64,000 nucleotides of DNA from Thermoprotei archaeon. GTDB lineage: Archaea; Thermoproteota; Thermoprotei; Thermoproteales; B15-G16. Shown here one piece after another: positions 1 through 64,000 of this stretch. The stretch is taken from NCBI GenBank assembly GCA_003649205.1, contig QMRC01000007.1, positions 21,937 to 85,936 on the forward strand, written 5' to 3'. The position numbers and the translations under genes are program-made. Below the pieces are notes generated by a model. It saw nothing but the letters and a program-made list of their open reading frames with translations, did no database searches and was not told where the DNA came from. Position 1 is the first letter of the stretch. The number at the start of each line of letters is the position of its first letter.

Positions 1-4
1 TACC

Positions 5-841
5 TTGATTGCTCGTTACTGTATGCTTCCAGGCATGACACTTTACGACCTTGGTTGGAGGGTTGTAACAGCTTCTGCAAGTGATTTAGCATCGAAATTA
101 GCTCAACCAAAGATCTTCCTCATCTCCATCTCCATGCCGGGTACTACACCCCTAGAGGATGTTCTTGACTTTACTAGAGGAGCTATTGATGCTTCGAGAT
201 ACTATGGTGCTGAGTTGTGTGGTGGAGACACAAATGAGTCAAGTGACATAGTGGTCTCAGCAGTTGGTATAGGATTGACAGACATTGAACCTCTACCTCG
301 TAGTGGTTTGAGACCTGGTGATGTAGTTGCTGTGACCGGAGCCTTTGGGTATACAGGCCTGGTATTCAAGGCTTACTACAGTGGTGTAGAGTTAGATCGC
401 TTACCAAGGAAATTCATTGAGAAAACCTACAGACCTAGAGCTAGGGTTGATATTGTACCTGTACTGCGAGAGATTAGGAGTTACTTAACTGCTTCATCTG
501 ATTCAAGTGATGGTCTAGTACGTACACTGTACAACTTGGCTGAGGCTAGTGGAGTATCCATAGTTTTAGATAGGTTACCTATTAGTGATGAGGTATCTGA
601 GGTATGTGCTCAGTTTGGTTTCTCTCCAGAGGAAGTTGTTCTGTACGGTGGTGAGGAGTTTGAGTTGGTTCTCGGTATTAGACCTAGTAGTATTGATGAA
701 GTGATTAGGCGTTTTCACTCCATAGGTACTGAGTTGCTCGTTGTGGGAAGAGCTACTGAGGGTAGAGGTGTTGTGTATCTGAAGTCAGGTAGTGAGGTCA
801 GGAAGTTACCTCTCTCAGGTTGGGAGTACTTTAGGAAATAG
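5..841 (+). CDS. thiL: Thiamine-monophosphate kinase ThiL-like; 5' end may be truncated by the window edge
   Basis: 278 aa with CGGDTNES, GLRPGDVVAVTGAFGYTG, SSDSSDGL and GGEEFELV motifs typical of ThiL/PurM-like kinases. Confidence 0.88.
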   Translation: MIARYCMLPGMTLYDLGWRVVTASASDLASKLAQPKIFLISISMPGTTPLEDVLDFTRGAIDASRYYGAELCGGDTNESSDIVVSAVGIGLTDIEPLPRSGLRPGDVVAVTGAFGYTGLVFKAYYSGVELDRLPRKFIEKTYRPRARVDIVPVLREIRSYLTASSDSSDGLVRTLYNLAEASGVSIVLDRLPISDEVSEVCAQFGFSPEEVVLYGGEEFELVLGIRPSSIDEVIRRFHSIGTELLVVGRATEGRGVVYLKSGSEVRKLPLSGWEYFRK

Positions 842-844
842 CTT

Positions 845-2158
845 CTAGAGTAGGTACGTATTTGACTTCTCAATCTCGTCAAAAGATTCACTGAGTCTAA
901 TGAAACCAACATCTATACCTCTAATCGGCTTCTCTCTATGTAATCTAGCTCTAATCCTGAGTACGAGATTTCTGTAGTCGATGCCATCGATGATACCTAC
1001 ACCGATGTACCTGTCCTCATCCTCAAGTAATCCAACTAGTAGACCTCTCTCCTGTCCCCGAGTAAATATGTGAACTTCCTCAACACCAAGTACATGTGCC
1101 ACAGCACTAGTGTTAACTCTATGTGTCTTATCTAGAACTACGACACCGTACTTACCATCTCTTGAGATACCAACGTACAGCACCTTACCCCTTAGTACCT
1201 TCCTCACTTCAGGTAGCTTACTATTTACAGGAACCGTAGAGAGAAGCTTAGAGCCATACACTATGTCTAGCGTAGTTGCTTTCAATGCTATGGTCTTCGC
1301 CTTTGAGAAGTACCTTGCATACATGTTCTCCCTGTGCTTCCTCCTATCACTTCTTGTTCGGATTCTCGCACTTGGTGGCGACGGTAGTCTATACACCTCT
1401 GAACATAGCTTCTGAACTTCACTCACTAGCTCCTGTAGCTCACCTACCCTTCTCTCCATTATTATCACAGCACTTGGCTTCGTAGCTTCTACGATCTTTA
1501 CCTTGAAGTTAATTGCGGACCTACCCTCTACCCAACCATCAGTATTCACCACAACTACATCTAGCCCAAGCTCATCACATTCCTCTAGTAATGCCCTCAA
1601 TCCTCTTACGTACTTTGGTATCAGTGATGCTGGTGCTACATGACCTATGAAGTAGAGATCATACGGTTCATACTCTCTTATACTGAGCTTTGGTTCACGA
1701 GGTAGTGCTAGAGCTAAGGTAGTTGGAATAGCTACGTCATTCTGACCAACATCACCGTCAACAATAGCCGTGGTCAAGCCCTTACTGAGAGCTAAGTTCG
1801 TTAACCAAGCTGTAACAGTTGACTTACCGCTATCCGTAGCACCAATGATCAGGAACCTACCTCTTGTATACCTCGTGAATAAGGTACTGAGTGCTGAGTA
1901 CCAGAAATCCACAACCTCACTCTCCGGAGGAACTACAGATACTGAACCTCCAGGTCCTACAATGAACCGAACCTCACTACTCGTAAGTACCTTGAAGCCA
2001 TATGACCTAGCATAAGGAATAACAACCGTAGAACTCTCACCAAACTCAATACCTACACCCATTAACTTACCTGAGATAACCTTAATCGTTACAGGACCCT
2101 CAACCCTAATTACAGTACCCTTGCTGTACCTCTCAGTAACCTCCTTAACAGTACTCAT
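845..2158 (-). CDS. Polynucleotide 5'-hydroxyl kinase, Clp1/Grc3 family
   Basis: P-loop IIGATDSGKSTVTAWLTN, then VDGDVGQND and GHVAPAS motifs characteristic of Clp1/Grc3. Confidence 0.85.
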   Translation of the reverse strand: MSTVKEVTERYSKGTVIRVEGPVTIKVISGKLMGVGIEFGESSTVVIPYARSYGFKVLTSSEVRFIVGPGGSVSVVPPESEVVDFWYSALSTLFTRYTRGRFLIIGATDSGKSTVTAWLTNLALSKGLTTAIVDGDVGQNDVAIPTTLALALPREPKLSIREYEPYDLYFIGHVAPASLIPKYVRGLRALLEECDELGLDVVVVNTDGWVEGRSAINFKVKIVEATKPSAVIIMERRVGELQELVSEVQKLCSEVYRLPSPPSARIRTRSDRRKHRENMYARYFSKAKTIALKATTLDIVYGSKLLSTVPVNSKLPEVRKVLRGKVLYVGISRDGKYGVVVLDKTHRVNTSAVAHVLGVEEVHIFTRGQERGLLVGLLEDEDRYIGVGIIDGIDYRNLVLRIRARLHREKPIRGIDVGFIRLSESFDEIEKSNTYLL

Positions 2159-2167
2159 ACACTACCC

Positions 2168-2935
2168 TCAGCACTGTTCTCTCTTGAACCTACGGTACCT
2201 ACTGAGGTACTCTAGAACCTCCTCATCACTTAAATCATACCAATTCCTATACGCATCAGCAACAGCAAAACCAAACACATCACTTCTAACATTCACGACG
2301 CAAAGTAAATCAACCTCACTACTCAACATCTTGAGTGATGAAGCTGATGCAGTTGGCGTAGCAACGATAACCTTACCAGCACCTAACTTCTTGAGAAACC
2401 TAGCAGCAACAAGCATAGTGTACCCACTCGCAATACCATCATCTACAACAATCACTGACCTACCTCTTAAATCAGGATAAGGTCTACCACCTCGAAAAAC
2501 CTGTTCCCTCCTCCTAATCTCCTTCAAGGTCTTCTCAATACCCTCCCTAACATCTGCCTCAGAGAAACCAAGGTACTGAACAAGAGCTTCATTGAGTACG
2601 TAGGTACCATCGGGAGCTACTGCACCATAACCAGCTTCCGGATTCCAGGGTATGAGAATCTTCCTACAGATAACGAGATCTAGCTCAATACCTAGCTCCG
2701 TAGCCACTACATAGGCAACAGGAACACCACCACAAGGTATCGCGAATACTATGGAGTTCTCCGGTATCTCGACTTCACTTCTAAGTAATCCAGCTAGCTT
2801 CCTACCAGCATCCTCCCTATCTTCAAATACATGGTAGAGACCAAGTAGTGACTTATCGTAAACTAGCTTCCTACCTAACTCCCGTACAGTAGATAGCAAT
2901 TGCTCAAGCTCCAATCTAACAGGGTACCTAGACAC
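2168..2935 (-). CDS. Phosphoribosyltransferase family protein
   Basis: PRPP-binding motif VIVVDDGIASGYTM; FAIPCGGVPVAYVVA. Confidence 0.85.
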   Translation of the reverse strand: MSRYPVRLELEQLLSTVRELGRKLVYDKSLLGLYHVFEDREDAGRKLAGLLRSEVEIPENSIVFAIPCGGVPVAYVVATELGIELDLVICRKILIPWNPEAGYGAVAPDGTYVLNEALVQYLGFSEADVREGIEKTLKEIRRREQVFRGGRPYPDLRGRSVIVVDDGIASGYTMLVAARFLKKLGAGKVIVATPTASASSLKMLSSEVDLLCVVNVRSDVFGFAVADAYRNWYDLSDEEVLEYLSRYRRFKREQC

Positions 2936-2944
2936 AACCTACAA

Positions 2945-2965
2945 CCTCACTATGAGGTAGTGAGG
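2945..2965. other. Perfect 8-bp inverted repeat (CCTCACTA-tgagg-TAGTGAGG)
   Basis: Direct reading, in the gap between two co-directional minus-strand genes. Confidence 0.5.
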
Positions 2966-2981
2966 GAAAGGAGCAACACCT

Positions 2982-4268
2982 TCACTTTCTCAACATTCCC
3001 ACTAGAGACAGCACTCTAGGTAGTAGCTCCCATCCATGCTCTAGTACACCCAAGCTACCCTTCTGGCAACACTCCTTCTCTGTAAATCTCGTTACTTGAT
3101 CTGGTTCTATGCTAGGTGCTCTAACTAGTATTGGTACTGGATCATCTGTATGAGCCTTGACCGTGTACGGTGTTGCGTGATCTGACGTAACTAGTATTGC
3201 TACTTCATCTAGGTTTACATGCCCTATCAGCGGTTTAACATAGTACTGATCAATTAGCTCAATAGCTCTTGCCTTACGCTCTAGACTACCGTCGTGACCT
3301 GGCTCATCTGGTCCCTTAAGATGTACGTAGACTACATCACACCTCTCAAGTAGCTCTAAAGTAGCTTCAAGTCTCTGAGCGTAGTCACGTACCTTGTCTT
3401 CAGTGGGTGGTGGGACCTCAGCAACTTCCATACCCAATAGCTTAGCAATACCCTTCTCAACAGGCATCTCAGCTACAGCACCGAACTTTAGACCGCCATA
3501 GACCTCACTTAGCTTCGGTACTTTAGGAAGTGCAGCACCAGCATCTCTGAGAAGTATGGCATTTGCCTTTAACTTTCCAAGTCTTTCTCTCCTAACATTG
3601 ACAGGGTGCTTACTCAGTATTGTGATAGCTAGTCTTGTGAATCTATTAACTAACTCAGCTGTTACCCTAGCTTCACGTGAATCGTCAAGTGGTTTACACT
3701 CTGCAATTCTTTTCTCATAAGTCTTAGCTGCAACACTTATTTTACCGCATCTCACATATGCTGGATCTGTATTTGAAACGTTGTCTGATAATCTATGGGA
3801 TCTACTACCAATTACAACCACTGCTCTATGACCAACCGTTGCTATAACGCGAGCATAGCCATCGTACATACCTAGCTCAAGTCCATCAAGTGCCCTCGCT
3901 AGCTCTCTAGCCTCATCACTAGCCAAGTCTCTCCCACATCTCCTATCAAGGATTTCAAGTATATCCTCTCTAATGGTTGCGAAATTAGCTCTAAAGGCAA
4001 CCTCAAAACCTTCTCGAATCTCGATACCAGCACCTAGAGCCTCAATCGGTCCCCTGCCTGTGTAGTACTTCTCCGGATCGTAACCAAGTATGGAGAATAC
4101 TGCAGTATCGCTCTCCGGTGCAATCCCTCTACCTATCGTGTACATACAGCCACAGACACCTTCCTTAGCTAGTCTATCCAAGTTCTCTTTCTTAGCTACT
4201 TCAAGTGCTGTTGGCGAATCCACTACTCTATCTGGGGCTCCATCAATGACCAGGTAAATGAGCTTCAT
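2982..4268 (-). CDS. apgM: 2,3-bisphosphoglycerate-independent phosphoglycerate mutase, archaeal type; start placed at MKLIYLVIDG
   Basis: MKLIYLVIDGAPDR, ESDTAVFSILGYDPEKYYTGRGPIEALGAGI, VTSDHATP. Confidence 0.9.
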   Translation of the reverse strand: MKLIYLVIDGAPDRVVDSPTALEVAKKENLDRLAKEGVCGCMYTIGRGIAPESDTAVFSILGYDPEKYYTGRGPIEALGAGIEIREGFEVAFRANFATIREDILEILDRRCGRDLASDEARELARALDGLELGMYDGYARVIATVGHRAVVVIGSRSHRLSDNVSNTDPAYVRCGKISVAAKTYEKRIAECKPLDDSREARVTAELVNRFTRLAITILSKHPVNVRRERLGKLKANAILLRDAGAALPKVPKLSEVYGGLKFGAVAEMPVEKGIAKLLGMEVAEVPPPTEDKVRDYAQRLEATLELLERCDVVYVHLKGPDEPGHDGSLERKARAIELIDQYYVKPLIGHVNLDEVAILVTSDHATPYTVKAHTDDPVPILVRAPSIEPDQVTRFTEKECCQKGSLGVLEHGWELLPRVLSLVGMLRK

Positions 4269-4329
4269 GAACCTCACCTCACGACAAGGTTTCTCCACTT
4301 AGGTACTATCGTGGTCTAAGTTATATAGT

Positions 4330-5586
4330 GTGACTCCTGTTACCGCTATGTGGGTAAATATGGGTAACTCAATCATCCTCAGTAGGTTGCGTAGATCAGT
4401 TACTGAGTTAAGTGTTAGGGCGACGTATAGGTATTTGGAGAGAGCTACTGAACTAGCTGCTAGTGGTGTTGAGGTTATTTCCCTCGGTATTGGTCAACCA
4501 GATTTCTCTCCTCCTGGGTACGTAATTGATGCGTTGAAGGAAGCCTGTGATAAGGGGATGTTTAGGTATGTTTCTTCACAAGGTACTGAGAGCTTTAAGA
4601 GAGCTGTTTCAGAGTTCCTGAAGTGTGAGTTAGGTGTTGATGTGAAACCTGACGAGGTTTTAGCTGTGCCCGGTGCATCTGCTGGTATCTTCATGGGGTT
4701 ATATGCACTGCTCAATCCCGGTGATGAAGTTATTGTGTTGGATCCAGCATTTCCACAATACTTCGATGTTGTTAAGGTTCTTGGTGGTAGGGTTGTTCCA
4801 GTTAAATTAAGGGAGTTATCTGATGAATTTGTCGTGGATATCGATAATGTTGTTAGTGCTATTACGGATAGAACTAAGGTCATCATCTTGAACACGCCAC
4901 ATAACCCCACAGGTATGGTTATTCCTGAGTCTACAATGATGAAGTTACTTGATGTGGCTAGAGAACACGGAATTATTGTGCTAAGTGACGAGGTTTATGA
5001 TCACTTCGTGTACGAGGGTAAACACACTAGCTGCCTACATCATCCTGAATGGAGAGACTTCTGCATCTATGTCAATAGTCTCTCAAAGACCTTCGCTATG
5101 ACCGGTTGGAGAGTAGGTTTTGTCGTAGCTAGAAGAGAAGTAATTCAGAAATTGAGTGCACTTGCCAACAACATATACAGCTGCTTACCTCCGTTCATCA
5201 TGTATGCTGCTGAGGTAGCGCTTAGATCTGGTCTAGACTGGTTTAAGGAGGTATTACGGGAGTACAGAAGACGTAGGGACTTAGCACTTAGTGAGTTACG
5301 TAAGGTCTCAGGTATTAGGTGTGTTAGACCTCGAGGAGCTTTCTACCTGTACCCAAATCTAAGTGATATCCTCAGTGAGTTGGGGCTATCTATTGGAGAT
5401 TTCGTTGAGTTGCTGATAGTTAAGAAAGGTGTTGTTACGTTACCAAGTACTGTCTTCTCCATTGCTGGTGATGTTGAGCATATTCGCATGTCGTTTACTG
5501 TACCTGTTGAGAAGTTATTGTCCGGTCTCGCTAGGTTTAAAGATTTCATTGATGAGTTGAGGAGTATGAGAGGTAGAGTTAAGTAG
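4330..5586 (+). CDS. PLP-dependent aminotransferase class I/II (aspartate aminotransferase-like)
   Basis: SLGIGQPDF, NTPHNPTG, SDEVYDHF, YVNSLSKTFAMTGWRVGF lysine motif. Confidence 0.92.
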   Translation: MTPVTAMWVNMGNSIILSRLRRSVTELSVRATYRYLERATELAASGVEVISLGIGQPDFSPPGYVIDALKEACDKGMFRYVSSQGTESFKRAVSEFLKCELGVDVKPDEVLAVPGASAGIFMGLYALLNPGDEVIVLDPAFPQYFDVVKVLGGRVVPVKLRELSDEFVVDIDNVVSAITDRTKVIILNTPHNPTGMVIPESTMMKLLDVAREHGIIVLSDEVYDHFVYEGKHTSCLHHPEWRDFCIYVNSLSKTFAMTGWRVGFVVARREVIQKLSALANNIYSCLPPFIMYAAEVALRSGLDWFKEVLREYRRRRDLALSELRKVSGIRCVRPRGAFYLYPNLSDILSELGLSIGDFVELLIVKKGVVTLPSTVFSIAGDVEHIRMSFTVPVEKLLSGLARFKDFIDELRSMRGRVK

Positions 5587-5610
5587 CTCTATTCACTTAG
5601 CCACTACTCA

Positions 5611-5660
5611 GTGATGAGAGGGACGTATTGATGATCTGTGATTGTAGGTGGAGCAGCTGA
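5611..5660 (+). ncRNA. Box C/D sRNA (candidate 1)
   Basis: C GTGATGA | GAGGGACGTATT (12) | degenerate D' GATG | ATCT | C' GTGATTG | TAGGTGGAGCAG (12) | D CTGA. Guide 1 is complementary over 11 nt to the conserved 16S segment AATACGTCCCT. Confidence 0.65.
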
Positions 5661-5662
5661 TC

Positions 5663-5953
5663 ATGACCAAGGATGAGAAGCTTCTAAATGATATGAAGAG
5701 AACCCTGAGGAATATGCTCAAGAACTTTCGCCTATACTTTGACAAGTATGATAGGTTGAACTCAGAGGGTAGAGCACTACTCTGTAAGGTTGCTAGGATT
5801 GCTGCTGAGATACGACCTGAACTACTACCTAGGTTTAGGTATGTACTGAAAAGTGGTTCACTTAATGACTTCATCAAGCTTGCGAGAGAGATACTTGGTG
5901 AGGAGGAGATTGAATCTTTCACTAACGAGTATGGTGTCACTAGCTATCAGTGA
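5663..5953 (+). CDS. Small hypothetical protein; start moved to ATG at 5663 because the upstream GTG (5648) lies inside the sRNA candidate
   Basis: About 96 aa helical ORF MTKDEKLLNDMKRTLRNML... Confidence 0.55.
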   Translation: MTKDEKLLNDMKRTLRNMLKNFRLYFDKYDRLNSEGRALLCKVARIAAEIRPELLPRFRYVLKSGSLNDFIKLAREILGEEEIESFTNEYGVTSYQ

Positions 5954-5995
5954 CCGAGGTTTTCCTCATCCATCAGGTCGGGACTTCCTCATCAC
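5947..5995 (-). ncRNA. Box C/D sRNA (candidate 2)
   Basis: Minus strand: C GTGATGA | GGAAGTCCCGAC (12) | D' CTGA | TGG | C' ATGAGGA | AAACCTCGGTCA (12) | D CTGA. Confidence 0.78.
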
Positions 5996-6022
5996 TGGAG
6001 AATCAATAGATTCGAGGTTAAC

Positions 6023-6712
6023 TTATACCTTCCTCAGGTAGCCAGGTAGTACGTACCTCTTCTCCACTATGTGACTTAGCTTAACTAGTGTGTAGCATAT
6101 GAGGAGGTATATGAGTGCTGTCATTGCGTAAATCTCTAATGCTCTGAAGGTCCATGCAACCATGTACTCAGCTCTTCTCGTTAACTCCGGTACACCTATG
6201 ATAGATGCGAGAGAGGTTTCCTTAATCAACGTCACAACTTCATTCATTAGTGCAGGTATGGCGTTTCTCAGTGCTTGAGGTACGAGTACCTTCATGTATG
6301 CTTGGTACCTAGAGAGCCCATCAACGAGTGAAGCCTCTAATTGATCCCTTGGTAATGCCTGAAGTACTGACCTCAAGATCTCAGCTTGATAAGCGCCACT
6401 GTTGAGACCTAGAGCTATGATACAGGCTGAGAGAGGGTTTAGTTTAATGCCTATGGAGGGTAAACCGAAGTATATGAAGAGGAGCTGGACGAGTAGTGGT
6501 GTACCTCGGAAGAACTCTATGTATGCTGAGGCTATTGCCGAGACTAATCTACTACCTAGTAACCTACACATAGTGAGTACAGTACCGATCACAAATCCTA
6601 TACCGAACCCACTTAAGCTAATTAGCAGAGTATAGTTAGCTCCCTTTACAAGATATGGAAAGACCTGTGTAAAAAGTTGTAGGGTATTCATGACTCTCCA
6701 CCTCTTACTCAC
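6023..6712 (-). CDS. Polar amino acid ABC transporter permease (HisM/GlnP family)
   Basis: TLLISLSGFGIGFVIG, YIEFFRGTPLLVQLLFIYFGLP, EAS.. RALRNAIPALMNEVVTLIKETSLAS. Confidence 0.9.
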   Translation of the reverse strand: MSKRWRVMNTLQLFTQVFPYLVKGANYTLLISLSGFGIGFVIGTVLTMCRLLGSRLVSAIASAYIEFFRGTPLLVQLLFIYFGLPSIGIKLNPLSACIIALGLNSGAYQAEILRSVLQALPRDQLEASLVDGLSRYQAYMKVLVPQALRNAIPALMNEVVTLIKETSLASIIGVPELTRRAEYMVAWTFRALEIYAMTALIYLLICYTLVKLSHIVEKRYVLPGYLRKV

Positions 6713-7529
6713 CTGTTAACCACTTACTGATCTCCTCATCGAATATCTCATTCAGCTTACCTGTTGTACGGAGCTTCTCAAGTACCTTATTGATGAAGTA
6801 CTTGAACTCTTCATCACCAGGTGGTAGCGCAATAGCTGTGAACTTCTCACTACCTGGAACAACGAATGCTATCTCTAGCTCAGGGAATTTCCTACATAGT
6901 ACCTCAGCAAAGATGTTCCCTATTACAATTGCATCTACATCACCTCTCTTCAATGCCATGACCATCTCAGGGTAAACCCTGTCATACGACTTGACTGTCG
7001 CCTTACCAGCCTTCTCAAGAACTTCCTTAGCCCACTCCTCTTGAACAGTACCCAGCTGAACACCAATGACTTTACCATAGAGATCCTCAACAGACCTAAT
7101 ACCACTACCCTTGAGAACTACAACAACACTACAACCCATGTAGTAAGGTATTGAAAAGTCAACAACCTTCTCACGCTCTGCAGTAATCGACATATCTGCT
7201 ATGACCATATCAACCATACCCTTCCTAAGTGCTTCAACTAAAGCTGCGAACTTCATGTCCTTGACCTCAAGCTCAACACCAAGCTCCTTAGCAATTTCCT
7301 CAGCAATCCTAATGTCTATACCACAGTACTTACCTGCCTCAACGTACTCGAAGGGTGGCCAATCAGCTGATGTACCTACAATAAGCTTTCCACGCTGCTT
7401 AATGAGTTCAAGCCTAGATTTCGCAGTCTCTACAGGAACAGTAGCCGGCTTTAATAATGCTGTGCCAATGAGTAGACCAAGTACTAACCCTATGATTAGA
7501 CCCACAGCAACATGTACTGAATACCTCAT
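6705..7529 (-). CDS. Amino acid ABC transporter substrate-binding protein (SBP family 3)
   Basis: Signal/TM N-terminus; GKLIVGTSADWPPFEYVEAGKYCGIDIRIAEEIAKELG, MVDMVIADMSITAEREKVVDFSIPYY. Confidence 0.92.
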   Translation of the reverse strand: MRYSVHVAVGLIIGLVLGLLIGTALLKPATVPVETAKSRLELIKQRGKLIVGTSADWPPFEYVEAGKYCGIDIRIAEEIAKELGVELEVKDMKFAALVEALRKGMVDMVIADMSITAEREKVVDFSIPYYMGCSVVVVLKGSGIRSVEDLYGKVIGVQLGTVQEEWAKEVLEKAGKATVKSYDRVYPEMVMALKRGDVDAIVIGNIFAEVLCRKFPELEIAFVVPGSEKFTAIALPPGDEEFKYFINKVLEKLRTTGKLNEIFDEEISKWLTGE

Positions 7530-7918
7530 GGTCTCACTCTGCTCTCATTGTAGTGAATCTTTAATAAGTATTGTTGCTTTACTAAGGATTTTGATTATGT
7601 AAACGAAGCTTTGTTTTTAAATTGCTAAATTTCAATTAACGTAGGTTATAGAGATCCAAACCATATACTTCGGCTGAGCACATTATTTGTCATTGATCAA
7701 ATGTTCTTCCAGGCCAGTGCTTAAGTTAGTACCTAGCTTCAGAGCTATGTTTAATGTTCCTTAAATGAGCTTTCTACTAACATCCCCACTTTTCTCAACT
7801 TTAACCGATTCAGTGAAGCTGGAGGTTACAGCATGTATCTAGGTGCTACGTTGGACCTAAATCACGTGATAAAGAGCTAGGGAACTGAGAAACATGGGAC
7901 TTAAGATGCTGTTGTGTG

Positions 7919-9328
7919 CTATGTCAAGTCTCTAACCACATTAACTACCTTCAAGAACTTCCTATACATCCTAAGCAGTGGTTCTCTGAGTTCACTACTC
8001 GGCTCAACAACCTCGTACTTGACAACCTTCTCAACAGCATCCTTGAAACTACTGAATAACTTAGTTCCAACACCAGCTATAATTGCCGATCCAAGAGCTT
8101 CACATTCAGGTATAGTAACCCTCTTCACCTCTCTACCAAGTACTGAGCTAATTACTTTACATAGCGCTCTTCCTCTAGATACACCACCACCTAAGTAAAC
8201 ATCACCAATGTAATGACCTAATTCACCAAGATAGTCGACGATGTACTTAGTCAGGAAGCTCAATCCTGCATAGAGACCTAGAGTGAGGTTAGGTATCGAT
8301 GGTAGGAGGTTACTCAGTACAACGAACTTAGTAGGGTCCCAACCGACATCTCTCATAACTAGGTACGGAGGTACTACGTAGGTACTTAGCTCAGCTACCT
8401 CCCTCATCAAGTACCTCTCGAGCAAATCATCGATTGCGCTCATGCTAAGTGATGACATGTTGTTTAACCACTCAATGAAGCCACCAAAGAGCACAATGAC
8501 TAAACCACAAAGCCAAAGTCCATTGATTACATGTGGTGTGTTAACTAGTACATGAGGTGCAATAACTTCCCTAGCACAATAATCAACTCCAGCACTAAAC
8601 CCAGTCCTAATGAATAGCAATCCATCATTGATGATCCCGCAGCCAATAGCTGAGGCAAGGTAGTCGAAACACCCCTTAACAACAGCTATACCTTCAGGTA
8701 ATCCCAAATCCTTAGCAATATCCCTTCTTAACCCACCAACAGTGAATCCGATAGGTAGTACCTCACCGAAGTAATCTCGATCAACACCTAACCTCTCGAG
8801 CACAGAATAGTCAATAGCTAGAGGGCCGTCTGCTATTACTGTGTGCACCGCTCTACCCGTGAACAGAAACGTCAAGTAATCATGTAAGTGGAAGAACTTA
8901 ACACCTCTCCTAGCTAAATTCGGGTATCTCCTTAAGATCCAGAGCACCTTAGCTTCAAACATAGCAGGGCTACACTGCTTACCACTTACCTCACTTAGCT
9001 CCTTAGCCTCATTAACTGCAGGTGCCTCAAACCAAAGTAACGTAGGTTCAAGAACCTCCCCATTCTCAGAGCAAGGTATTACTGTTGGTGCTTGACCACT
9101 AATACACATAGCGACTATCCTCTGAAGATCTATATCTTGCTCTCTCAGTGTCTTCATAGCTCTAACCAAAGCATCGTACACATCACGTACATTCCTAGTG
9201 TACCTAAATGTGTGATCCGTACACGTGGTAGTGATCTTCGATCCATCAATTGAAGCACACACTACCTTCACTCTAGAGGTACCGACATCAATTCCAAGTA
9301 CGAGTTCAGTAACCATCGAGAAGTACAC
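7919..9328 (-). CDS. FGGY-family carbohydrate kinase (xylulokinase-like)
   Basis: LVLGIDVGTSRVKVV N-terminus, FHLHDYLTFLFTG, VYLGGGVSRGRALCKVISSVLGREV near the C-terminus. Confidence 0.85.
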   Translation of the reverse strand: MYFSMVTELVLGIDVGTSRVKVVCASIDGSKITTTCTDHTFRYTRNVRDVYDALVRAMKTLREQDIDLQRIVAMCISGQAPTVIPCSENGEVLEPTLLWFEAPAVNEAKELSEVSGKQCSPAMFEAKVLWILRRYPNLARRGVKFFHLHDYLTFLFTGRAVHTVIADGPLAIDYSVLERLGVDRDYFGEVLPIGFTVGGLRRDIAKDLGLPEGIAVVKGCFDYLASAIGCGIINDGLLFIRTGFSAGVDYCAREVIAPHVLVNTPHVINGLWLCGLVIVLFGGFIEWLNNMSSLSMSAIDDLLERYLMREVAELSTYVVPPYLVMRDVGWDPTKFVVLSNLLPSIPNLTLGLYAGLSFLTKYIVDYLGELGHYIGDVYLGGGVSRGRALCKVISSVLGREVKRVTIPECEALGSAIIAGVGTKLFSSFKDAVEKVVKYEVVEPSSELREPLLRMYRKFLKVVNVVRDLT

Positions 9329-9373
9329 TTAACCTCTTTAACCTCTTATCACTTTCCCCTGTAGTGAGAACCT

Positions 9374-10219
9374 ATGGAGTTGGTAATCACGGATAATCAC
9401 CTCCACGTAAATCCTGTAAGAGGACGAGGACCTAGAGAAGTTGCAAAACTATTTCTAAGAGAAGGAGGTAGAGGAGCTGTTGTAGTGGCACTACTTAGCT
9501 GGCACTATGGGATCGCCCTAAGAGGTAGAGACGACATTACTCGATTCTATGACCTTGTTGTGAAGTCATGTGATGTATTTCGTGAGGTCGGTATTGTAGC
9601 TGTATCAATTGTTGGACTTCACCCAGCTGAGTACACTAAGTTAATCCAACTAGGTGTTAAGCCGAGTAAAGCTATGTCAATAATGGAGCTAGGTATAGAG
9701 ATAGCTGCAGAGTACGTGAAATCAGGTAGAGCTGTTGGAATTGGTGAAGTAGGTCTTCCACACTGGTACGTTGATAAGAACACCTATTCACAGCTATGGA
9801 ACTTACTCCTTCACGCACTAACCATTGCTAAGGATCTAGACTGCGTTATTCACCTTCACCTACCTAGAGACCTAGCTGTTGTCAGTAAGGTTGGTCAAGT
9901 AGTTAAGTCTCTTGGCTTAGAGAAGTCGAGAGTAATTCTCCATCACTCACTACCTGAAGTCAATAGACCTGAAGTAGAGTTTTTTACACCATCCATACCA
10001 GCTAAGTGGAGTGACTTAGTTAGAGCCACTAGGTGTAGACCAGTGTATCTAGTAGAGAGTGATTACCTAGATGACCCGAGTAGACCGGGCTGTGTTGTTG
10101 AGCCTTGGGTACTTGCCAGGCGTGTGAAGAGGTTACTCAATGAAGGTTTTGTAGATTTTAACTACCTTGATACTGTTCTCAGGAAGAACTTTGAGAAGGT
10201 TTACAGAGTTTCCCTCTAG
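9374..10219 (+). CDS. TatD-like metal-dependent hydrolase (archaeal)
   Basis: ITDNHLHVNP, GLHPAEY, AVGIGEVGLPHW, CVIHLHLP, VILHHS. Confidence 0.8.
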   Translation: MELVITDNHLHVNPVRGRGPREVAKLFLREGGRGAVVVALLSWHYGIALRGRDDITRFYDLVVKSCDVFREVGIVAVSIVGLHPAEYTKLIQLGVKPSKAMSIMELGIEIAAEYVKSGRAVGIGEVGLPHWYVDKNTYSQLWNLLLHALTIAKDLDCVIHLHLPRDLAVVSKVGQVVKSLGLEKSRVILHHSLPEVNRPEVEFFTPSIPAKWSDLVRATRCRPVYLVESDYLDDPSRPGCVVEPWVLARRVKRLLNEGFVDFNYLDTVLRKNFEKVYRVSL

Positions 10220-10860
10220 CTGATGAACCTAGTTAGTGCCAGTACCAGTAGACCTGCTAGCAGGGTATAGAGACCATAGGTTAGAGGTCTTCTACCTGTG
10301 TACTTACCCAATAGAGCACCAACTACATACAACATAGCTAGTGCTATGGCTATTGACATCACTATGGCATAGGTGTTCGGTATGATGCCGTGTACTGCTA
10401 ACATGAATGGTACCGTTATCAGTAGAGCTGTTACAAAAGGACAGAAACCACTTAAAACCGCGGAGTACATAGCAGCAAACTTCTCAGCTCTCTCAATAGC
10501 TGTCTTCCTAAGTTTCGTCAGTAGAACATGCTCTAATTCAGTAATTCTTCTACTTCTCTCAGCCCACTCAGTAATCAGTGTGCTGACTGTACCTGAGAGT
10601 CCAGAACCAACAGCTGCACCAATACCTAGGCCAAGCAGTATCTCAGGTCTCTCACTAGCACCAGCAACGTAGGAAAACAGCACAGCACCTAAGAGAGTTA
10701 AGGTTATGTCAAAGGTATTTGAGACAGCATATCTCCTAGCAACTTCTGAAGCTCTAGTAATTCTCAGGTAGAATTTAACAGTATGCAAGTTACGTCTCAT
10801 AAATGAAACTAATCGTCTAAGTACCTTCAGTACCAAGCTACGTGACAATCCCCTCACCAC
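10216..10860 (-). CDS. Membrane protein resembling VIT1/CCC1-type transporters
   Basis: Multiple hydrophobic segments; GIGAAVGSGLSGTVSTLITEWAERSRRITELEHVLL. Confidence 0.5.
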   Translation of the reverse strand: MVRGLSRSLVLKVLRRLVSFMRRNLHTVKFYLRITRASEVARRYAVSNTFDITLTLLGAVLFSYVAGASERPEILLGLGIGAAVGSGLSGTVSTLITEWAERSRRITELEHVLLTKLRKTAIERAEKFAAMYSAVLSGFCPFVTALLITVPFMLAVHGIIPNTYAIVMSIAIALAMLYVVGALLGKYTGRRPLTYGLYTLLAGLLVLALTRFIS

Positions 10861-10939
10861 GTAGAGATTCCGAGTAGCGAGGTTAAGAACATTAATTGAG
10901 GAAACGAGATTTTCGTCAGCCTCACATAGTTAAGTCTCT

Positions 10940-10988
10940 TCAGCTCCTCTGACTCACATCACATACTCAGACCGGGCGTCTTCATCAC
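10940..10988 (-). ncRNA. Box C/D sRNA (candidate 3)
   Basis: Minus strand: C GTGATGA | AGACGCCCGGT (11) | D' CTGA | GTAT | C' GTGATGT | GAGTCAGAGGAG (12) | D CTGA. Confidence 0.8.
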
Positions 10989-11046
10989 ACAGTATACTCA
11001 ATGAGGTATTCGGTACTTAATCTCTCTTCTCTAATTTACTCAGTAC

Positions 11047-11670
11047 CTACTCCTTTCGCGACACATACACCCTATACCCAGCTTCAGAACCAACAACATC
11101 ACAATTGCCAAATACCTGAAGCATTCTCTCCATTAACCTCCTACCACCCTTATTGTGTCGAGCAACGAGCTGCAGCAATCCACCTCTCTCTAGGTACTGT
11201 GGAGCCTCATCAATTACTCTATAACACACATCAAGGCCAGCAGATATCGGAGGGTTGCATAGTATTGCATTGAACTTCTCTCCTCTAACTGGCTCATATA
11301 GATCTCCCTCTCTAACCTCAGCATTGTGAATATCATTTAGCTTTAAGTTCTCTCGAGCTAGTTTCACGGCTAGCTTATTGATATCCGTCAAGATCACGTA
11401 GCCTCTAGGAGCTAACTTAGCAGCAACTATACCAATTACACCGTATCCACATCCAAGATCGAGGATTCTCCATCCATCCTCAATTATCATGTACTTGAGT
11501 AGTACCTCAGTACCCTTATCCAATTTCCTTGCTGAGAATATGCCAGGCGCTGATATTAACTTGACGTAGATACCCCTAATCTGCACCTCAATAGTGTACC
11601 TCCTACCTGTATCCCTAGGTCTCTTCGAGTAGTAATGGTAGTGAGACATCTCAATCCCTACATCTTCCAT
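11047..11670 (-). CDS. Class I SAM-dependent methyltransferase (RsmC-like small domain)
   Basis: ILDLGCGYGVIGIVAAKLAP, AILCNPPISAG. Confidence 0.85.
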   Translation of the reverse strand: MEDVGIEMSHYHYYSKRPRDTGRRYTIEVQIRGIYVKLISAPGIFSARKLDKGTEVLLKYMIIEDGWRILDLGCGYGVIGIVAAKLAPRGYVILTDINKLAVKLARENLKLNDIHNAEVREGDLYEPVRGEKFNAILCNPPISAGLDVCYRVIDEAPQYLERGGLLQLVARHNKGGRRLMERMLQVFGNCDVVGSEAGYRVYVSRKE

Positions 11671-12035
11671 CTGGGTCTCAACTTAACGATACCTAGCGTT
11701 GAGCATATTTCAATGCACCAACCTGCTAGTAATTTAGCAATTTCAATTCTAGCTTCTTCCTCCGTATACGATACTCCTCTACAGGTCTCTAGCACGTGCT
11801 TAGCTACCTCACCATCGACTCTACTGTAGAACTTATTCGTTAGTATCTGCAGTAGCTCAGCGAGCGACACGGTACCTGATTCAACAATTTTCTTTACGTA
11901 CTCTAGATCCTCTCCTCTCGGTACTACATCATCTACATGTGCTTCACCTTTTCTCTTCCTTGCTTCCTCTAAGTACTTGATTAGTGGTGTGTAGTCTCCA
12001 ACTACTGATCCATTTGCGAAGAGTGGTAATGTCAC
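11658..12035 (-). CDS. Hypothetical protein, overlapping the start of the methyltransferase gene
   Basis: 125 aa ORF co-directional with the methyltransferase gene. Confidence 0.6.
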   Translation of the reverse strand: MTLPLFANGSVVGDYTPLIKYLEEARKRKGEAHVDDVVPRGEDLEYVKKIVESGTVSLAELLQILTNKFYSRVDGEVAKHVLETCRGVSYTEEEARIEIAKLLAGWCIEICSTLGIVKLRPRWKM

Positions 12036-12100
12036 GTTGAGTACACCTCTGCACCTAGAGTAATACAGTATGGCTTAAAATATAGTCTTCGCGTGTATGC

Positions 12101-13708
12101 TTGATGAAGGTTCTTCTAGTTGATTGTTTGGGTTGGGGTAGTGTTGGTAGGGTTGCTACTGTTGACGTTATTGGTACTGGTCCTAGTATTGTTGCTTCCA
12201 TACTCGAGAGCTACGGTATTTCTGTTGACTACTCCTCACCTACAGGTTTACCTAGTTCTCTACATGAGTACACTGGTTTCATGATCTCTGGTATGGTTAG
12301 TGACGTTAAAACCATTAGATGTGTTATAAGTAAGCTCCGTAAGGAAAATCCTCATGCTATCATTGTACTTGGTGGTCCTATTTCAGCTGCTAAGGATATT
12401 GTTGCTGATCTAGGTGTTGACTTCGCTATTGTCGGTGAAGCTGAGTACGTTCTCCCGAAACTAATTGAGTACGGTCTTTTCAGTAATGATGAGGGTGATG
12501 TAGCTGAGAGATGTTGTGAAGAGAAGCTACCTAACTTAATCATTGTTAGGGATGGCAGTGTCGTGTACTCAGGACCTATTAGGTGGTGCTCTATTGACGA
12601 GATCACTAGGTTCAGTCTATCTCAGAACTTTATCTCTAGGTATCCTGGTATCACTTGGTCTAGAGTATACGTTGAGGTTCTTAGAGGATGCAGTAATTTC
12701 CTTAGACCTAGAATTCAGCTACCTGATGGTAGGGAGTGCATTGAGTGTGGTCTATGTAGATCTCCAAGGTTATCGGATAGGTTAAGGTGTCCCGTAGGTA
12801 TACCACCAGGTTGTGGTTACTGTTCTGTTCCTACACTGTATGGACCTGCTAGGAGTAAACCTGTTGAGTACATTGTTGAGGAAATTAGAAAGCTGGTTTC
12901 CGTTGGTGTTCAGCGTGTTGTACTGAGTGCATCTGATATACTTGACTATGGTAGGGACTGGTTGGTTAGTCCTGAACCTCTAACTGATCCGAGAAAACCT
13001 ATGCCCAATGTAGAGGCTCTAGAGGCTCTATTCTCCAGTGTTTTCGACTTACCTGAAGTCCGTAGTAGGAAGTGTGTTGTGATGATTGAGAACATTAAGG
13101 CTAATCTCGTAAATGAGGAAGTTGCTAAGGTACTTGGTAAGTACTTTAGAGGTACTTCTGTTCACATAGGTTGCGAAACTGGTTCTGAAGAGCATGCAAT
13201 CTCCATAGGTAGACCATGTACACCAACTGAAGTGCTTCAAGCTGTTAAACTACTTAAGAGGTATGGCTTAAGACCGTACGTCTACTTCATACATGGTCTA
13301 CCTGGTCAAGACCTGAAGATAGCTAGGAGAACGGCTAAGTTGATAACTAAGCTAGGTAGGGTGGGTGTAGAGAAGATTACTGTGTATAGGTTTCAGCCGC
13401 TACCTGCAACAGCATTTGAGAAGTTCCCTAGAGCACCACCAGCTAGTAAGTCTATGGTTGGTAGGATAATTGTTGATGCTAGTAAGTTCGTGAATAGATT
13501 CTCAAAGAGGAAGATGATTGGTAAGGAGTTAGAGGTAGTTGTTGCATCTCGTTGGAGAGACGGTATACACTATGTGACCTACCCTATCTACCATGGTCCT
13601 GTAACATTAGTGAAGGTGAATCGAGAACTTAAACCAGGTACAAGACTTAAGGTAAGGATCATTAAGGTACTTAGTGATAGAGTTGTCTTAGGTACAGTTA
13701 TCGAGTGA
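12101..13708 (+). CDS. Radical SAM protein with N-terminal B12-binding-like domain and possible C-terminal TRAM-like domain
   Basis: CRSPRLSDRLRCPVGIPPGCGYCSVPTLYGPARSKPVEYIVEEI; IVLGGPISAAK; C-terminal PGTRLKVRIIKVLSDRVVLGTVI. Confidence 0.82.
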   Translation: MMKVLLVDCLGWGSVGRVATVDVIGTGPSIVASILESYGISVDYSSPTGLPSSLHEYTGFMISGMVSDVKTIRCVISKLRKENPHAIIVLGGPISAAKDIVADLGVDFAIVGEAEYVLPKLIEYGLFSNDEGDVAERCCEEKLPNLIIVRDGSVVYSGPIRWCSIDEITRFSLSQNFISRYPGITWSRVYVEVLRGCSNFLRPRIQLPDGRECIECGLCRSPRLSDRLRCPVGIPPGCGYCSVPTLYGPARSKPVEYIVEEIRKLVSVGVQRVVLSASDILDYGRDWLVSPEPLTDPRKPMPNVEALEALFSSVFDLPEVRSRKCVVMIENIKANLVNEEVAKVLGKYFRGTSVHIGCETGSEEHAISIGRPCTPTEVLQAVKLLKRYGLRPYVYFIHGLPGQDLKIARRTAKLITKLGRVGVEKITVYRFQPLPATAFEKFPRAPPASKSMVGRIIVDASKFVNRFSKRKMIGKELEVVVASRWRDGIHYVTYPIYHGPVTLVKVNRELKPGTRLKVRIIKVLSDRVVLGTVIE

Positions 13709-13715
13709 GTTAACA

Positions 13716-13764
13716 TCAGCATAGACGAGTCTCGTCACTACTCTGTAACCTACCCTCTCATCAC
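13716..13764 (-). ncRNA. Box C/D sRNA (candidate 4)
   Basis: Minus strand: C GTGATGA | GAGGGTAGGTTA (12) | D' CAGA | GTA | C' GTGACGA | GACTCGTCTATG (12) | D CTGA. Guide 1 is fully complementary to TAACCTACCCTC of archaeal 16S rRNA. Confidence 0.85.
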
Positions 13765-13816
13765 TTCTAGCAGGATCTGAAGTAGTTTAAGGAACAAGTA
13801 GAAACACAACACGTAT

Positions 13817-13835
13817 ATATTCGAATTTCGAATAT
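13817..13835. promoter_or_regulatory. Perfect palindrome ATATTCGAA-t-TTCGAATAT upstream of the radical SAM/SPASM gene
   Basis: 9-bp arms with 1-nt centre, 9 bp before the candidate ATG at 13845, in an AT-rich promoter-like stretch. Confidence 0.6.
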
Positions 13836-13841
13836 TTAAGG

Positions 13842-15215
13842 TTGATGAACATAACAAAGCTCTTCATAGACCTCATGACACATAAAGCTACTACAACTCT
13901 AGCCACCTACTTACTCAAACCACTGATCAAGTACTTCGACCCCATTAGCTGTTCTCAAACTGGTCTCTTAACTATGTTCTTTGAGAGGTTAACTGATGAA
14001 GGTGTTAAGTGGTTAATTAAGGTAGGTTCTCGTATACTAGGTTCTTCAGCACCTGAAGATCTTGATGGTAGGAATAGGTACCTAGTAAATGGTGTAGCTA
14101 TCGTCCTAGATTCAATAGCTAGGTTTGGAGTACGAAAACCGCTTGTAACTTCTAGACCACTAATGGTTGTGTGGAATTTCACTAATCTATGTAATTTAAG
14201 ATGTAAACACTGTTATCAGGATGCTAGTAGGAGGCACCCTAATGAACTAAGTGTTGAGGAGAAGTTAGATCTGGTAGATATGTTATGTAGAGACAGAGTA
14301 CCTCTCCTAGCATTTTCAGGTGGTGAACCTCTTGCTGCTCCTGAATTCTTTGAGGTAGCTGAGTACGCTGCTAATAGGGGTCTCTTCGTATCAATAGCTA
14401 CCAACGGTACATTAATAACTGAAGAAGTTGCTAAACGATTGAAGAAGCTAGGAGTTAACTATGTTCAGGTTAGTGTAGATGCTGCTACGCCTAGCAAGCA
14501 TGACCTCTTTCGTGGCATTCCAGGTGCGTGGGAATTAGCTATTCGTGGTGTTAAGAATCTAGTGAAGTACGGCATCTTCACGTGCATAGCAATGACAGTA
14601 ACTAAATTTAACGTAGATGAGGTGCCTAAGGTAATTGAATTAGCTAAAAAGCTCCACGTACCTAGAGTTGCTCTTTACAACTTCATTCCAGTTGGTAAGG
14701 GTACGGAGATAGTGAAGTGGGACCTGAGCCCTATTGAGCGTGAGAGATTACTATACTACATACTTCGTGAATTTATGAAGGGTGGTATTGAGGTCATGAC
14801 AACAGCACCACAGTACGGTCGTGTAATAGCTTCATTACTGGAGGAGTACGGATATCTGCCGAAGGTAGCTGCAGCGCATTTCTACAGTGGTAGTAGTGAG
14901 TGGGGTAAGGTAGTTGAGTTCATAGGTGGTTGTGGTGCTGGTAGAGTCTACCTAGGCATTGAGCCTGATGGTACTGTTACGCCCTGTGTCTTTCTTAAGA
15001 TACCTGTTGGTAATGTTCGTCAGTCACGGATTAGGGATATCTGGATGAAATCTCAAGTACTTTGGGATCTTAGAGATAGGGATAAATTGAAGGATCCATG
15101 TGGTTCCTGCCCCTACAAACACGTCTGTGGTGGTTGTAGAGCTAGAGCATATGCATATTTCCAAGACTACCTAGCACCTGACCCTGGATGTTTCAGAGCT
15201 AGTAAATACCTCTAA
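13842..15215 (+). CDS. Radical SAM/SPASM domain protein
   Basis: NFTNLCNLRCKHCYQDA (CxxxCxxC), FSGGEPLAAPEFF, C-terminal CGAGRVYLGIEPDGTVTPC and DPCGSCPYKHVCGGCRARAYA. Confidence 0.88.
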   Translation: MMNITKLFIDLMTHKATTTLATYLLKPLIKYFDPISCSQTGLLTMFFERLTDEGVKWLIKVGSRILGSSAPEDLDGRNRYLVNGVAIVLDSIARFGVRKPLVTSRPLMVVWNFTNLCNLRCKHCYQDASRRHPNELSVEEKLDLVDMLCRDRVPLLAFSGGEPLAAPEFFEVAEYAANRGLFVSIATNGTLITEEVAKRLKKLGVNYVQVSVDAATPSKHDLFRGIPGAWELAIRGVKNLVKYGIFTCIAMTVTKFNVDEVPKVIELAKKLHVPRVALYNFIPVGKGTEIVKWDLSPIERERLLYYILREFMKGGIEVMTTAPQYGRVIASLLEEYGYLPKVAAAHFYSGSSEWGKVVEFIGGCGAGRVYLGIEPDGTVTPCVFLKIPVGNVRQSRIRDIWMKSQVLWDLRDRDKLKDPCGSCPYKHVCGGCRARAYAYFQDYLAPDPGCFRASKYL

Positions 15216-15235
15216 TCAGTAATCTAGCTCAAGAA

Positions 15236-15514
15236 CTATACTCTTGCTCTGGATCTATAAGGGCAAGTCTCACTCCTACAAAATATTTTACAAAATTCCT
15301 TAGCAAACTCCTCATTTATTCCCTTAAATCCGGTTCTCGTACCATCACACGTACATACCTTCCACTTCCCTCGAAAACCAACGTAGATATAACCAGTGCT
15401 AGTTATTGGTGATGGTATCTTCCTACATCTCGTAATGCACTCAGGGCACCACTCAAATCTTCCACCTAAGGTAATGACCTTCTGAGCAGTGTGCTTCACA
15501 CCCATAAGAAACAC
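15236..15514 (-). CDS. Small Cys-rich hypothetical protein (putative metal binding)
   Basis: 92 aa with CPEC, CTC and CKIFCRSETC clusters. Confidence 0.5.
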   Translation of the reverse strand: MFLMGVKHTAQKVITLGGRFEWCPECITRCRKIPSPITSTGYIYVGFRGKWKVCTCDGTRTGFKGINEEFAKEFCKIFCRSETCPYRSRARV

Positions 15515-15567
15515 CTTGATTTAGCATTTACACCCTGTATTAAAGGGTGTCCTCATTACAGTGCTCC

Positions 15568-15616
15568 TCAGGTCCCGCCATAATCTTCACTAATCCGTCC
15601 GGGTTCATCACATCAT
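15568..15616 (-). ncRNA. Box C/D sRNA (candidate 5)
   Basis: Minus strand: C ATGATGT | GATGAACCCGGA (12) | D' CGGA | TTA | C' GTGAAGA | TTATGGCGGGAC (12) | D CTGA. Confidence 0.75.
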
Positions 15617-15659
15617 CGGACCTAGCTGAGTGATTAAACCTTAAGGTCTGTTATAAGGG

Positions 15660-16511
15660 TCACTCCTCGTAGATATATGCATCGACACAAATCTTGTAGA
15701 CATATGGTGCGTAGGGATGGACAATCCTTCTACTTAGTATCTTGACTGCTCTACCTAGCTTCTCAGCTTCCTTTCTAATGAGTTCCTCAGCTTCATCAAA
15801 TAACCTATCCTCAGGAGCCCAGTGGTAAAAGTGTAGGATACCACCTTCAGGCTTAAGACACTTGATAGCTATGTCGAGGTACTGGTAGGCACCTTTTGGA
15901 AGTGGCATGAGGACACGATCGCAGATACCGTACCAGTAAGGACATACGTCACGAACATCGCCTAGGACAGGGACAACACGATCCTCAACCCTATTCAACG
16001 CAACGTTCTCGACCATGTACTGGTAAGCATGTGGGTTAATCTCAACAGAAACTATTCTGTAAACTCTAGGCTGAACCCTACATATTATGAGAGCATAGGG
16101 TCCGACACCAGCAAACATGTACATAATGACCTCACCAGGACGGACCTGCTTTGCAATCCTCAATCTCTCAGTAGAGTCCCTAGGTGAGAAGTAAGCCTTC
16201 GTAGGATCAACCTTAATCCTACAACCATACTCCTTATGAATAACCTCAGTACTACCAGAACCAGCAATAACCTCGTACTCACGCAACCTATACACACCCT
16301 TCCTCTCAGAACACTTCCTCAAGACAACACGAACATGCTTATGAACCTTCATCAAAGCCTCACCAATAACGTGCTTCCAAGGCTCAAGCTCATCAGGAAT
16401 CTCGATAATAGCAACAGCACCCTCCCTAGAACCAATAATATCAAAACTACGAGGTACAAGAGGAAGTAAATCATCAGGAATCTTACCCCTCAATAGCTCA
16501 CGAAGTCTCAC
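15660..16511 (-). CDS. tRNA (guanine37-N1)-methyltransferase Trm5/Taw2-like family
   Basis: [77 protein letters not shown]. Confidence 0.85.
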
Positions 16512-16603
16512 AAGGACCCCCTATAAGCTAATCTGAATCAGAGTATCGGGGAACTAAAATGCTATTCGACATAGTTATCCTACTAGAAAACCATGTGAAG
16601 AAC

Positions 16604-16846
16604 ATGAGGAACGTAAAGAGAAGAAAAAGAGGTTCACTACTAGTTGAAGAAGCAATACTCATAGGAGTAGCAGCCATAGTACTAGTCATACTACTCACAA
16701 TGCTCACAAAAATATTGGGAATAGTTAAGGGGACACTAAACACAACAAACCAATCACTTGAACAATTCATAGTGAATGTACTAAAGGAATTGGATAAGAT
16801 AGGAGCAGCACTAGGGCTACCAACACCAACGAATAGCACAGGCTAA
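16604..16846 (+). CDS. Type IV pilin-like protein with class III signal peptide; start placed at MRNVKRRKRG
   Basis: Basic N-terminus KRRKRG followed by SLLVEEAILIGVAAIVLVILL hydrophobic helix. Confidence 0.65.
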   Translation: MRNVKRRKRGSLLVEEAILIGVAAIVLVILLTMLTKILGIVKGTLNTTNQSLEQFIVNVLKELDKIGAALGLPTPTNSTG

Positions 16847-16883
16847 ATAGCAACATTAAAAACACATAGATACAGTACTTCAA

Positions 16884-16952
16884 TAGCCCCGAAGACCGCA
16901 CACCTACGAGAGTCCACTAGGACTCAATGAGTAGGTGTGTGGCTAGGGGCTA
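16884..16952. other. Long multi-tier inverted repeat / structured RNA or bidirectional terminator
   Basis: TAGCCCC / CCGCACACCTAC / GAGTCC-acta-GGACTC / GTAGGTGTGTGG / GGGGCTA nested pairing; overlaps the 3' end of the minus-strand gene. Confidence 0.65.
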
Positions 16953-18909
16953 CACCCCTCTTCTTAACGTACTCTGCGTAAAGCCGTTTAAGCCTAATCA
17001 TCCTACCTTTTGCTTCTCTCAAGCTAGTTAACCTACTGTAGATCACCATATCGACATAGTACCTAGCAATAGGACATACAAGTAGGCATTTCTGGCAACC
17101 TACACATTTGCTGGGTATTACTGTGAAGGGTAGTTCAATAGCTTCGTAATCACAGTTCAAATAGCAGTGACCACACGCTCCGCAGTTCAAGGTCATGATT
17201 AGTACCTTGAGTACATTGAGAGCTGTATCGAGGTCTCTATAGCTAATGACTACGTACCCCCTGGAGTTCACCGTGCCCTGTACCTCATCTGATGCGAAAT
17301 ACACCTCATCTACCCTACGATTGACCATCATCCTGAGCACTGATCGTAGATTTACCTCAAGTGAATAAGAGTTCCACCTCTTCACAGGTATTGACAATTC
17401 GAGTACTTCTTCACTTCTCTGGACTGTTTTCAGGAAGGGATTTAGTTCTTCGAGACTCACAGTTGGGTATATGTACCTGATACCTAGCATCTTCGTCACT
17501 CGCTGTAGTTCTTGGTGAAGTAAGAAGAATCTCCAAAGATGTCTACTACGAGCAATTTCTCTCTCCTTCTCTGTAGAGAACATCACGTTAATTATCTTCT
17601 CCATGTACTTCTTCCAGAAGCTCATCAGTTCACTGTAGTGCATCTCACTCATCTTCAGCTCCAGACATGTCCTATGTGGACACATGACACAGCTAATTCT
17701 CTCAAAGCCCCTGTAGTAATCTGGGTGAAGTGGAGTGCGTGCTCTATACCATAGGTACAGGTACTCAAGGAGCTTAGGAAAGTTGTAGGGTATGCAGTGC
17801 GATAGTACACCAGCTTCAGAGTCAATGTACGTTGGCGGTCTTACACTTCGTCTAAAGGTCTCGTATCTTCTGGAACCAGTGTAGCTAACTACCTTATCCA
17901 AACCATACTTCTCCTTAATTAGCTTAAACATCGGAACTAATTTCCACAGTGGTGTGCACCACCTAAATCCACGAACTGGAATACCTAGAGTCTCGAGGTA
18001 ACTCAGTAACTTATCGAGTGAGTACTCCACGACCTCAAGTGAGAAACCTAGTCGAGAACATACCCTGTACACGAAATCACGAGTAACCTCAGTATCGGCA
18101 TACGGTATGTGTACGTAAATCACCAAAGGATCTGAATCAACTTCCTCAAGTAAGTGAAGTGTTAGTAAGCTATCCTTACCTCCAGAAAATCCAACTACAC
18201 CACGTCTACCCTCTTCACACTCCAACCACTTCACAGCACGTCTAACCTTCTCAACAAGAAACTCAATGTAATCCTCATTAAATTCATACAATTCACGGTA
18301 AGTCCTCCTAACTCTATCCAATGAAGAGAGTACCTCCTCAGGATATGCAGGAGACCAAATCTTTATCGGAACAAATCCTCTCTCAGTACGAAGAGCAACA
18401 CCACACAACCTACCATCTCTAGTAACAGCAACGAAGTACCTACAACCCTCAACACTAACCCTATAGCTACTAAATGTCCTCATCCTCTCATCACTAATAA
18501 CGGTATTGCAGATACCACGAATATAGAGTAGAGCAGCACCTAACTTACCAGGAACGACATTGAAGCTTAGGGTCTTCAAATCATAGTTGATAGTACACAG
18601 TATCTCTCCATTAACCATGAACTCGTAGACGTGGTCAAGTACAGGGTCATTACCAACATTAACTATGGTTAAGTGCTCCCTACAGATTCCCTCAAAGAGA
18701 TACGCTACATCACTACCAAAGACATCACAGCAAGCTCTTGACATGACCTCAAGATCACGACTAGTAATAGGTCTCGGATCAACCCAGAACCTGAATCTCT
18801 TCGAAACATCAATGAGATCATCACAGTACCTCCTACCATAACTCATCTTGAAAAAGTAAACATTCAGACTAGGGCTGTAGTAGAGCTTGAGGGGCCCTCT
18901 ATCACTCAT
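16924..18909 (-). CDS. PAPS reductase-like / PP-loop protein with C-terminal 4Fe-4S motif
   Basis: GVVGFSGGKDSLLTLHLLEE PP-loop; CVMCPHRTC; C-terminal CVGCQKCLLVCP and CGACGHCYLNC. Confidence 0.82.
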   Translation of the reverse strand: MSDRGPLKLYYSPSLNVYFFKMSYGRRYCDDLIDVSKRFRFWVDPRPITSRDLEVMSRACCDVFGSDVAYLFEGICREHLTIVNVGNDPVLDHVYEFMVNGEILCTINYDLKTLSFNVVPGKLGAALLYIRGICNTVISDERMRTFSSYRVSVEGCRYFVAVTRDGRLCGVALRTERGFVPIKIWSPAYPEEVLSSLDRVRRTYRELYEFNEDYIEFLVEKVRRAVKWLECEEGRRGVVGFSGGKDSLLTLHLLEEVDSDPLVIYVHIPYADTEVTRDFVYRVCSRLGFSLEVVEYSLDKLLSYLETLGIPVRGFRWCTPLWKLVPMFKLIKEKYGLDKVVSYTGSRRYETFRRSVRPPTYIDSEAGVLSHCIPYNFPKLLEYLYLWYRARTPLHPDYYRGFERISCVMCPHRTCLELKMSEMHYSELMSFWKKYMEKIINVMFSTEKEREIARSRHLWRFFLLHQELQRVTKMLGIRYIYPTVSLEELNPFLKTVQRSEEVLELSIPVKRWNSYSLEVNLRSVLRMMVNRRVDEVYFASDEVQGTVNSRGYVVISYRDLDTALNVLKVLIMTLNCGACGHCYLNCDYEAIELPFTVIPSKCVGCQKCLLVCPIARYYVDMVIYSRLTSLREAKGRMIRLKRLYAEYVKKRGVAPSHTPTH

Positions 18910-18913
18910 CTAC

Positions 18914-18961
18914 TCAGTCACCGAGCGTTCTTCATTAATCTGTACACTGACACCTCATCAT
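18914..18961 (-). ncRNA. Box C/D sRNA (candidate 6)
   Basis: Minus strand: C ATGATGA | GGTGTCAGTGTA (12) | D' CAGA | TTA | C' ATGAAGA | ACGCTCGGTGA (11) | D CTGA. Confidence 0.78.
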
Positions 18962-19119
18962 CACTAGCATAGAAACAGCATTAAGTACCATATAGACTTT
19001 ACTCAAGGGAATGTTGGCTATTGACCCTCAGCACTGGAAGAGCAGTCCGGAAACAATTAAGATCTAGTGAAATGCAGTAAAAAGGTTGAGAATTAAGGAT
19101 GTGGGGAGGTTAAAGACAT

Positions 19120-20973
19120 CTATGGAGTTGCTACTTTGCTGATTCTCTCGTATATCTGCTTTGCTAACCTAGCTACTTCCTCAGCTCTATACTTTGCACC
19201 AGGTATTGCTCTAGTTAGGTAAGCTCCGCTCTCCGCTCTCTTAGCTGCCTCCTTTGGATCCATACCTAGACATGCAGCTACTGCTGCTGGTACTGTTACG
19301 TTTATCACTGTATGCCCAATGTATGCTAGTTCCTGAGCTAGTACTGAACCAATTGTAAGTGCCCACATGTAATCTGGGTCTTCTCTACCAACACCCTTTA
19401 GTACGTATTCAGGTATTGCCTTAGCGAATAGGTTCTCGATCTTGTACTTCTTCTCTCCAATGGTTATCTCGTAGGATACGTATGAGTCAAAGCCCCAGTA
19501 CTTCTTCGTGAATGGATCGTGTCTTCTTGCTTGTGGTCTCAGCTCGATGAACTTTATCTCAACCTTCTTTCCGAGCATCTTGGAGAAGAGCTCTGAACCT
19601 CTCTTCTCAACAAGTTCCTTTCTCTCTTCATCGAGTGCTTTAGCAGCTTCTTCGAGACTCTTACCTGCCTTCAACATCTCGTACACCTTGATGGCTCTCC
19701 TGTAGATTGCTGCATCTCTTACAGGTTCACCAGCAATTATCATTGCTCTGGTAACCGGTCCTCTCCTAACTTCCTCAGCCTTTCTAGCTATGGTATTTGC
19801 TGCACAAAGCGCCATCTCTGGGTCGAAGAATGACTCTTCCTTATACTTCCTAATCTCTTCAGCAACCTTATGGACATCACCTTTGTACTTCATCAGTAAT
19901 CTAATAGCTGGTACAGCATCACCGCAGAGGTGTCCTAGCGGTGGGTTCACTGGACCTCCTGAGAATCCACCACCAATCATGGCTGCTTCCTTGAGACCTG
20001 CGAAGATCTCGTTAAGGGCCATTGCGCCGATTACGGTGAATGCTGGTAGGTCCTTGAATATTAGACCAAAGTCACCTATCACTCTAGCTGTATCTAGCTC
20101 CTCATCTGTACCCCTAATGTGTAGCTTTGGCGGTAGCTTAGCTGCTTCCATAGCTCCCTTACCAGCCATGTACGCTGAGTCAACAGTGCCGAAGGGTCCA
20201 TATTCCTCACCTAGGAATGCGTCTGGGTGAACTATCTCGAGAGCTACTGTGGCACCTATGAGTGCTGCCCAGAGTGGACTTGGCGTTATGCCAGCACCCT
20301 CAAATGCCCTCAACATAGCCTCCGTACCTATCTTAGCCGCATTGTAGGCTATCTCTGGGAATGCTATGTCCTCACCAAGTACGCTATGTCCATATGGTGA
20401 ACCACCTGATACGAATGGTGGCAGTTTAGCGCCATCTACCTTAGTTAGCTTCTTCTCTAGTAGTGCCTCATACACTGCCTTATATGCTGGGTATGCTGTT
20501 AATCTATTTGAGAACTTATTGGTTACGAGTGTTATTCCTCCACCTCTAGGTAGACCTACTTTAATTCTCGCCATTGCACCTAGCTTTCTATTAGCCATTG
20601 GTACACCCGCTCTAGCTCCTGAACCAGCGAAGTAGCACAGTGCTGCTGCTATGAGTGCTGCGTTCTCCGGTGCTGCACCAGCCTCCATAGCTGCCTTGAT
20701 TGCTTTCTCCAGGACATCATCTAGTGGTATTGTAGGTGCTTCAGCATCACTAATCTTAATGTCGATACCTCTTAGAATTTCTTCAGCTACTGCATTAGCT
20801 GCACAGAGAACGGCTATTGCTAGTGAACCCCAACCCTTAGCACCTGCCTCTAGTCTATCATTAGTCATTAGGTCAGGCTTGAAGGTTGTAGCCATTAGCG
20901 TCGCTGCTACTACTCTTTCTCTTTCTGGTAGACTCAAAATTAGACACCCCCTAATCATTCTGTGCAATGTCAC
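19120..20973 (-). CDS. Conserved-looking protein of unknown function; true start possibly the TTG at LSLPERE
   Basis: Intact 617 aa ORF, Ala/Gly-rich globular sequence with GLPRGGGITLVTNKFSNRL, GGGFSGGPVNPPLGHLCGD; no family recognised. Confidence 0.8.
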   Translation of the reverse strand: MTLHRMIRGCLILSLPERERVVAATLMATTFKPDLMTNDRLEAGAKGWGSLAIAVLCAANAVAEEILRGIDIKISDAEAPTIPLDDVLEKAIKAAMEAGAAPENAALIAAALCYFAGSGARAGVPMANRKLGAMARIKVGLPRGGGITLVTNKFSNRLTAYPAYKAVYEALLEKKLTKVDGAKLPPFVSGGSPYGHSVLGEDIAFPEIAYNAAKIGTEAMLRAFEGAGITPSPLWAALIGATVALEIVHPDAFLGEEYGPFGTVDSAYMAGKGAMEAAKLPPKLHIRGTDEELDTARVIGDFGLIFKDLPAFTVIGAMALNEIFAGLKEAAMIGGGFSGGPVNPPLGHLCGDAVPAIRLLMKYKGDVHKVAEEIRKYKEESFFDPEMALCAANTIARKAEEVRRGPVTRAMIIAGEPVRDAAIYRRAIKVYEMLKAGKSLEEAAKALDEERKELVEKRGSELFSKMLGKKVEIKFIELRPQARRHDPFTKKYWGFDSYVSYEITIGEKKYKIENLFAKAIPEYVLKGVGREDPDYMWALTIGSVLAQELAYIGHTVINVTVPAAVAACLGMDPKEAAKRAESGAYLTRAIPGAKYRAEEVARLAKQIYERISKVATP

Positions 20974-21047
20974 GGAATATAAAGGTTAACCAATACTAGT
21001 AATACTCTTTCATTGAATTAGTAATGCTTTCCCAATTCAATTCAGGT

Positions 21048-22313
21048 TCAACCTATTCCCGTATCTAATTCCTGAAGCTTAGCCCTTACCTGTCGTATAA
21101 CCTCCTCATAAACGTCCTTTATCGCTAATCCAGTTTCCTCGGCAATCCTTCTCAAGTCCTCGTACTCTGGCTTAGCTCTAAGTAATTGGCCTGATGGGGC
21201 TCTCGATATCTTAACTGTTACAGTGAATTTTCTTCCTTTAATAACAACATCAATAGGGACCTTAACTCTAGACGCAACAACTCTCGACAATTCACTAACG
21301 CGAACACCTAACGTACCTACCTCCCTCATCAGTAACTCAACTAAATCCCTGTAGTTACCTACATCAGCAAGAACCTTAATCACGTGTACTGGTCTATTCT
21401 TCTTACCTAAGCCAGGTAGCACAACGACGTCAATAGCACCTTGAGACAGCAACTTATTGACAAGGTACCCAATGAATTCACCGGGTACATCATCTACATT
21501 CGTCTCCAGAACAACCACCCTATCTTCACAGATATCGGCAATTGAGCCTTCAACCACTCTAAGTACATTTGGTCTACCTTCAACATCTCTTGCACCAGCT
21601 CCATAACCAACTCTCTCAACTCTCATACCTGGGTAGAAATCAACAATGTGCTTTGTCAAGTGTACTAATAGAGCTGCACCGGTAGGTGTAGTTAATTCAT
21701 ACGGTACATCCGCCATTGAGTACCTGTAGTTATGCCTTCTCAAGATCTCAAGAGTGGCGGGTGCTGGTACAGGTAGGAGACCATGTTCGCACTTCACGAA
21801 ACCACTACCAAGCGCAGGTGGTGTAGTGTAGACTCTATATCCCTCGCAAAATACACCCATCTCATCGAGTAGCTTAGCACTACAAACAATATCGAACACC
21901 GTATCTAGCGATGCTAGTTCATGTAGGTGAACTTCATCAACACTAATCCCATGTACCATAGCTTCAGCTTCAACGAGCTCCTTCACAACAGCAATAGCGT
22001 ATTCCCTAGCTCTCGTGGATAGGTTAGTGGCACTACAGCACTTATTAACTAACTCAATAACCTCCCTACCACTCCTCTCCTCTTCACTACTGGGACATAG
22101 AACCTCAACTCTCTTTGCTCTTAACCCAGACTTACGAACATCATATATCTTAACGCCAAAATCACTACATCCAGAAACATCTCTAACGGCATCTACCACG
22201 AGATTAACAATATCTGTAAGCCCCGTGAGATCAAGTAGTGCACCAACAAGCATATCACCTGAAACACCTGCAACACGAGGATCAAGCAACAATACCTTAA
22301 CCACATCATGCAC
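21048..22313 (-). CDS. larC: Nickel pincer cofactor biosynthesis protein LarC-like (DUF111)
   Basis: VKVLLLDPRVAGVSGDMLVGALLDL, EVHLHELASLDTVFDI, TPTGAALL, VLETNVDDVPGE, RAPSGQLLRAKPEYEDLRRIAEETGL. Confidence 0.9.
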   Translation of the reverse strand: MHDVVKVLLLDPRVAGVSGDMLVGALLDLTGLTDIVNLVVDAVRDVSGCSDFGVKIYDVRKSGLRAKRVEVLCPSSEEERSGREVIELVNKCCSATNLSTRAREYAIAVVKELVEAEAMVHGISVDEVHLHELASLDTVFDIVCSAKLLDEMGVFCEGYRVYTTPPALGSGFVKCEHGLLPVPAPATLEILRRHNYRYSMADVPYELTTPTGAALLVHLTKHIVDFYPGMRVERVGYGAGARDVEGRPNVLRVVEGSIADICEDRVVVLETNVDDVPGEFIGYLVNKLLSQGAIDVVVLPGLGKKNRPVHVIKVLADVGNYRDLVELLMREVGTLGVRVSELSRVVASRVKVPIDVVIKGRKFTVTVKISRAPSGQLLRAKPEYEDLRRIAEETGLAIKDVYEEVIRQVRAKLQELDTGIG

Positions 22314-22410
22314 CTCACGTGAATTCTGAGCAATTGTACAGTAAACAACACACTTAACAGTAACTCTACATAGGTGGTACTAATCAAGAGAGTTGACGTC
22401 ATGTAACTTA

Positions 22411-22464
22411 GTGATGAGTCGCCGGGCCACATAACTGAACTATGATGTCTTCGGGACTGGCTGA
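22411..22464 (+). ncRNA. Box C/D sRNA (candidate 7)
   Basis: C GTGATGA | GTCGCCGGGCCACATAA (17) | D' CTGA | ACT | C' ATGATGT | CTTCGGGACTGG (12) | D CTGA. Confidence 0.65.
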
Positions 22465-22497
22465 TCACTTTCACTTACCTCTCCCTGTATCTACTCT

Positions 22498-23937
22498 GTG
22501 ATTTCAGACTTTAATCCAATGAACTTGGTAAGAAGCTTAGGGTATGTAATGAGCACTGACCTCTTCTTCGATCTCTTCGTCAAGGAGGTTGAGGAGAAGC
22601 TCACTAATGGGAATTCAGGTACTGAATTCACTATGAAGCCGAAGATACCTACCATTCTCTTCAACGAGATCAAGAAGCTATGGGTAAGCGAACTCCCCAA
22701 GAGAACAACTAACTGCTCCATAGTAGCTGTTGATGGTGGTATAAGGTCACTAGGTCTAGAAGGTGGTAGAGAGGTAGTTATAACGAGGGCTATAGCAGTA
22801 ACTAGTTCAGGTGCTAGAGCAAGACAATTAAGAGTTGAGTTAAGTAAGCTACAGGGTTTTGCTCTAAAGCTCTCACTACTTACGCAGGTAGAGTGCTCTG
22901 TTGCTCTTGAAGCTCTAGAGAAGGTACCTAATGTGGATTACTTACTTCTCGATGGTTCACTATACTATAGAGTAGTCCATGCACTTCACAGAATTCTTAG
23001 ACCTAGGGAGATAGCAGATACTTACTACCTACCTGAGCTAATCATGACCGTGACCTACGTAGCTACCTTACTCAAGCGATGTCGCGAGCTCAACGTAGTG
23101 CCGCTATTCATAACGAAGGACTCATCATCACGAATGTTGAAGGACTACGTAATCAGCAACATAATCTACGAGCAGCTGTACGAGAACAAGCTCCTTACAG
23201 ACCTAGAGGACATCACCACGGAACTACTTTTAAAAGCACGAAACCTGTACTCAGTTACCTGGGTAAAACACTACAGAGCAAATCTCGAAAAACTTCAACA
23301 ACACCTAAGAGCGGCACCTACGAATGTAGCGGAAGAACTTATACACTGTATTGAGCTATGGCTTCAACCGCACATCACAGACGTAGACTTAATTCGCTCA
23401 ACAGTAACCACTATAGGTTTCTCAAGACCGCTCAACATAGGTCTCATAGATATCCACTTAGATAACTTACTACAGGTACTTGAGAGGAGTAAGAAGAGAG
23501 TACTTGACAGGATCAGTGATGCACTCAAGATGAGAATCAATGAGGTACTAGGTAATGAGAGTTACTGGTACACCCTACTGATGAATGCTCTCAAGACAAT
23601 ACCAACTCTCTACATGACGTACATACGTGTGACACCAGACGATACACCACTAGCAATTGAGATACCTAACTTCAGATCCAGTATGGGATTCGTAGAGTTC
23701 CGAAGTAGGAGATTAAGTAGTGAACTCGAGATACTAGATCCACTTAGTATAGTTGTCAGTGGTTACAGGAATTCAACAGTCTACAATGTATGGCTCTACT
23801 TAGCACATCAGTACGCAACCTTCAGATCAACTCAGTTCAGAAGCTACGTAAAGTACCTCGAAGCACATCTCTCAAAGTATGGTCTTATCCTTCGAAAGAA
23901 GAGAAGAGAGAAGATGGTGGTGGCTCCTCTTGAGTGA
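22498..23937 (+). CDS. nurA: NurA 5'-3' nuclease
   Basis: VAVDGGIRSLGLEGGREVVITRAIAV motif; YLLLDGSLYY; immediately upstream of herA. Confidence 0.82.
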   Translation: MISDFNPMNLVRSLGYVMSTDLFFDLFVKEVEEKLTNGNSGTEFTMKPKIPTILFNEIKKLWVSELPKRTTNCSIVAVDGGIRSLGLEGGREVVITRAIAVTSSGARARQLRVELSKLQGFALKLSLLTQVECSVALEALEKVPNVDYLLLDGSLYYRVVHALHRILRPREIADTYYLPELIMTVTYVATLLKRCRELNVVPLFITKDSSSRMLKDYVISNIIYEQLYENKLLTDLEDITTELLLKARNLYSVTWVKHYRANLEKLQQHLRAAPTNVAEELIHCIELWLQPHITDVDLIRSTVTTIGFSRPLNIGLIDIHLDNLLQVLERSKKRVLDRISDALKMRINEVLGNESYWYTLLMNALKTIPTLYMTYIRVTPDDTPLAIEIPNFRSSMGFVEFRSRRLSSELEILDPLSIVVSGYRNSTVYNVWLYLAHQYATFRSTQFRSYVKYLEAHLSKYGLILRKKRREKMVVAPLE

Positions 23938-25963
23938 GGAGGTTGGTTATGTAGTTGGTGAGGTCACTCCCCTAGAATTTACCTTCGCTGTAAACCCCAA
24001 GACACCAGTACCTCTCTACGAGTATGTGTACTGTGAGCTAGAGGATGTACCACCTGGTGAGACCAAGCTCCATAGAGTAAAGGTCATAGCACAGGTACAT
24101 GAGGTGTATCGTGTTGGTGTTGGTCTTGGCAAGAATGTACCCTATGATGTGGCTAAGAACTTAGCAGCTAGCGGTGTTGAGGTTGAGGAGATTCACCTAG
24201 CTAAGGCTAGGGTACTTGGGTATGTGTGGAGAGGTAGATTGGTAACTCCGAGGAGACCACCGAGAGCGAATACTAAGGTCTTTAGAGCACCAACTGAGCT
24301 AGTTAAGGAGCTTTACAGCGTTCCAGAGGATAGAGCACTTCACATAGGGTACCTTGTTGCTAGACCTGAAGTACCTGTCTACCTAGATGTTGAGGGCTTG
24401 AAGAGGCACTTAGCGATAATAGCAGCTACAGGTAGTGGGAAGACTTGGTGCGCAGTGTTATTGATTGAAGAGCTGTTGAAGAAGGGTGCCACGATAGTTG
24501 TCATAGATCCTCATGGTGAGTACGTTAAGTTGAAGGAGAAGGTTCACGTCCTAGATCCCAGACTTAGGGATAGAGTTCTTGTACTTAAAGCTTCACGAAC
24601 GCAGGAAGGTGATAAGCTCTATAGAATAAAGCTCCTTCAACTAGATTCAGAAACTCTCTCAAGTATAGCGGGTATACCACAGAATGCTCACAAGATAAGA
24701 CACTGTGTGAGAGCAGCATTCAACATAGTTAAGGCAATTGCTAAGTACGTGAATAGGCCTGAGCTAGTTAACATAGGTAACTTGTTGAAGGTGCTTAGTT
24801 TCTGGAGGAGAGAACGAAATGTATCAAAGTCGAGGAAGTCAGGTAACCTATCTCCTGAACCTATAGTTAGGAAGATGCTTCAGGAATTATTTAATCTAGG
24901 TAATTCAGATAGTGAGTTAGTTAGGAAGCTCAGTAAGTACATTGAGGATCTGTACGCAGCAACGTACCGTGATGTATCACCTTGTCTTGATGCTATCAGG
25001 TACCTAAGGTCACTTAAGAGGTATGGGGTCTACACCTCAACAACTACACCACTACACGAAATTCTTCAACCAGCTCACGTAACGATACTGAACCTCAGTG
25101 GTGTTAAGGAGGAAATACAGGACCACATCGTCTACAATGTCCTAACCAGGATATTCAATGCTAGAGTCAGGTACGTCAGAGACCTACCTGGTGAAAGGTA
25201 TGAGTACCCTGTTGTCGTCTTCATTGAGGAAGCACATAGATTCGCACCACCTAAACACCGTAGTAGAAGAACTTGGAGTCAAGAGATAATCACGAGGATT
25301 GCTTCTGAAGGTAGGAAGTTCGGTGTCTACTTAGTGGTCATAACTCAGAGACCATCGAAGATAGACTCAGATGTGCTGTCTCAATGTCAGAATCAGATCG
25401 TCCTCAAGATAGTTAATCCGAAAGATCAAGAAGCTATTAAGGATGCTAGTGAAGTGCTCTCACAGGACTTACTCATGAACTTACCTAGCCTCAACACCGG
25501 TGAAGCTATTGTTGTTGGTCCATTAACTAAAGCACCCGTAATAGTCAGGTTGAGGGATCGTATATTACCCTACGGTGGTTCAGATATCGTGGTTAGTGAG
25601 GTATGGAGTAGAGCATTGACCTCAGTACTTCCAGATACCTCAAGTGAAGTACATGTACTTAGGAAGCTAGGTATCAACGTTGATCAAGGTACATTGAGGA
25701 AGGTAATGCCCTACCTACCGTATGTCACGTACGAGATTGATCCACTAACATTGACTATCCTCGGTAAGGTAAGTCTTGGACGTGAAGCGTATGTCGAGTA
25801 TAGACTCGGTGAAGGTACATGGTACTGTTCAGCATGTAGACATAGCATTCAACCATGTGTACACGTACTAGCACTCCTGCTAAAAGTTATAGCTTCTAAG
25901 GATATAAAATTACTTGAGAGAGAAGTGGTGCAGAACAATGGTAACGATAGCACACCTAGCTGA
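23879..25963 (+). CDS. herA: HerA bipolar DNA helicase/translocase; true start probably inside the ORF, overlapping the nurA 3' end
   Basis: IIAATGSGKTWCAVLLIEELL, VVVFIEEAHRFAPP, GRKFGVYLVVITQRPSKIDSDVLSQCQNQIVLKI. Confidence 0.92.
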   Translation: MVLSFERREERRWWWLLLSEEVGYVVGEVTPLEFTFAVNPKTPVPLYEYVYCELEDVPPGETKLHRVKVIAQVHEVYRVGVGLGKNVPYDVAKNLAASGVEVEEIHLAKARVLGYVWRGRLVTPRRPPRANTKVFRAPTELVKELYSVPEDRALHIGYLVARPEVPVYLDVEGLKRHLAIIAATGSGKTWCAVLLIEELLKKGATIVVIDPHGEYVKLKEKVHVLDPRLRDRVLVLKASRTQEGDKLYRIKLLQLDSETLSSIAGIPQNAHKIRHCVRAAFNIVKAIAKYVNRPELVNIGNLLKVLSFWRRERNVSKSRKSGNLSPEPIVRKMLQELFNLGNSDSELVRKLSKYIEDLYAATYRDVSPCLDAIRYLRSLKRYGVYTSTTTPLHEILQPAHVTILNLSGVKEEIQDHIVYNVLTRIFNARVRYVRDLPGERYEYPVVVFIEEAHRFAPPKHRSRRTWSQEIITRIASEGRKFGVYLVVITQRPSKIDSDVLSQCQNQIVLKIVNPKDQEAIKDASEVLSQDLLMNLPSLNTGEAIVVGPLTKAPVIVRLRDRILPYGGSDIVVSEVWSRALTSVLPDTSSEVHVLRKLGINVDQGTLRKVMPYLPYVTYEIDPLTLTILGKVSLGREAYVEYRLGEGTWYCSACRHSIQPCVHVLALLLKVIASKDIKLLEREVVQNNGNDSTPS

Positions 25964-27266
25964 TGCGCATCTAGGCTTTAGACAGTATGGGCTACCTGAA
26001 AGAGCTAGTGACTTCGCTAAATCATTCCACAGGGCAGTCGATGAGATAGTGGAGAGGAGAGCTGACATAGACCTAGTACTGATAGTTGGTGATCTATTCC
26101 ACAGCAAGAGACCTAGTCCAGAGACAATTCGTGAAGCTGTTATTGGTCTTAAGAAGCTCAGAGAAGCGAATATACCGGTCATAGTGACAAGAGGCAATCA
26201 CGACGCGCCATACTCGCAAGGCAGCAACAATGTGTTGACTCTCCTCTCTGAGCTAGGTTTAGTCAAGTACATAGATTATGGAAGAGTAGAGATTAGTGGG
26301 ATCGAAATCATAGCATGTGGTTGTACACCAACAGCGTATACAAGAGCACTAGAGAACTACTTGAGACAAGTAGTTAGCTTAGAGAAGGGACAACGTATCC
26401 TCCTACTTCACCAGGTTATTGAGGGTATAGAGCAAAATTACCCAAATGACCCGTATGTAGTACCATTAGATGTAGTTAAGGAATTTGCTACGAAATTCAA
26501 CTACATAGCTCTAGGTCATGTACATACCTTCGCACTGAAGCACCCTCAATTACCTGCATACTACTCCGGATCACTAGATATCTGGGATATCTCTGAATTC
26601 GAGACATACATCATGAAGTCTAGCAAGACCTTAGTTAAGGAACGTGACATGAGTGAGAAGGGTTTCCTCATAGTTCATGTAGATGGTGGAATTGAGGTAG
26701 AGAGAGTAAGACTTAGACCTAGTAGGAGGATGATTAGAGCAGTTCTCGCTTACAGTAATGAGGTGAAGCCTAGTGAAGTAATGAGGGATCTTATATCGGT
26801 AGCTCACGAGCTAGATAGGGAAGATGCTGTTGTTGTGATCGAGTTGCTAGGTAATCTAGTACCTGGTTCGAGTAGGCATGAGCTAAATTTGAAGGAGGTG
26901 AGGAAGTACTTTAGAAGAGTTCTCAAACTCGATATCAGGAATAGGCTGGGTGTAGTTACGTCGACTACAGATGGTAAAGTAGTAGACATATCGTCACTGA
27001 GTTTAGAGTCGCTTCTCAGGAGTTCATTCCTGAAATACTTCAGCAACGTAGCTAAGTCAATTGCTCTAGATCCTCAGTTCCTAAGTGAGTTAGCTATGAA
27101 ATTGCTCGATCTCCTAGCTCAAGGTAAGACTAGAGAAGCCCTCTACGTATTGTATAGAGAGTTGGGTGTTGATACAGGTACTGTATCGATTCCGAGTATC
27201 AGTACCTCTACTTCAGCTCCCTCTAGAAGGGGTAGGGAATCCACGATATTAGATTGGTTGAGGTGA
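25938..27266 (+). CDS. mre11: Mre11 nuclease; start placed at MVTIAHLAD
   Basis: HLADAHLGFRQYG, LVLIVGDLFHSKRPSPETI, VTRGNHDAP, ALGHVH. Confidence 0.93.
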   Translation: MVTIAHLADAHLGFRQYGLPERASDFAKSFHRAVDEIVERRADIDLVLIVGDLFHSKRPSPETIREAVIGLKKLREANIPVIVTRGNHDAPYSQGSNNVLTLLSELGLVKYIDYGRVEISGIEIIACGCTPTAYTRALENYLRQVVSLEKGQRILLLHQVIEGIEQNYPNDPYVVPLDVVKEFATKFNYIALGHVHTFALKHPQLPAYYSGSLDIWDISEFETYIMKSSKTLVKERDMSEKGFLIVHVDGGIEVERVRLRPSRRMIRAVLAYSNEVKPSEVMRDLISVAHELDREDAVVVIELLGNLVPGSSRHELNLKEVRKYFRRVLKLDIRNRLGVVTSTTDGKVVDISSLSLESLLRSSFLKYFSNVAKSIALDPQFLSELAMKLLDLLAQGKTREALYVLYRELGVDTGTVSIPSISTSTSAPSRRGRESTILDWLR

Positions 27267-27276
27267 GGGACTTACC

Positions 27277-29697
27277 TTGATCATTAGGTTAGAGGTAGAG
27301 AACTGGAGGTCCTACATAAGGGCCAGTGCTACGTTTACTGAAGGAATAACGTTTGTACATGGTGTTAATGGTGCTGGTAAGACATCTCTCCTAGAAGCTA
27401 TAGCATATGCTCTCTACGGTTCTAGGTGGTTAAGGTTAGCGAGGAGGGAAGGTGAGGAGAGGTTAAGTGATCTCCAGAGGAGGGGTTCCAGTATTACTAA
27501 GGTTAGGTTGTGGTTTAGAGCACCTAGTGGTGAGGTGTATGTTGTTCAGAGGTGTATCGTGGGTGGTAGATCTCAACGAGATAGTACGTACCTAATGGAT
27601 TCTAGAGGTAGGAGATTAGCTATTGGTGATGAGGAGGTTACTGAAGCTATTGAGAGGATAACTGGTATATCCTGTAGGGCGTTTAGGGAACTCCTCTACG
27701 TTAGGCAGGGTGAGCTGAAGGATATTCTAAAGGAGAGACGGAGAGAGAAGCTGGATGAGCTACTTAGGATCAAGGATCTGGAGAAGGCTAAGGACTCTAT
27801 GAGGGATGTTATCTCGAAGCTAGATACAGCACTTAGGTTAACGATCCAGGAACTAAGTCAGGTAGAGCACCTCATTCGTGAGTACGAGAATAGGGTTCTA
27901 GATATCTCTAAGAAGATGGATGGGTTAGTTAAGTTGATTGAGGAGTATAGGACTAGAGTTAGTTCCATTGAGAGTAGACTTGAGGAGATGAAGAAACGTG
28001 AGGAGGAGTTGAGGAGTTATCGTGAGAGGATTCAGAATCTAAGACTCGAGGTAGCTAACTTAAGGACTGTTAGGGAGAGGTACATTTCTGAGATAAGGGT
28101 TCTAGAGGGTGAGCTTCAACGGGTTAAGGAGTTAAGGGATGAAGTTGAGAGGTTAGCTCGAGAATTGCAGAGAGCATCTGAACTTGAGCAGAGATTACGT
28201 AGCTTGAGAGAACAGGAGAAGCAATTGCTCAATCTCCTCGGTGAGTACACGTACCTACTCAACCAAGTTAAGGAGTATGAAAAGCTGCTTAGTGAGGTCA
28301 ATAGGCTTAGAGATGAGTATGAGAAGTGCAGTCAGGAGCTTAGATTGCTAGAGAGTGAGAGGAGTAAGCTACTTCAACAACTCTCATTAATTAGGAAGTT
28401 TGAGGAGGAGTATAGTGAACTACTTAAGCGTAGAGCTCAGCTAGAGCAGGAACTGAGTATTCTACGTAATTTTGTAGATAATTTGGAGGGATCTAGGGTA
28501 GCTACGTGCCCTCTCTGTGAAAGAGAGATTAGTAGTGAGTACAGGGAATTGATTCTAAAGAGAAAGAGGAAGAGAATTGAGGAGTTGAAGAATACTCTAA
28601 CTGACTTATCTAAGCGTATTCAGGAGATTGAGCAGTCACTTAAGCAACGAGATGAGCTTCTCTCTAGACTACTGAATGTCGAGCAGTGTATAGCTAGTGC
28701 TCGATCTAGGTTGCAGGAACTGGAGAGTAAGCTACGTGAGCTAAGTGATCTACAGAAGCAGGTACAGAGTATGTATGAGAAGATTAAGACTCTTGAGGGT
28801 AAGTTAAGTGAGTTAGAGAGAATTCGAGATGACATAACTCAGCTAGAGCGTGAAGCTGGTAGAGTACAGGAACTGAGAGAGAGATTGAGTTCTTTAATGC
28901 AGGAGCTATCTAGGGAGCGTGTACTCGAGCAGAAAATAGCGGAGCTAAGGGAGAGGGTAAGTGAGGTTACGGAACTAATTGAGTGTAAAGAACGTGAGGT
29001 TAAGTCTCTACTCACTAAATTCAATGAGGAGGAGTACACTAACTTACAGAGTAGTATTCAGCATCTTGAGGAGGAGCTTGTGAGGTCTAAATCAGAGCTA
29101 AGTAGGCTAGAGGGTGAACTAAAGTCCTACCATGAACAACTATCCGAAGCCAAGAGGAAGTTAAGTGAACTCGAGAAGAGACGAGAAGAGTTAATCAGGA
29201 AGAGGCAGAACCTCGAGCGGGTACTCGCAGTAGCCTCTCTGATAAGGAGGTCGTACGACGAGATCAAGCCAATGCTTAGGTCATTGGTCATCGAAGCAAT
29301 AAACATGGAAGCAGAGAACCTGTTCAATCAACTTAAACACAAGAAAAACTATGAGAGTATCGAGATATCACCTGATTACGAGGTGTATATACGTGATAGA
29401 TCAGGTGCTAAGTACCTTATCGACTACTGTTCTGAAGGTGAGAAGACACTCATAGCACTGGTCCTCAGATATGCACTAGCAAAGGTACTCATAGGTGAAA
29501 CACCCATATTAATTCTTGACGAACCAACAGAACACCTAGATAGAGAGCATAGAGCAAGACTCATCAGGTGGTTAAGCACCTGTGAGTGGGCTAGACAACT
29601 AATAGTGACATCTCACATAGATGAGTTCAGTCAAGTAGCAAACAACGTAGTGGAGGTAAGAGTAAGAGAAGACGGCGTATCAGAGGTAATTCAGTGA
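27277..29697 (+). CDS. rad50: Rad50 ATPase
   Basis: VHGVNGAGKTSLLEAIAYALYG, long coiled coil, zinc hook CPLCE, YCSEGEKTLIALVLRYALAKV, ILILDEPTEHLD. Confidence 0.95.
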   Translation: MIIRLEVENWRSYIRASATFTEGITFVHGVNGAGKTSLLEAIAYALYGSRWLRLARREGEERLSDLQRRGSSITKVRLWFRAPSGEVYVVQRCIVGGRSQRDSTYLMDSRGRRLAIGDEEVTEAIERITGISCRAFRELLYVRQGELKDILKERRREKLDELLRIKDLEKAKDSMRDVISKLDTALRLTIQELSQVEHLIREYENRVLDISKKMDGLVKLIEEYRTRVSSIESRLEEMKKREEELRSYRERIQNLRLEVANLRTVRERYISEIRVLEGELQRVKELRDEVERLARELQRASELEQRLRSLREQEKQLLNLLGEYTYLLNQVKEYEKLLSEVNRLRDEYEKCSQELRLLESERSKLLQQLSLIRKFEEEYSELLKRRAQLEQELSILRNFVDNLEGSRVATCPLCEREISSEYRELILKRKRKRIEELKNTLTDLSKRIQEIEQSLKQRDELLSRLLNVEQCIASARSRLQELESKLRELSDLQKQVQSMYEKIKTLEGKLSELERIRDDITQLEREAGRVQELRERLSSLMQELSRERVLEQKIAELRERVSEVTELIECKEREVKSLLTKFNEEEYTNLQSSIQHLEEELVRSKSELSRLEGELKSYHEQLSEAKRKLSELEKRREELIRKRQNLERVLAVASLIRRSYDEIKPMLRSLVIEAINMEAENLFNQLKHKKNYESIEISPDYEVYIRDRSGAKYLIDYCSEGEKTLIALVLRYALAKVLIGETPILILDEPTEHLDREHRARLIRWLSTCEWARQLIVTSHIDEFSQVANNVVEVRVREDGVSEVIQ

Positions 29698-29799
29698 TAC
29701 GTGCAATAACAATACAATAAAGTGCAATTCTGCACATTGAAAGAGCAACAACTCAACAGGTTAAGTACCTCTACTCCAACTCCTTCTCCGGGAACACTC

Positions 29800-30519
29800 A
29801 TGGGTAAGGTAGTGGTTATTAAGGAGAAGAGCGAGAGCATACCATCGATATTCTTGAAGTCAGTAGTGGGTGTAGTCTGCTTCGTACTATTACTCACGAT
29901 ATCACCAGTGCTAGCAATGCTATCTCTCGGCTCAGCCGCTACCTTCATAGCTTTGAAAAAGATAGTAGGTAGAAAGAGGAAAAGAGAAGATACAGTACCT
30001 GAAGACGAAGATACAGAAGCGCTGAAACTCAACACAAAGAGGAGTAGGGCATTTCACTCAGTAATCAGGCTGAAGCCAGTGAACTTAAGTAAGCTACATA
30101 GACTAGACATGAAGGTGACACTCCTCGTACTTGATCCCAAAGCAAACTACATACTGGTACCTAGAGGACTAGAGTTAACCTGTATAGCACTCATGAAAGT
30201 ACAGACACAGCAACCGCTTGACAGGGATACTATAGCGAAGATCTGCCTCAGTACAGATTGTGAAGTCGAGCCCTCCGAAGTAGTAACACTAGATCACGTA
30301 GGTAATAGCAAGATACCGCTCACACACTACGTACTGGTAGTTAGGTCTAGGAAGGTAACACCAGTAGTGACATCAAACACCGTAGCTGAGTTAATTAGCA
30401 GAGTTAGTCTCGCAATCTCAACACTAACCTCAACAATCATGAGTAGAGACCCCCAAGCAGTGATCGAAGTTCTACCAGCTAGTAGAGTTATTGAGGAACA
30501 GCTACTGATGAGGTGGTGA
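29800..30519 (+). CDS. Uncharacterised membrane-anchored protein in the nurA-herA-mre11-rad50 operon; start placed at MGKVVVIKE
   Basis: TM segment IFLKSVVGVVCFVLLLTISPVLAMLSLGSAATFIAL, basic loop KKIVGRKRKRE, soluble C-terminal domain. Confidence 0.75.
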   Translation: MGKVVVIKEKSESIPSIFLKSVVGVVCFVLLLTISPVLAMLSLGSAATFIALKKIVGRKRKREDTVPEDEDTEALKLNTKRSRAFHSVIRLKPVNLSKLHRLDMKVTLLVLDPKANYILVPRGLELTCIALMKVQTQQPLDRDTIAKICLSTDCEVEPSEVVTLDHVGNSKIPLTHYVLVVRSRKVTPVVTSNTVAELISRVSLAISTLTSTIMSRDPQAVIEVLPASRVIEEQLLMRW

Positions 30520-30520
30520 C

Positions 30521-31849
30521 ATGAGGATCACCATAGGTTACGAAATTCAGGGTAACGTAGCAGTACGTGAAGCAATGCTAGATCTTAGAGGTGGAGACGT
30601 AATCGGTATCTTCGGTAAGTGTGGTAGTACTACAGTCAAGCAGTTAATCACATCACTTAGTGATCTGTCAGAGGAAATAACCTCCACAGTGATTCTAGAT
30701 AGTGAAGGTACTCTCCGAAACCTCAAAGCACTAAACGAGTACAGGTACACAGTTCTTGGATGGAATGCATCACTACCTCTAATAGAAGTAATTCCCCCAG
30801 GAAAAGACCTCTCATCTAGACTCCTCATGGTAACTGACATCATTGCAGCAGCACTGAATCTCAGCGATATCGAGGCACACATACTTCACAACGCACTCAT
30901 GAAGTACCTAACAAGCAGTAGTCACGAGCTAGATAACCTAATGAAAGCTCTCTCGGAAGAGTACATGAAGTTAAGTCCTGTAGAGAGAACGAGAGCATAC
31001 AACATACTCTCACTAATGAGGGACCTAAAGTACGGTAGACTAGGAGCTACTTTCTCTGAACTACACCACACAGTAAATTTAGAAGAGAGTATGCTCTACG
31101 TAGATACAGCACTAATACCTCCAAGCTACAGACCTCTCATACTATCACTCCTGATGTACTACCTGTATAGTAGAGGTGCTAGGGGTAAGATCATAGTGAT
31201 ACTGAACTTCGGCACTTACCTAAGTGATGTATCGATGAGATCAAAGAGCTTCAGTACCCTACTCACTACGTTACTGATAAACAACGTGACGGTAATACAT
31301 TCAAACTCAATACTAGAGCTCCCTACGTACTTAAGAGAATACATCACATACATAATCCAGCACAGGGTAAACACAAGTACTGAAGCAAGAGCTCTAGCAG
31401 ATTTCTACAAGCTACCTGAAGAAACATTAACGAAGTTGAGAGATCACGAAGCATACCTAGTCGGTAGAGGTCTATGCCTCAAGATTGCGCTATGGCATGA
31501 CATAGTTGAGGAGTTACCTACCTCTAGGTTACCCAGAGAATTACTTACACCCCGTGAACCAGCAGCCCAACCACTGATAAGGGAGGTATTCGGTGATAGA
31601 GCAGAGCTAGTGTACGAGGTACTGAACTACCTAAGGAGAGGTGCAGTTACTAGAGATGAGCTACTCTCCTTCCTAACTGAAGGTATGGGTCTCGATACCA
31701 CATCAGCGGCCAAGCTAATCAATGAGCTATGTGTTCACGGTCTTGTAGAGGACTTCATTGCGAGAGATGGTAGGTACTGGATTAGGCTCTCCATTAGGGG
31801 TCTTGTCTCTGTTGATGAGTATGAGGAGTGGAGAGCAAGAGAGACGTAG
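30521..31849 (+). CDS. Uncharacterised 442 aa protein, possible HerA/VirB4-like ATPase fold lacking a canonical Walker A, with C-terminal winged-helix-like region
   Basis: GGDVIGIFGKCGSTTVKQLITSL in P-loop position; YEVLNYLRRGAVTRDELLSFLTEGMGLDTTSAAKLINELCVHGLVEDFIARDGRYWIRLS. Confidence 0.72.
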   Translation: MRITIGYEIQGNVAVREAMLDLRGGDVIGIFGKCGSTTVKQLITSLSDLSEEITSTVILDSEGTLRNLKALNEYRYTVLGWNASLPLIEVIPPGKDLSSRLLMVTDIIAAALNLSDIEAHILHNALMKYLTSSSHELDNLMKALSEEYMKLSPVERTRAYNILSLMRDLKYGRLGATFSELHHTVNLEESMLYVDTALIPPSYRPLILSLLMYYLYSRGARGKIIVILNFGTYLSDVSMRSKSFSTLLTTLLINNVTVIHSNSILELPTYLREYITYIIQHRVNTSTEARALADFYKLPEETLTKLRDHEAYLVGRGLCLKIALWHDIVEELPTSRLPRELLTPREPAAQPLIREVFGDRAELVYEVLNYLRRGAVTRDELLSFLTEGMGLDTTSAAKLINELCVHGLVEDFIARDGRYWIRLSIRGLVSVDEYEEWRARET

Positions 31850-31863
31850 TGGAGGTGATTTTG

Positions 31864-32283
31864 ATGAATATTAGATGGGACTCTAGTGGACTAGGATTTA
31901 CATGGACTATAGGTATTGTAGGTACAGGTATCCTACGTGGTAGGGTAAGGAGGGTCAGTACTAGGAATGGCGTACGAATAGTGCGGTCAGTGTACCTTGT
32001 ACCAAAGAGGTCGTTAAGAGATGATGCTGGTGAGGAATTACTTACAGAGTGGTATGAACCGCAGGAATTCAGTAAGCTAGTCGACGCAGAACTCAAGTTG
32101 CTCTCCATAGTGCTTGAAGAAAGAAGTAGATCAGGCGACCCTGTTCAGGAGATTAAGCTCGCACTTGCTGACTTGGAGAAGCTCCTCAATCAAGTTGCCC
32201 TCCTTAAAGCTAGATTGGAGAAGTTATTGGAGGTGGTGAGTTATGGGAGGAAGGAGGAGAACTCAAACCACAACTCAAACTAG
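31864..32283 (+). CDS. Small uncharacterised protein with C-terminal coiled coil; start placed at MNIRWDSSG
   Basis: Overlaps the radA start; C-terminal EIKLALADLEKLLNQVALLKARLEKLLEVV. Confidence 0.65.
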   Translation: MNIRWDSSGLGFTWTIGIVGTGILRGRVRRVSTRNGVRIVRSVYLVPKRSLRDDAGEELLTEWYEPQEFSKLVDAELKLLSIVLEERSRSGDPVQEIKLALADLEKLLNQVALLKARLEKLLEVVSYGRKEENSNHNSN

Positions 32284-33286
32284 CTCACAGGTTCAGCAGG
32301 TAAGTGAACAGAGATCTGGAGTACAGGAGCTTAAGGTAGTCAGGATACCAATCGAGGAGTTACCTAACACGACGAGAGCTACCATAGAGAAGTTGAAGAG
32401 TGCAGGTATCTACAGCGTTCAGCATCTCTCAATGTTTACGGTAGATGAGCTAGTTATGTACGATGTGACGCCGGAGACAGCAGCTAGGTTACTGAGAAAA
32501 GCAAGAGCACTACTCAAGAGTGAACCACGAGTATTCTCACTCAAGGAGTTCTCAAACTACAAGAGTTCACTACCTAGAGTGAGGATTCACGTAAATGCTA
32601 TAGACAACATGTTGGGAGGAGGTCTAGAACCTAGAGCTATCTACGAATTTGCTGGTGAATTCGGTGCTGGCAAGACACAGCTTTGTCATCAACTAGCTGT
32701 CACAGTTCAACTAAGCTACGATAGAGGTGGCGTAGCAGGAGCGGCGCTGTACATAGATACTGAAGGTACCTTTACACCCTCTAGAATAAAGTCAATAGCA
32801 GAGAGATTTGGGCTAGATCTCGACTACGTATTCTCAAACATCTACGTAACACAACCGAAGACTGTTGACGATTTACTTGAGTGTATTAGGACAGATGTCG
32901 TTAGGTACGTAGAGGACCACAACGTCAAGCTAATAATAGTTGACTCATTAATAGGTCTCTTCAGAGCTGAGTACCCTGGAAGGGAGAATCTAGCTCTAAG
33001 ACAGCAGAGACTGAACTACGCTCTAGACTGGCTCTCGAGAGTAGCCAAGACCTACAACATCTTCGTAGTGATCACGAATCAGGTAATGGATGTACCAATG
33101 GGATTTGGTTCACAGAAACCAGCTGGTGGAAACATCATGGCACATGGTGCAACACATAGATTCCTACTATACAAAGTCGGTAGGGAATCAGGTCTAAGAG
33201 CAATGGAAGTGCTTGACTCACCAGCACTACCTGAGGGACTTACTGTCAAGTTCAGAATAACTGAAAGAGGGTTAGAGGATGTCTAG
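32243..33286 (+). CDS. radA: RadA/Rad51 recombinase family
   Basis: N-terminal HhH-like domain (TIEKLKSAGIYSVQHLSMFTVDEL), GEFGAGKTQLCHQLAVTVQL, ALYIDTEGTFTPSRI, LIIVDSLIGLFRAEYPGRENLALRQQRLNYAL, ITNQVMDVP...AGGNIMAHGATHRF. Confidence 0.92.
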   Translation: MGGRRRTQTTTQTSSQVQQVSEQRSGVQELKVVRIPIEELPNTTRATIEKLKSAGIYSVQHLSMFTVDELVMYDVTPETAARLLRKARALLKSEPRVFSLKEFSNYKSSLPRVRIHVNAIDNMLGGGLEPRAIYEFAGEFGAGKTQLCHQLAVTVQLSYDRGGVAGAALYIDTEGTFTPSRIKSIAERFGLDLDYVFSNIYVTQPKTVDDLLECIRTDVVRYVEDHNVKLIIVDSLIGLFRAEYPGRENLALRQQRLNYALDWLSRVAKTYNIFVVITNQVMDVPMGFGSQKPAGGNIMAHGATHRFLLYKVGRESGLRAMEVLDSPALPEGLTVKFRITERGLEDV

Positions 33287-33620
33287 AGTAGACATACCAC
33301 CAAAGATACTGCAGAAGTTCAGAGAGATGTTTCCGAATAAGAGTACATCGTGGATAAGGAGGTGCATAGCGAGATTACCAGATGTCGTTGAGGGTAAGGT
33401 AAGAGGTGTCTGGTTTGTTCGTGGTAATGCTAAGCTTGGTGATGCGTATTCACAGTACATAGTGAAGTACATTGCTGGTAAGTACATGTGTAGCTGTATG
33501 GAGAGAGAAAGACCGTACCACAGTAGGAGAAGAAAGGAGCTGTGCACACATGTTGGTGCGGTAATCCTGTATAGGTTACTGAAGGGTGAGACTATATGCG
33601 AGACAGAGGTCTCATCCTGA
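33279..33620 (+). CDS. SWIM zinc-finger domain protein
   Basis: CSC-x(n)-CTH (CSCMERERPYHSRRRKELCTH) matches CxCx(n)CxH. Confidence 0.85.
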   Translation: MSRVDIPPKILQKFREMFPNKSTSWIRRCIARLPDVVEGKVRGVWFVRGNAKLGDAYSQYIVKYIAGKYMCSCMERERPYHSRRRKELCTHVGAVILYRLLKGETICETEVSS

Positions 33621-34087
33621 TCTACGGTAATCCAAAGAGGATACTGAAGAAGCTAGTAACAGCACTACAGAGAGAATCTGCACTACTGTTAACCGATAGC
33701 GAGAACTATGCAGCAGTACCATATGAGGAAAGCGATCTCAAGATAGCTATTGTCGATGTATTAGAGCATGTACCTGAGGTACTGAGTAAGGAAGCTAGAA
33801 AGGTAAACGTAGTGTGCACACCATCAATACTCAGCAAGGTTGTTAGAGAGTTCTACAGCTACGTAAGGAGTTCACCTAGTGGAAGTTACCTAGGAATATA
33901 CTACGTCAAGCTACTTAGAGAGGTTCTCGAAAGAATTCGAGCAATAACGTACTCGAGAAGGTTACTCACAATTGTCGTAGCACCTTCACGAATAAATCCA
34001 GTAACAGGTCAGGAGTACCCTGTACTACATTGGTTAGTTCAGAGGTACTTCGATGAGGTACTTCATGAACAACACGTGATGGTGTGA
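33596..34087 (+). CDS. Uncharacterised protein, possible degenerate RecA-fold (RadA paralogue-like)
   Basis: 163 aa; LILIYGNPKRILKKLVTAL at a P-loop-like position; IAIVDVLEHVPEV; RRLLTIVVAPSRINPVTGQEYPVLHWL reminiscent of the RadA L2-side strand; overlaps the SWIM gene. Confidence 0.6.
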   Translation: MRDRGLILIYGNPKRILKKLVTALQRESALLLTDSENYAAVPYEESDLKIAIVDVLEHVPEVLSKEARKVNVVCTPSILSKVVREFYSYVRSSPSGSYLGIYYVKLLREVLERIRAITYSRRLLTIVVAPSRINPVTGQEYPVLHWLVQRYFDEVLHEQHVMV

Positions 34088-34088
34088 G

Positions 34089-34586
34089 GTGATTGATCTG
34101 TCTAAGGCGGGGAAGAACAACACAGTCGACATATACATATGTCCAATATGTGGTAAGACTTTCAGCAAGGAAAGCAGTTTAGCGCATCACATAACTAGAG
34201 CACATGGAACATACAAGCTAATTGTTGATGCAGGTAAATTCATCACTAGATTAGAGAAGGTTGAGAGAACACTCGCTAGAGTAGAGAGAGCAGTATCTCA
34301 ACTACTTGAGCAAATTAAAACCCTAAATGGTAAGCTTGAGGAAGTCTCAACATCGATATCCGAGCTACAGAAGCAATTACAGGAGGTACCTCAGATAACG
34401 GTCATGGCTCCTAAAGTAACACTTGTAACTCAAGAAGCTAAGGCACTGAAGACCGAATTAGCTACATCAATCAAGAGACTTGACCTACATAGCGCAGACA
34501 CCATAGAGATACCAGACTACATCCTGGACAATCCATGGTTAAAAGTTCTCCAGCAAAAACCAAGAGAAGGCAACTTAAATTCCTAA
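34089..34586 (+). CDS. C2H2 zinc-finger coiled-coil protein (GTG start)
   Basis: YICPICGKTFSKESSLAHHITRAHG followed by a heptad-rich segment. Confidence 0.8.
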   Translation: MIDLSKAGKNNTVDIYICPICGKTFSKESSLAHHITRAHGTYKLIVDAGKFITRLEKVERTLARVERAVSQLLEQIKTLNGKLEEVSTSISELQKQLQEVPQITVMAPKVTLVTQEAKALKTELATSIKRLDLHSADTIEIPDYILDNPWLKVLQQKPREGNLNS

Positions 34587-34604
34587 ATTTTGAACAATAT
34601 CTCT

Positions 34605-36779
34605 TTACGAGTATAGAAACGTAAGTGATGCCAGCACTAGATATACGAGCTGTGAAGCTACTAGTCCAATACCAATCATGTAAAGGATCACTGACAATGT
34701 CAACCTTACACTACGTGACTCCTGATATATCACAGCTATTGTTGGTAGACAAGGTACGTAAAGCGTGAAGAAAACCAGAAACGCCATCAAGCTAGGTAGA
34801 GTGAAGCCAAGTGCTCTCAATGCTTCATCAATACTCACTCCACCATATAGTAATGACGTAGCCTCCAAGAAGGCCTCCTTCGCTATAAATCCATGAAGTA
34901 GTGCAAAACCTACCTTCCACGCTTTTTCAGCGTCAAGACCATACAGCACAGAAATTACTGGAGCTAGTAGCTTCCCAAGTAATGCACCATAGGTCTTCTC
35001 AATACCTACACCATACCCCTCTGGACCATAGCTCAGCAACATCCACGTGACGATACTCAAGCCAACTATTATGATACCTGCCTTCCTTAGGAAGTGCTTA
35101 CTGTAATCCCAAGTCAACCACCACAGTACCTTACCTGAAGGTCTGTGAATTGGAGGTAGCTCAATAACCAGTTCCGGTGGCTCCTTCCTACGGTACACGA
35201 CTCTCCTAGTGAGAATTGATGTGAGGAGTGCTACAAGGAAGGATATGGCGTAGAGCGATAGAAGTGCAAGTGCTTGCCCTAGTGGGTTCTTAATGTATGT
35301 AGTGACAAATGCTAAGATAACAACTAACCTTGCTTGACAAGGAATGAATGGTACAGAAACTATCAATTGCCTCCTCTCCTCTTCCTCAAGTGCTGTCCTA
35401 GATGCCAGTACAGCAGGTAGGTTACATCCGAGACCTATCATGAATGGGTAAATAGCTCTACCACTTAACCCAAATCTACTGAAGAAGTTGTGGAATGAGA
35501 TAGCGAAGCGTGGTGCTAATCCACTATCCTCTAGCGTAGCTATGAGTAGAGAGATCAACATTATCAGTGGCAGGAATGAGAGAATAGCACCAACACCTGG
35601 AATAACACCATCAACTATTAACGACGTCACTTGTGGTCCAAGACACGTCTTGAGAAGTGGTTCAAGAAGTGTACTTAGGTACGTAAATCCTAGACCAAGC
35701 AATCCCGATATGCTGTACTCCTCAATTAACTCAGCTAATTCACTAAACCCTAAGTAGCTAAGAAGTACATTGAATGGAAATCCCGTATTCACAGCAAATA
35801 TCAGAGAGAACAGTATGAGAAGGGATATGAAACTGACTACAGGACCCATCAGTGGGTGCTGAATTAACCTATCGAGAAGCGCAGTAGCTAACTCAGTTAG
35901 GCTAAGTTCCTCGTACCTACGTGCTTTCTTCTCAACACGAACAACGACATCGCCTAGGAGAGAGTCTATGAACTTGAATCTCTGAGCTACAAATAACTCC
36001 ATTAACTCTCTACCATAGGTTCTAGCTAATGACTCGCGAATCCTCCTAACTCCATGAACTACCTCATCTTCACCAAGTAACTCAAGCTCCTTCTCCAGCT
36101 CTGGATCACCTTCGAGAAGTCTAATAGCCAACCACCTAAGAGGGTACTTCCTGGAGAGAGCTGACTTAGACAGTACCCTCTCCACATCGGATATAGTAGA
36201 CTCAAGAAAAGACCCATAGTTAACCCTAATAGGCTCTCTCCTACACCTCCTACCCTCGGCAACATCAATTATCGCATCGAGTAATTCTCTCAAGCCATAT
36301 CCCTTAATAGCGGATACAGGAACTACAGGAACAGAGAGCTTACTTTCAAGTCTATCTACGTGGATGTGAATGCCTAAACTATGTGTGAGGTCTGATTTCG
36401 TCAACGCAATGACGACTTTAGGCGTTAACTCAAGTACCTGAATAGCTAGGTACATTGTCCTCTCTACAGCTGTTGAATCAACGAGCACCAAAACGAGATC
36501 AGGTTTCTCCTCCACGATGTACTTCCTAGCAATAACCTCTTCAGTGGTGGAAGCTGATAAACCGTAGATACCGGGTAGATCAACAAATCGAATAATCTTG
36601 CCCTTATATTCACGAACTCCCTCCTTTCTCTCAACGGTTGTTCCAGGCCAATTAGCTACATGAGATATCTCACCAGTGAGTACGTTAAATAGCGTTGACT
36701 TACCAACATTTGGCTGCCCAATAACGCCAACAACTATCTCACGTTCTCTTCCACTGTTCTTACCCGTGGTAACCACCAT
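34605..36779 (-). CDS. feoB: Ferrous iron transport protein B; start placed at MVVTTGKN
   Basis: GVIGQPNVGKSTLFNVLTG, WPGTTVERKEG, VDLPGIYGLSA, multiple TMs incl. PFMIGLGCNLPAVLASR. Confidence 0.95.
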   Translation of the reverse strand: MVVTTGKNSGREREIVVGVIGQPNVGKSTLFNVLTGEISHVANWPGTTVERKEGVREYKGKIIRFVDLPGIYGLSASTTEEVIARKYIVEEKPDLVLVLVDSTAVERTMYLAIQVLELTPKVVIALTKSDLTHSLGIHIHVDRLESKLSVPVVPVSAIKGYGLRELLDAIIDVAEGRRCRREPIRVNYGSFLESTISDVERVLSKSALSRKYPLRWLAIRLLEGDPELEKELELLGEDEVVHGVRRIRESLARTYGRELMELFVAQRFKFIDSLLGDVVVRVEKKARRYEELSLTELATALLDRLIQHPLMGPVVSFISLLILFSLIFAVNTGFPFNVLLSYLGFSELAELIEEYSISGLLGLGFTYLSTLLEPLLKTCLGPQVTSLIVDGVIPGVGAILSFLPLIMLISLLIATLEDSGLAPRFAISFHNFFSRFGLSGRAIYPFMIGLGCNLPAVLASRTALEEEERRQLIVSVPFIPCQARLVVILAFVTTYIKNPLGQALALLSLYAISFLVALLTSILTRRVVYRRKEPPELVIELPPIHRPSGKVLWWLTWDYSKHFLRKAGIIIVGLSIVTWMLLSYGPEGYGVGIEKTYGALLGKLLAPVISVLYGLDAEKAWKVGFALLHGFIAKEAFLEATSLLYGGVSIDEALRALGFTLPSLMAFLVFFTLYVPCLPTIAVIYQESRSVRLTLSVILYMIGIGLVASQLVYLVLASLTFLYS

Positions 36780-36816
36780 GAGTTTGACATATACAACATT
36801 TAATAAACATTTCCAC

Positions 36817-37050
36817 TTACTTGAGCACTTCAACCAGAATCTTCTTAGCAATACCCCTACTCAGGGCAATCTCAACACCTCTAACCTCAATCACGAGAGG
36901 TCCCCTACCACTATTGTCAAGAACCTTAACCTCACTACCAGGTACCAACCCCATCTGCATAAGTCTTCTATTAATTCCGTAACCTACATCGAGAGCAATG
37001 ACCCTACATCGAGTACCTGGAGGTACCATATCTAAAGCAGTTGTAGTCAT
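36817..37050 (-). CDS. feoA: FeoA domain protein
   Basis: 77 aa; RCRVIALDVGYGINRRLMQMGLVPGSEVKVL. Confidence 0.9.
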   Translation of the reverse strand: MTTTALDMVPPGTRCRVIALDVGYGINRRLMQMGLVPGSEVKVLDNSGRGPLVIEVRGVEIALSRGIAKKILVEVLK

Positions 37051-37766
37051 GGAGACCTCACCTCAGACACAATGAGTAGCCTAGCATGTTCAACAGGTAA
37101 CTTAACGAGACGACAAGTACCATTACTCTTAATCTCAAGCTCGAGAAATCTCCGACCAACACCTCGAATACTAAATACACACCCAGTAACAAGTCCAAGC
37201 CTAGTAAGCTCATGTAGTGCCCTTGTCAGCTCACCTAGTATCCTAACAACAGTAAACACCTTACCTACACTTACCGTGCTAATCTCAGCTAGATTACTAC
37301 CACATCTCTTCTCCTCTCCTCTACCAGGTACAGGGTTGCCATGTGGACAGGATACTGGGTAATGTAGATAACTATCAATCCTCCTAATGACCTCGCTTGG
37401 AACATGCTCTAGTGAATGAGCAACAACGTGTGTGCTGTATAGATCAAGACCAAGCACTCTATAGAGGAAGCATTCCGAGACCCTGTGCTTGTATAGTACA
37501 CCTAGCGCTATTTCACGACCCCTATCAGTTAACTTCGCACCACCATACCTAGTCCACTCAACGTACCCAAGCTCATGGAGCTTCTTCAACATCTTAGATG
37601 CTGTTGAATACGTAACCTCTAGCTCACTAGCTAAGTGTGAAGTCCTGACAATACCATAAATCTCTTCGAGACGGTACATTGTCGATAAGTAATCCTCAAT
37701 AGTGTTTCTAGTCTGAGAGCTAATGTTGTGTAGCGAGGTCATCCATGGGTTAGATATGGGAAACAA
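37047..37766 (-). CDS. DtxR/MntR family metal-dependent regulator
   Basis: NTIEDYLSTMYRLEEIYGIVRTSHLASELEVTYSTASKMLKKLHELGYVEWTRYGGAKLTDRGREIA; HVPSEVIRRID; CPHGNPVP. Confidence 0.92.
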   Translation of the reverse strand: MFPISNPWMTSLHNISSQTRNTIEDYLSTMYRLEEIYGIVRTSHLASELEVTYSTASKMLKKLHELGYVEWTRYGGAKLTDRGREIALGVLYKHRVSECFLYRVLGLDLYSTHVVAHSLEHVPSEVIRRIDSYLHYPVSCPHGNPVPGRGEEKRCGSNLAEISTVSVGKVFTVVRILGELTRALHELTRLGLVTGCVFSIRGVGRRFLELEIKSNGTCRLVKLPVEHARLLIVSEVRSP

Positions 37767-37775
37767 CTTATAAGG

Positions 37776-38987
37776 TTACTCTAGGTTTAGCGAAGTTCTC
37801 TTCTCACTAAGTACAGAAACCATGAATGCCAGTGAGCAAGCAGATATAGCAAATGCTATGGTTGCTCTGTAGTTGAGAACTTCAGCTAGAAATCCACCAA
37901 TAATAGAACCTATCGTGGCAGCTAAGCTAAGTGATGTATTTAGGAGACCTAGTGCTGTACCCCTTATGCTAGCACCTACTACTCTAATTAATGAAATCTC
38001 AGCACCAACAAGTAGTAAAGACCAACCCACACCTAGAAGCACCTGAATAGGTATCACCAGTACAGCTGTTGGTGTGAGCATGTAACCTACGAAGACTAGT
38101 AGTGAGAAGAGTGTACCGAGAGTAAGGGTTCTAAGACCATACCTATAAGCAAGTTCTGAAGCTCTCTTCATGAATAGTGCTGACACCAAAGTGCTAACAG
38201 CAGCAGAGATGCCAATCACAACATTGTTACCACCTAAGTACCTTATGTAGAGTGGGTATATTGCCCATACAGCACAGGCACCGGTATGCCTCAAGAATAT
38301 GGTTATGTAAATTGATGTCGCTATCCTAGACTTAATTACGGTTCCTAATGCGCTAAGAAAGCTAGTATTGAGACCTTCGTTCGCTTTACCATAATTGAGT
38401 GAATAGGTTCTGGATGATATGATTAAGGATATGAGAGGTACTGAGAGCAGTAGTGCAGAGAGGGTGAAGGTCATAGCTAGACTAAATAACTCAGCAACTA
38501 TACCACCAACAATACTACCGATGAAGGACCCCATGGAGTAAAATAACTCTATGATACCTATACCCCTAGTAATGCCGAAGAATTCAACAGCAATAGTACG
38601 AATTAGTGGAGCTAGTGAAGCCATAGCGATACCTTGAAATATTCTAGCAAAGAGCATTGAGAGAAATGAAGCATTTAAAACGATGACTGTACATGAGAGT
38701 ATATTAAGTGAGATAGCTAACATCAGTAACCACCTAGCTCCCTTCACTCTATCAGTAATCCAACCGAGGAAAACAGCAAAGAAAGAAGTCACTATGTAGA
38801 ACGTTGAAAAGATAATACCGATGCCGAGTTCAGTGATACCACTATCCTTAGCATAGAGAGGTAGAAAGTCAAAGAAAACAGCGTACATGAATGCTGTTGT
38901 GAATGCAATAAGCACTATACCAACTCTCTCACTTAGAAATTCCAATCCATACCTCTTCAGCAACCATATTACATTTGTAAAGCCCAT
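37776..38987 (-). CDS. MFS transporter
   Basis: About 12 hydrophobic segments; GWITDRVKGARWLLM loop 2-3 motif. Confidence 0.85.
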   Translation of the reverse strand: MGFTNVIWLLKRYGLEFLSERVGIVLIAFTTAFMYAVFFDFLPLYAKDSGITELGIGIIFSTFYIVTSFFAVFLGWITDRVKGARWLLMLAISLNILSCTVIVLNASFLSMLFARIFQGIAMASLAPLIRTIAVEFFGITRGIGIIELFYSMGSFIGSIVGGIVAELFSLAMTFTLSALLLSVPLISLIISSRTYSLNYGKANEGLNTSFLSALGTVIKSRIATSIYITIFLRHTGACAVWAIYPLYIRYLGGNNVVIGISAAVSTLVSALFMKRASELAYRYGLRTLTLGTLFSLLVFVGYMLTPTAVLVIPIQVLLGVGWSLLLVGAEISLIRVVGASIRGTALGLLNTSLSLAATIGSIIGGFLAEVLNYRATIAFAISACSLAFMVSVLSEKRTSLNLE

Positions 38988-39068
38988 GAAGGTTCAAGGA
39001 CTTAGGTTAGTACCTGTGTAAAATTTAAAAATTGCCCAAATGACAGCGGAGAATACACTAGGTGATAC

Positions 39069-41630
39069 TTACACACCTCCTACTACTCGACTTATGATGC
39101 TCCTTCTCTTCAGTACGTAGCAGATGAGTATGGTAGCAATAGCTATGAGAGCTATGATAACGAACATTGTTATCTTGACTTCAGCTTTCTCGACAACTAC
39201 ATTAACTACCTTACTTGTACTTAATTCTCTACCTTCCTGAGTCCAAAAGATGTCGAATTCAATGGGGTTTTTCCCGATTGGTATAGCATCACTGACATCT
39301 ATCTCCATAGCTACAACTCTACTCTCCTCTGGACCCACATCTCCGACCAATATCGTTGTCGTGCCTGTGATGTAGGGAGATACCAAGCTAATTCTCACAT
39401 CTCTACACATAACCTTACCCAAGTTTTTAAGCACTAAAAGCAATTTCACACCTCTCATACCTGGTTTTAAAACCTTTGGACTCTTAATCTCAATACTCCA
39501 CCTAGCCTTCCCATACACCAGGAGTGGGACAGGAATCGACTTATTAATCACGTAACTACCTCTTACATCCAGATGTAGCTCATGTAGTCCCTCATAACCT
39601 TCTGAAATATCCATTACGAAGGTCACAGTCACAGTATTGCCAACAGGTAGGTAGGGTATTGTATATGTATCTGAGCCAGCGTAGGTTGGTTTAGTCACAT
39701 TACCTCTAAGTACTAGCTTCAAGTTCTTAGCTGGGTAATTACCTATGTTCGTTACTGTAACCTGAATCCTAACTGCTCTATCTCCATCGAAGATAGGTGT
39801 TGGTATCGTTAGTACGTGTGCTACAGCTATCTCAGCTAAACCTCTGACCTCAAATCCTACTGGTGTTAGGACTCTGTAGCTCTTACCCCACTTATCTTCG
39901 TACAGGATACTTAGATAGAGCTGTACTGCACCATAGACTACAGGTTGAATGAAGAGCCTAAATGCTGTAGTTACTGTCTCATTTTCTCTCAGTACAGGGT
40001 AGAAGTATCTACCTGGGCTAGCTAACGATACGTACTTCTCAGAGCCAGGAGCAGGTGTCAGTACTATCGTTACATTGTATGCACTTCCCAAACCAACATT
40101 ACTGACAACTATCACCACTCTATTCACTCTATTCGGCTCAAGTGTCGAATTGAGTACAGCGTACGTTATGTATGGTTTTCCTCTCTCAAGGCTAATCAAG
40201 CTAAGGGTTATCGTATTGACGTAGGTACTACCTCTCGAATCCCTATAGGTGATGATAGCCCTTAAGTTCTGAACCCCAAATCTCTCTGTAGGTACGTAGA
40301 GCCCAATCTCTATCCTCTTGCTTGATCCAGGAGGTACCGTACCAACATCAATGACCGTAGGCCCTAATACAGCTAATTGAGGTGTTGGTTGAAGGTTAAG
40401 TACAACATCGTGAGCAGTATCGCCACCAACATTCTTGACCTCGAGGTAAACCCTCTGAACCTCACCTGGACTTACCTGCCTTGGCTCCATCTCAAGCACT
40501 ATCAGTGGTGCTTCAGCTCTCACAATGACGAATCCTAGAGTAACAGTCTCTAGATGTGATCTATCGAGGTCATCAGTATAGTGTACCGTAAGTGCTACGT
40601 CAGCACCACCAATGGCATTAGGATCAGCGTATAGACCTAACTTCACAGAAGCTATTGCTTCAGGAGGTATATCACCAACATAGAGCTTACTCCGGCCAAC
40701 AACTGTTAGCTTTGGCGAATGAGTTATAACCTCGATCGTCACATTCTTTGCTGTACCTGGCCCCCTATTCTCCACTAGTACATCCACAACTTCTTGAACA
40801 CCAGCTTTGAGTGAGGTCTTCGATGTGTAGATTACTAGCTCTGGCGTAGGTACCTCAGCTATCTTAAACCCCATGGTGTAGGTCATGTAAAACCTACCAG
40901 AGGTGTCGTAGTACGTAATTCTTATAGTTACTGAGGTTGTATCACCTGATCGTGAGCTAGGGTATATTGAGAAACGTACCTCAGCTACTTGATCCTGATC
41001 TAGTACAGCAAACCTACCTACAACACTCTCCGTGGTTACCGTAACGGAGGGATCTGCTGTGTAAACTTCAATTGCTACATCCCTAGCAGTAGCTGTACCA
41101 TTATTTTCTATCAAGACCGTAACCTCATTCTCAACCTCTTTAGTAAGTGTACGTGGTCTATAATCAATGACTACTAGATCGGGTTCACCAGCTATAGATA
41201 TTGTGAGTTCCGTACTCCAGATAAGTGAGGTGCAGTTCTTGAGGTACCTAATTTCTAGGGGTAGTACGTACGTTGTTAACTTAGCCTCATCTGGAACCCT
41301 AAAGGTGAATGTGAAGGTTACTACACGTGGATAAACAACGGTCCCATTGTAGGTATCTACCACATAGTACTCATACCCATAGAGCTTCGTTAAGTTTAGC
41401 CTAGCAGTTACGTTGTTAATAGGTGTAGGTGACAGGCACTTTATCATAACCTCTAAAGTAGCTAAGGCACCCCTTCTCACAGGTGCTGTCCAATAACAAT
41501 CCACAACACACCAATCATCAACATCCTCACTCCTCACTGCATAAGTACTCGGTAGTACAGTAAGGAATATCGTAGTGATTAATACAATGAGTAGTGCGAG
41601 TAGTGCTCGGTGAATTGAGGAGTTACACAT
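39069..41630 (-). CDS. Secreted/membrane-anchored protein with tandem CARDB/NEW3-like repeats
   Basis: N-terminal signal, repeated EVxNxGxxxAxNVxIxxxxP units, C-terminal TM MFVIIALIAIATILICYVLKRR. Confidence 0.8.
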   Translation of the reverse strand: MCNSSIHRALLALLIVLITTIFLTVLPSTYAVRSEDVDDWCVVDCYWTAPVRRGALATLEVMIKCLSPTPINNVTARLNLTKLYGYEYYVVDTYNGTVVYPRVVTFTFTFRVPDEAKLTTYVLPLEIRYLKNCTSLIWSTELTISIAGEPDLVVIDYRPRTLTKEVENEVTVLIENNGTATARDVAIEVYTADPSVTVTTESVVGRFAVLDQDQVAEVRFSIYPSSRSGDTTSVTIRITYYDTSGRFYMTYTMGFKIAEVPTPELVIYTSKTSLKAGVQEVVDVLVENRGPGTAKNVTIEVITHSPKLTVVGRSKLYVGDIPPEAIASVKLGLYADPNAIGGADVALTVHYTDDLDRSHLETVTLGFVIVRAEAPLIVLEMEPRQVSPGEVQRVYLEVKNVGGDTAHDVVLNLQPTPQLAVLGPTVIDVGTVPPGSSKRIEIGLYVPTERFGVQNLRAIITYRDSRGSTYVNTITLSLISLERGKPYITYAVLNSTLEPNRVNRVVIVVSNVGLGSAYNVTIVLTPAPGSEKYVSLASPGRYFYPVLRENETVTTAFRLFIQPVVYGAVQLYLSILYEDKWGKSYRVLTPVGFEVRGLAEIAVAHVLTIPTPIFDGDRAVRIQVTVTNIGNYPAKNLKLVLRGNVTKPTYAGSDTYTIPYLPVGNTVTVTFVMDISEGYEGLHELHLDVRGSYVINKSIPVPLLVYGKARWSIEIKSPKVLKPGMRGVKLLLVLKNLGKVMCRDVRISLVSPYITGTTTILVGDVGPEESRVVAMEIDVSDAIPIGKNPIEFDIFWTQEGRELSTSKVVNVVVEKAEVKITMFVIIALIAIATILICYVLKRRSIISRVVGGV

Positions 41631-41631
41631 G

Positions 41632-42732
41632 CTACTCTAACCTCATCTTCAATAGGAACATCGAGAATATGAGGACAGTAACTGTGTACACGATCAATGC
41701 TGTGAACTCTGTAGATACATCAGCTAGTGTAGCACCCTTAATCATTATCTTGTAGAAGGCTTCAGCAAAGTAATAGGATGGGAGTGTATAGCTTATGAGC
41801 TTAATCTCCTTGGGGAAGAGTGCTACTGGTTTGAAGAATCCAGAGAAGAGTAGACATGGTATGAAGAAGAATATCGCTGTCTGCTGTGCCTGTAGCTGAT
41901 TTCGTGAAATTGCTGATATTACAAGCCCTATACTCAGTGATGTTAGTAAGAAAACAATACAGATCAGAATTAGGTCAGTTATTGGTCCCTTGATGTGTAC
42001 ATCAAATACTGAGATCCCTATGAATAGTGTGAAGAATAGATCGCCAAGTGTAGCTATGAAGTACGCAAGTAACTTACCCATGATTATCTCGTAGCGAGTA
42101 ATGGGTGTCATTATCAACATTTCGAAAGTACCCCTCTCTCTTTCTCGACAAATGGAGACAGAGATTAGTGACATAGGTACTAACTGTAGGAGGAGAGTAG
42201 CTATTACAGGCATGAAGCTTTCAATACTCTTCACAGTAGGTCCATACATCGTCACGTACTGTAGTTGAATTCTAAATAAGTTGAATCTAGAGCCTAAAGC
42301 TTCAACATAAGCTTGAGCTACGTATGCCATACCCCGTCTAATTATGTCTGCTATTGCTGGTTTACTGACATCAATAATAACCTCAATGTAGCAGCTTTCA
42401 CCCTGAACTACCTTAGCCGTAAAGCCACTTGGTATGACTACTACGGCGTACACATGTCCTTTCCTCATAAGCTCTTTACCAATGTCAATGCTTGGTGGAT
42501 AGGCTACAACCTTAAAGAGACCTGTTTCCTCAAGTACGTCACACCACATGTAAGACAGGTACGTCCTATCTAGGTCAACAACAGCAATTGGAAGTGGTGT
42601 CTTAGTTTCACCATAACCGAGGCCAAACATCACCATGACTATCAACGGCATTAGGAATAGCATGAAGAAGGTACGTTTATCCCTCATTAACTGCACTAGC
42701 TCCTTCCTAACTAAAGAGATGATTAGCGTCAT
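41632..42732 (-). CDS. ABC-2 type transporter permease
   Basis: LVRKELVQLMRDKRTFFMLFLMPLIVMVMFG; ERERGTFEMLIMTPITRYEIIMGKLLAYF. Confidence 0.92.
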   Translation of the reverse strand: MTLIISLVRKELVQLMRDKRTFFMLFLMPLIVMVMFGLGYGETKTPLPIAVVDLDRTYLSYMWCDVLEETGLFKVVAYPPSIDIGKELMRKGHVYAVVVIPSGFTAKVVQGESCYIEVIIDVSKPAIADIIRRGMAYVAQAYVEALGSRFNLFRIQLQYVTMYGPTVKSIESFMPVIATLLLQLVPMSLISVSICRERERGTFEMLIMTPITRYEIIMGKLLAYFIATLGDLFFTLFIGISVFDVHIKGPITDLILICIVFLLTSLSIGLVISAISRNQLQAQQTAIFFFIPCLLFSGFFKPVALFPKEIKLISYTLPSYYFAEAFYKIMIKGATLADVSTEFTALIVYTVTVLIFSMFLLKMRLE

Positions 42733-43673
42733 GTAGAACCCTCAACTAACTTCACAAAGACATCTTCAAGAGATACGTGGATAGAACTACAACCCAACAC
42801 AGTAATGTGCTGAGCTTCTAAGCACCTAACCACCTCCGGAACAGCTACCTCAGCTGATTTAACAAGGAGTTTTACCTTAACTACATCACCTAGTGATTCC
42901 ACATCAGCAATAGAACCGAATTTCTCTAGTAGTGAAATCGCTTTCTGTACATCTACACTCCTTAGCGTGACAGCTACGAACTCCCCACCAAAAACCTCTC
43001 GTTTAATCTCACTAGGTGAACCCTCAGCAACTATCCTACCACGAAACATGAGAGCCAATTTATCACAGTACTCAGCTTCATCCATGTAGTGAGTAGTGAC
43101 TAGTATGGTAACACCCTCACGATTAAGCTCACGAAAGTACCTCCAGAAAGTCCTCCTAAGTGGTGGATCAACACCTGCAGTAGGTTCATCAAGTATAAGT
43201 ATCTCTGGGTTGTGAACAAGAGCGACAGCTAGAGCTAACCTCTGCTTAGTACCACCACTCAACTTACCAGCTAACCTATTCCTGTATTCACGAAGTTGAA
43301 ATCTCTCCAACAGCTCCCTAATCCTCAACTCAGCTTCCCTACCCCGAATACCGTAGAGAGAAGCAAAGAACTTGAGATTCTCATACACGGTCAAGTCTTC
43401 GTAAAGACTAAATCTCTGAGGCATATAACCAATAAACCTCAGTACCCTCTTCCTCTCTCTTCTAACATCATGACCAAGTACGTAGATTTCACCTCTAGTA
43501 GGTTCAAGTAAACCACATATCATCCTGAGAGTCGTCGTCTTACCAGCACCATTAGGCCCCAACAACCCAAATATCACACCTCGACTAACTCGAAGGTTTA
43601 CGTTATCAACCGCCTTGAAGTTACCAAACACCTTTGTCAGCTCAATCGTCTCGATCGCTAACATCCTAGTCAC
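42729..43673 (-). CDS. ABC transporter ATPase
   Basis: GLLGPNGAGKTTTLRMICGLL, LSGGTKQRLALAVALVHNPEILILDEPTAGVDP. Confidence 0.96.
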   Translation of the reverse strand: MTRMLAIETIELTKVFGNFKAVDNVNLRVSRGVIFGLLGPNGAGKTTTLRMICGLLEPTRGEIYVLGHDVRRERKRVLRFIGYMPQRFSLYEDLTVYENLKFFASLYGIRGREAELRIRELLERFQLREYRNRLAGKLSGGTKQRLALAVALVHNPEILILDEPTAGVDPPLRRTFWRYFRELNREGVTILVTTHYMDEAEYCDKLALMFRGRIVAEGSPSEIKREVFGGEFVAVTLRSVDVQKAISLLEKFGSIADVESLGDVVKVKLLVKSAEVAVPEVVRCLEAQHITVLGCSSIHVSLEDVFVKLVEGST

Positions 43674-43733
43674 CTGTTCTTGACTAAAGCCCCTAGAAAT
43701 ACTTTTTTAACTGATTAAAGTTAAAGGGTTAAT

Positions 43734-44510
43734 GTGGCTCTGAGAAGTCTCATCGAGAAGTTACCATCTTATAGACTACTTCGTGAGTACGGTCTTACGG
43801 GGTACGAAGCGTTAACACTACTGTACCTTGCAAGCGTACAAGAGGCTACACCTCGTGAAATTTCTGAGAAGACAGGTGTACCCTATACTAAGGTGTATGA
43901 AGTAATACGTAAGTTACATGGTAGAGGTTGGATTGAAGTTATTGAGGGTAGACCTATAGTATGTAAATTTAGATCGCTAGATTGCGTAATCAAGTCAATT
44001 AGAGATGATTTAGAGAGGAAGTTTAGAGAACTTGAATCATCACTAGCAGAGGATGTAGCTAGGTTAAGATTTGCTCAAAGTGTTAAGAGACCAACAGCCG
44101 TTGTTGTGTATCGATTGCCAGAAGCTATTGAGTATGTCGTATCCTCAGTTAGAGCTGCACAGCATGCTATCTGGTTCTTAATAGCTTACGTTGATGATGT
44201 GCTTCAGCAAGTACTTGCAAAGTTGAGAGTTGGTGCAGAGGTAGAGATTAGAGCAATTATTAGTCAAAGCTGTGGTAATGCTGTACTAGCACTTCTCAAA
44301 ACTCTGAGTAAGAGATGTAGTATCAAGTACATAAAGTCACTCGTCCCCCTAAATTTAGTGCTCATAGACCTTGCAAAGGTAATATTCATACCTAGCTACG
44401 TGTTAGCTACAACAACCCTAAAACCAAGTATCTTAGTGGTTGATGATAGTGAAGTTGCTATAACAACGAAGAACTACCTTGAATTTCTATGGAGACATGC
44501 CTCTAGCTAG
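43734..44510 (+). CDS. TrmB-family transcriptional regulator
   Basis: N-terminal wHTH ALTLLYLASVQEATPREISEKTGVPYTKVYEVIRKLHGRGWIEVIEGRP plus TrmB-like C-terminal domain. Confidence 0.88.
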   Translation: MALRSLIEKLPSYRLLREYGLTGYEALTLLYLASVQEATPREISEKTGVPYTKVYEVIRKLHGRGWIEVIEGRPIVCKFRSLDCVIKSIRDDLERKFRELESSLAEDVARLRFAQSVKRPTAVVVYRLPEAIEYVVSSVRAAQHAIWFLIAYVDDVLQQVLAKLRVGAEVEIRAIISQSCGNAVLALLKTLSKRCSIKYIKSLVPLNLVLIDLAKVIFIPSYVLATTTLKPSILVVDDSEVAITTKNYLEFLWRHASS

Positions 44511-46145
44511 CTCCTCGACCTTCTTCATCACAACTTCTTCAAGAAGTGATACTGGAAGTACTCCCTCTTCCAGTAGTAACCTGTGGAACACGTCTTCTCT
44601 GAACCTAGATCCAAGTAATTTCCTGACCTTCTCTCTAAGTCTCTTTATTCTGTACTTACCATACATATAGCATAGCTGATACCCTTGATCAATAGTGTAT
44701 CGCTTAACCTCTCTAATAGCTCCTTCCCTGGACATGAAAGCAACCCTCATTAACATATCAACAGCTTCGTCGAAGCTCATGGATCCAGTACTTAGCTTAA
44801 CATCTATAACAACTCTAGCTGCTCTCCAGAGAGCATCTACTAAGACCACTGTTCTGTACTCTGGCTCACTATGGAAACCATGTTCTAGAAGTAGCTCCTC
44901 ACAATAATGCGCCCATCCCTCTATGAAGCTTGTAGCTACGTTAGATGCTATAGCTATGAACTTTCTGATTATGTTTGGTGTTGCTTGTATCCAGGCAAAT
45001 TGTGTGTGGTGTCCTGGATATGCTTCATGTACACTAGTATTGAGTATGCTGTACCAACTATGCTCTTTCATGAGATCTTCACTTTCAGGAGGGGTTACGA
45101 GGTAAAGACCTTCCCTCACATAGGAGAAGAGTGGTGGTGGTATGTAGGCTGCAAATGGTATTATAGGTCTTAGGTACTCAGGGGTCTCGATAACTCTTAC
45201 CCTCTCACCCGCGGGTAAATCGACAATTTTGTGTCTAAGCACGAATTCACGAGCTTCAGAAATAGCTCTAGAGTACGTATCGAGTAACTTACTACGTTCC
45301 CTAACGTACCTTGACTTAACCTCCTCAACTAGTTTCTCAACTGAGATACCTCTTGAACTAGCTATCTTCTCAAGTTCTGTTCTAAGTCTAGCTATCTCCT
45401 CCTCACCTAGCTTGACCAAGACCTCTGGCTCTTCTGATATACCACGGATACGAAGTAGCTTTCGAAATAGCTCATACCCCATAGGTTTGAAGCCAGGTTT
45501 AGCCCTAGGCTTTACCTCATCTAGTAACCACCGTCTGAAGCGCTCAATTGTATTGAGCGCTCTACTACATGGAGCAGAAATGTCGTACCCATGTTCTCTA
45601 GCTAGCTTCTCAGCACTAGACAGAAGTAGGGGGAGTGCGGAACACATTTCCAGCGCTATGTCAGTCCATAATGTGTAAGGTTCATCGATAAGCTCGAGAG
45701 CGCCTAGCAGTACCTTATCGAGATTCCTTATCCTCTTCTCAAGAGCAATTAACCTGTGCTCCGTAGGTAGGTACGGTATGGTTAGTAACCTAAATAACAT
45801 AGCGCACGCTTTTTCAATATAGAGCGCGGGTACCATACGATAACACGGAAAGTCAACTAACCAGAAGAGGCAATCTTCTAAGAACATCTTAAATGCTCTA
45901 TAGTCTACCTGAGCACTGTACGGTAGCTCCTTCGGGTCAATGCTACTTAACTTCTCAAGCGTTCTCTTCGTTAATTCAGTAAGCTGTCTAAGAGTTTCCC
46001 TACTCACCACAGGCACTGAGCTGTCATACTGGTGAAATCCTAGTGCTGTTCCCACATCTGGATTTAACTCAAGGAAACTACGAATGTACTTCTCAATAGT
46101 CTCATAGAGCGTATCTACTGCAGTACTCATCCGACTACACCTCAA
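44487..46145 (-). CDS. DUF885 family protein (putative peptidase-like)
   Basis: NTSVHEAYPGHHTQFAWIQ, SFIEGWAHYCEELL. Confidence 0.85.
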   Translation of the reverse strand: MRCSRMSTAVDTLYETIEKYIRSFLELNPDVGTALGFHQYDSSVPVVSRETLRQLTELTKRTLEKLSSIDPKELPYSAQVDYRAFKMFLEDCLFWLVDFPCYRMVPALYIEKACAMLFRLLTIPYLPTEHRLIALEKRIRNLDKVLLGALELIDEPYTLWTDIALEMCSALPLLLSSAEKLAREHGYDISAPCSRALNTIERFRRWLLDEVKPRAKPGFKPMGYELFRKLLRIRGISEEPEVLVKLGEEEIARLRTELEKIASSRGISVEKLVEEVKSRYVRERSKLLDTYSRAISEAREFVLRHKIVDLPAGERVRVIETPEYLRPIIPFAAYIPPPLFSYVREGLYLVTPPESEDLMKEHSWYSILNTSVHEAYPGHHTQFAWIQATPNIIRKFIAIASNVATSFIEGWAHYCEELLLEHGFHSEPEYRTVVLVDALWRAARVVIDVKLSTGSMSFDEAVDMLMRVAFMSREGAIREVKRYTIDQGYQLCYMYGKYRIKRLREKVRKLLGSRFREDVFHRLLLEEGVLPVSLLEEVVMKKVEELARGMSP

Positions 46146-46238
46146 GGAGCTTGAGTTTTGACCGAGGCGAAGCTAAAAATAAGTTTACACTTAAGTAACG
46201 TGGAGCCCTACTAGTAAAGGTACTTGAGGTGATTAAGT

Positions 46239-46790
46239 GTGGGTAAGGTTGAGTGTATGGATGATTTCTTCAAGTTACTTCATCCAAGACCTGTAGTTCT
46301 TATCGTTGCTCAGGGTAGGAGCAAGGTAAATGCTATGGCTTGCTCTTGGTGTACTCCTATTAGTGAGGAACCACCCACCGTTGGCGTAGTTCTTGCTAGG
46401 GAATCCTACACAAGGGAATTGATTCTGGAGTCGAAGGAGTTCACTATAAACATTCCATCTCGAGAACTACTTAGTGCTGTGTGGATTGCTGGTACTAAGA
46501 GTGGTCGTGATGTCGATAAAATAAAGCTCATGAACGTGACGCTGAAACCTAGTAAGAAGATCTCGACGCCAATCATCGAGGAGTGTATTGGTCACCTAGA
46601 GTGTAAGGTAATGTCTTGGTACGAGATTGGTGAGTGTACACTAATTGTGGGAGAAGTCTTGAGTGCGTACGCTGATGAGGATAAGCTGTATAGAGGTAAC
46701 TGGGATGTTAGAAAAGCTGAGGTGCTGCTTCACCTAGGTGGTTCGGTCTTCGTTATACCCTCGAAACAGGTGTACTTAGCCACTAAGTAG
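46239..46790 (+). CDS. Flavin reductase/flavoredoxin-like protein
   Basis: HPRPVVLIVAQ, AMACSWCTPISEEPPTVGVVLARESYTRELILESKEFTINIPS. Confidence 0.85.
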   Translation: MGKVECMDDFFKLLHPRPVVLIVAQGRSKVNAMACSWCTPISEEPPTVGVVLARESYTRELILESKEFTINIPSRELLSAVWIAGTKSGRDVDKIKLMNVTLKPSKKISTPIIEECIGHLECKVMSWYEIGECTLIVGEVLSAYADEDKLYRGNWDVRKAEVLLHLGGSVFVIPSKQVYLATK

Positions 46791-46797
46791 GTGTAGT

Positions 46798-46876
46798 GTA
46801 CCCCGGCGGTGAAAGGTACCTTCATCGGTGGGAGAGTACTCCATCCTCAGGTCCTCGTCCCACCGGGGCAGTACGG
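46798..46876 (-). ncRNA. Structured RNA, H/ACA-like sRNA candidate
   Basis: Minus strand: CCCCGGTGG...CCGCCGGGG basal stem followed by t-ACA; internal CTGA...CGATGA k-turn-like pair; upper hairpin GGAG-tact-CTCC; GC-rich against its surroundings. Confidence 0.45.
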
Positions 46877-46887
46877 GTGTTGTTTAG

Positions 46888-47343
46888 ATGGGTATTAAGG
46901 TTAGCTACTTAATGTCGTTTAAACCGATCTTTGGTGAGCAGGTACTCACTGGCATTAAGAGTCATGAGGTTAGGAAGTTTCTTGGTCGTATTGAAGAGGG
47001 TTCTTGGGTTTTGGTCTATGAGTCCACTCCTGTTAGGGCGTTTACAGGTATCTTTCAAGTTGGGAGAGCGGATATTGTTGATGAAGATTGTGCTCTGGAG
47101 CTAATTCGTGGGTTTAGGGGTTATTCGGACCTTGATCTACCGTACATTGTGGGTAGGAGGAAGCTGGTAGTAATTGAGGTACGGAATCCTACTCGTTTTC
47201 ACGTTCCTGTATTCCTCGATGAGGTTAGGAGGTATTTCCCAAGCTTTAGACCACCTATGAGCTATGTGAGGGTTAAGTCCGGTACGCTATTATGTTCAGT
47301 GTGTGAATTCGTATTGAGGAGAGGGCTCTATGAAGAGACTTGA
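46888..47343 (+). CDS. ASCH/PUA-like domain protein
   Basis: MSFKPIFGEQVLTGIKSHEVRKFLGRIEEGSWVLVYESTPVRAFTGIFQVG. Confidence 0.65.
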   Translation: MGIKVSYLMSFKPIFGEQVLTGIKSHEVRKFLGRIEEGSWVLVYESTPVRAFTGIFQVGRADIVDEDCALELIRGFRGYSDLDLPYIVGRRKLVVIEVRNPTRFHVPVFLDEVRRYFPSFRPPMSYVRVKSGTLLCSVCEFVLRRGLYEET

Positions 47344-47626
47344 CGAGAAAACTCTAGGTAAGTTAGCTTACTACGTCTTAGCTGAGATTTCAGCAAGGTG
47401 GAGAGTTAGGAGGAAGTACCTGAAGACTTATAGGGTGATAACCTACTTCCTAGGTCACGAGATTTCTTGGCTTATTTTAACTAAGTTGAGGGAGGGTAAG
47501 TACATAGATTTTGATGATGATTATGTGGTGTGCCTTAAACCAATACGAGTGCAAAAACCTCTCCATAGGTTAGAAGCTGAGCTTCGTGACTACGTACGTA
47601 GTATTGTTACTTCGCTTCAACGCTGA
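47330..47626 (+). CDS. Hypothetical protein translationally overlapping the ASCH-like gene
   Basis: 98 aa ORF, overlaps the upstream gene. Confidence 0.55.
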   Translation: MKRLDEKTLGKLAYYVLAEISARWRVRRKYLKTYRVITYFLGHEISWLILTKLREGKYIDFDDDYVVCLKPIRVQKPLHRLEAELRDYVRSIVTSLQR

Positions 47627-48075
47627 ATTTCGTACTCTATCTCAATCAAACTGTCATACCTATCGATCACCATCCTACCAATGTACCTTCCTTTATAGAC
47701 CATCAGCGATGTAGGTATGTCAGATACGTCCAGAGTTAGGGTATCGCTCTCTTGCGCTAAGATCATGGGTATCGTCACAGGTGTACTGAACTTAATTATT
47801 AGCTCTCTCCCTGTAAATGTAGAGGAGACGACATAGGGTATACCGAGCTTCCTAATGTAGGCTTGTATCAGTGCAAATATCATGGCAACTATTATAGCTG
47901 AAAACTGAATGATTACAGCTGGTAGTGCATAGGCTGCAGACAGTATGGTGCTGAGTATGGAGCACACGATCACCAATGCAACACATAGCCGGGGTACAGA
48001 CTTAATAATCTTGAGCAAGGTGTTACGGTACTTAATCCTTACCCTTACCTTTTCCTCTCTTCTACGTAGGGGCAT
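47617..48075 (-). CDS. Hypothetical membrane protein
   Basis: Two hydrophobic segments LCVALVIVCSILSTILSAAYAL and AVIIQFSAIIVAMIFALIQAY. Confidence 0.6.
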   Translation of the reverse strand: MPLRRREEKVRVRIKYRNTLLKIIKSVPRLCVALVIVCSILSTILSAAYALPAVIIQFSAIIVAMIFALIQAYIRKLGIPYVVSSTFTGRELIIKFSTPVTIPMILAQESDTLTLDVSDIPTSLMVYKGRYIGRMVIDRYDSLIEIEYEIQR

Positions 48076-48085
48076 ACATACACAC

Positions 48086-48250
48086 CTACCTAAATATTAC
48101 AAAGGTGAAACCACAATCAACACATCTACACCTAACCATAGTCTTCTCAGTAGCTTCACGATCACGAAACTTAAGACTACTAAGTATGGCAACTCTAGTA
48201 CTACCACACTTAGGACACTTCAATTCCTTACTGAGTGAGGACATGACCAT
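48086..48250 (-). CDS. Small zinc-ribbon protein (start at 48250 or 48244)
   Basis: LKCPKCGSTRVAILSS...VRCRCVDCGFTFVIF. Confidence 0.7.
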   Translation of the reverse strand: MVMSSLSKELKCPKCGSTRVAILSSLKFRDREATEKTMVRCRCVDCGFTFVIFR

Positions 48251-49376
48251 GCTCACACTAGTTTTTGTCAAATCAATACCAGTTAATAGTTGTTCCGCAG
48301 GTGGAGCTGAGGTATACGTGCATGAAGTAGGTAGGGAACTAACCGAGAGGTACTGCATAGACGTCATCGTAGTATCCTCTTCAGAGTCAGCAAGAGCAGG
48401 TACCTACACGATTGATGGTGTGAAGTATGTGCTGTCACGAGCTTCAAGTAGATACACATTCCTACTCATTGCACCGTACATCTTGAGGAAGTTAGTTAGG
48501 AAATTACTGGATGAAGGTCGTGAGGTCATTGTAGTGGATGAGTACACGACATATCCCTTCATGACCACTAAGTACCTGAAGAACGTACCCATAATGCTGC
48601 TGGTGCATCAGCTATCGTACGCAGTAGTATCGTATCAGTACAAGTTACCTGTAGAAATTGCATGGAGTGGCGAAGCTATACTTCTACGTCCCTACTTAAG
48701 CACGACATGTATTACGGTATCTCCGAGTGTAGCTATGGACCTACACGACATGGGGTTCAAAAGAGTGCAAATTGCTGAACCAGGTACACCAGTAGAACCG
48801 CTAAGTGATGTTCCTGAGAAGGCGGATTACCCACTCATAACCTGTGTATCTAGGTACGTACCGTACAAGAGATTGGAGCACATAGTGTATGCAGCATACA
48901 TAGTTAAGAAGTACGTACCTAAGTTCAGAGTGGTAGTAATTGGTAGGGGTTCCTGTAGATACCTAGTCAAGTTAATGAACTTAGTGAGGGAACTCAACCT
49001 AGGTAAGTACGTGAAGCTCCTTTACAATGTACCTCTTAGACAAAAGCTCGAGATACTTCGTAAATCCTGGCTACACGTAGTGACCTCAGTTTACGAAGGC
49101 TTCAATCTAGCTGTGTTAGAGGCTGCTGCATGCGGCACTCCTACACTAGCATATGCTGTTCGTGGATTAATTGATTCAGTTACATACATCGGTGGTTACC
49201 TATTGAGTGATCAAAACTACGAGAAGTTAGCTAGTGCGATATGTAGTCTCATTAACTCTCCAGATGATCTATTTAAGAGAGCTGAATTGTGTTTAGGTAG
49301 GGTAAAGTGCTTAACGTGGGAGAGAACGGCTGAGAAACTACGTAATATCATCAGGAATATACTGGTGGAAGGTTAA
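48243..49376 (+). CDS. Glycosyltransferase family 4-like protein (start at 48243 or 48249)
   Basis: SAGGAEVYVHEVGREL, VSRYVPYKRLEHIVYAA, SVYEGFNLAVLEAAACGTPTLAYAVRGLID. Confidence 0.88.
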   Translation: MTMLTLVFVKSIPVNSCSAGGAEVYVHEVGRELTERYCIDVIVVSSSESARAGTYTIDGVKYVLSRASSRYTFLLIAPYILRKLVRKLLDEGREVIVVDEYTTYPFMTTKYLKNVPIMLLVHQLSYAVVSYQYKLPVEIAWSGEAILLRPYLSTTCITVSPSVAMDLHDMGFKRVQIAEPGTPVEPLSDVPEKADYPLITCVSRYVPYKRLEHIVYAAYIVKKYVPKFRVVVIGRGSCRYLVKLMNLVRELNLGKYVKLLYNVPLRQKLEILRKSWLHVVTSVYEGFNLAVLEAAACGTPTLAYAVRGLIDSVTYIGGYLLSDQNYEKLASAICSLINSPDDLFKRAELCLGRVKCLTWERTAEKLRNIIRNILVEG

Positions 49377-49429
49377 AAGCGTTTAATACACAGTATAGAT
49401 AAGTACCTCAGCAGTAGTATCTGTAGGGG

Positions 49430-49482
49430 ATGAAGAGGGTCTTAAGGTTTGACTTCGAGATGATAGAGAACCCACGTGCAGA
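49430..49482 (+). ncRNA. Weak box C/D sRNA candidate
   Basis: C ATGAAGA | GGGTCTTAAGGT (12) | D' TTGA | CTTCGAG | C' ATGATAG | AGAACCCACGTG (12) | D CAGA; all boxes degenerate. Confidence 0.3.
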
Positions 49483-49486
49483 CCCA

Positions 49487-49762
49487 TTAACCTGTTAAGC
49501 AATTTACCTCGGTACTTCTACAGAGCGCTGCGTAGAGCTTCTGAAGAATACCTTTCCAATCAAAGACTGTTTCTCCATCCTCGAACTCTATTATTGCATC
49601 ATCTAGTAGCTCCTCCTTATTGTAGAAGATCTTTGCACCACAGTTAGGACAACCCAAGCATACAGTCACTACACCCTCTATGAGCAGTAGCTTAGTTCCA
49701 CATACAGGACAGTAGAGATCGGTCTCAATAACTATGGTTTCAGAGTAATTCAATTGCAACAC
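49487..49762 (-). CDS. Zinc-ribbon small protein
   Basis: LYCPVCGTKLLLIEGVVTVCLGCPNCGAKIFY. Confidence 0.7.
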   Translation of the reverse strand: MLQLNYSETIVIETDLYCPVCGTKLLLIEGVVTVCLGCPNCGAKIFYNKEELLDDAIIEFEDGETVFDWKGILQKLYAALCRSTEVNCLTG

Positions 49763-49799
49763 CCATGAGAACTTGAGCCAGAAATCCTAAATAGGTAAC

Positions 49800-50960
49800 C
49801 TACAAATTGAGACCTATACTCCTCAACACTTCACGTAGCTTAACTACAGGAAACTCTACCTGCGTATAGTCATCTATCTGAACCCCAAGTCTCTCAAGTA
49901 AGTTATCGTACATCTTCTCGAGATTGCAACCATACTTCAAACCCAAGACCTGAAGCACAGACCTAAATACATCATCTCGTAGATGCATTCCAGCACAGTA
50001 AATCTTCATAAGCTCTGAAAAACCGGTAACCACGAGAACTTGCTTAATCATGGACTTAGTAGCTGATTCACCTACATAACCTACATCAATGAAAACATCA
50101 AATGACTTTAGTAAGTCACTAGATAGTTGGTACCTAGCTAGTACAGTATAGATGGTGTTTGGAAACGATGAGACCCATAAGCTAGCTCCGGACAACGTAC
50201 TACTTAAGTCATAAAGCAATCTCAACCCCTTAATACCATGAACTATGAGTACAGTATCACCAGAGAGCGCACGCGATATAGTACTTACAACTTCTCGCAA
50301 TGCTGCATCACTAGAGATGAAGTAGTGCATTACTGAGTAAGAATGGACATTATATAGAGACCCCACTAAATCAAGGATAACAACTCTAGACCTAGCGTTA
50401 AACCTCAACCAGTGCTCAATGACAAACTTCATGACCTCAGTAACCGATTTCTCATCAGGACCAAGTAACAGCAACCTACCTAAACCAAGAACTAGTAACC
50501 TAGCTAGTAACAACCTATCAATAACCCAACCACCCTTCACACCGTACCTAACCAAGATTACCCATACATCACCACTCATAGAGCAAAATAGCAGAACCCT
50601 CCAATCACCACAGTGAAGATACGTAACGGAATCAGCTTGTAAGCTACATCCACTACTAAGGAGCACATCCAAGACATCACGAACTACATCACCTACCGAG
50701 ATAGGGCTCAACTTCCTACCCCTACGACGAAACATAGAGACACGGTAGATACGACCACACCTAACAACATACACACCACCAGGAACAACCCTAATCTCCT
50801 CAACAAGTTCATCACATGTAAATATGGAGAGAAAACCCCAACCCCTCCTCAAGACAGTACAATCCCTCAAATAGGCCTCAGCAACTCCAATACCCTCACC
50901 ACTGTAGAAGTAGCGAACAGTACCGTACTCACACGAAAACTCCTCACAAACAGACACCAC
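49800..50960 (-). CDS. Uncharacterised protein resembling a secretion-type (GspE/CpaF) ATPase without an intact Walker A
   Basis: LLLLGPDEKSVTEVMKFVIEHW at P-loop position; RVVILDLVGSLYNVHS; DTVLIVHGIKGLRLLYDLSSTLSGASLWVSSFPNTIYTVLARY. Confidence 0.5.
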   Translation of the reverse strand: MVSVCEEFSCEYGTVRYFYSGEGIGVAEAYLRDCTVLRRGWGFLSIFTCDELVEEIRVVPGGVYVVRCGRIYRVSMFRRRGRKLSPISVGDVVRDVLDVLLSSGCSLQADSVTYLHCGDWRVLLFCSMSGDVWVILVRYGVKGGWVIDRLLLARLLVLGLGRLLLLGPDEKSVTEVMKFVIEHWLRFNARSRVVILDLVGSLYNVHSYSVMHYFISSDAALREVVSTISRALSGDTVLIVHGIKGLRLLYDLSSTLSGASLWVSSFPNTIYTVLARYQLSSDLLKSFDVFIDVGYVGESATKSMIKQVLVVTGFSELMKIYCAGMHLRDDVFRSVLQVLGLKYGCNLEKMYDNLLERLGVQIDDYTQVEFPVVKLREVLRSIGLNL

Positions 50961-51720
50961 ATACCCCCCTCAAGACACCAGATAAATGTGAAGTAACGAC
51001 ACTAACCAAACACCTTAAACCACACAACGCCTTCCTCAACCTCGAGAGAACAGAATGAACACCAGTCCTAAACCAAAGATCGAGAACTTCGTCATAAGGA
51101 ATGGCGACAGAGCACGAAGAACACATACCTGAAGCCTCAATCATAAACTCAGTAAGATCCCAAAGCAACCACGAAGAAGGTGAAGTAGCGTCAAACTTAT
51201 TCAATACAACAACGAGACCACCACGAAATTCCTCAAAACCACTAAGCAACTGACGAACATCGTCAACACAGCACCTACCACAGTCAACAATCAACAGCAC
51301 TAAATCACACAACCTAACAAATTCAGCGCAGACATCCTCACTAAATCTCGAAGACGTAGATGGGAGATCGCAAACAACAATGAAGGACCGTAGAACCTTC
51401 ATCAAAGACTTAAAGAGATTACTATCCTCAAGTAGGTAGCTAAGACAGTAGGTATTACCAGAGAGCACAGTGATCCTAGAGGTAGCGCCACGCAGTTCGA
51501 TACGTAGCTCCAGGACATGAGGAGAGAAACCTTCACAAAGCTCATCGAGAACACACTCAAGTGATTGAGCTCTAGGACCAGCTAGTACCCTAGAAGCACC
51601 GGATTCACTAAAGTCAAGCAGTGCAACTTTAGTGTACTGACCAAGCACTAGCGTTAGGTACGCAGCTATGAGAGACTTACCAACACCTCTACGTGGACCT
51701 GAATACACAGCGACAATCAA
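50944..51720 (-). CDS. ParA/MinD-like ATPase
   Basis: MIVAVYSGPRRGVGKSLIAAYLTLVLGQYTKVALLDFSESGASRVL deviant Walker A; VVCDLPSTSSRFSEDV; VVVLNKFDATS. Confidence 0.78.
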   Translation of the reverse strand: MIVAVYSGPRRGVGKSLIAAYLTLVLGQYTKVALLDFSESGASRVLAGPRAQSLECVLDELCEGFSPHVLELRIELRGATSRITVLSGNTYCLSYLLEDSNLFKSLMKVLRSFIVVCDLPSTSSRFSEDVCAEFVRLCDLVLLIVDCGRCCVDDVRQLLSGFEEFRGGLVVVLNKFDATSPSSWLLWDLTEFMIEASGMCSSCSVAIPYDEVLDLWFRTGVHSVLSRLRKALCGLRCLVSVVTSHLSGVLRGVCGVCL

Positions 51721-51898
51721 TAAACATCACCTTCGATGAGAGGAGCAGCAAAGAAGTGGTCTCTAGGTACTAGGTATGCGAGGTATTTCTCTATCACTAC
51801 TGGTACAGGAGCTACGTAGCTTATGAAAAAGCTTTTGTCTCAGATACTGATCTTACGTATTGTAGTTGCGTCAAGCTAATCAGTTAACTAGTGTCAAC

Positions 51899-51947
51899 GT
51901 GATGAGATTTGGTGGACGCTGAATGTTGATGAACTACCGGTCACTGA
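51899..51947 (+). ncRNA. Box C/D sRNA (candidate 8)
   Basis: C GTGATGA | GATTTGGTGGACG (13) | D' CTGA | ATG | C' TTGATGA | ACTACCGGTCA (11) | D CTGA. Confidence 0.8.
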
Positions 51948-51957
51948 CTAGAGGTAT

Positions 51958-51977
51958 TGTGTGAGGTACTTCACACA
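51958..51977. promoter_or_regulatory. Perfect 7-bp inverted repeat TGTGTGA-ggtact-TCACACA
   Basis: Direct reading; lies between the sRNA and an ABC transporter operon. Confidence 0.45.
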
Positions 51978-52060
51978 TACATTAGCTCAATGTAATACGA
52001 GTAAGCTTTATAATTGTGAAACCATCCCACTGGTGATCTGGTAACCTACGTAAGGTGTAG

Positions 52061-53053
52061 ATGATGGATCCCGCAATCGTTGTAGATAAGGTGGTTAAGA
52101 GGTATGTCGTTAAGAGTGGTGTCTTTAGACGAAGAACATCTGTGGTAGAGGCGTTGAAGGGAATATCCTTTACTGTAGATAGAGGAGAAGTTCATGCACT
52201 ATTGGGACCGAACGGAGCAGGTAAGACAACTACGGTCAAGATACTTGCTACACTACTGTTGCCTGATTCAGGAGATGCGTACATACTAGGACATAGTGTG
52301 ACAAAGGAAGCAGATACTGTGAGGAAGCTAGTGGGTGTTGTACTAGATGTGTCTAGGGGCTTCTATCCATACCTAACAGGTTATGAAAACCTGATGTTCT
52401 ATGCACTACTTAGAGGGCTCTCAAGGAGAGAGGCAAAGGCTAGAGTTCGTGAAGTTCTTGAGCTGGTTGGTTTGAGGGATGCGGCCAATAGATCGTACCT
52501 CAGCTACAGTATGGGTATGAGAGCTAGATTATCGATAGCTAAGGTACTCATAGATGATCCAGAGGTACTACTCCTAGATGAGCCTACTCTAGGACTAGAC
52601 GTCCATAGTGCTAGATTCGTTCGTTCTCTCATACTCGACCTAGCGAAGAGAGGTAAGACCATTCTCGTGACGGGGCACAATATGTTTGAGATAGAACAGA
52701 TAGCTAGTAAGATAACCGTGATTAACCGTGGTCAAGTAGTGGCGAGTGATTCACCGCAATCTCTTCGTGAGAAAATTGGTCTTGTACATAGAGTGGAGAT
52801 AAATGTCCATGCTCTAGAGAGGAGTGATGTTGAGCCCCTCTTAACCGCGATAAGTAGTAGATTGAAATTGGAGAAATCAAGTGTTGAGACTATAGCTGAG
52901 AATCAGTACCGTATAGTACTGTACGTTGCAGGTAGTAGAGAGTACATTTCCAGTAACGTATTCGATGTACTTCGTACCTACGGTATCAAGGTATTAGATG
53001 TCAAGATCATAGAACCTACATTAGAAGACCTGTACTTGGCTTTGGTGAGGTAG
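52061..53053 (+). CDS. ABC transporter ATPase
   Basis: ALLGPNGAGKTTTVKILATLLLPDSG, LSYSMGMRARLSIAKVLIDDPEVLLLDEPTLGLD. Confidence 0.95.
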   Translation: MMDPAIVVDKVVKRYVVKSGVFRRRTSVVEALKGISFTVDRGEVHALLGPNGAGKTTTVKILATLLLPDSGDAYILGHSVTKEADTVRKLVGVVLDVSRGFYPYLTGYENLMFYALLRGLSRREAKARVREVLELVGLRDAANRSYLSYSMGMRARLSIAKVLIDDPEVLLLDEPTLGLDVHSARFVRSLILDLAKRGKTILVTGHNMFEIEQIASKITVINRGQVVASDSPQSLREKIGLVHRVEINVHALERSDVEPLLTAISSRLKLEKSSVETIAENQYRIVLYVAGSREYISSNVFDVLRTYGIKVLDVKIIEPTLEDLYLALVR

Positions 53054-53054
53054 T

Positions 53055-53891
53055 ATGTGGTCAGTAGTTATGGCTGTACTCTACAGAGATACTAGGGTGC
53101 TGAAAAGGCGTATGTACGCAATGATATCACTCTACATCATACCAATAATATTCTCCCTAGCAATCGTATATGCACCAGCAGCGGTTACCTCACCTAGTCA
53201 AGTACTTCAGCGATTTAGATTACTGACGAATCTTCCCATAGAGAATCTAAGTGAGTTACTAGCTCTAATGCTGTATTTCTCATCGATCATTTCAATAACT
53301 GCCATAGGTACTTCGACAGCTTACTGGGTTGCTGAAGATGATGTTCACGAGGTGTTGTATTCAGTGCTGAAGTACACTACACTGAGTAGGTACGTACTAG
53401 CTGAGCTAGCTGTAGCACCTCTTCAAGCAGTTATATCTACGATCTACCTAGTACCAGCAACCATACCGCTTATTGGCGTAGTTAAGTCAGTGATAATGTA
53501 CCTCACGTACTTACCCATAGCTGTAGTAGCTATGTCAGTGTTGATGATCTACGGCTACACTATTGGTCTACTTATTGTAAGGTTATTGAGGACAAGTGAG
53601 GTATGGATAGTAAGCAATTGGTTGCTACCACTAATTCTACTAGCATCTGGAATCTACATACCTCTCTCACTAATACCGGCAGTGCTTCGGTACTTCGCAT
53701 ACACGACACCGGTACCATACATCATGGAAATTGCTAAGCTAGTTCTCGTGTTTAGAAGTCTCAGTACTCAGGTACCTATAGTGCTATTCACATTCATAGC
53801 TACAATTTACGTAATAGCAACTACGTACCTAGCTAGGAGCTGTGAGTACGTACTCAAGAGGGAGGGCATCCTATGTTTAAGGAGAATGTGA
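53055..53891 (+). CDS. ABC-2 type transporter permease
   Basis: Six or so hydrophobic segments, directly follows the ATPase gene. Confidence 0.8.
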   Translation: MWSVVMAVLYRDTRVLKRRMYAMISLYIIPIIFSLAIVYAPAAVTSPSQVLQRFRLLTNLPIENLSELLALMLYFSSIISITAIGTSTAYWVAEDDVHEVLYSVLKYTTLSRYVLAELAVAPLQAVISTIYLVPATIPLIGVVKSVIMYLTYLPIAVVAMSVLMIYGYTIGLLIVRLLRTSEVWIVSNWLLPLILLASGIYIPLSLIPAVLRYFAYTTPVPYIMEIAKLVLVFRSLSTQVPIVLFTFIATIYVIATTYLARSCEYVLKREGILCLRRM

Positions 53892-54691
53892 GAAAGTTGT
53901 TGAGTGAACTTAGAAGCGACATTATACGTTCAGCTCTCTTCACATATCTTCAGTACAAGGTCGTGTTCAAGTACGTATGGTACTCCGAAGTAAGTATCAT
54001 ACTTAACTTCGTATTCTGGATCTCCATTATCATACTACCAATAGTTCTCTACTCAGGAATTACCACCAAAGCAGCAGCTATGTACGTACCTGGTTGTTTT
54101 GTTTACTTCGTTCTCAGCAGCATGATGTGGGTTGGTGCAGGTCTACTTAGACACGGTGTTAGGGAAGGAGTACTTTACTTCTACTGGGAATGTGGATTGA
54201 GGATGAGGAACTTAGCTATTGGGTACATCTTTAGAGAGCTGGTGACAGCAGTATTAGCATACATAGTCCTCATAGTGTTTATGTATGCGTACACTGGAGT
54301 TCTACTACTACCTGAGCTAGATCCACTACTTGTACCTCTATTCCTACTAACTCTCTTCGCATCAGCATATCTGGTGTTCGCTCTAACGCAGCTCCTCTAT
54401 ACCAAGGTGAAGATGCCAACAGGTTGGGTTAACATAGTTCAATTCGTACTAGTAATCGGTACGGTAGCACCGCCTAGGGTATTTGGTCCTCAAGGTTTTC
54501 TCGCAGTAATTAACCCAGGTACAGTACCTGCTACAATACTTAGGTACTTGACTGGTTTCAGGGAATGGAGCTACCTAGACCTCGTAGTGATCTCTGTACT
54601 ACATCTCATTGCTGTGATGACTATAGCTCTGTTTCTCTTTAGATGTTTAGAACGAGAACTGAAGAGACAAATACCTGAGTTACTAATTTAG
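53873..54691 (+). CDS. ABC-2 type transporter permease (second subunit)
   Basis: Multiple TMs, overlaps the preceding permease gene. Confidence 0.78.
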   Translation: MFKENVRKLLSELRSDIIRSALFTYLQYKVVFKYVWYSEVSIILNFVFWISIIILPIVLYSGITTKAAAMYVPGCFVYFVLSSMMWVGAGLLRHGVREGVLYFYWECGLRMRNLAIGYIFRELVTAVLAYIVLIVFMYAYTGVLLLPELDPLLVPLFLLTLFASAYLVFALTQLLYTKVKMPTGWVNIVQFVLVIGTVAPPRVFGPQGFLAVINPGTVPATILRYLTGFREWSYLDLVVISVLHLIAVMTIALFLFRCLERELKRQIPELLI

Positions 54692-54693
54692 CA

Positions 54694-55860
54694 CTAGACG
54701 AGCAATCTAGCTTTGTTCACGTACTTACCAACTATGTGAATCTCAGTACCACACCTAGGGCATCTCTTACCTTCAGTTAACCTGTACTTAACAATAGTGT
54801 AGTGCCATCTCTTGATTAGTAACTCACCACAGTTAGGACAGTAAGTATGTTCACCTGGATGACCAGGCACATTACCTACATAGACATATGCAATACCTTC
54901 CCTCCTAGCTAATCTATAGGCGAAGTCTAGTACCTCAATTCTCGTAGGTGGTTCATGATATTCATAAGCTGGGTAGTATCTATTGAAGTGAATTGGGGTG
55001 TAGGGACCAACCTCCTTAAGATGCCTCTCGATGATCTCTCTAATCGAGTTCTCATCGTCGTTCACACCAGTAACCACGAGCACAATTATCTCTACGTGAA
55101 GACCCATCTCCTTAGCTAACCTAGCATTTCTCCACACCTTATCCACATCAGCGCCACAGTACTTCAGTACCTGCTCCTTAGTACCCTTGACGTCTATGTT
55201 TATCGCGTCTAAACCAGTATTTCTCAACATCTTGAGGGCATCCTCAGTCATGTACCCATTAGACACGTAGGTATTGTATAGACCTCGTTCCCTAGCTAAC
55301 TTAAACACGTCAAGAGAGTACTCAAATAACAGCGTTGGCTCATTAAATGAGACACAGGTACCCTCATCACCATTCCTAATAGCCTCCTCAACGACTTTCT
55401 CAGGTGGTACGTAATTACCGGGAATAGGTGGGGCGCACTTGCTCAGGCTCCAGTTCTGACACCAGGGACATGTGAAGTTACAGCTCCAGGTAGAGAACGT
55501 TATAGCTGTTGAACCAGGCCAAAAGTGGAAGAATGGCTTTATCTCTATAGGTCTAGACTCAATAGCTGATAAATTACCGTACACTACGGTATAGAGATCA
55601 CCATCAATATTTACCCTCGTCCTACAGAAACCAAATCCTCCCTCCGGTATGACACACCTACGCTCACATACAAGACAACGAACCTTGTTACCACGTAACC
55701 TCTCGTACAAGATAGCTCTCCTAACTGTGGGGTACTTCGTAAGTTCTAAACCAATCTTCAGATCCTTCCTACCTCCGTGTAGTGAGAACAAAACAAACAC
55801 CCATGTAAATACGGTACAGGGAAGCAAAATACCTTTATCACAACCACCACAACACCACAA
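54694..55860 (-). CDS. Radical SAM protein, AmmeMemoRadiSam/PflA-like; true start probably internal
   Basis: CLVCERRCVIPEGGFGFCRTR, STWSCNFTCPWCQNW, SFNEPTLLFEY, HFNRYYPAYEY, C-terminal CPNCGELL and CPRCGTEI. Confidence 0.88.
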   Translation of the reverse strand: MWCCGGCDKGILLPCTVFTWVFVLFSLHGGRKDLKIGLELTKYPTVRRAILYERLRGNKVRCLVCERRCVIPEGGFGFCRTRVNIDGDLYTVVYGNLSAIESRPIEIKPFFHFWPGSTAITFSTWSCNFTCPWCQNWSLSKCAPPIPGNYVPPEKVVEEAIRNGDEGTCVSFNEPTLLFEYSLDVFKLARERGLYNTYVSNGYMTEDALKMLRNTGLDAINIDVKGTKEQVLKYCGADVDKVWRNARLAKEMGLHVEIIVLVVTGVNDDENSIREIIERHLKEVGPYTPIHFNRYYPAYEYHEPPTRIEVLDFAYRLARREGIAYVYVGNVPGHPGEHTYCPNCGELLIKRWHYTIVKYRLTEGKRCPRCGTEIHIVGKYVNKARLLV

Positions 55861-55894
55861 GAGATATTACCTAGTGAAGTAAGTCAACTACGTG

Positions 55895-55946
55895 GTGATG
55901 AAGCAGCCCCACGATTCAGAGCTATGAAGATACGACGGTTTGCTGA
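55895..55946 (+). ncRNA. Box C/D sRNA (candidate 9)
   Basis: C GTGATGA | AGCAGCCCCACGATT (15) | D' CAGA | GCT | C' ATGAAGA | TACGACGGTTTG (12) | D CTGA; flanked by ctacgt...acgtag. Confidence 0.7.
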
Positions 55947-56002
55947 TACGCTACGTAGTACTCACTTAAGTACCTCCCTCAACCTTGATAACTCTCCACT
56001 AG

Positions 56003-57115
56003 GTGGGTGATTTCGTGAAGTCTCCTGTATACTACCTACCATTTAACTGGCAGTACACCAATGTAATAGATCAGGTAAGGAGATTACTGAAGGTTGCAGG
56101 AGCTGAGAAAGCTATTGAGAGTGGTGATCTCGTAGCGATTAAGGTTCACATGGGTGAGAGAGGTAACTTCAGACATCCAAGACCTCAGATAGTTAGAGCT
56201 GTAGTTGACTTCGTTCGTGAGTTAGGTGGTAAACCATTTGTGACCGATACTACGACACTGTACTCAGGGTATAGGAGGGATGCTGTTGAGTACCTCGAGA
56301 CCGCTATGATGAATGGATTCTCACCGGCAACGGTGAACGCACCAATAGTAATTGCTGACGGGTTGAAGGGACACGACTACAGGGTAGTTAAGACAGGTGG
56401 TGAACTCAGTGAAGTTGAGGTTGCCTCAGCAATAGCTGAAGCAGATGCCATGATCGTTGTATCTCACGTCAAATTCCACATATCCTTTGGGTTTGGCGGG
56501 GCTCTCAAGAATCTAGCTATGGGTTGCGTTGCGAGGAAAGCTAAGTTCAAAATGCATGCAGTGACCAAACCAACGGTAATACCTGAGAAGTGTACTGGAT
56601 GTGGTTTCTGTACAAAGCACTGTCCCTACGGAGCTATCTCAGTAGTGAATGGTAAAGCGAGGATAGACTATAACCTATGTAAGGGATGTGGTGACTGTAT
56701 GGCTCATTGCAGGTTCAATGCAATAACCATAACCTGGGATAGAACGGAGAGAATCCTCAGACTAGCAGCTGAAGCAGCGTACGCAGTAATGAAGACATTT
56801 AGAAAAGGTAAGGTATTTTTCATAAACTTAGTGATGGAGGTCACTAGATTCTGTGATTGCGGTACACTACTCGAGACACAGATAGTACCTGACCTAGGTA
56901 TACTAGCATCCTTCGACCCTGTAGCCATAGACAAAGCATCAATAGATCTCATAAATTCTGTACCAGGGCTCAGGTACGAGAACGGTACTTTTGTACCGAT
57001 TGAACCAGGTATAGACAAAATAAGAATCTTCTGGGAGAGAAACTGGTGGGTCCTACTTGAAGAAGCTGAGAAATGGGGTCTAGGGAGAAGAGAGTACGAG
57101 CTGATTAGGATATAG
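56003..57115 (+). CDS. DUF362 protein with 4Fe-4S ferredoxin domain
   Basis: LVAIKVHMGERGN, VVSHVKFHISFGFGGALKNLAMGCV, CTGCGFCTKHCP and CKGCGDCMAHC. Confidence 0.88.
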   Translation: MGDFVKSPVYYLPFNWQYTNVIDQVRRLLKVAGAEKAIESGDLVAIKVHMGERGNFRHPRPQIVRAVVDFVRELGGKPFVTDTTTLYSGYRRDAVEYLETAMMNGFSPATVNAPIVIADGLKGHDYRVVKTGGELSEVEVASAIAEADAMIVVSHVKFHISFGFGGALKNLAMGCVARKAKFKMHAVTKPTVIPEKCTGCGFCTKHCPYGAISVVNGKARIDYNLCKGCGDCMAHCRFNAITITWDRTERILRLAAEAAYAVMKTFRKGKVFFINLVMEVTRFCDCGTLLETQIVPDLGILASFDPVAIDKASIDLINSVPGLRYENGTFVPIEPGIDKIRIFWERNWWVLLEEAEKWGLGRREYELIRI

Positions 57116-57208
57116 CAGTAGTGAGACATGGTTACGTCATCTGTTGAAATATTCACGTAAAAAGCTTAAAGATTCTACCCAGTAGCCTATATACGTAGGT
57201 GCAGTGAT

Positions 57209-58750
57209 ATGAGCAGATCAACACCAGTACTTGAGACAATAGAGCTAACCAAGGTATTCCCCGGTGTCGTTGCACTAGATCGAGTTAACTTCGACCTCCT
57301 TCCTGGAGAGATACACGGTTTGGTGGGACAAAACGGAGCAGGTAAGTCAACATTTGTCAAGATACTAAATGGAATACTCAGACCTGACAGCGGTAAGATA
57401 CTCATCGACGGTAAGGAAGTAGCTATACCAAATCCAGCAACCGCCAAGAGACTAGGTATCACGTTAATTCACCAAGAGATAACGTTGGTACCATACCTAA
57501 CAGTAGCTGAGAACATCTTCCTAGGTAGAGAGCCTATAGTGAAGAAACATATCTTCAAGTACATTGACCGTAGAGAACTGTTTAGGAGAGCTGAGGAGAT
57601 ACTAACTACTCTCGGCGTTGACATAGATCCTAAGGCTAAGGTTAAGGACCTGAATGTTGGTGAACAGGAGATAGTTCAGATCGCTCGTGCTCTATCCGAG
57701 AATGCGAGAATCATATGCCTCGATGAGCCAACTAGTCCACTAACTCCGAAAGAGATTGAGAGGCTATTCGATATAATGAGGACGTTGAAGAAGCAGGGTA
57801 GATCAATGATCTTCATAACACATAGGATAGAGGAGGTATTCCAGATCTGTGATAGGGTAACGGTTCTCAGAGATGGGAAGAAGATAGCTACTGTAAAGGT
57901 GAGTGAGGTATCGCCACAAGATATCGTGAAGATGATGTTGGGTAGAGAGCTAGCTGAGTTCTACGTGAAGAGAGAACCTAGAGTTGAGGAGATAGAGAAA
58001 GTGAGTAAGGTACCTACACTCGAAGTAATTGATCTCTGGGTAACACCGGAGAGAGTAACTGAGGTACCACTCAAAGGTATTAGCTTTAAGGTCTACGCTG
58101 GTGAGATACTGGGTGTAACTGGTCTACTAGGTGCGGGTAAGACAGAGCTCGGTAAGGCAATAATTGGTCTCGGTAGGATTACAAAGGGTAAGGTATTGAT
58201 TGAGGGTAGGGAAGTTAAGATAAGAGGACCTGTTGATGCTCTGAAACACGGTATTGTGTACATACCTGAGGATAGGAGGAGGGAAGGGCTTGTATTGACG
58301 ATGTCGGTTAAAGCTAATATATCACTACCATCACTATACAAGCTCTGTAAGTACCTTGGTCTAATTGACTTAGGTAGAGAAGAGGAGGTTGCACGGTACT
58401 GGATTAAGGCGTTGAACATAGTGACTCCTAGTACTAAGACCAAGGTTGCTAATCTGAGTGGTGGTAACCAGCAGAAGGTCTCACTAGCTAAGATGCTTGA
58501 GGTGAAGCCAAAGATCGTGATCCTCGATGAGCCTACCTTCGGTATTGATATTGGTGCAAAGGTCGAGATTAGGAAGATAATTGCTAAGCTAGCTGATGAA
58601 GGGTTAGCTGTGATACTACTATCGTCTGACATCGATGAGGTACTGTCGCTAGCTGACAGGATAGTCGTTATGAGGGATGGTATGAAGGTGGGTGAATTCA
58701 TTAATAAAAACGTTTCGAGAGAGGATATCTACAAGTTAATGGTCGGTTGA
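57209..58750 (+). CDS. Sugar ABC transporter ATPase (RbsA-like, two nucleotide-binding domains)
   Basis: GLVGQNGAGKSTFVKILNG, second GVTGLLGAGKTELGKAI, LSGGNQQKVSLAKMLEVKPKIVILDEPTFGIDIGAK. Confidence 0.95.
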   Translation: MSRSTPVLETIELTKVFPGVVALDRVNFDLLPGEIHGLVGQNGAGKSTFVKILNGILRPDSGKILIDGKEVAIPNPATAKRLGITLIHQEITLVPYLTVAENIFLGREPIVKKHIFKYIDRRELFRRAEEILTTLGVDIDPKAKVKDLNVGEQEIVQIARALSENARIICLDEPTSPLTPKEIERLFDIMRTLKKQGRSMIFITHRIEEVFQICDRVTVLRDGKKIATVKVSEVSPQDIVKMMLGRELAEFYVKREPRVEEIEKVSKVPTLEVIDLWVTPERVTEVPLKGISFKVYAGEILGVTGLLGAGKTELGKAIIGLGRITKGKVLIEGREVKIRGPVDALKHGIVYIPEDRRREGLVLTMSVKANISLPSLYKLCKYLGLIDLGREEEVARYWIKALNIVTPSTKTKVANLSGGNQQKVSLAKMLEVKPKIVILDEPTFGIDIGAKVEIRKIIAKLADEGLAVILLSSDIDEVLSLADRIVVMRDGMKVGEFINKNVSREDIYKLMVG

Positions 58751-58751
58751 G

Positions 58752-59738
58752 GTGGGAGGAGTGGGAGGTAGGAGTAATAGATCCAGCCACCAAGCTACAG
58801 AGATATTGAAGGCTTTTTGGCAACATGAAGTATCTAAACCATTCATAGCATTTCTCGGACTATTCATCGTATCAGCAGTACTATCACCAGCATTCCTAAC
58901 ACCGTACAACCAGAGAGTACTAGCACTACAGACAGCACCACTAGCTCTACTAGCATTTGGTGAGTCCATGATAATACTGATGGGTAGCATAGACCTATCG
59001 CCAGGTTCAACAATGGCTCTCGCAGGTACAGTAGCTGCAATAACCTTCGTACACTACAAGCAACCACTAGCAATAGCGTTTCTAGCAGGTATAGCAATAG
59101 GTGCACTGGTAGGTTTCATAAATGGTCTACTAGTGACTAAGGCTAAGATACCATCATTCGTAGCTACATTAGCGGCATTGGTAGCTGGTAGAGGCATGGT
59201 ACTAATACTGACAGGAGGTCAGCCAATTGTTGGCTTAAGAGCTTTCGGAGTACTCACTATGGACATAGGGCCACTACCAACAATGGTATGGTTGATGTTC
59301 TTCTTCACAGTACTCAACTTCTTCCTACTAACCTACACGAGGTGGGGTAGGTACATATACGCGATCGGTGGTAATGAGGAAGCTGTCAGGTGTTCAGGTA
59401 TAAACGCTGATCTAATCAAGTTAATGACATTTACACTAGCTGGATGCTACTACGCAATAGCTGGTCTAATGATGGATGCTAGACTAGAAGTAGCGTATCC
59501 CTGGACAGGTTGGGGTGCAGAGCTCGATGCAATTGCATCATCAGTACTAGGCGGAATACAGTTAACAGGTGGTGTAGGTTCACCGATAGGGCCATTCTTT
59601 GGAGCTTACGTACTAACACTAATAACGAATGTCTTAATCCTCATGGGCGTAAATCCATTCTATCAGTGGGTAGTCAAGGGAATAGTCTTGGTAGTTGCAG
59701 CAATCGCACTAACCAGAGGCTTACGATACGTGAAGTGA
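58752..59738 (+). CDS. Sugar ABC transporter permease (RbsC-like)
   Basis: GSIDLSPGSTMALAG, FVATLAALVAGRGMVLILTGGQPI, YAIGGNEEAVRCSGIN, GGVGSPIGPFFGA. Confidence 0.93.
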   Translation: MGGVGGRSNRSSHQATEILKAFWQHEVSKPFIAFLGLFIVSAVLSPAFLTPYNQRVLALQTAPLALLAFGESMIILMGSIDLSPGSTMALAGTVAAITFVHYKQPLAIAFLAGIAIGALVGFINGLLVTKAKIPSFVATLAALVAGRGMVLILTGGQPIVGLRAFGVLTMDIGPLPTMVWLMFFFTVLNFFLLTYTRWGRYIYAIGGNEEAVRCSGINADLIKLMTFTLAGCYYAIAGLMMDARLEVAYPWTGWGAELDAIASSVLGGIQLTGGVGSPIGPFFGAYVLTLITNVLILMGVNPFYQWVVKGIVLVVAAIALTRGLRYVK

Positions 59739-59815
59739 CAATCGACAATTACCGAAAAACGGAATATCGAACCTTTATATTTATTCAGTTCTCTAGAAAT
59801 TCTGAGGTAATTTCC

Positions 59816-60874
59816 ATGAGAACCCTAGGCATAGCTAAGAAGACGTTAATAGGTATAGTCGTGGCGATAATAATCATAGCAGTCATAGCCGGCGTGGTAG
59901 CTTCACTATACCTAGCTCCAGCTCCTGGCAAGAAGAAGCTGACATTCGCCCTACTGGTCAGTAACTTGGGCAACCCATACTTCGTGATGCTGAAAGATGG
60001 TGCTGAAGCAGCAGTTAAGGAACTGAAAGCTAAAGGCATTGAGGTTGAGCTAATAGTGTACGACGCCAAGGACGACCCAGACCTACAGGTAAGGCAAATC
60101 GAAGAGGCTATTGCTAAGAAGGTAGATGCACTACTGATAAACCCAGTACATAAGGAAGCGATACTACCAGCTGTTAGAGATGCAGTTAAAGCAGGCATCA
60201 TAGTAATAACGACTGATAGAGATATAGCCGACAAGTCACTAAGAGTATTCTTCACAGGTACAGACAACGTCTACGGTGCTGAGCTAGCAGTAAAAGCACT
60301 TATTGAAGCTCTAGAGAAATCAGGTAAACCAAAGCCCTGGAAAATTGTCATTCTACACGGTATTCCAGGTACAACAGCTGCAGAAGACAGAAAGAAAGGA
60401 TTCCACAATGTACTAGACCCACTAGTCAAGAAGGGCGATGTTAAGATAGTTGCTGAAGAGATCGCTTACTTCAGAAGAGATAAGGGTCTAGAGGTAATGG
60501 AGAGCATACTAGCGAGAACTAAGGAAATTGATGCAGTAATCTGTGCAAATGACGAGATGGCTCTAGGTGCTATACAAGCAATCGAAGGTGCAGGCCTAGT
60601 ACCAGGTAAGGACATTATTGTCGTCGGCTACGATGCAATACCCGACGCAGTAGAAGCAGTTAAGGCTGGTAAGATGTACGCTACAATAGCACAGTCACCA
60701 TTCCTACAGGGTTACTGGGCAGTAATGGGTGCGTACTACATAGTAGTTAAGGGATGGAAGCCACCAAAGGACTTCATACCAACACCTGTCGTCGTAGTAA
60801 CAAAGGCTAACGTAGGAACCTTCAGTGAGGAAGTAGCTAAGCCAAAGCCACTACCCGGAGCACCTTCCGAGTAA
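59816..60874 (+). CDS. Sugar ABC transporter substrate-binding protein (RbsB-like); start corrected to MRTLGIAKK
   Basis: N-terminal TM; FALLVSNLGNPYFVMLKDGAEAAVKELKAKGIEVELIVYDAKDDPDLQVRQIEEAIAKKVDALLINP. Confidence 0.93.
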   Translation: MRTLGIAKKTLIGIVVAIIIIAVIAGVVASLYLAPAPGKKKLTFALLVSNLGNPYFVMLKDGAEAAVKELKAKGIEVELIVYDAKDDPDLQVRQIEEAIAKKVDALLINPVHKEAILPAVRDAVKAGIIVITTDRDIADKSLRVFFTGTDNVYGAELAVKALIEALEKSGKPKPWKIVILHGIPGTTAAEDRKKGFHNVLDPLVKKGDVKIVAEEIAYFRRDKGLEVMESILARTKEIDAVICANDEMALGAIQAIEGAGLVPGKDIIVVGYDAIPDAVEAVKAGKMYATIAQSPFLQGYWAVMGAYYIVVKGWKPPKDFIPTPVVVVTKANVGTFSEEVAKPKPLPGAPSE

Positions 60875-60879
60875 GAGAA

Positions 60880-60901
60880 GAAAGGTAAAAATCCACCTTT
60901 C
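60880..60901 (+). terminator. Stem-loop downstream of the rbsB-like gene
   Basis: GAAAGGT-aaaaatcc-ACCTTTC 7-bp stem followed by a pyrimidine-rich stretch. Confidence 0.4.
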
Positions 60902-60935
60902 CTATTTCATCTACCACCTTCTCTCTATTTGAGTT

Positions 60936-61880
60936 CTAGATTAGCTCCCTACCTATTCTCTCCTTGATGAAACTTCTCAATTCCTCTCTCCAAGGAAGTC
61001 CTGTCTGTGCCCCTGGCTTGGTACACTTGAGTGCTGCTGCTGCATTAGCTATGAGTACTGCCTCATCTATGGTCTTACCCTCTGCTAGTGCTACTGCTAA
61101 AGCACCATTAAATGCATCACCAGCACCTGTAGTGTCAACTGCTGTTACCTTGAAGGTTGGTACGTGTTTTACTTCTTCCTCTGTGACAAGTAGTGCCCCT
61201 TCCTCTCCTAGAGTTATCACTACGTTCTTAACACCGAGGTCCTGTAGCTTCCTCGCTGCTTTGATCATGTCATCTCTAGTCTCTATCTTAACTCCACTCA
61301 GGGTCTCAGCTTCAACTACGTTAGGTGTAATTGTGTGGATGTACTTGTAGATTTCACTTGGTAGTTTTCGTGCAGGTGCAGGATTGAGAATTACCTTGAC
61401 TCCATAGCTATGTGCTTTCCTAGCTGCGTAGACTACTGTCTCAACTGGTATCTCTAGCTGTAGCAGCATGATGCTAGCTCTCTTGATGATTTCTTCAGCT
61501 CTATCAACGTCTTCTTTCGAGACCTTGAGATCTGTACCTGGTGCAACAGCTATGATGTTTCTACCATCGCGATCCACCACTATGAGCGCAACCCCCGTAT
61601 ACGTTGTTGGGTCTCGAGTTACGTACGTAGTATCTACACTGTTCCTAACTAGGTTCTGGACTAGCTGCTCGCCAATGTAGTCAGTACCTACTCTACTAAT
61701 TAGATAGGATTTAGCACCTAATCTAGCCACAGCAACAGCTTGGTTTGCACCCTTACCTCCTGGCGACATGAGGAACTTCTCACCTATTACTGTCTCTCCT
61801 GTCTTGGGTAGGTGATCTACGTAGACGGTAAAGTCCATGTGAGCGCTCCCAACAATGATTACCACAGGTTTTTCACTCAT
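60936..61880 (-). CDS. Ribokinase-like PfkB-family sugar kinase; start placed at MSEKPVVIIVG
   Basis: GSAHMDFTVYVDHLPKTGETVIGEKFLMSPGGKGANQAVAVARLGA, VDTTGAGDAFNGALAVALAEG. Confidence 0.92.
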   Translation of the reverse strand: MSEKPVVIIVGSAHMDFTVYVDHLPKTGETVIGEKFLMSPGGKGANQAVAVARLGAKSYLISRVGTDYIGEQLVQNLVRNSVDTTYVTRDPTTYTGVALIVVDRDGRNIIAVAPGTDLKVSKEDVDRAEEIIKRASIMLLQLEIPVETVVYAARKAHSYGVKVILNPAPARKLPSEIYKYIHTITPNVVEAETLSGVKIETRDDMIKAARKLQDLGVKNVVITLGEEGALLVTEEEVKHVPTFKVTAVDTTGAGDAFNGALAVALAEGKTIDEAVLIANAAAALKCTKPGAQTGLPWREELRSFIKERIGRELI

Positions 61881-61924
61881 ACTAATCACCGTAACTCTCC
61901 TCAGTTGAGTAACTGTTAAGAGTT

Positions 61925-62776
61925 TCAAGTTCTCTTCAAGTGCTTTACTAACTCGATGAAGTCTAAAGGTCTTAGATCTCTAACACGTTTATTAACTAAC
62001 TCACTAGGTAGTTCATCTACGCTAATTCTCAAGTCTCTTGACTTAATGTACTCAGTAAGTACCTTCTTAACGAGCTTGTTCCTCTGGGTAAAGAGGTACG
62101 TCACGAGATCTCTAAAGTTGCTGTAGTTGAATTCAGGTACATCACTACGAGGTACTATTTTTATTAGTGCTGAATCTACTTCGGGAATTGGGTAGAAGAA
62201 GCTCCTTGGTATTCTCCGAAGATATGTGACTTCTGAGAAGAGGTTACAGAACACTGTCAATCTACCATACTCCTTAGTACCTGGAACTGCTATCAATCTC
62301 TCACCAACTTCATGTTGAAGAGTTAGTACAGCTACCTCATATCTACCTCTCCACTCAAGTAGTAGCTTCTCGAGTAGTGGTGAGGTTATAGAGTAAGGTA
62401 TGTCAGCAACTATCTTATTTACTCTCGGTAGCTCGTACTCAAGGACATCCCCCTCAATGACCTCTACATTCCCTAGAGCACTACTTAGCTCTCTAAGAGC
62501 TTCAACTAAACGCCTATCTATCTCAATGGTTATTACATGCTTTACTCTAAATGCTAGGAACGCAGTTAGTACCCCTGTTCCACCACCAATCTCAAATACG
62601 ATATCGTCTCTACGTAAGTCACCAAACCGCTCAATATCACGTAGAAGTGAAGGTTCAACTAGGAAGTGCTGTCCCAACTTCCTACTAGGTCTAACACCAT
62701 ACCTCCTAAGAACTTCCTTAACCCATCTCACTAATTCACTCCTACTTAACTCAGCAGGATCACGTATAGACATCAC
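61925..62776 (-). CDS. ksgA: 16S rRNA dimethyladenosine transferase
   Basis: RPSRKLGQHFLVEPSLL, VFEIGGGTGVLTAFL, VADIPYSITSPLLEKLL. Confidence 0.93.
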   Translation of the reverse strand: MMSIRDPAELSRSELVRWVKEVLRRYGVRPSRKLGQHFLVEPSLLRDIERFGDLRRDDIVFEIGGGTGVLTAFLAFRVKHVITIEIDRRLVEALRELSSALGNVEVIEGDVLEYELPRVNKIVADIPYSITSPLLEKLLLEWRGRYEVAVLTLQHEVGERLIAVPGTKEYGRLTVFCNLFSEVTYLRRIPRSFFYPIPEVDSALIKIVPRSDVPEFNYSNFRDLVTYLFTQRNKLVKKVLTEYIKSRDLRISVDELPSELVNKRVRDLRPLDFIELVKHLKRT

Positions 62777-62799
62777 TAATTCAATTAGAATTCAATTAG

Positions 62800-63981
62800 T
62801 TAATCACTAGATACGCGTAGGTACTTCTCAACAATATACTTCGCATAATCACACTCGCACTGAATAGATAATCCAGTAGAGAGTGCATACTTAGCGGCTT
62901 CAAGAACCAATCTCTTACCAATACCTAATCCTCTAAATTCTTCAGGAACATATACACTCTCAATGATGAGTTTCCTACCTTCAACCCTGTATCTAAGGTA
63001 AGCAACCTTATCGTTAACTCTCAATTCGAAGACGTTATCTCTACGAACTACCTCTCTTCTCCTAGCAATGACGTACCTATATGCTGATAGAGCGGCTACA
63101 GCACCATCACCACAAGCAACAACTACTTGAAAACCTCTACCAGTAACATCACCAGCAGCGAATACACCCTCAATATTAGTTCTCTGACTCCTATCAACAA
63201 TAATGAACCCCCTATCATCTACGTTAATCCCTATCTTACGGAAGATAGCAGTATTCGGTACCTCAGCCCTCGCAATGAATACACCAGAAACATCAATCTC
63301 CTTAATAGAACCATCAATAGGCCTCACAACAATCTTCTCAACACGATCCCTACCACGAACCTCCTCAACCCTACCCTCAATAACCTCTAGGTTCGGTACA
63401 TGACCAAGCCTACGTAGATAAGCTTCGGTTACCTCATCTACCTTCTCAAGGACTAGATACACCTTCGAAGCTATCGTAGTGAGGTACTGAGCCTCCTTAA
63501 TAGCCTTCTCACCACACCCCACAACCGCAACTACCTTACCACGGTAGAGAGGTCCATCACAAACAGCACAGTACGAAATACCCCTACCCAAGAACTCGAA
63601 CTCACCCCTAATAGTACCCCTAACTCTCTCAGCACCAGTGGCTATGATCAAGGCATAAGCCAGAACACACTTACCACCACTAGTCTTCACACACCAGAAA
63701 CCACCAACATTACTCACATCAACAACTTCTTCAGGATACCAAATCTCAACACCTAAATCCTGAACCTGCTTGAGGAACCTACTAGCAAGCTCAAGACCCT
63801 TAACAGGTTCAACACCTGGGTAATTCTCTATGATAGGTACCTCATTGAGCTTACCACCAGGTAGAGAACGCTCAATGACTAAAGGATCGAGACCTAACCT
63901 CTTTAAGTAGAGAGCTGCTGTGAGGCCTGCTGGCCCTCCACCAATGATAACTACATCACGAATAGTTGAGTTACCTGACAT
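62800..63981 (-). CDS. Thioredoxin reductase-like flavoprotein fused to a C-terminal GNAT-like acetyltransferase domain
   Basis: VVIIGGGPAGLTAALYLKRLG, YCAVCDGPLYRGKVVAVVGCGEKAIKEA, GVFAAGDVTGRGFQVVVACGDGAVAA, then VYVPEEFRGLGIGKRLVLEAAKYA. Confidence 0.9.
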   Translation of the reverse strand: MSGNSTIRDVVIIGGGPAGLTAALYLKRLGLDPLVIERSLPGGKLNEVPIIENYPGVEPVKGLELASRFLKQVQDLGVEIWYPEEVVDVSNVGGFWCVKTSGGKCVLAYALIIATGAERVRGTIRGEFEFLGRGISYCAVCDGPLYRGKVVAVVGCGEKAIKEAQYLTTIASKVYLVLEKVDEVTEAYLRRLGHVPNLEVIEGRVEEVRGRDRVEKIVVRPIDGSIKEIDVSGVFIARAEVPNTAIFRKIGINVDDRGFIIVDRSQRTNIEGVFAAGDVTGRGFQVVVACGDGAVAALSAYRYVIARRREVVRRDNVFELRVNDKVAYLRYRVEGRKLIIESVYVPEEFRGLGIGKRLVLEAAKYALSTGLSIQCECDYAKYIVEKYLRVSSD

Positions 63982-64000
63982 GGCTACACACCGATCTTGC

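Follow-up and report, generated by a model that had tools for sequence, protein, structure and literature searches.

Gene content of the locus

The window, meaning the whole stretch of 64,000 nucleotides that was analyzed, contains a run of co-oriented genes in which a RadA paralogue (RadA2) is followed by a SWIM zinc-finger protein (P0001) and a small protein (P0002). The operon is ordered as a transmembrane (TM) protein, the HerA/VirB4-like remnant o442, o151, RadA2, the SWIM protein and the small partner. The features at the locus were as follows:

22498-29697 (+): NurA-HerA-Mre11-Rad50 repair operon, upstream and on the same strand (genes named by reading the sequences)
29722-30519 (+): o265, first gene of the operon, encoding a small protein that starts with a TM hairpin (two TM-like segments)
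30521-31849 (+): o442, remnant of a HerA/VirB4-like ATPase, its Walker A degenerate and its C-terminal region conserved (profile comparison)
31828-32283 (+): o151, small protein, by eye beta-rich and then a coiled-coil tail (conserved position)
32243-33286 (+): RadA2, RadA paralogue (Pfam Rad51 score, motif alignment)
33279-33620 (+): P0001, SWIM zinc-finger protein, 113 aa (motif, family alignment, Pfam matches of homologues)
33489-33560 (+): SWIM motif CSC-x15-CTHVGA, residues 71-94 (family alignment)
33596-34087 (+): P0002, small partner, 163 aa, probable walkerless RecA-fold paralogue (slot, partner-profile score)
33620-33652 (+): degenerate P-loop region IYGNPKRILKK, no GK[ST] (sequence reading)
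34043-34063 (+): RYFDEVL at the P0002 C-terminus (matches partner-family members)
34089-34586 (+): C2H2 zinc finger and coiled coil, ending in a PDYILDNPWLKVL motif (Pfam zf-C2H2, 1.7e-6)
34512-34550 (+): NPWL C-terminal motif, candidate binding peptide (motif count near RadA-family genes)

The SWIM and P0002 ORFs were both genuine and lie where they were first reported. The preliminary description of a CxCx(n)CxH SWIM protein overlapping a 163-aa protein was borne out, with an overlap of 25 nt; at its start, the SWIM ORF also overlaps the RadA2 ORF by 8 nt. ORF calling was mechanical, so starts and overlaps are approximate, and the true start of o265 may lie further downstream.

The genes upstream of RadA2 were characterized by profile and homology searches. 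The slot upstream of o442-family genes in other genomes holds a gene of ~180-250 aa, mostly with N-terminal TM segments, and BLAST detected no homology between o265 and the genes in this slot. The o442 family profile matched HerA (hhalign 91.6%) and the c4 AAA/HerA-like family (87%), and jackhmmer recovered o442 in all module genomes checked. In these genomes, jackhmmer likewise recovered o151 homologues, which lie immediately 5' of RadA2. A PDB search with o151 gave no relevant match, and its assignment to a known ssDNA-binding family was dropped on that ground; an ssDNA-binding or adaptor role is possible.

Conservation of the operon

RadA2, the SWIM gene and the small partner occurred in this order in 13 genomes from eight families (the window's genome, G068, G290, G275, G295, G147, G135, G195, G175, G170, G190, G185 and G180). 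RadA2 overlapped the SWIM gene in every case, and the SWIM gene either overlapped the partner or lay no more than 24 nt from it, as judged from mechanically called starts. The order in G068 was that of the window: o442, o151, RadA2, SWIM, a 146-aa protein and a C2H2/coiled-coil protein. Eleven genomes from the rest of the phylum repeated RadA2, SWIM and small partner with o442 ahead in all of them, and all except G180 (as called) had the o151 gene ahead of RadA2. In G061, o151, RadA2 and SWIM were followed directly by a zinc-finger gene, without a partner. Many of the compared genomes were fragmented assemblies, and the labels Thermofilum-like and Pyrobaculum-like used below were guessed from gene content.

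Additional genes accompanied RadA-family genes in some lineages. In Thermofilum-like genomes, RadA2 was preceded by a different walkerless protein, 180-204 aa long and RecA-like in its Walker B and helix region. Members of this walkerless RecA-like family 5' of RadA2 were seen at L142:8037-8633, L139:12612-13178, L147, L149, L146, L145 and L148. Contig C17 of G068 carried, in one gene run, a SWIM gene, a nuclease-like gene of 170 aa, an NPWL protein, a partner-slot protein of 191 aa and a RadA paralogue. The NPWL motif was found in nine of 1916 ORFs, and in every case a RadA-family gene was no more than three genes away. These C-terminal motifs, of the form P-x-[FY]-x(2-3)-NPW[LIV]xxL, were located at window positions 34512-34550 and in L136_6, L150_10, L152_12, L137_15, L138_9, L142_11, L148_10 and L205_10. 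The motif is a candidate binding peptide.

Alternatively, the module could be the recombination arm of a DNA import system, in which the TM protein, the HerA/VirB4-like ATPase, RadA2 and the SWIM protein would process incoming ssDNA at the membrane instead of serving general repair. SWIM genes and RadA paralogues adjoin AAA/HerA-like, pilin-like and ParA-like genes in L033, L054, L059, L065 and L077, and o442 is related to these AAA/HerA-like ATPases. Such SWIM/RadA-paralogue loci of relatives resemble in gene content the Ted DNA-import loci of Thermoproteales (PMC9905601). The description of the Ted loci mentions neither RadA nor zinc proteins (PMC9905601). However, the neighbors of the window module are NurA, HerA, Mre11 and Rad50, and a complete set of Ted genes was not identified there. 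An import role for the window module is regarded as unlikely.

The RadA paralogue

The preliminary description placed the SWIM and P0002 genes directly after radA, which did not hold. Canonical RadA is encoded on another contig of the same genome (G000:C2:212266) and scored 324.6 bits to Pfam Rad51, vs 220.3 bits for the window copy. A third, weaker RadA-family copy was found on contig C16. Judged by its sequence, the RadA-family gene in the window is a conserved paralogue and not the canonical recombinase. RadA2 orthologues (~50% identity) were widespread in the class, and a scan of genome contigs with RadA2 gave one match, a Micrarchaeota RadA.

In the window copy of RadA2, Walker A (GEFGAGKT), Walker B (LIIVDSL) and the NQV motif were all intact. 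The FxxA columns read VFSL, with Phe absent at the aligned column; an F sits one residue further, and an alignment shift is possible. Across the alignment, this Phe was kept only in the canonical RadA clade and its nearest relatives. RadA2 thus appears to have lost the FxxA polymerization Phe, and the missing aligned Phe would fit a paralogue that does not polymerize in the usual way.

Like RadB and Sulfolobus Sso2452, RadA2 is an additional member of the RadA family that accompanies canonical RadA, and it differs from them in its fixed operon with a SWIM protein and a small partner; the review of these proteins mentions no SWIM partner (PMC8708640). With its ATPase motifs present and the aligned FxxA Phe missing, RadA2 could cap filaments, and the module might then be an anti-recombinase or filament-remodeling system that limits RadA as Sso2452 does. 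Anti-recombinase activity is known for an archaeal RadA paralogue (PMC8708640), whereas the known eukaryotic complexes of SWIM proteins and RAD51 paralogues are mediators. The present evidence does not separate the sign of the effect, and a limiting role is given a small probability, below that of DNA import.

The SWIM protein family

P0001 carries the zinc motif of Shu2/SWS1 (CxC...Xn...CxHxxA) in the form C71-S-C73-x15-C89-T-H91-V-G-A94. Among the collected homologous ORFs, 75 of 78 contained CxC..CxH, and 62 of these had Ala at the +3 position. The motif is not attributable to chance, because it recurs in those 75 ORFs and because the same gene order with RadA2 is found in other families. 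All 14 SWIM proteins of the modules contained CxC..CxH (exactly x15 in 11), and the CxC/CxH residues were invariant in an alignment of 18 SWIM members. Neither P0001 nor P0002 matched any Pfam or NCBIfam model when searched singly. Nine of the 18 SWIM homologues, P0001 not among them, matched the Pfam SWIM model PF04434 (best E 7e-4). No Shu2 or SWS1 chain was found when the SWIM family profile was searched against the PDB.

SWIM homologues were present in 47 of 61 genomes of relatives at a loose limit (E 10) and in 83 of 401 genomes phylum-wide (E 0.001). Some genomes contained multiple copies, including decayed ones, so that many SWIM genes sit in other contexts. G059 had 22 SWIM matches and G052 had 10, with stop-containing fragments among them, which suggests a mobile or decaying SWIM family in these genomes. 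Searches of viral contigs and of plasmids gave no match, and a viral or plasmid origin of the SWIM gene was rejected accordingly.

Of the 41 SWIM loci flanked by 4 kb or more of sequence, 15 had a RadA-family gene within 4 kb. Chance would give an estimated 1-2%, on the basis of some three RadA-family genes in a 2 Mb genome, although the loci are not independent of one another. The window's own genome has a second SWIM gene at L084 (G000:C16), ~0.8 kb from the third RadA-family gene and with a pilin-like gene adjoining. In other archaea, a 128-aa SWIM protein is encoded directly beside NurA-HerA (L203, G394) and a 77-aa one directly beside Mre11-Rad50 (L202, G088). In Pyrobaculum-like clusters (L054, L059, L060, L062 and L064), a c2 family protein of ~140 aa, PIN/FEN-like by eye, comes right after SWIM.

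The small partner

P0002 begins with MRDRGLILIYGNPKRILKKLV. The P-loop-like and non-canonical N-terminus noted in the preliminary description was confirmed, with GK[ST] absent. Walker A and Walker B are both missing, the corresponding segments reading GNPKRILKK and VNVVCTPS. Three proteins in the partner slot of other genomes matched the RadA-core HMM (L200_8, 1e-7; L196_8, 8e-7; L191_0, 7e-5), and L200_8 keeps an intact Walker A, GEAGAGKTT. A partner profile built from four slot proteins, with P0002 left out, aligned with RadA at 98% probability across 167 columns, i.e., the whole domain, and its PDB matches were dominated by RecA, RadB, RAD51D and RadA. These four slot proteins are RecA-like, with Walker A intact in one and degenerate in the others.

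For the earlier suggestion that the 163-aa protein may be a degenerate RecA-fold partner, the comparisons gave indirect evidence. Compared directly with RadA by profile, P0002 gave no RecA signal (rank 159 of 797). Against the partner profile it was the top scorer outside the RadA-like set, although the match was weak (HMMER E 0.021, ~1,900 ORFs). In hhalign, the C-terminal part of P0002 aligned to the partner profile (P 9e-4), including RYxDEVL; RYFDEVL of P0002 matches RYGDEVL, RYVDES and RYADLAL in partner-family members. Searches of Pfam, NCBIfam, PADLOC and the PDB returned nothing of weight for P0002, and a homologue search across 81 genomes from the class yielded weak matches at most. 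The best of these, in G031, was dropped as a homologue, as it lies on the opposite strand of an 858-aa reading frame. An AlphaFold model predicted for P0002 alone, with no alignment as input, had a pLDDT of 41, too low to be informative. L136_5, the positional counterpart of P0002, did not match the partner profile in sequence, nor did L190_10, L192_10 and others, so that homology of every slot protein is one we infer from position.

Alternatively, P0002 may lack a RecA fold, the slot may hold unrelated small genes in different lineages, and the SWIM protein may act alone as a zinc-binding adaptor of RadA2. P0002 and L136_5 have no significant direct match to RadA, several slot proteins show no detectable likeness to one another, and G061 has no partner at all. 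Against this, slot and orientation were constant across eight families, P0002 ranked first among proteins that are not RadA-like against the partner profile, and P0002 and the profile have the RYxDEVL C-terminus in common. Unrelated slot genes are thus considered improbable, to about the same degree as an import role, and P0002 itself probably has a RecA fold.

A proposed Shu-like mediator of RadA

The eukaryotic Shu complex helps load Rad51. Its yeast form comprises three Rad51 paralogues, Shu1, Psy3 and Csm2, and the zinc-finger protein Shu2 (PMC6957567). Mouse and human SWS1 have the spacing CxC(x15)CxH, and their partner SWSAP1 is a RAD51 paralogue with a canonical Walker A (GKT) in human that the mouse protein has lost (AQT), the motifs not being required (PMC8275761). 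The archaeal module is like Shu in its parts. The SWIM motif CxC(x15)CxHxxA is found in both the archaeal protein and Shu2/SWS1; the partner is a small protein, RecA-like in four archaeal slot members and probably so in P0002, whose Walker A can be lost; and both are associated with the RadA/Rad51 family. The module differs in that its genes share an operon with a HerA/VirB4-like gene and a RadA paralogue. The PDB search gave no link from P0001 to Shu2/SWS1, and the likeness is one of parts and motif.

The original proposal that the two genes may form an archaeal Shu-like module is supported in part: the SWIM protein, a RecA-like partner in several families and a RadA-family neighbor agree with it, and the pair itself proved to be part of a longer operon. 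A RadA mediator composed of the SWIM protein, P0002 and RadA2 and working like Shu (SWS1-SWSAP1) is the favored reading and is held to be moderately probable. The SWIM protein and P0002 would form a small accessory complex, like SWS1-SWSAP1 or Shu2 with Psy3-Csm2. P0002 would have a pared-down RecA fold, freed from the need for ATP binding, and would dock on a RadA-family protomer, while the SWIM protein would clamp or orient P0002 via its Zn(CCCH) site. Together with RadA2, the two might aid the assembly or protection of canonical RadA filaments on ssDNA that NurA-HerA-Mre11-Rad50 produce or that enters by DNA uptake. Both the physical complex of SWIM and P0002 and the positive sign of the mediator function are what we infer here.

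A more tentative idea, thought possible but doubtful, is that a mediator made of a SWIM protein and a small RecA-fold protein predates eukaryotes. The archaeal operon would then be homologous to SWS1-SWSAP1/Shu and would preserve the ancestral arrangement together with intermediate steps of P-loop loss. The open-access literature searched contained no report of a Shu-type mediator of archaeal RadA. A thermostable set of RadA2, SWIM and partner would provide a simple biochemical model of recombinase loading by walkerless paralogues and SWIM proteins, and would offer a direct way to test where the Shu complex came from.

Other features of the window

Mre11 was present as a single copy in the window's genome. 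The HerA ORF (23879-25963) has a zinc-finger-like WYCSACRHSIQPCVHVLA (CxxC..CxH) near its C-terminus (~25780-25900), a SWIM-like variant fused to HerA. Further downstream, the gene at 50944-51720 (-) encodes a ParA/MinD-like ATPase by eye, and an uncharacterized 386-aa gene adjoins it.
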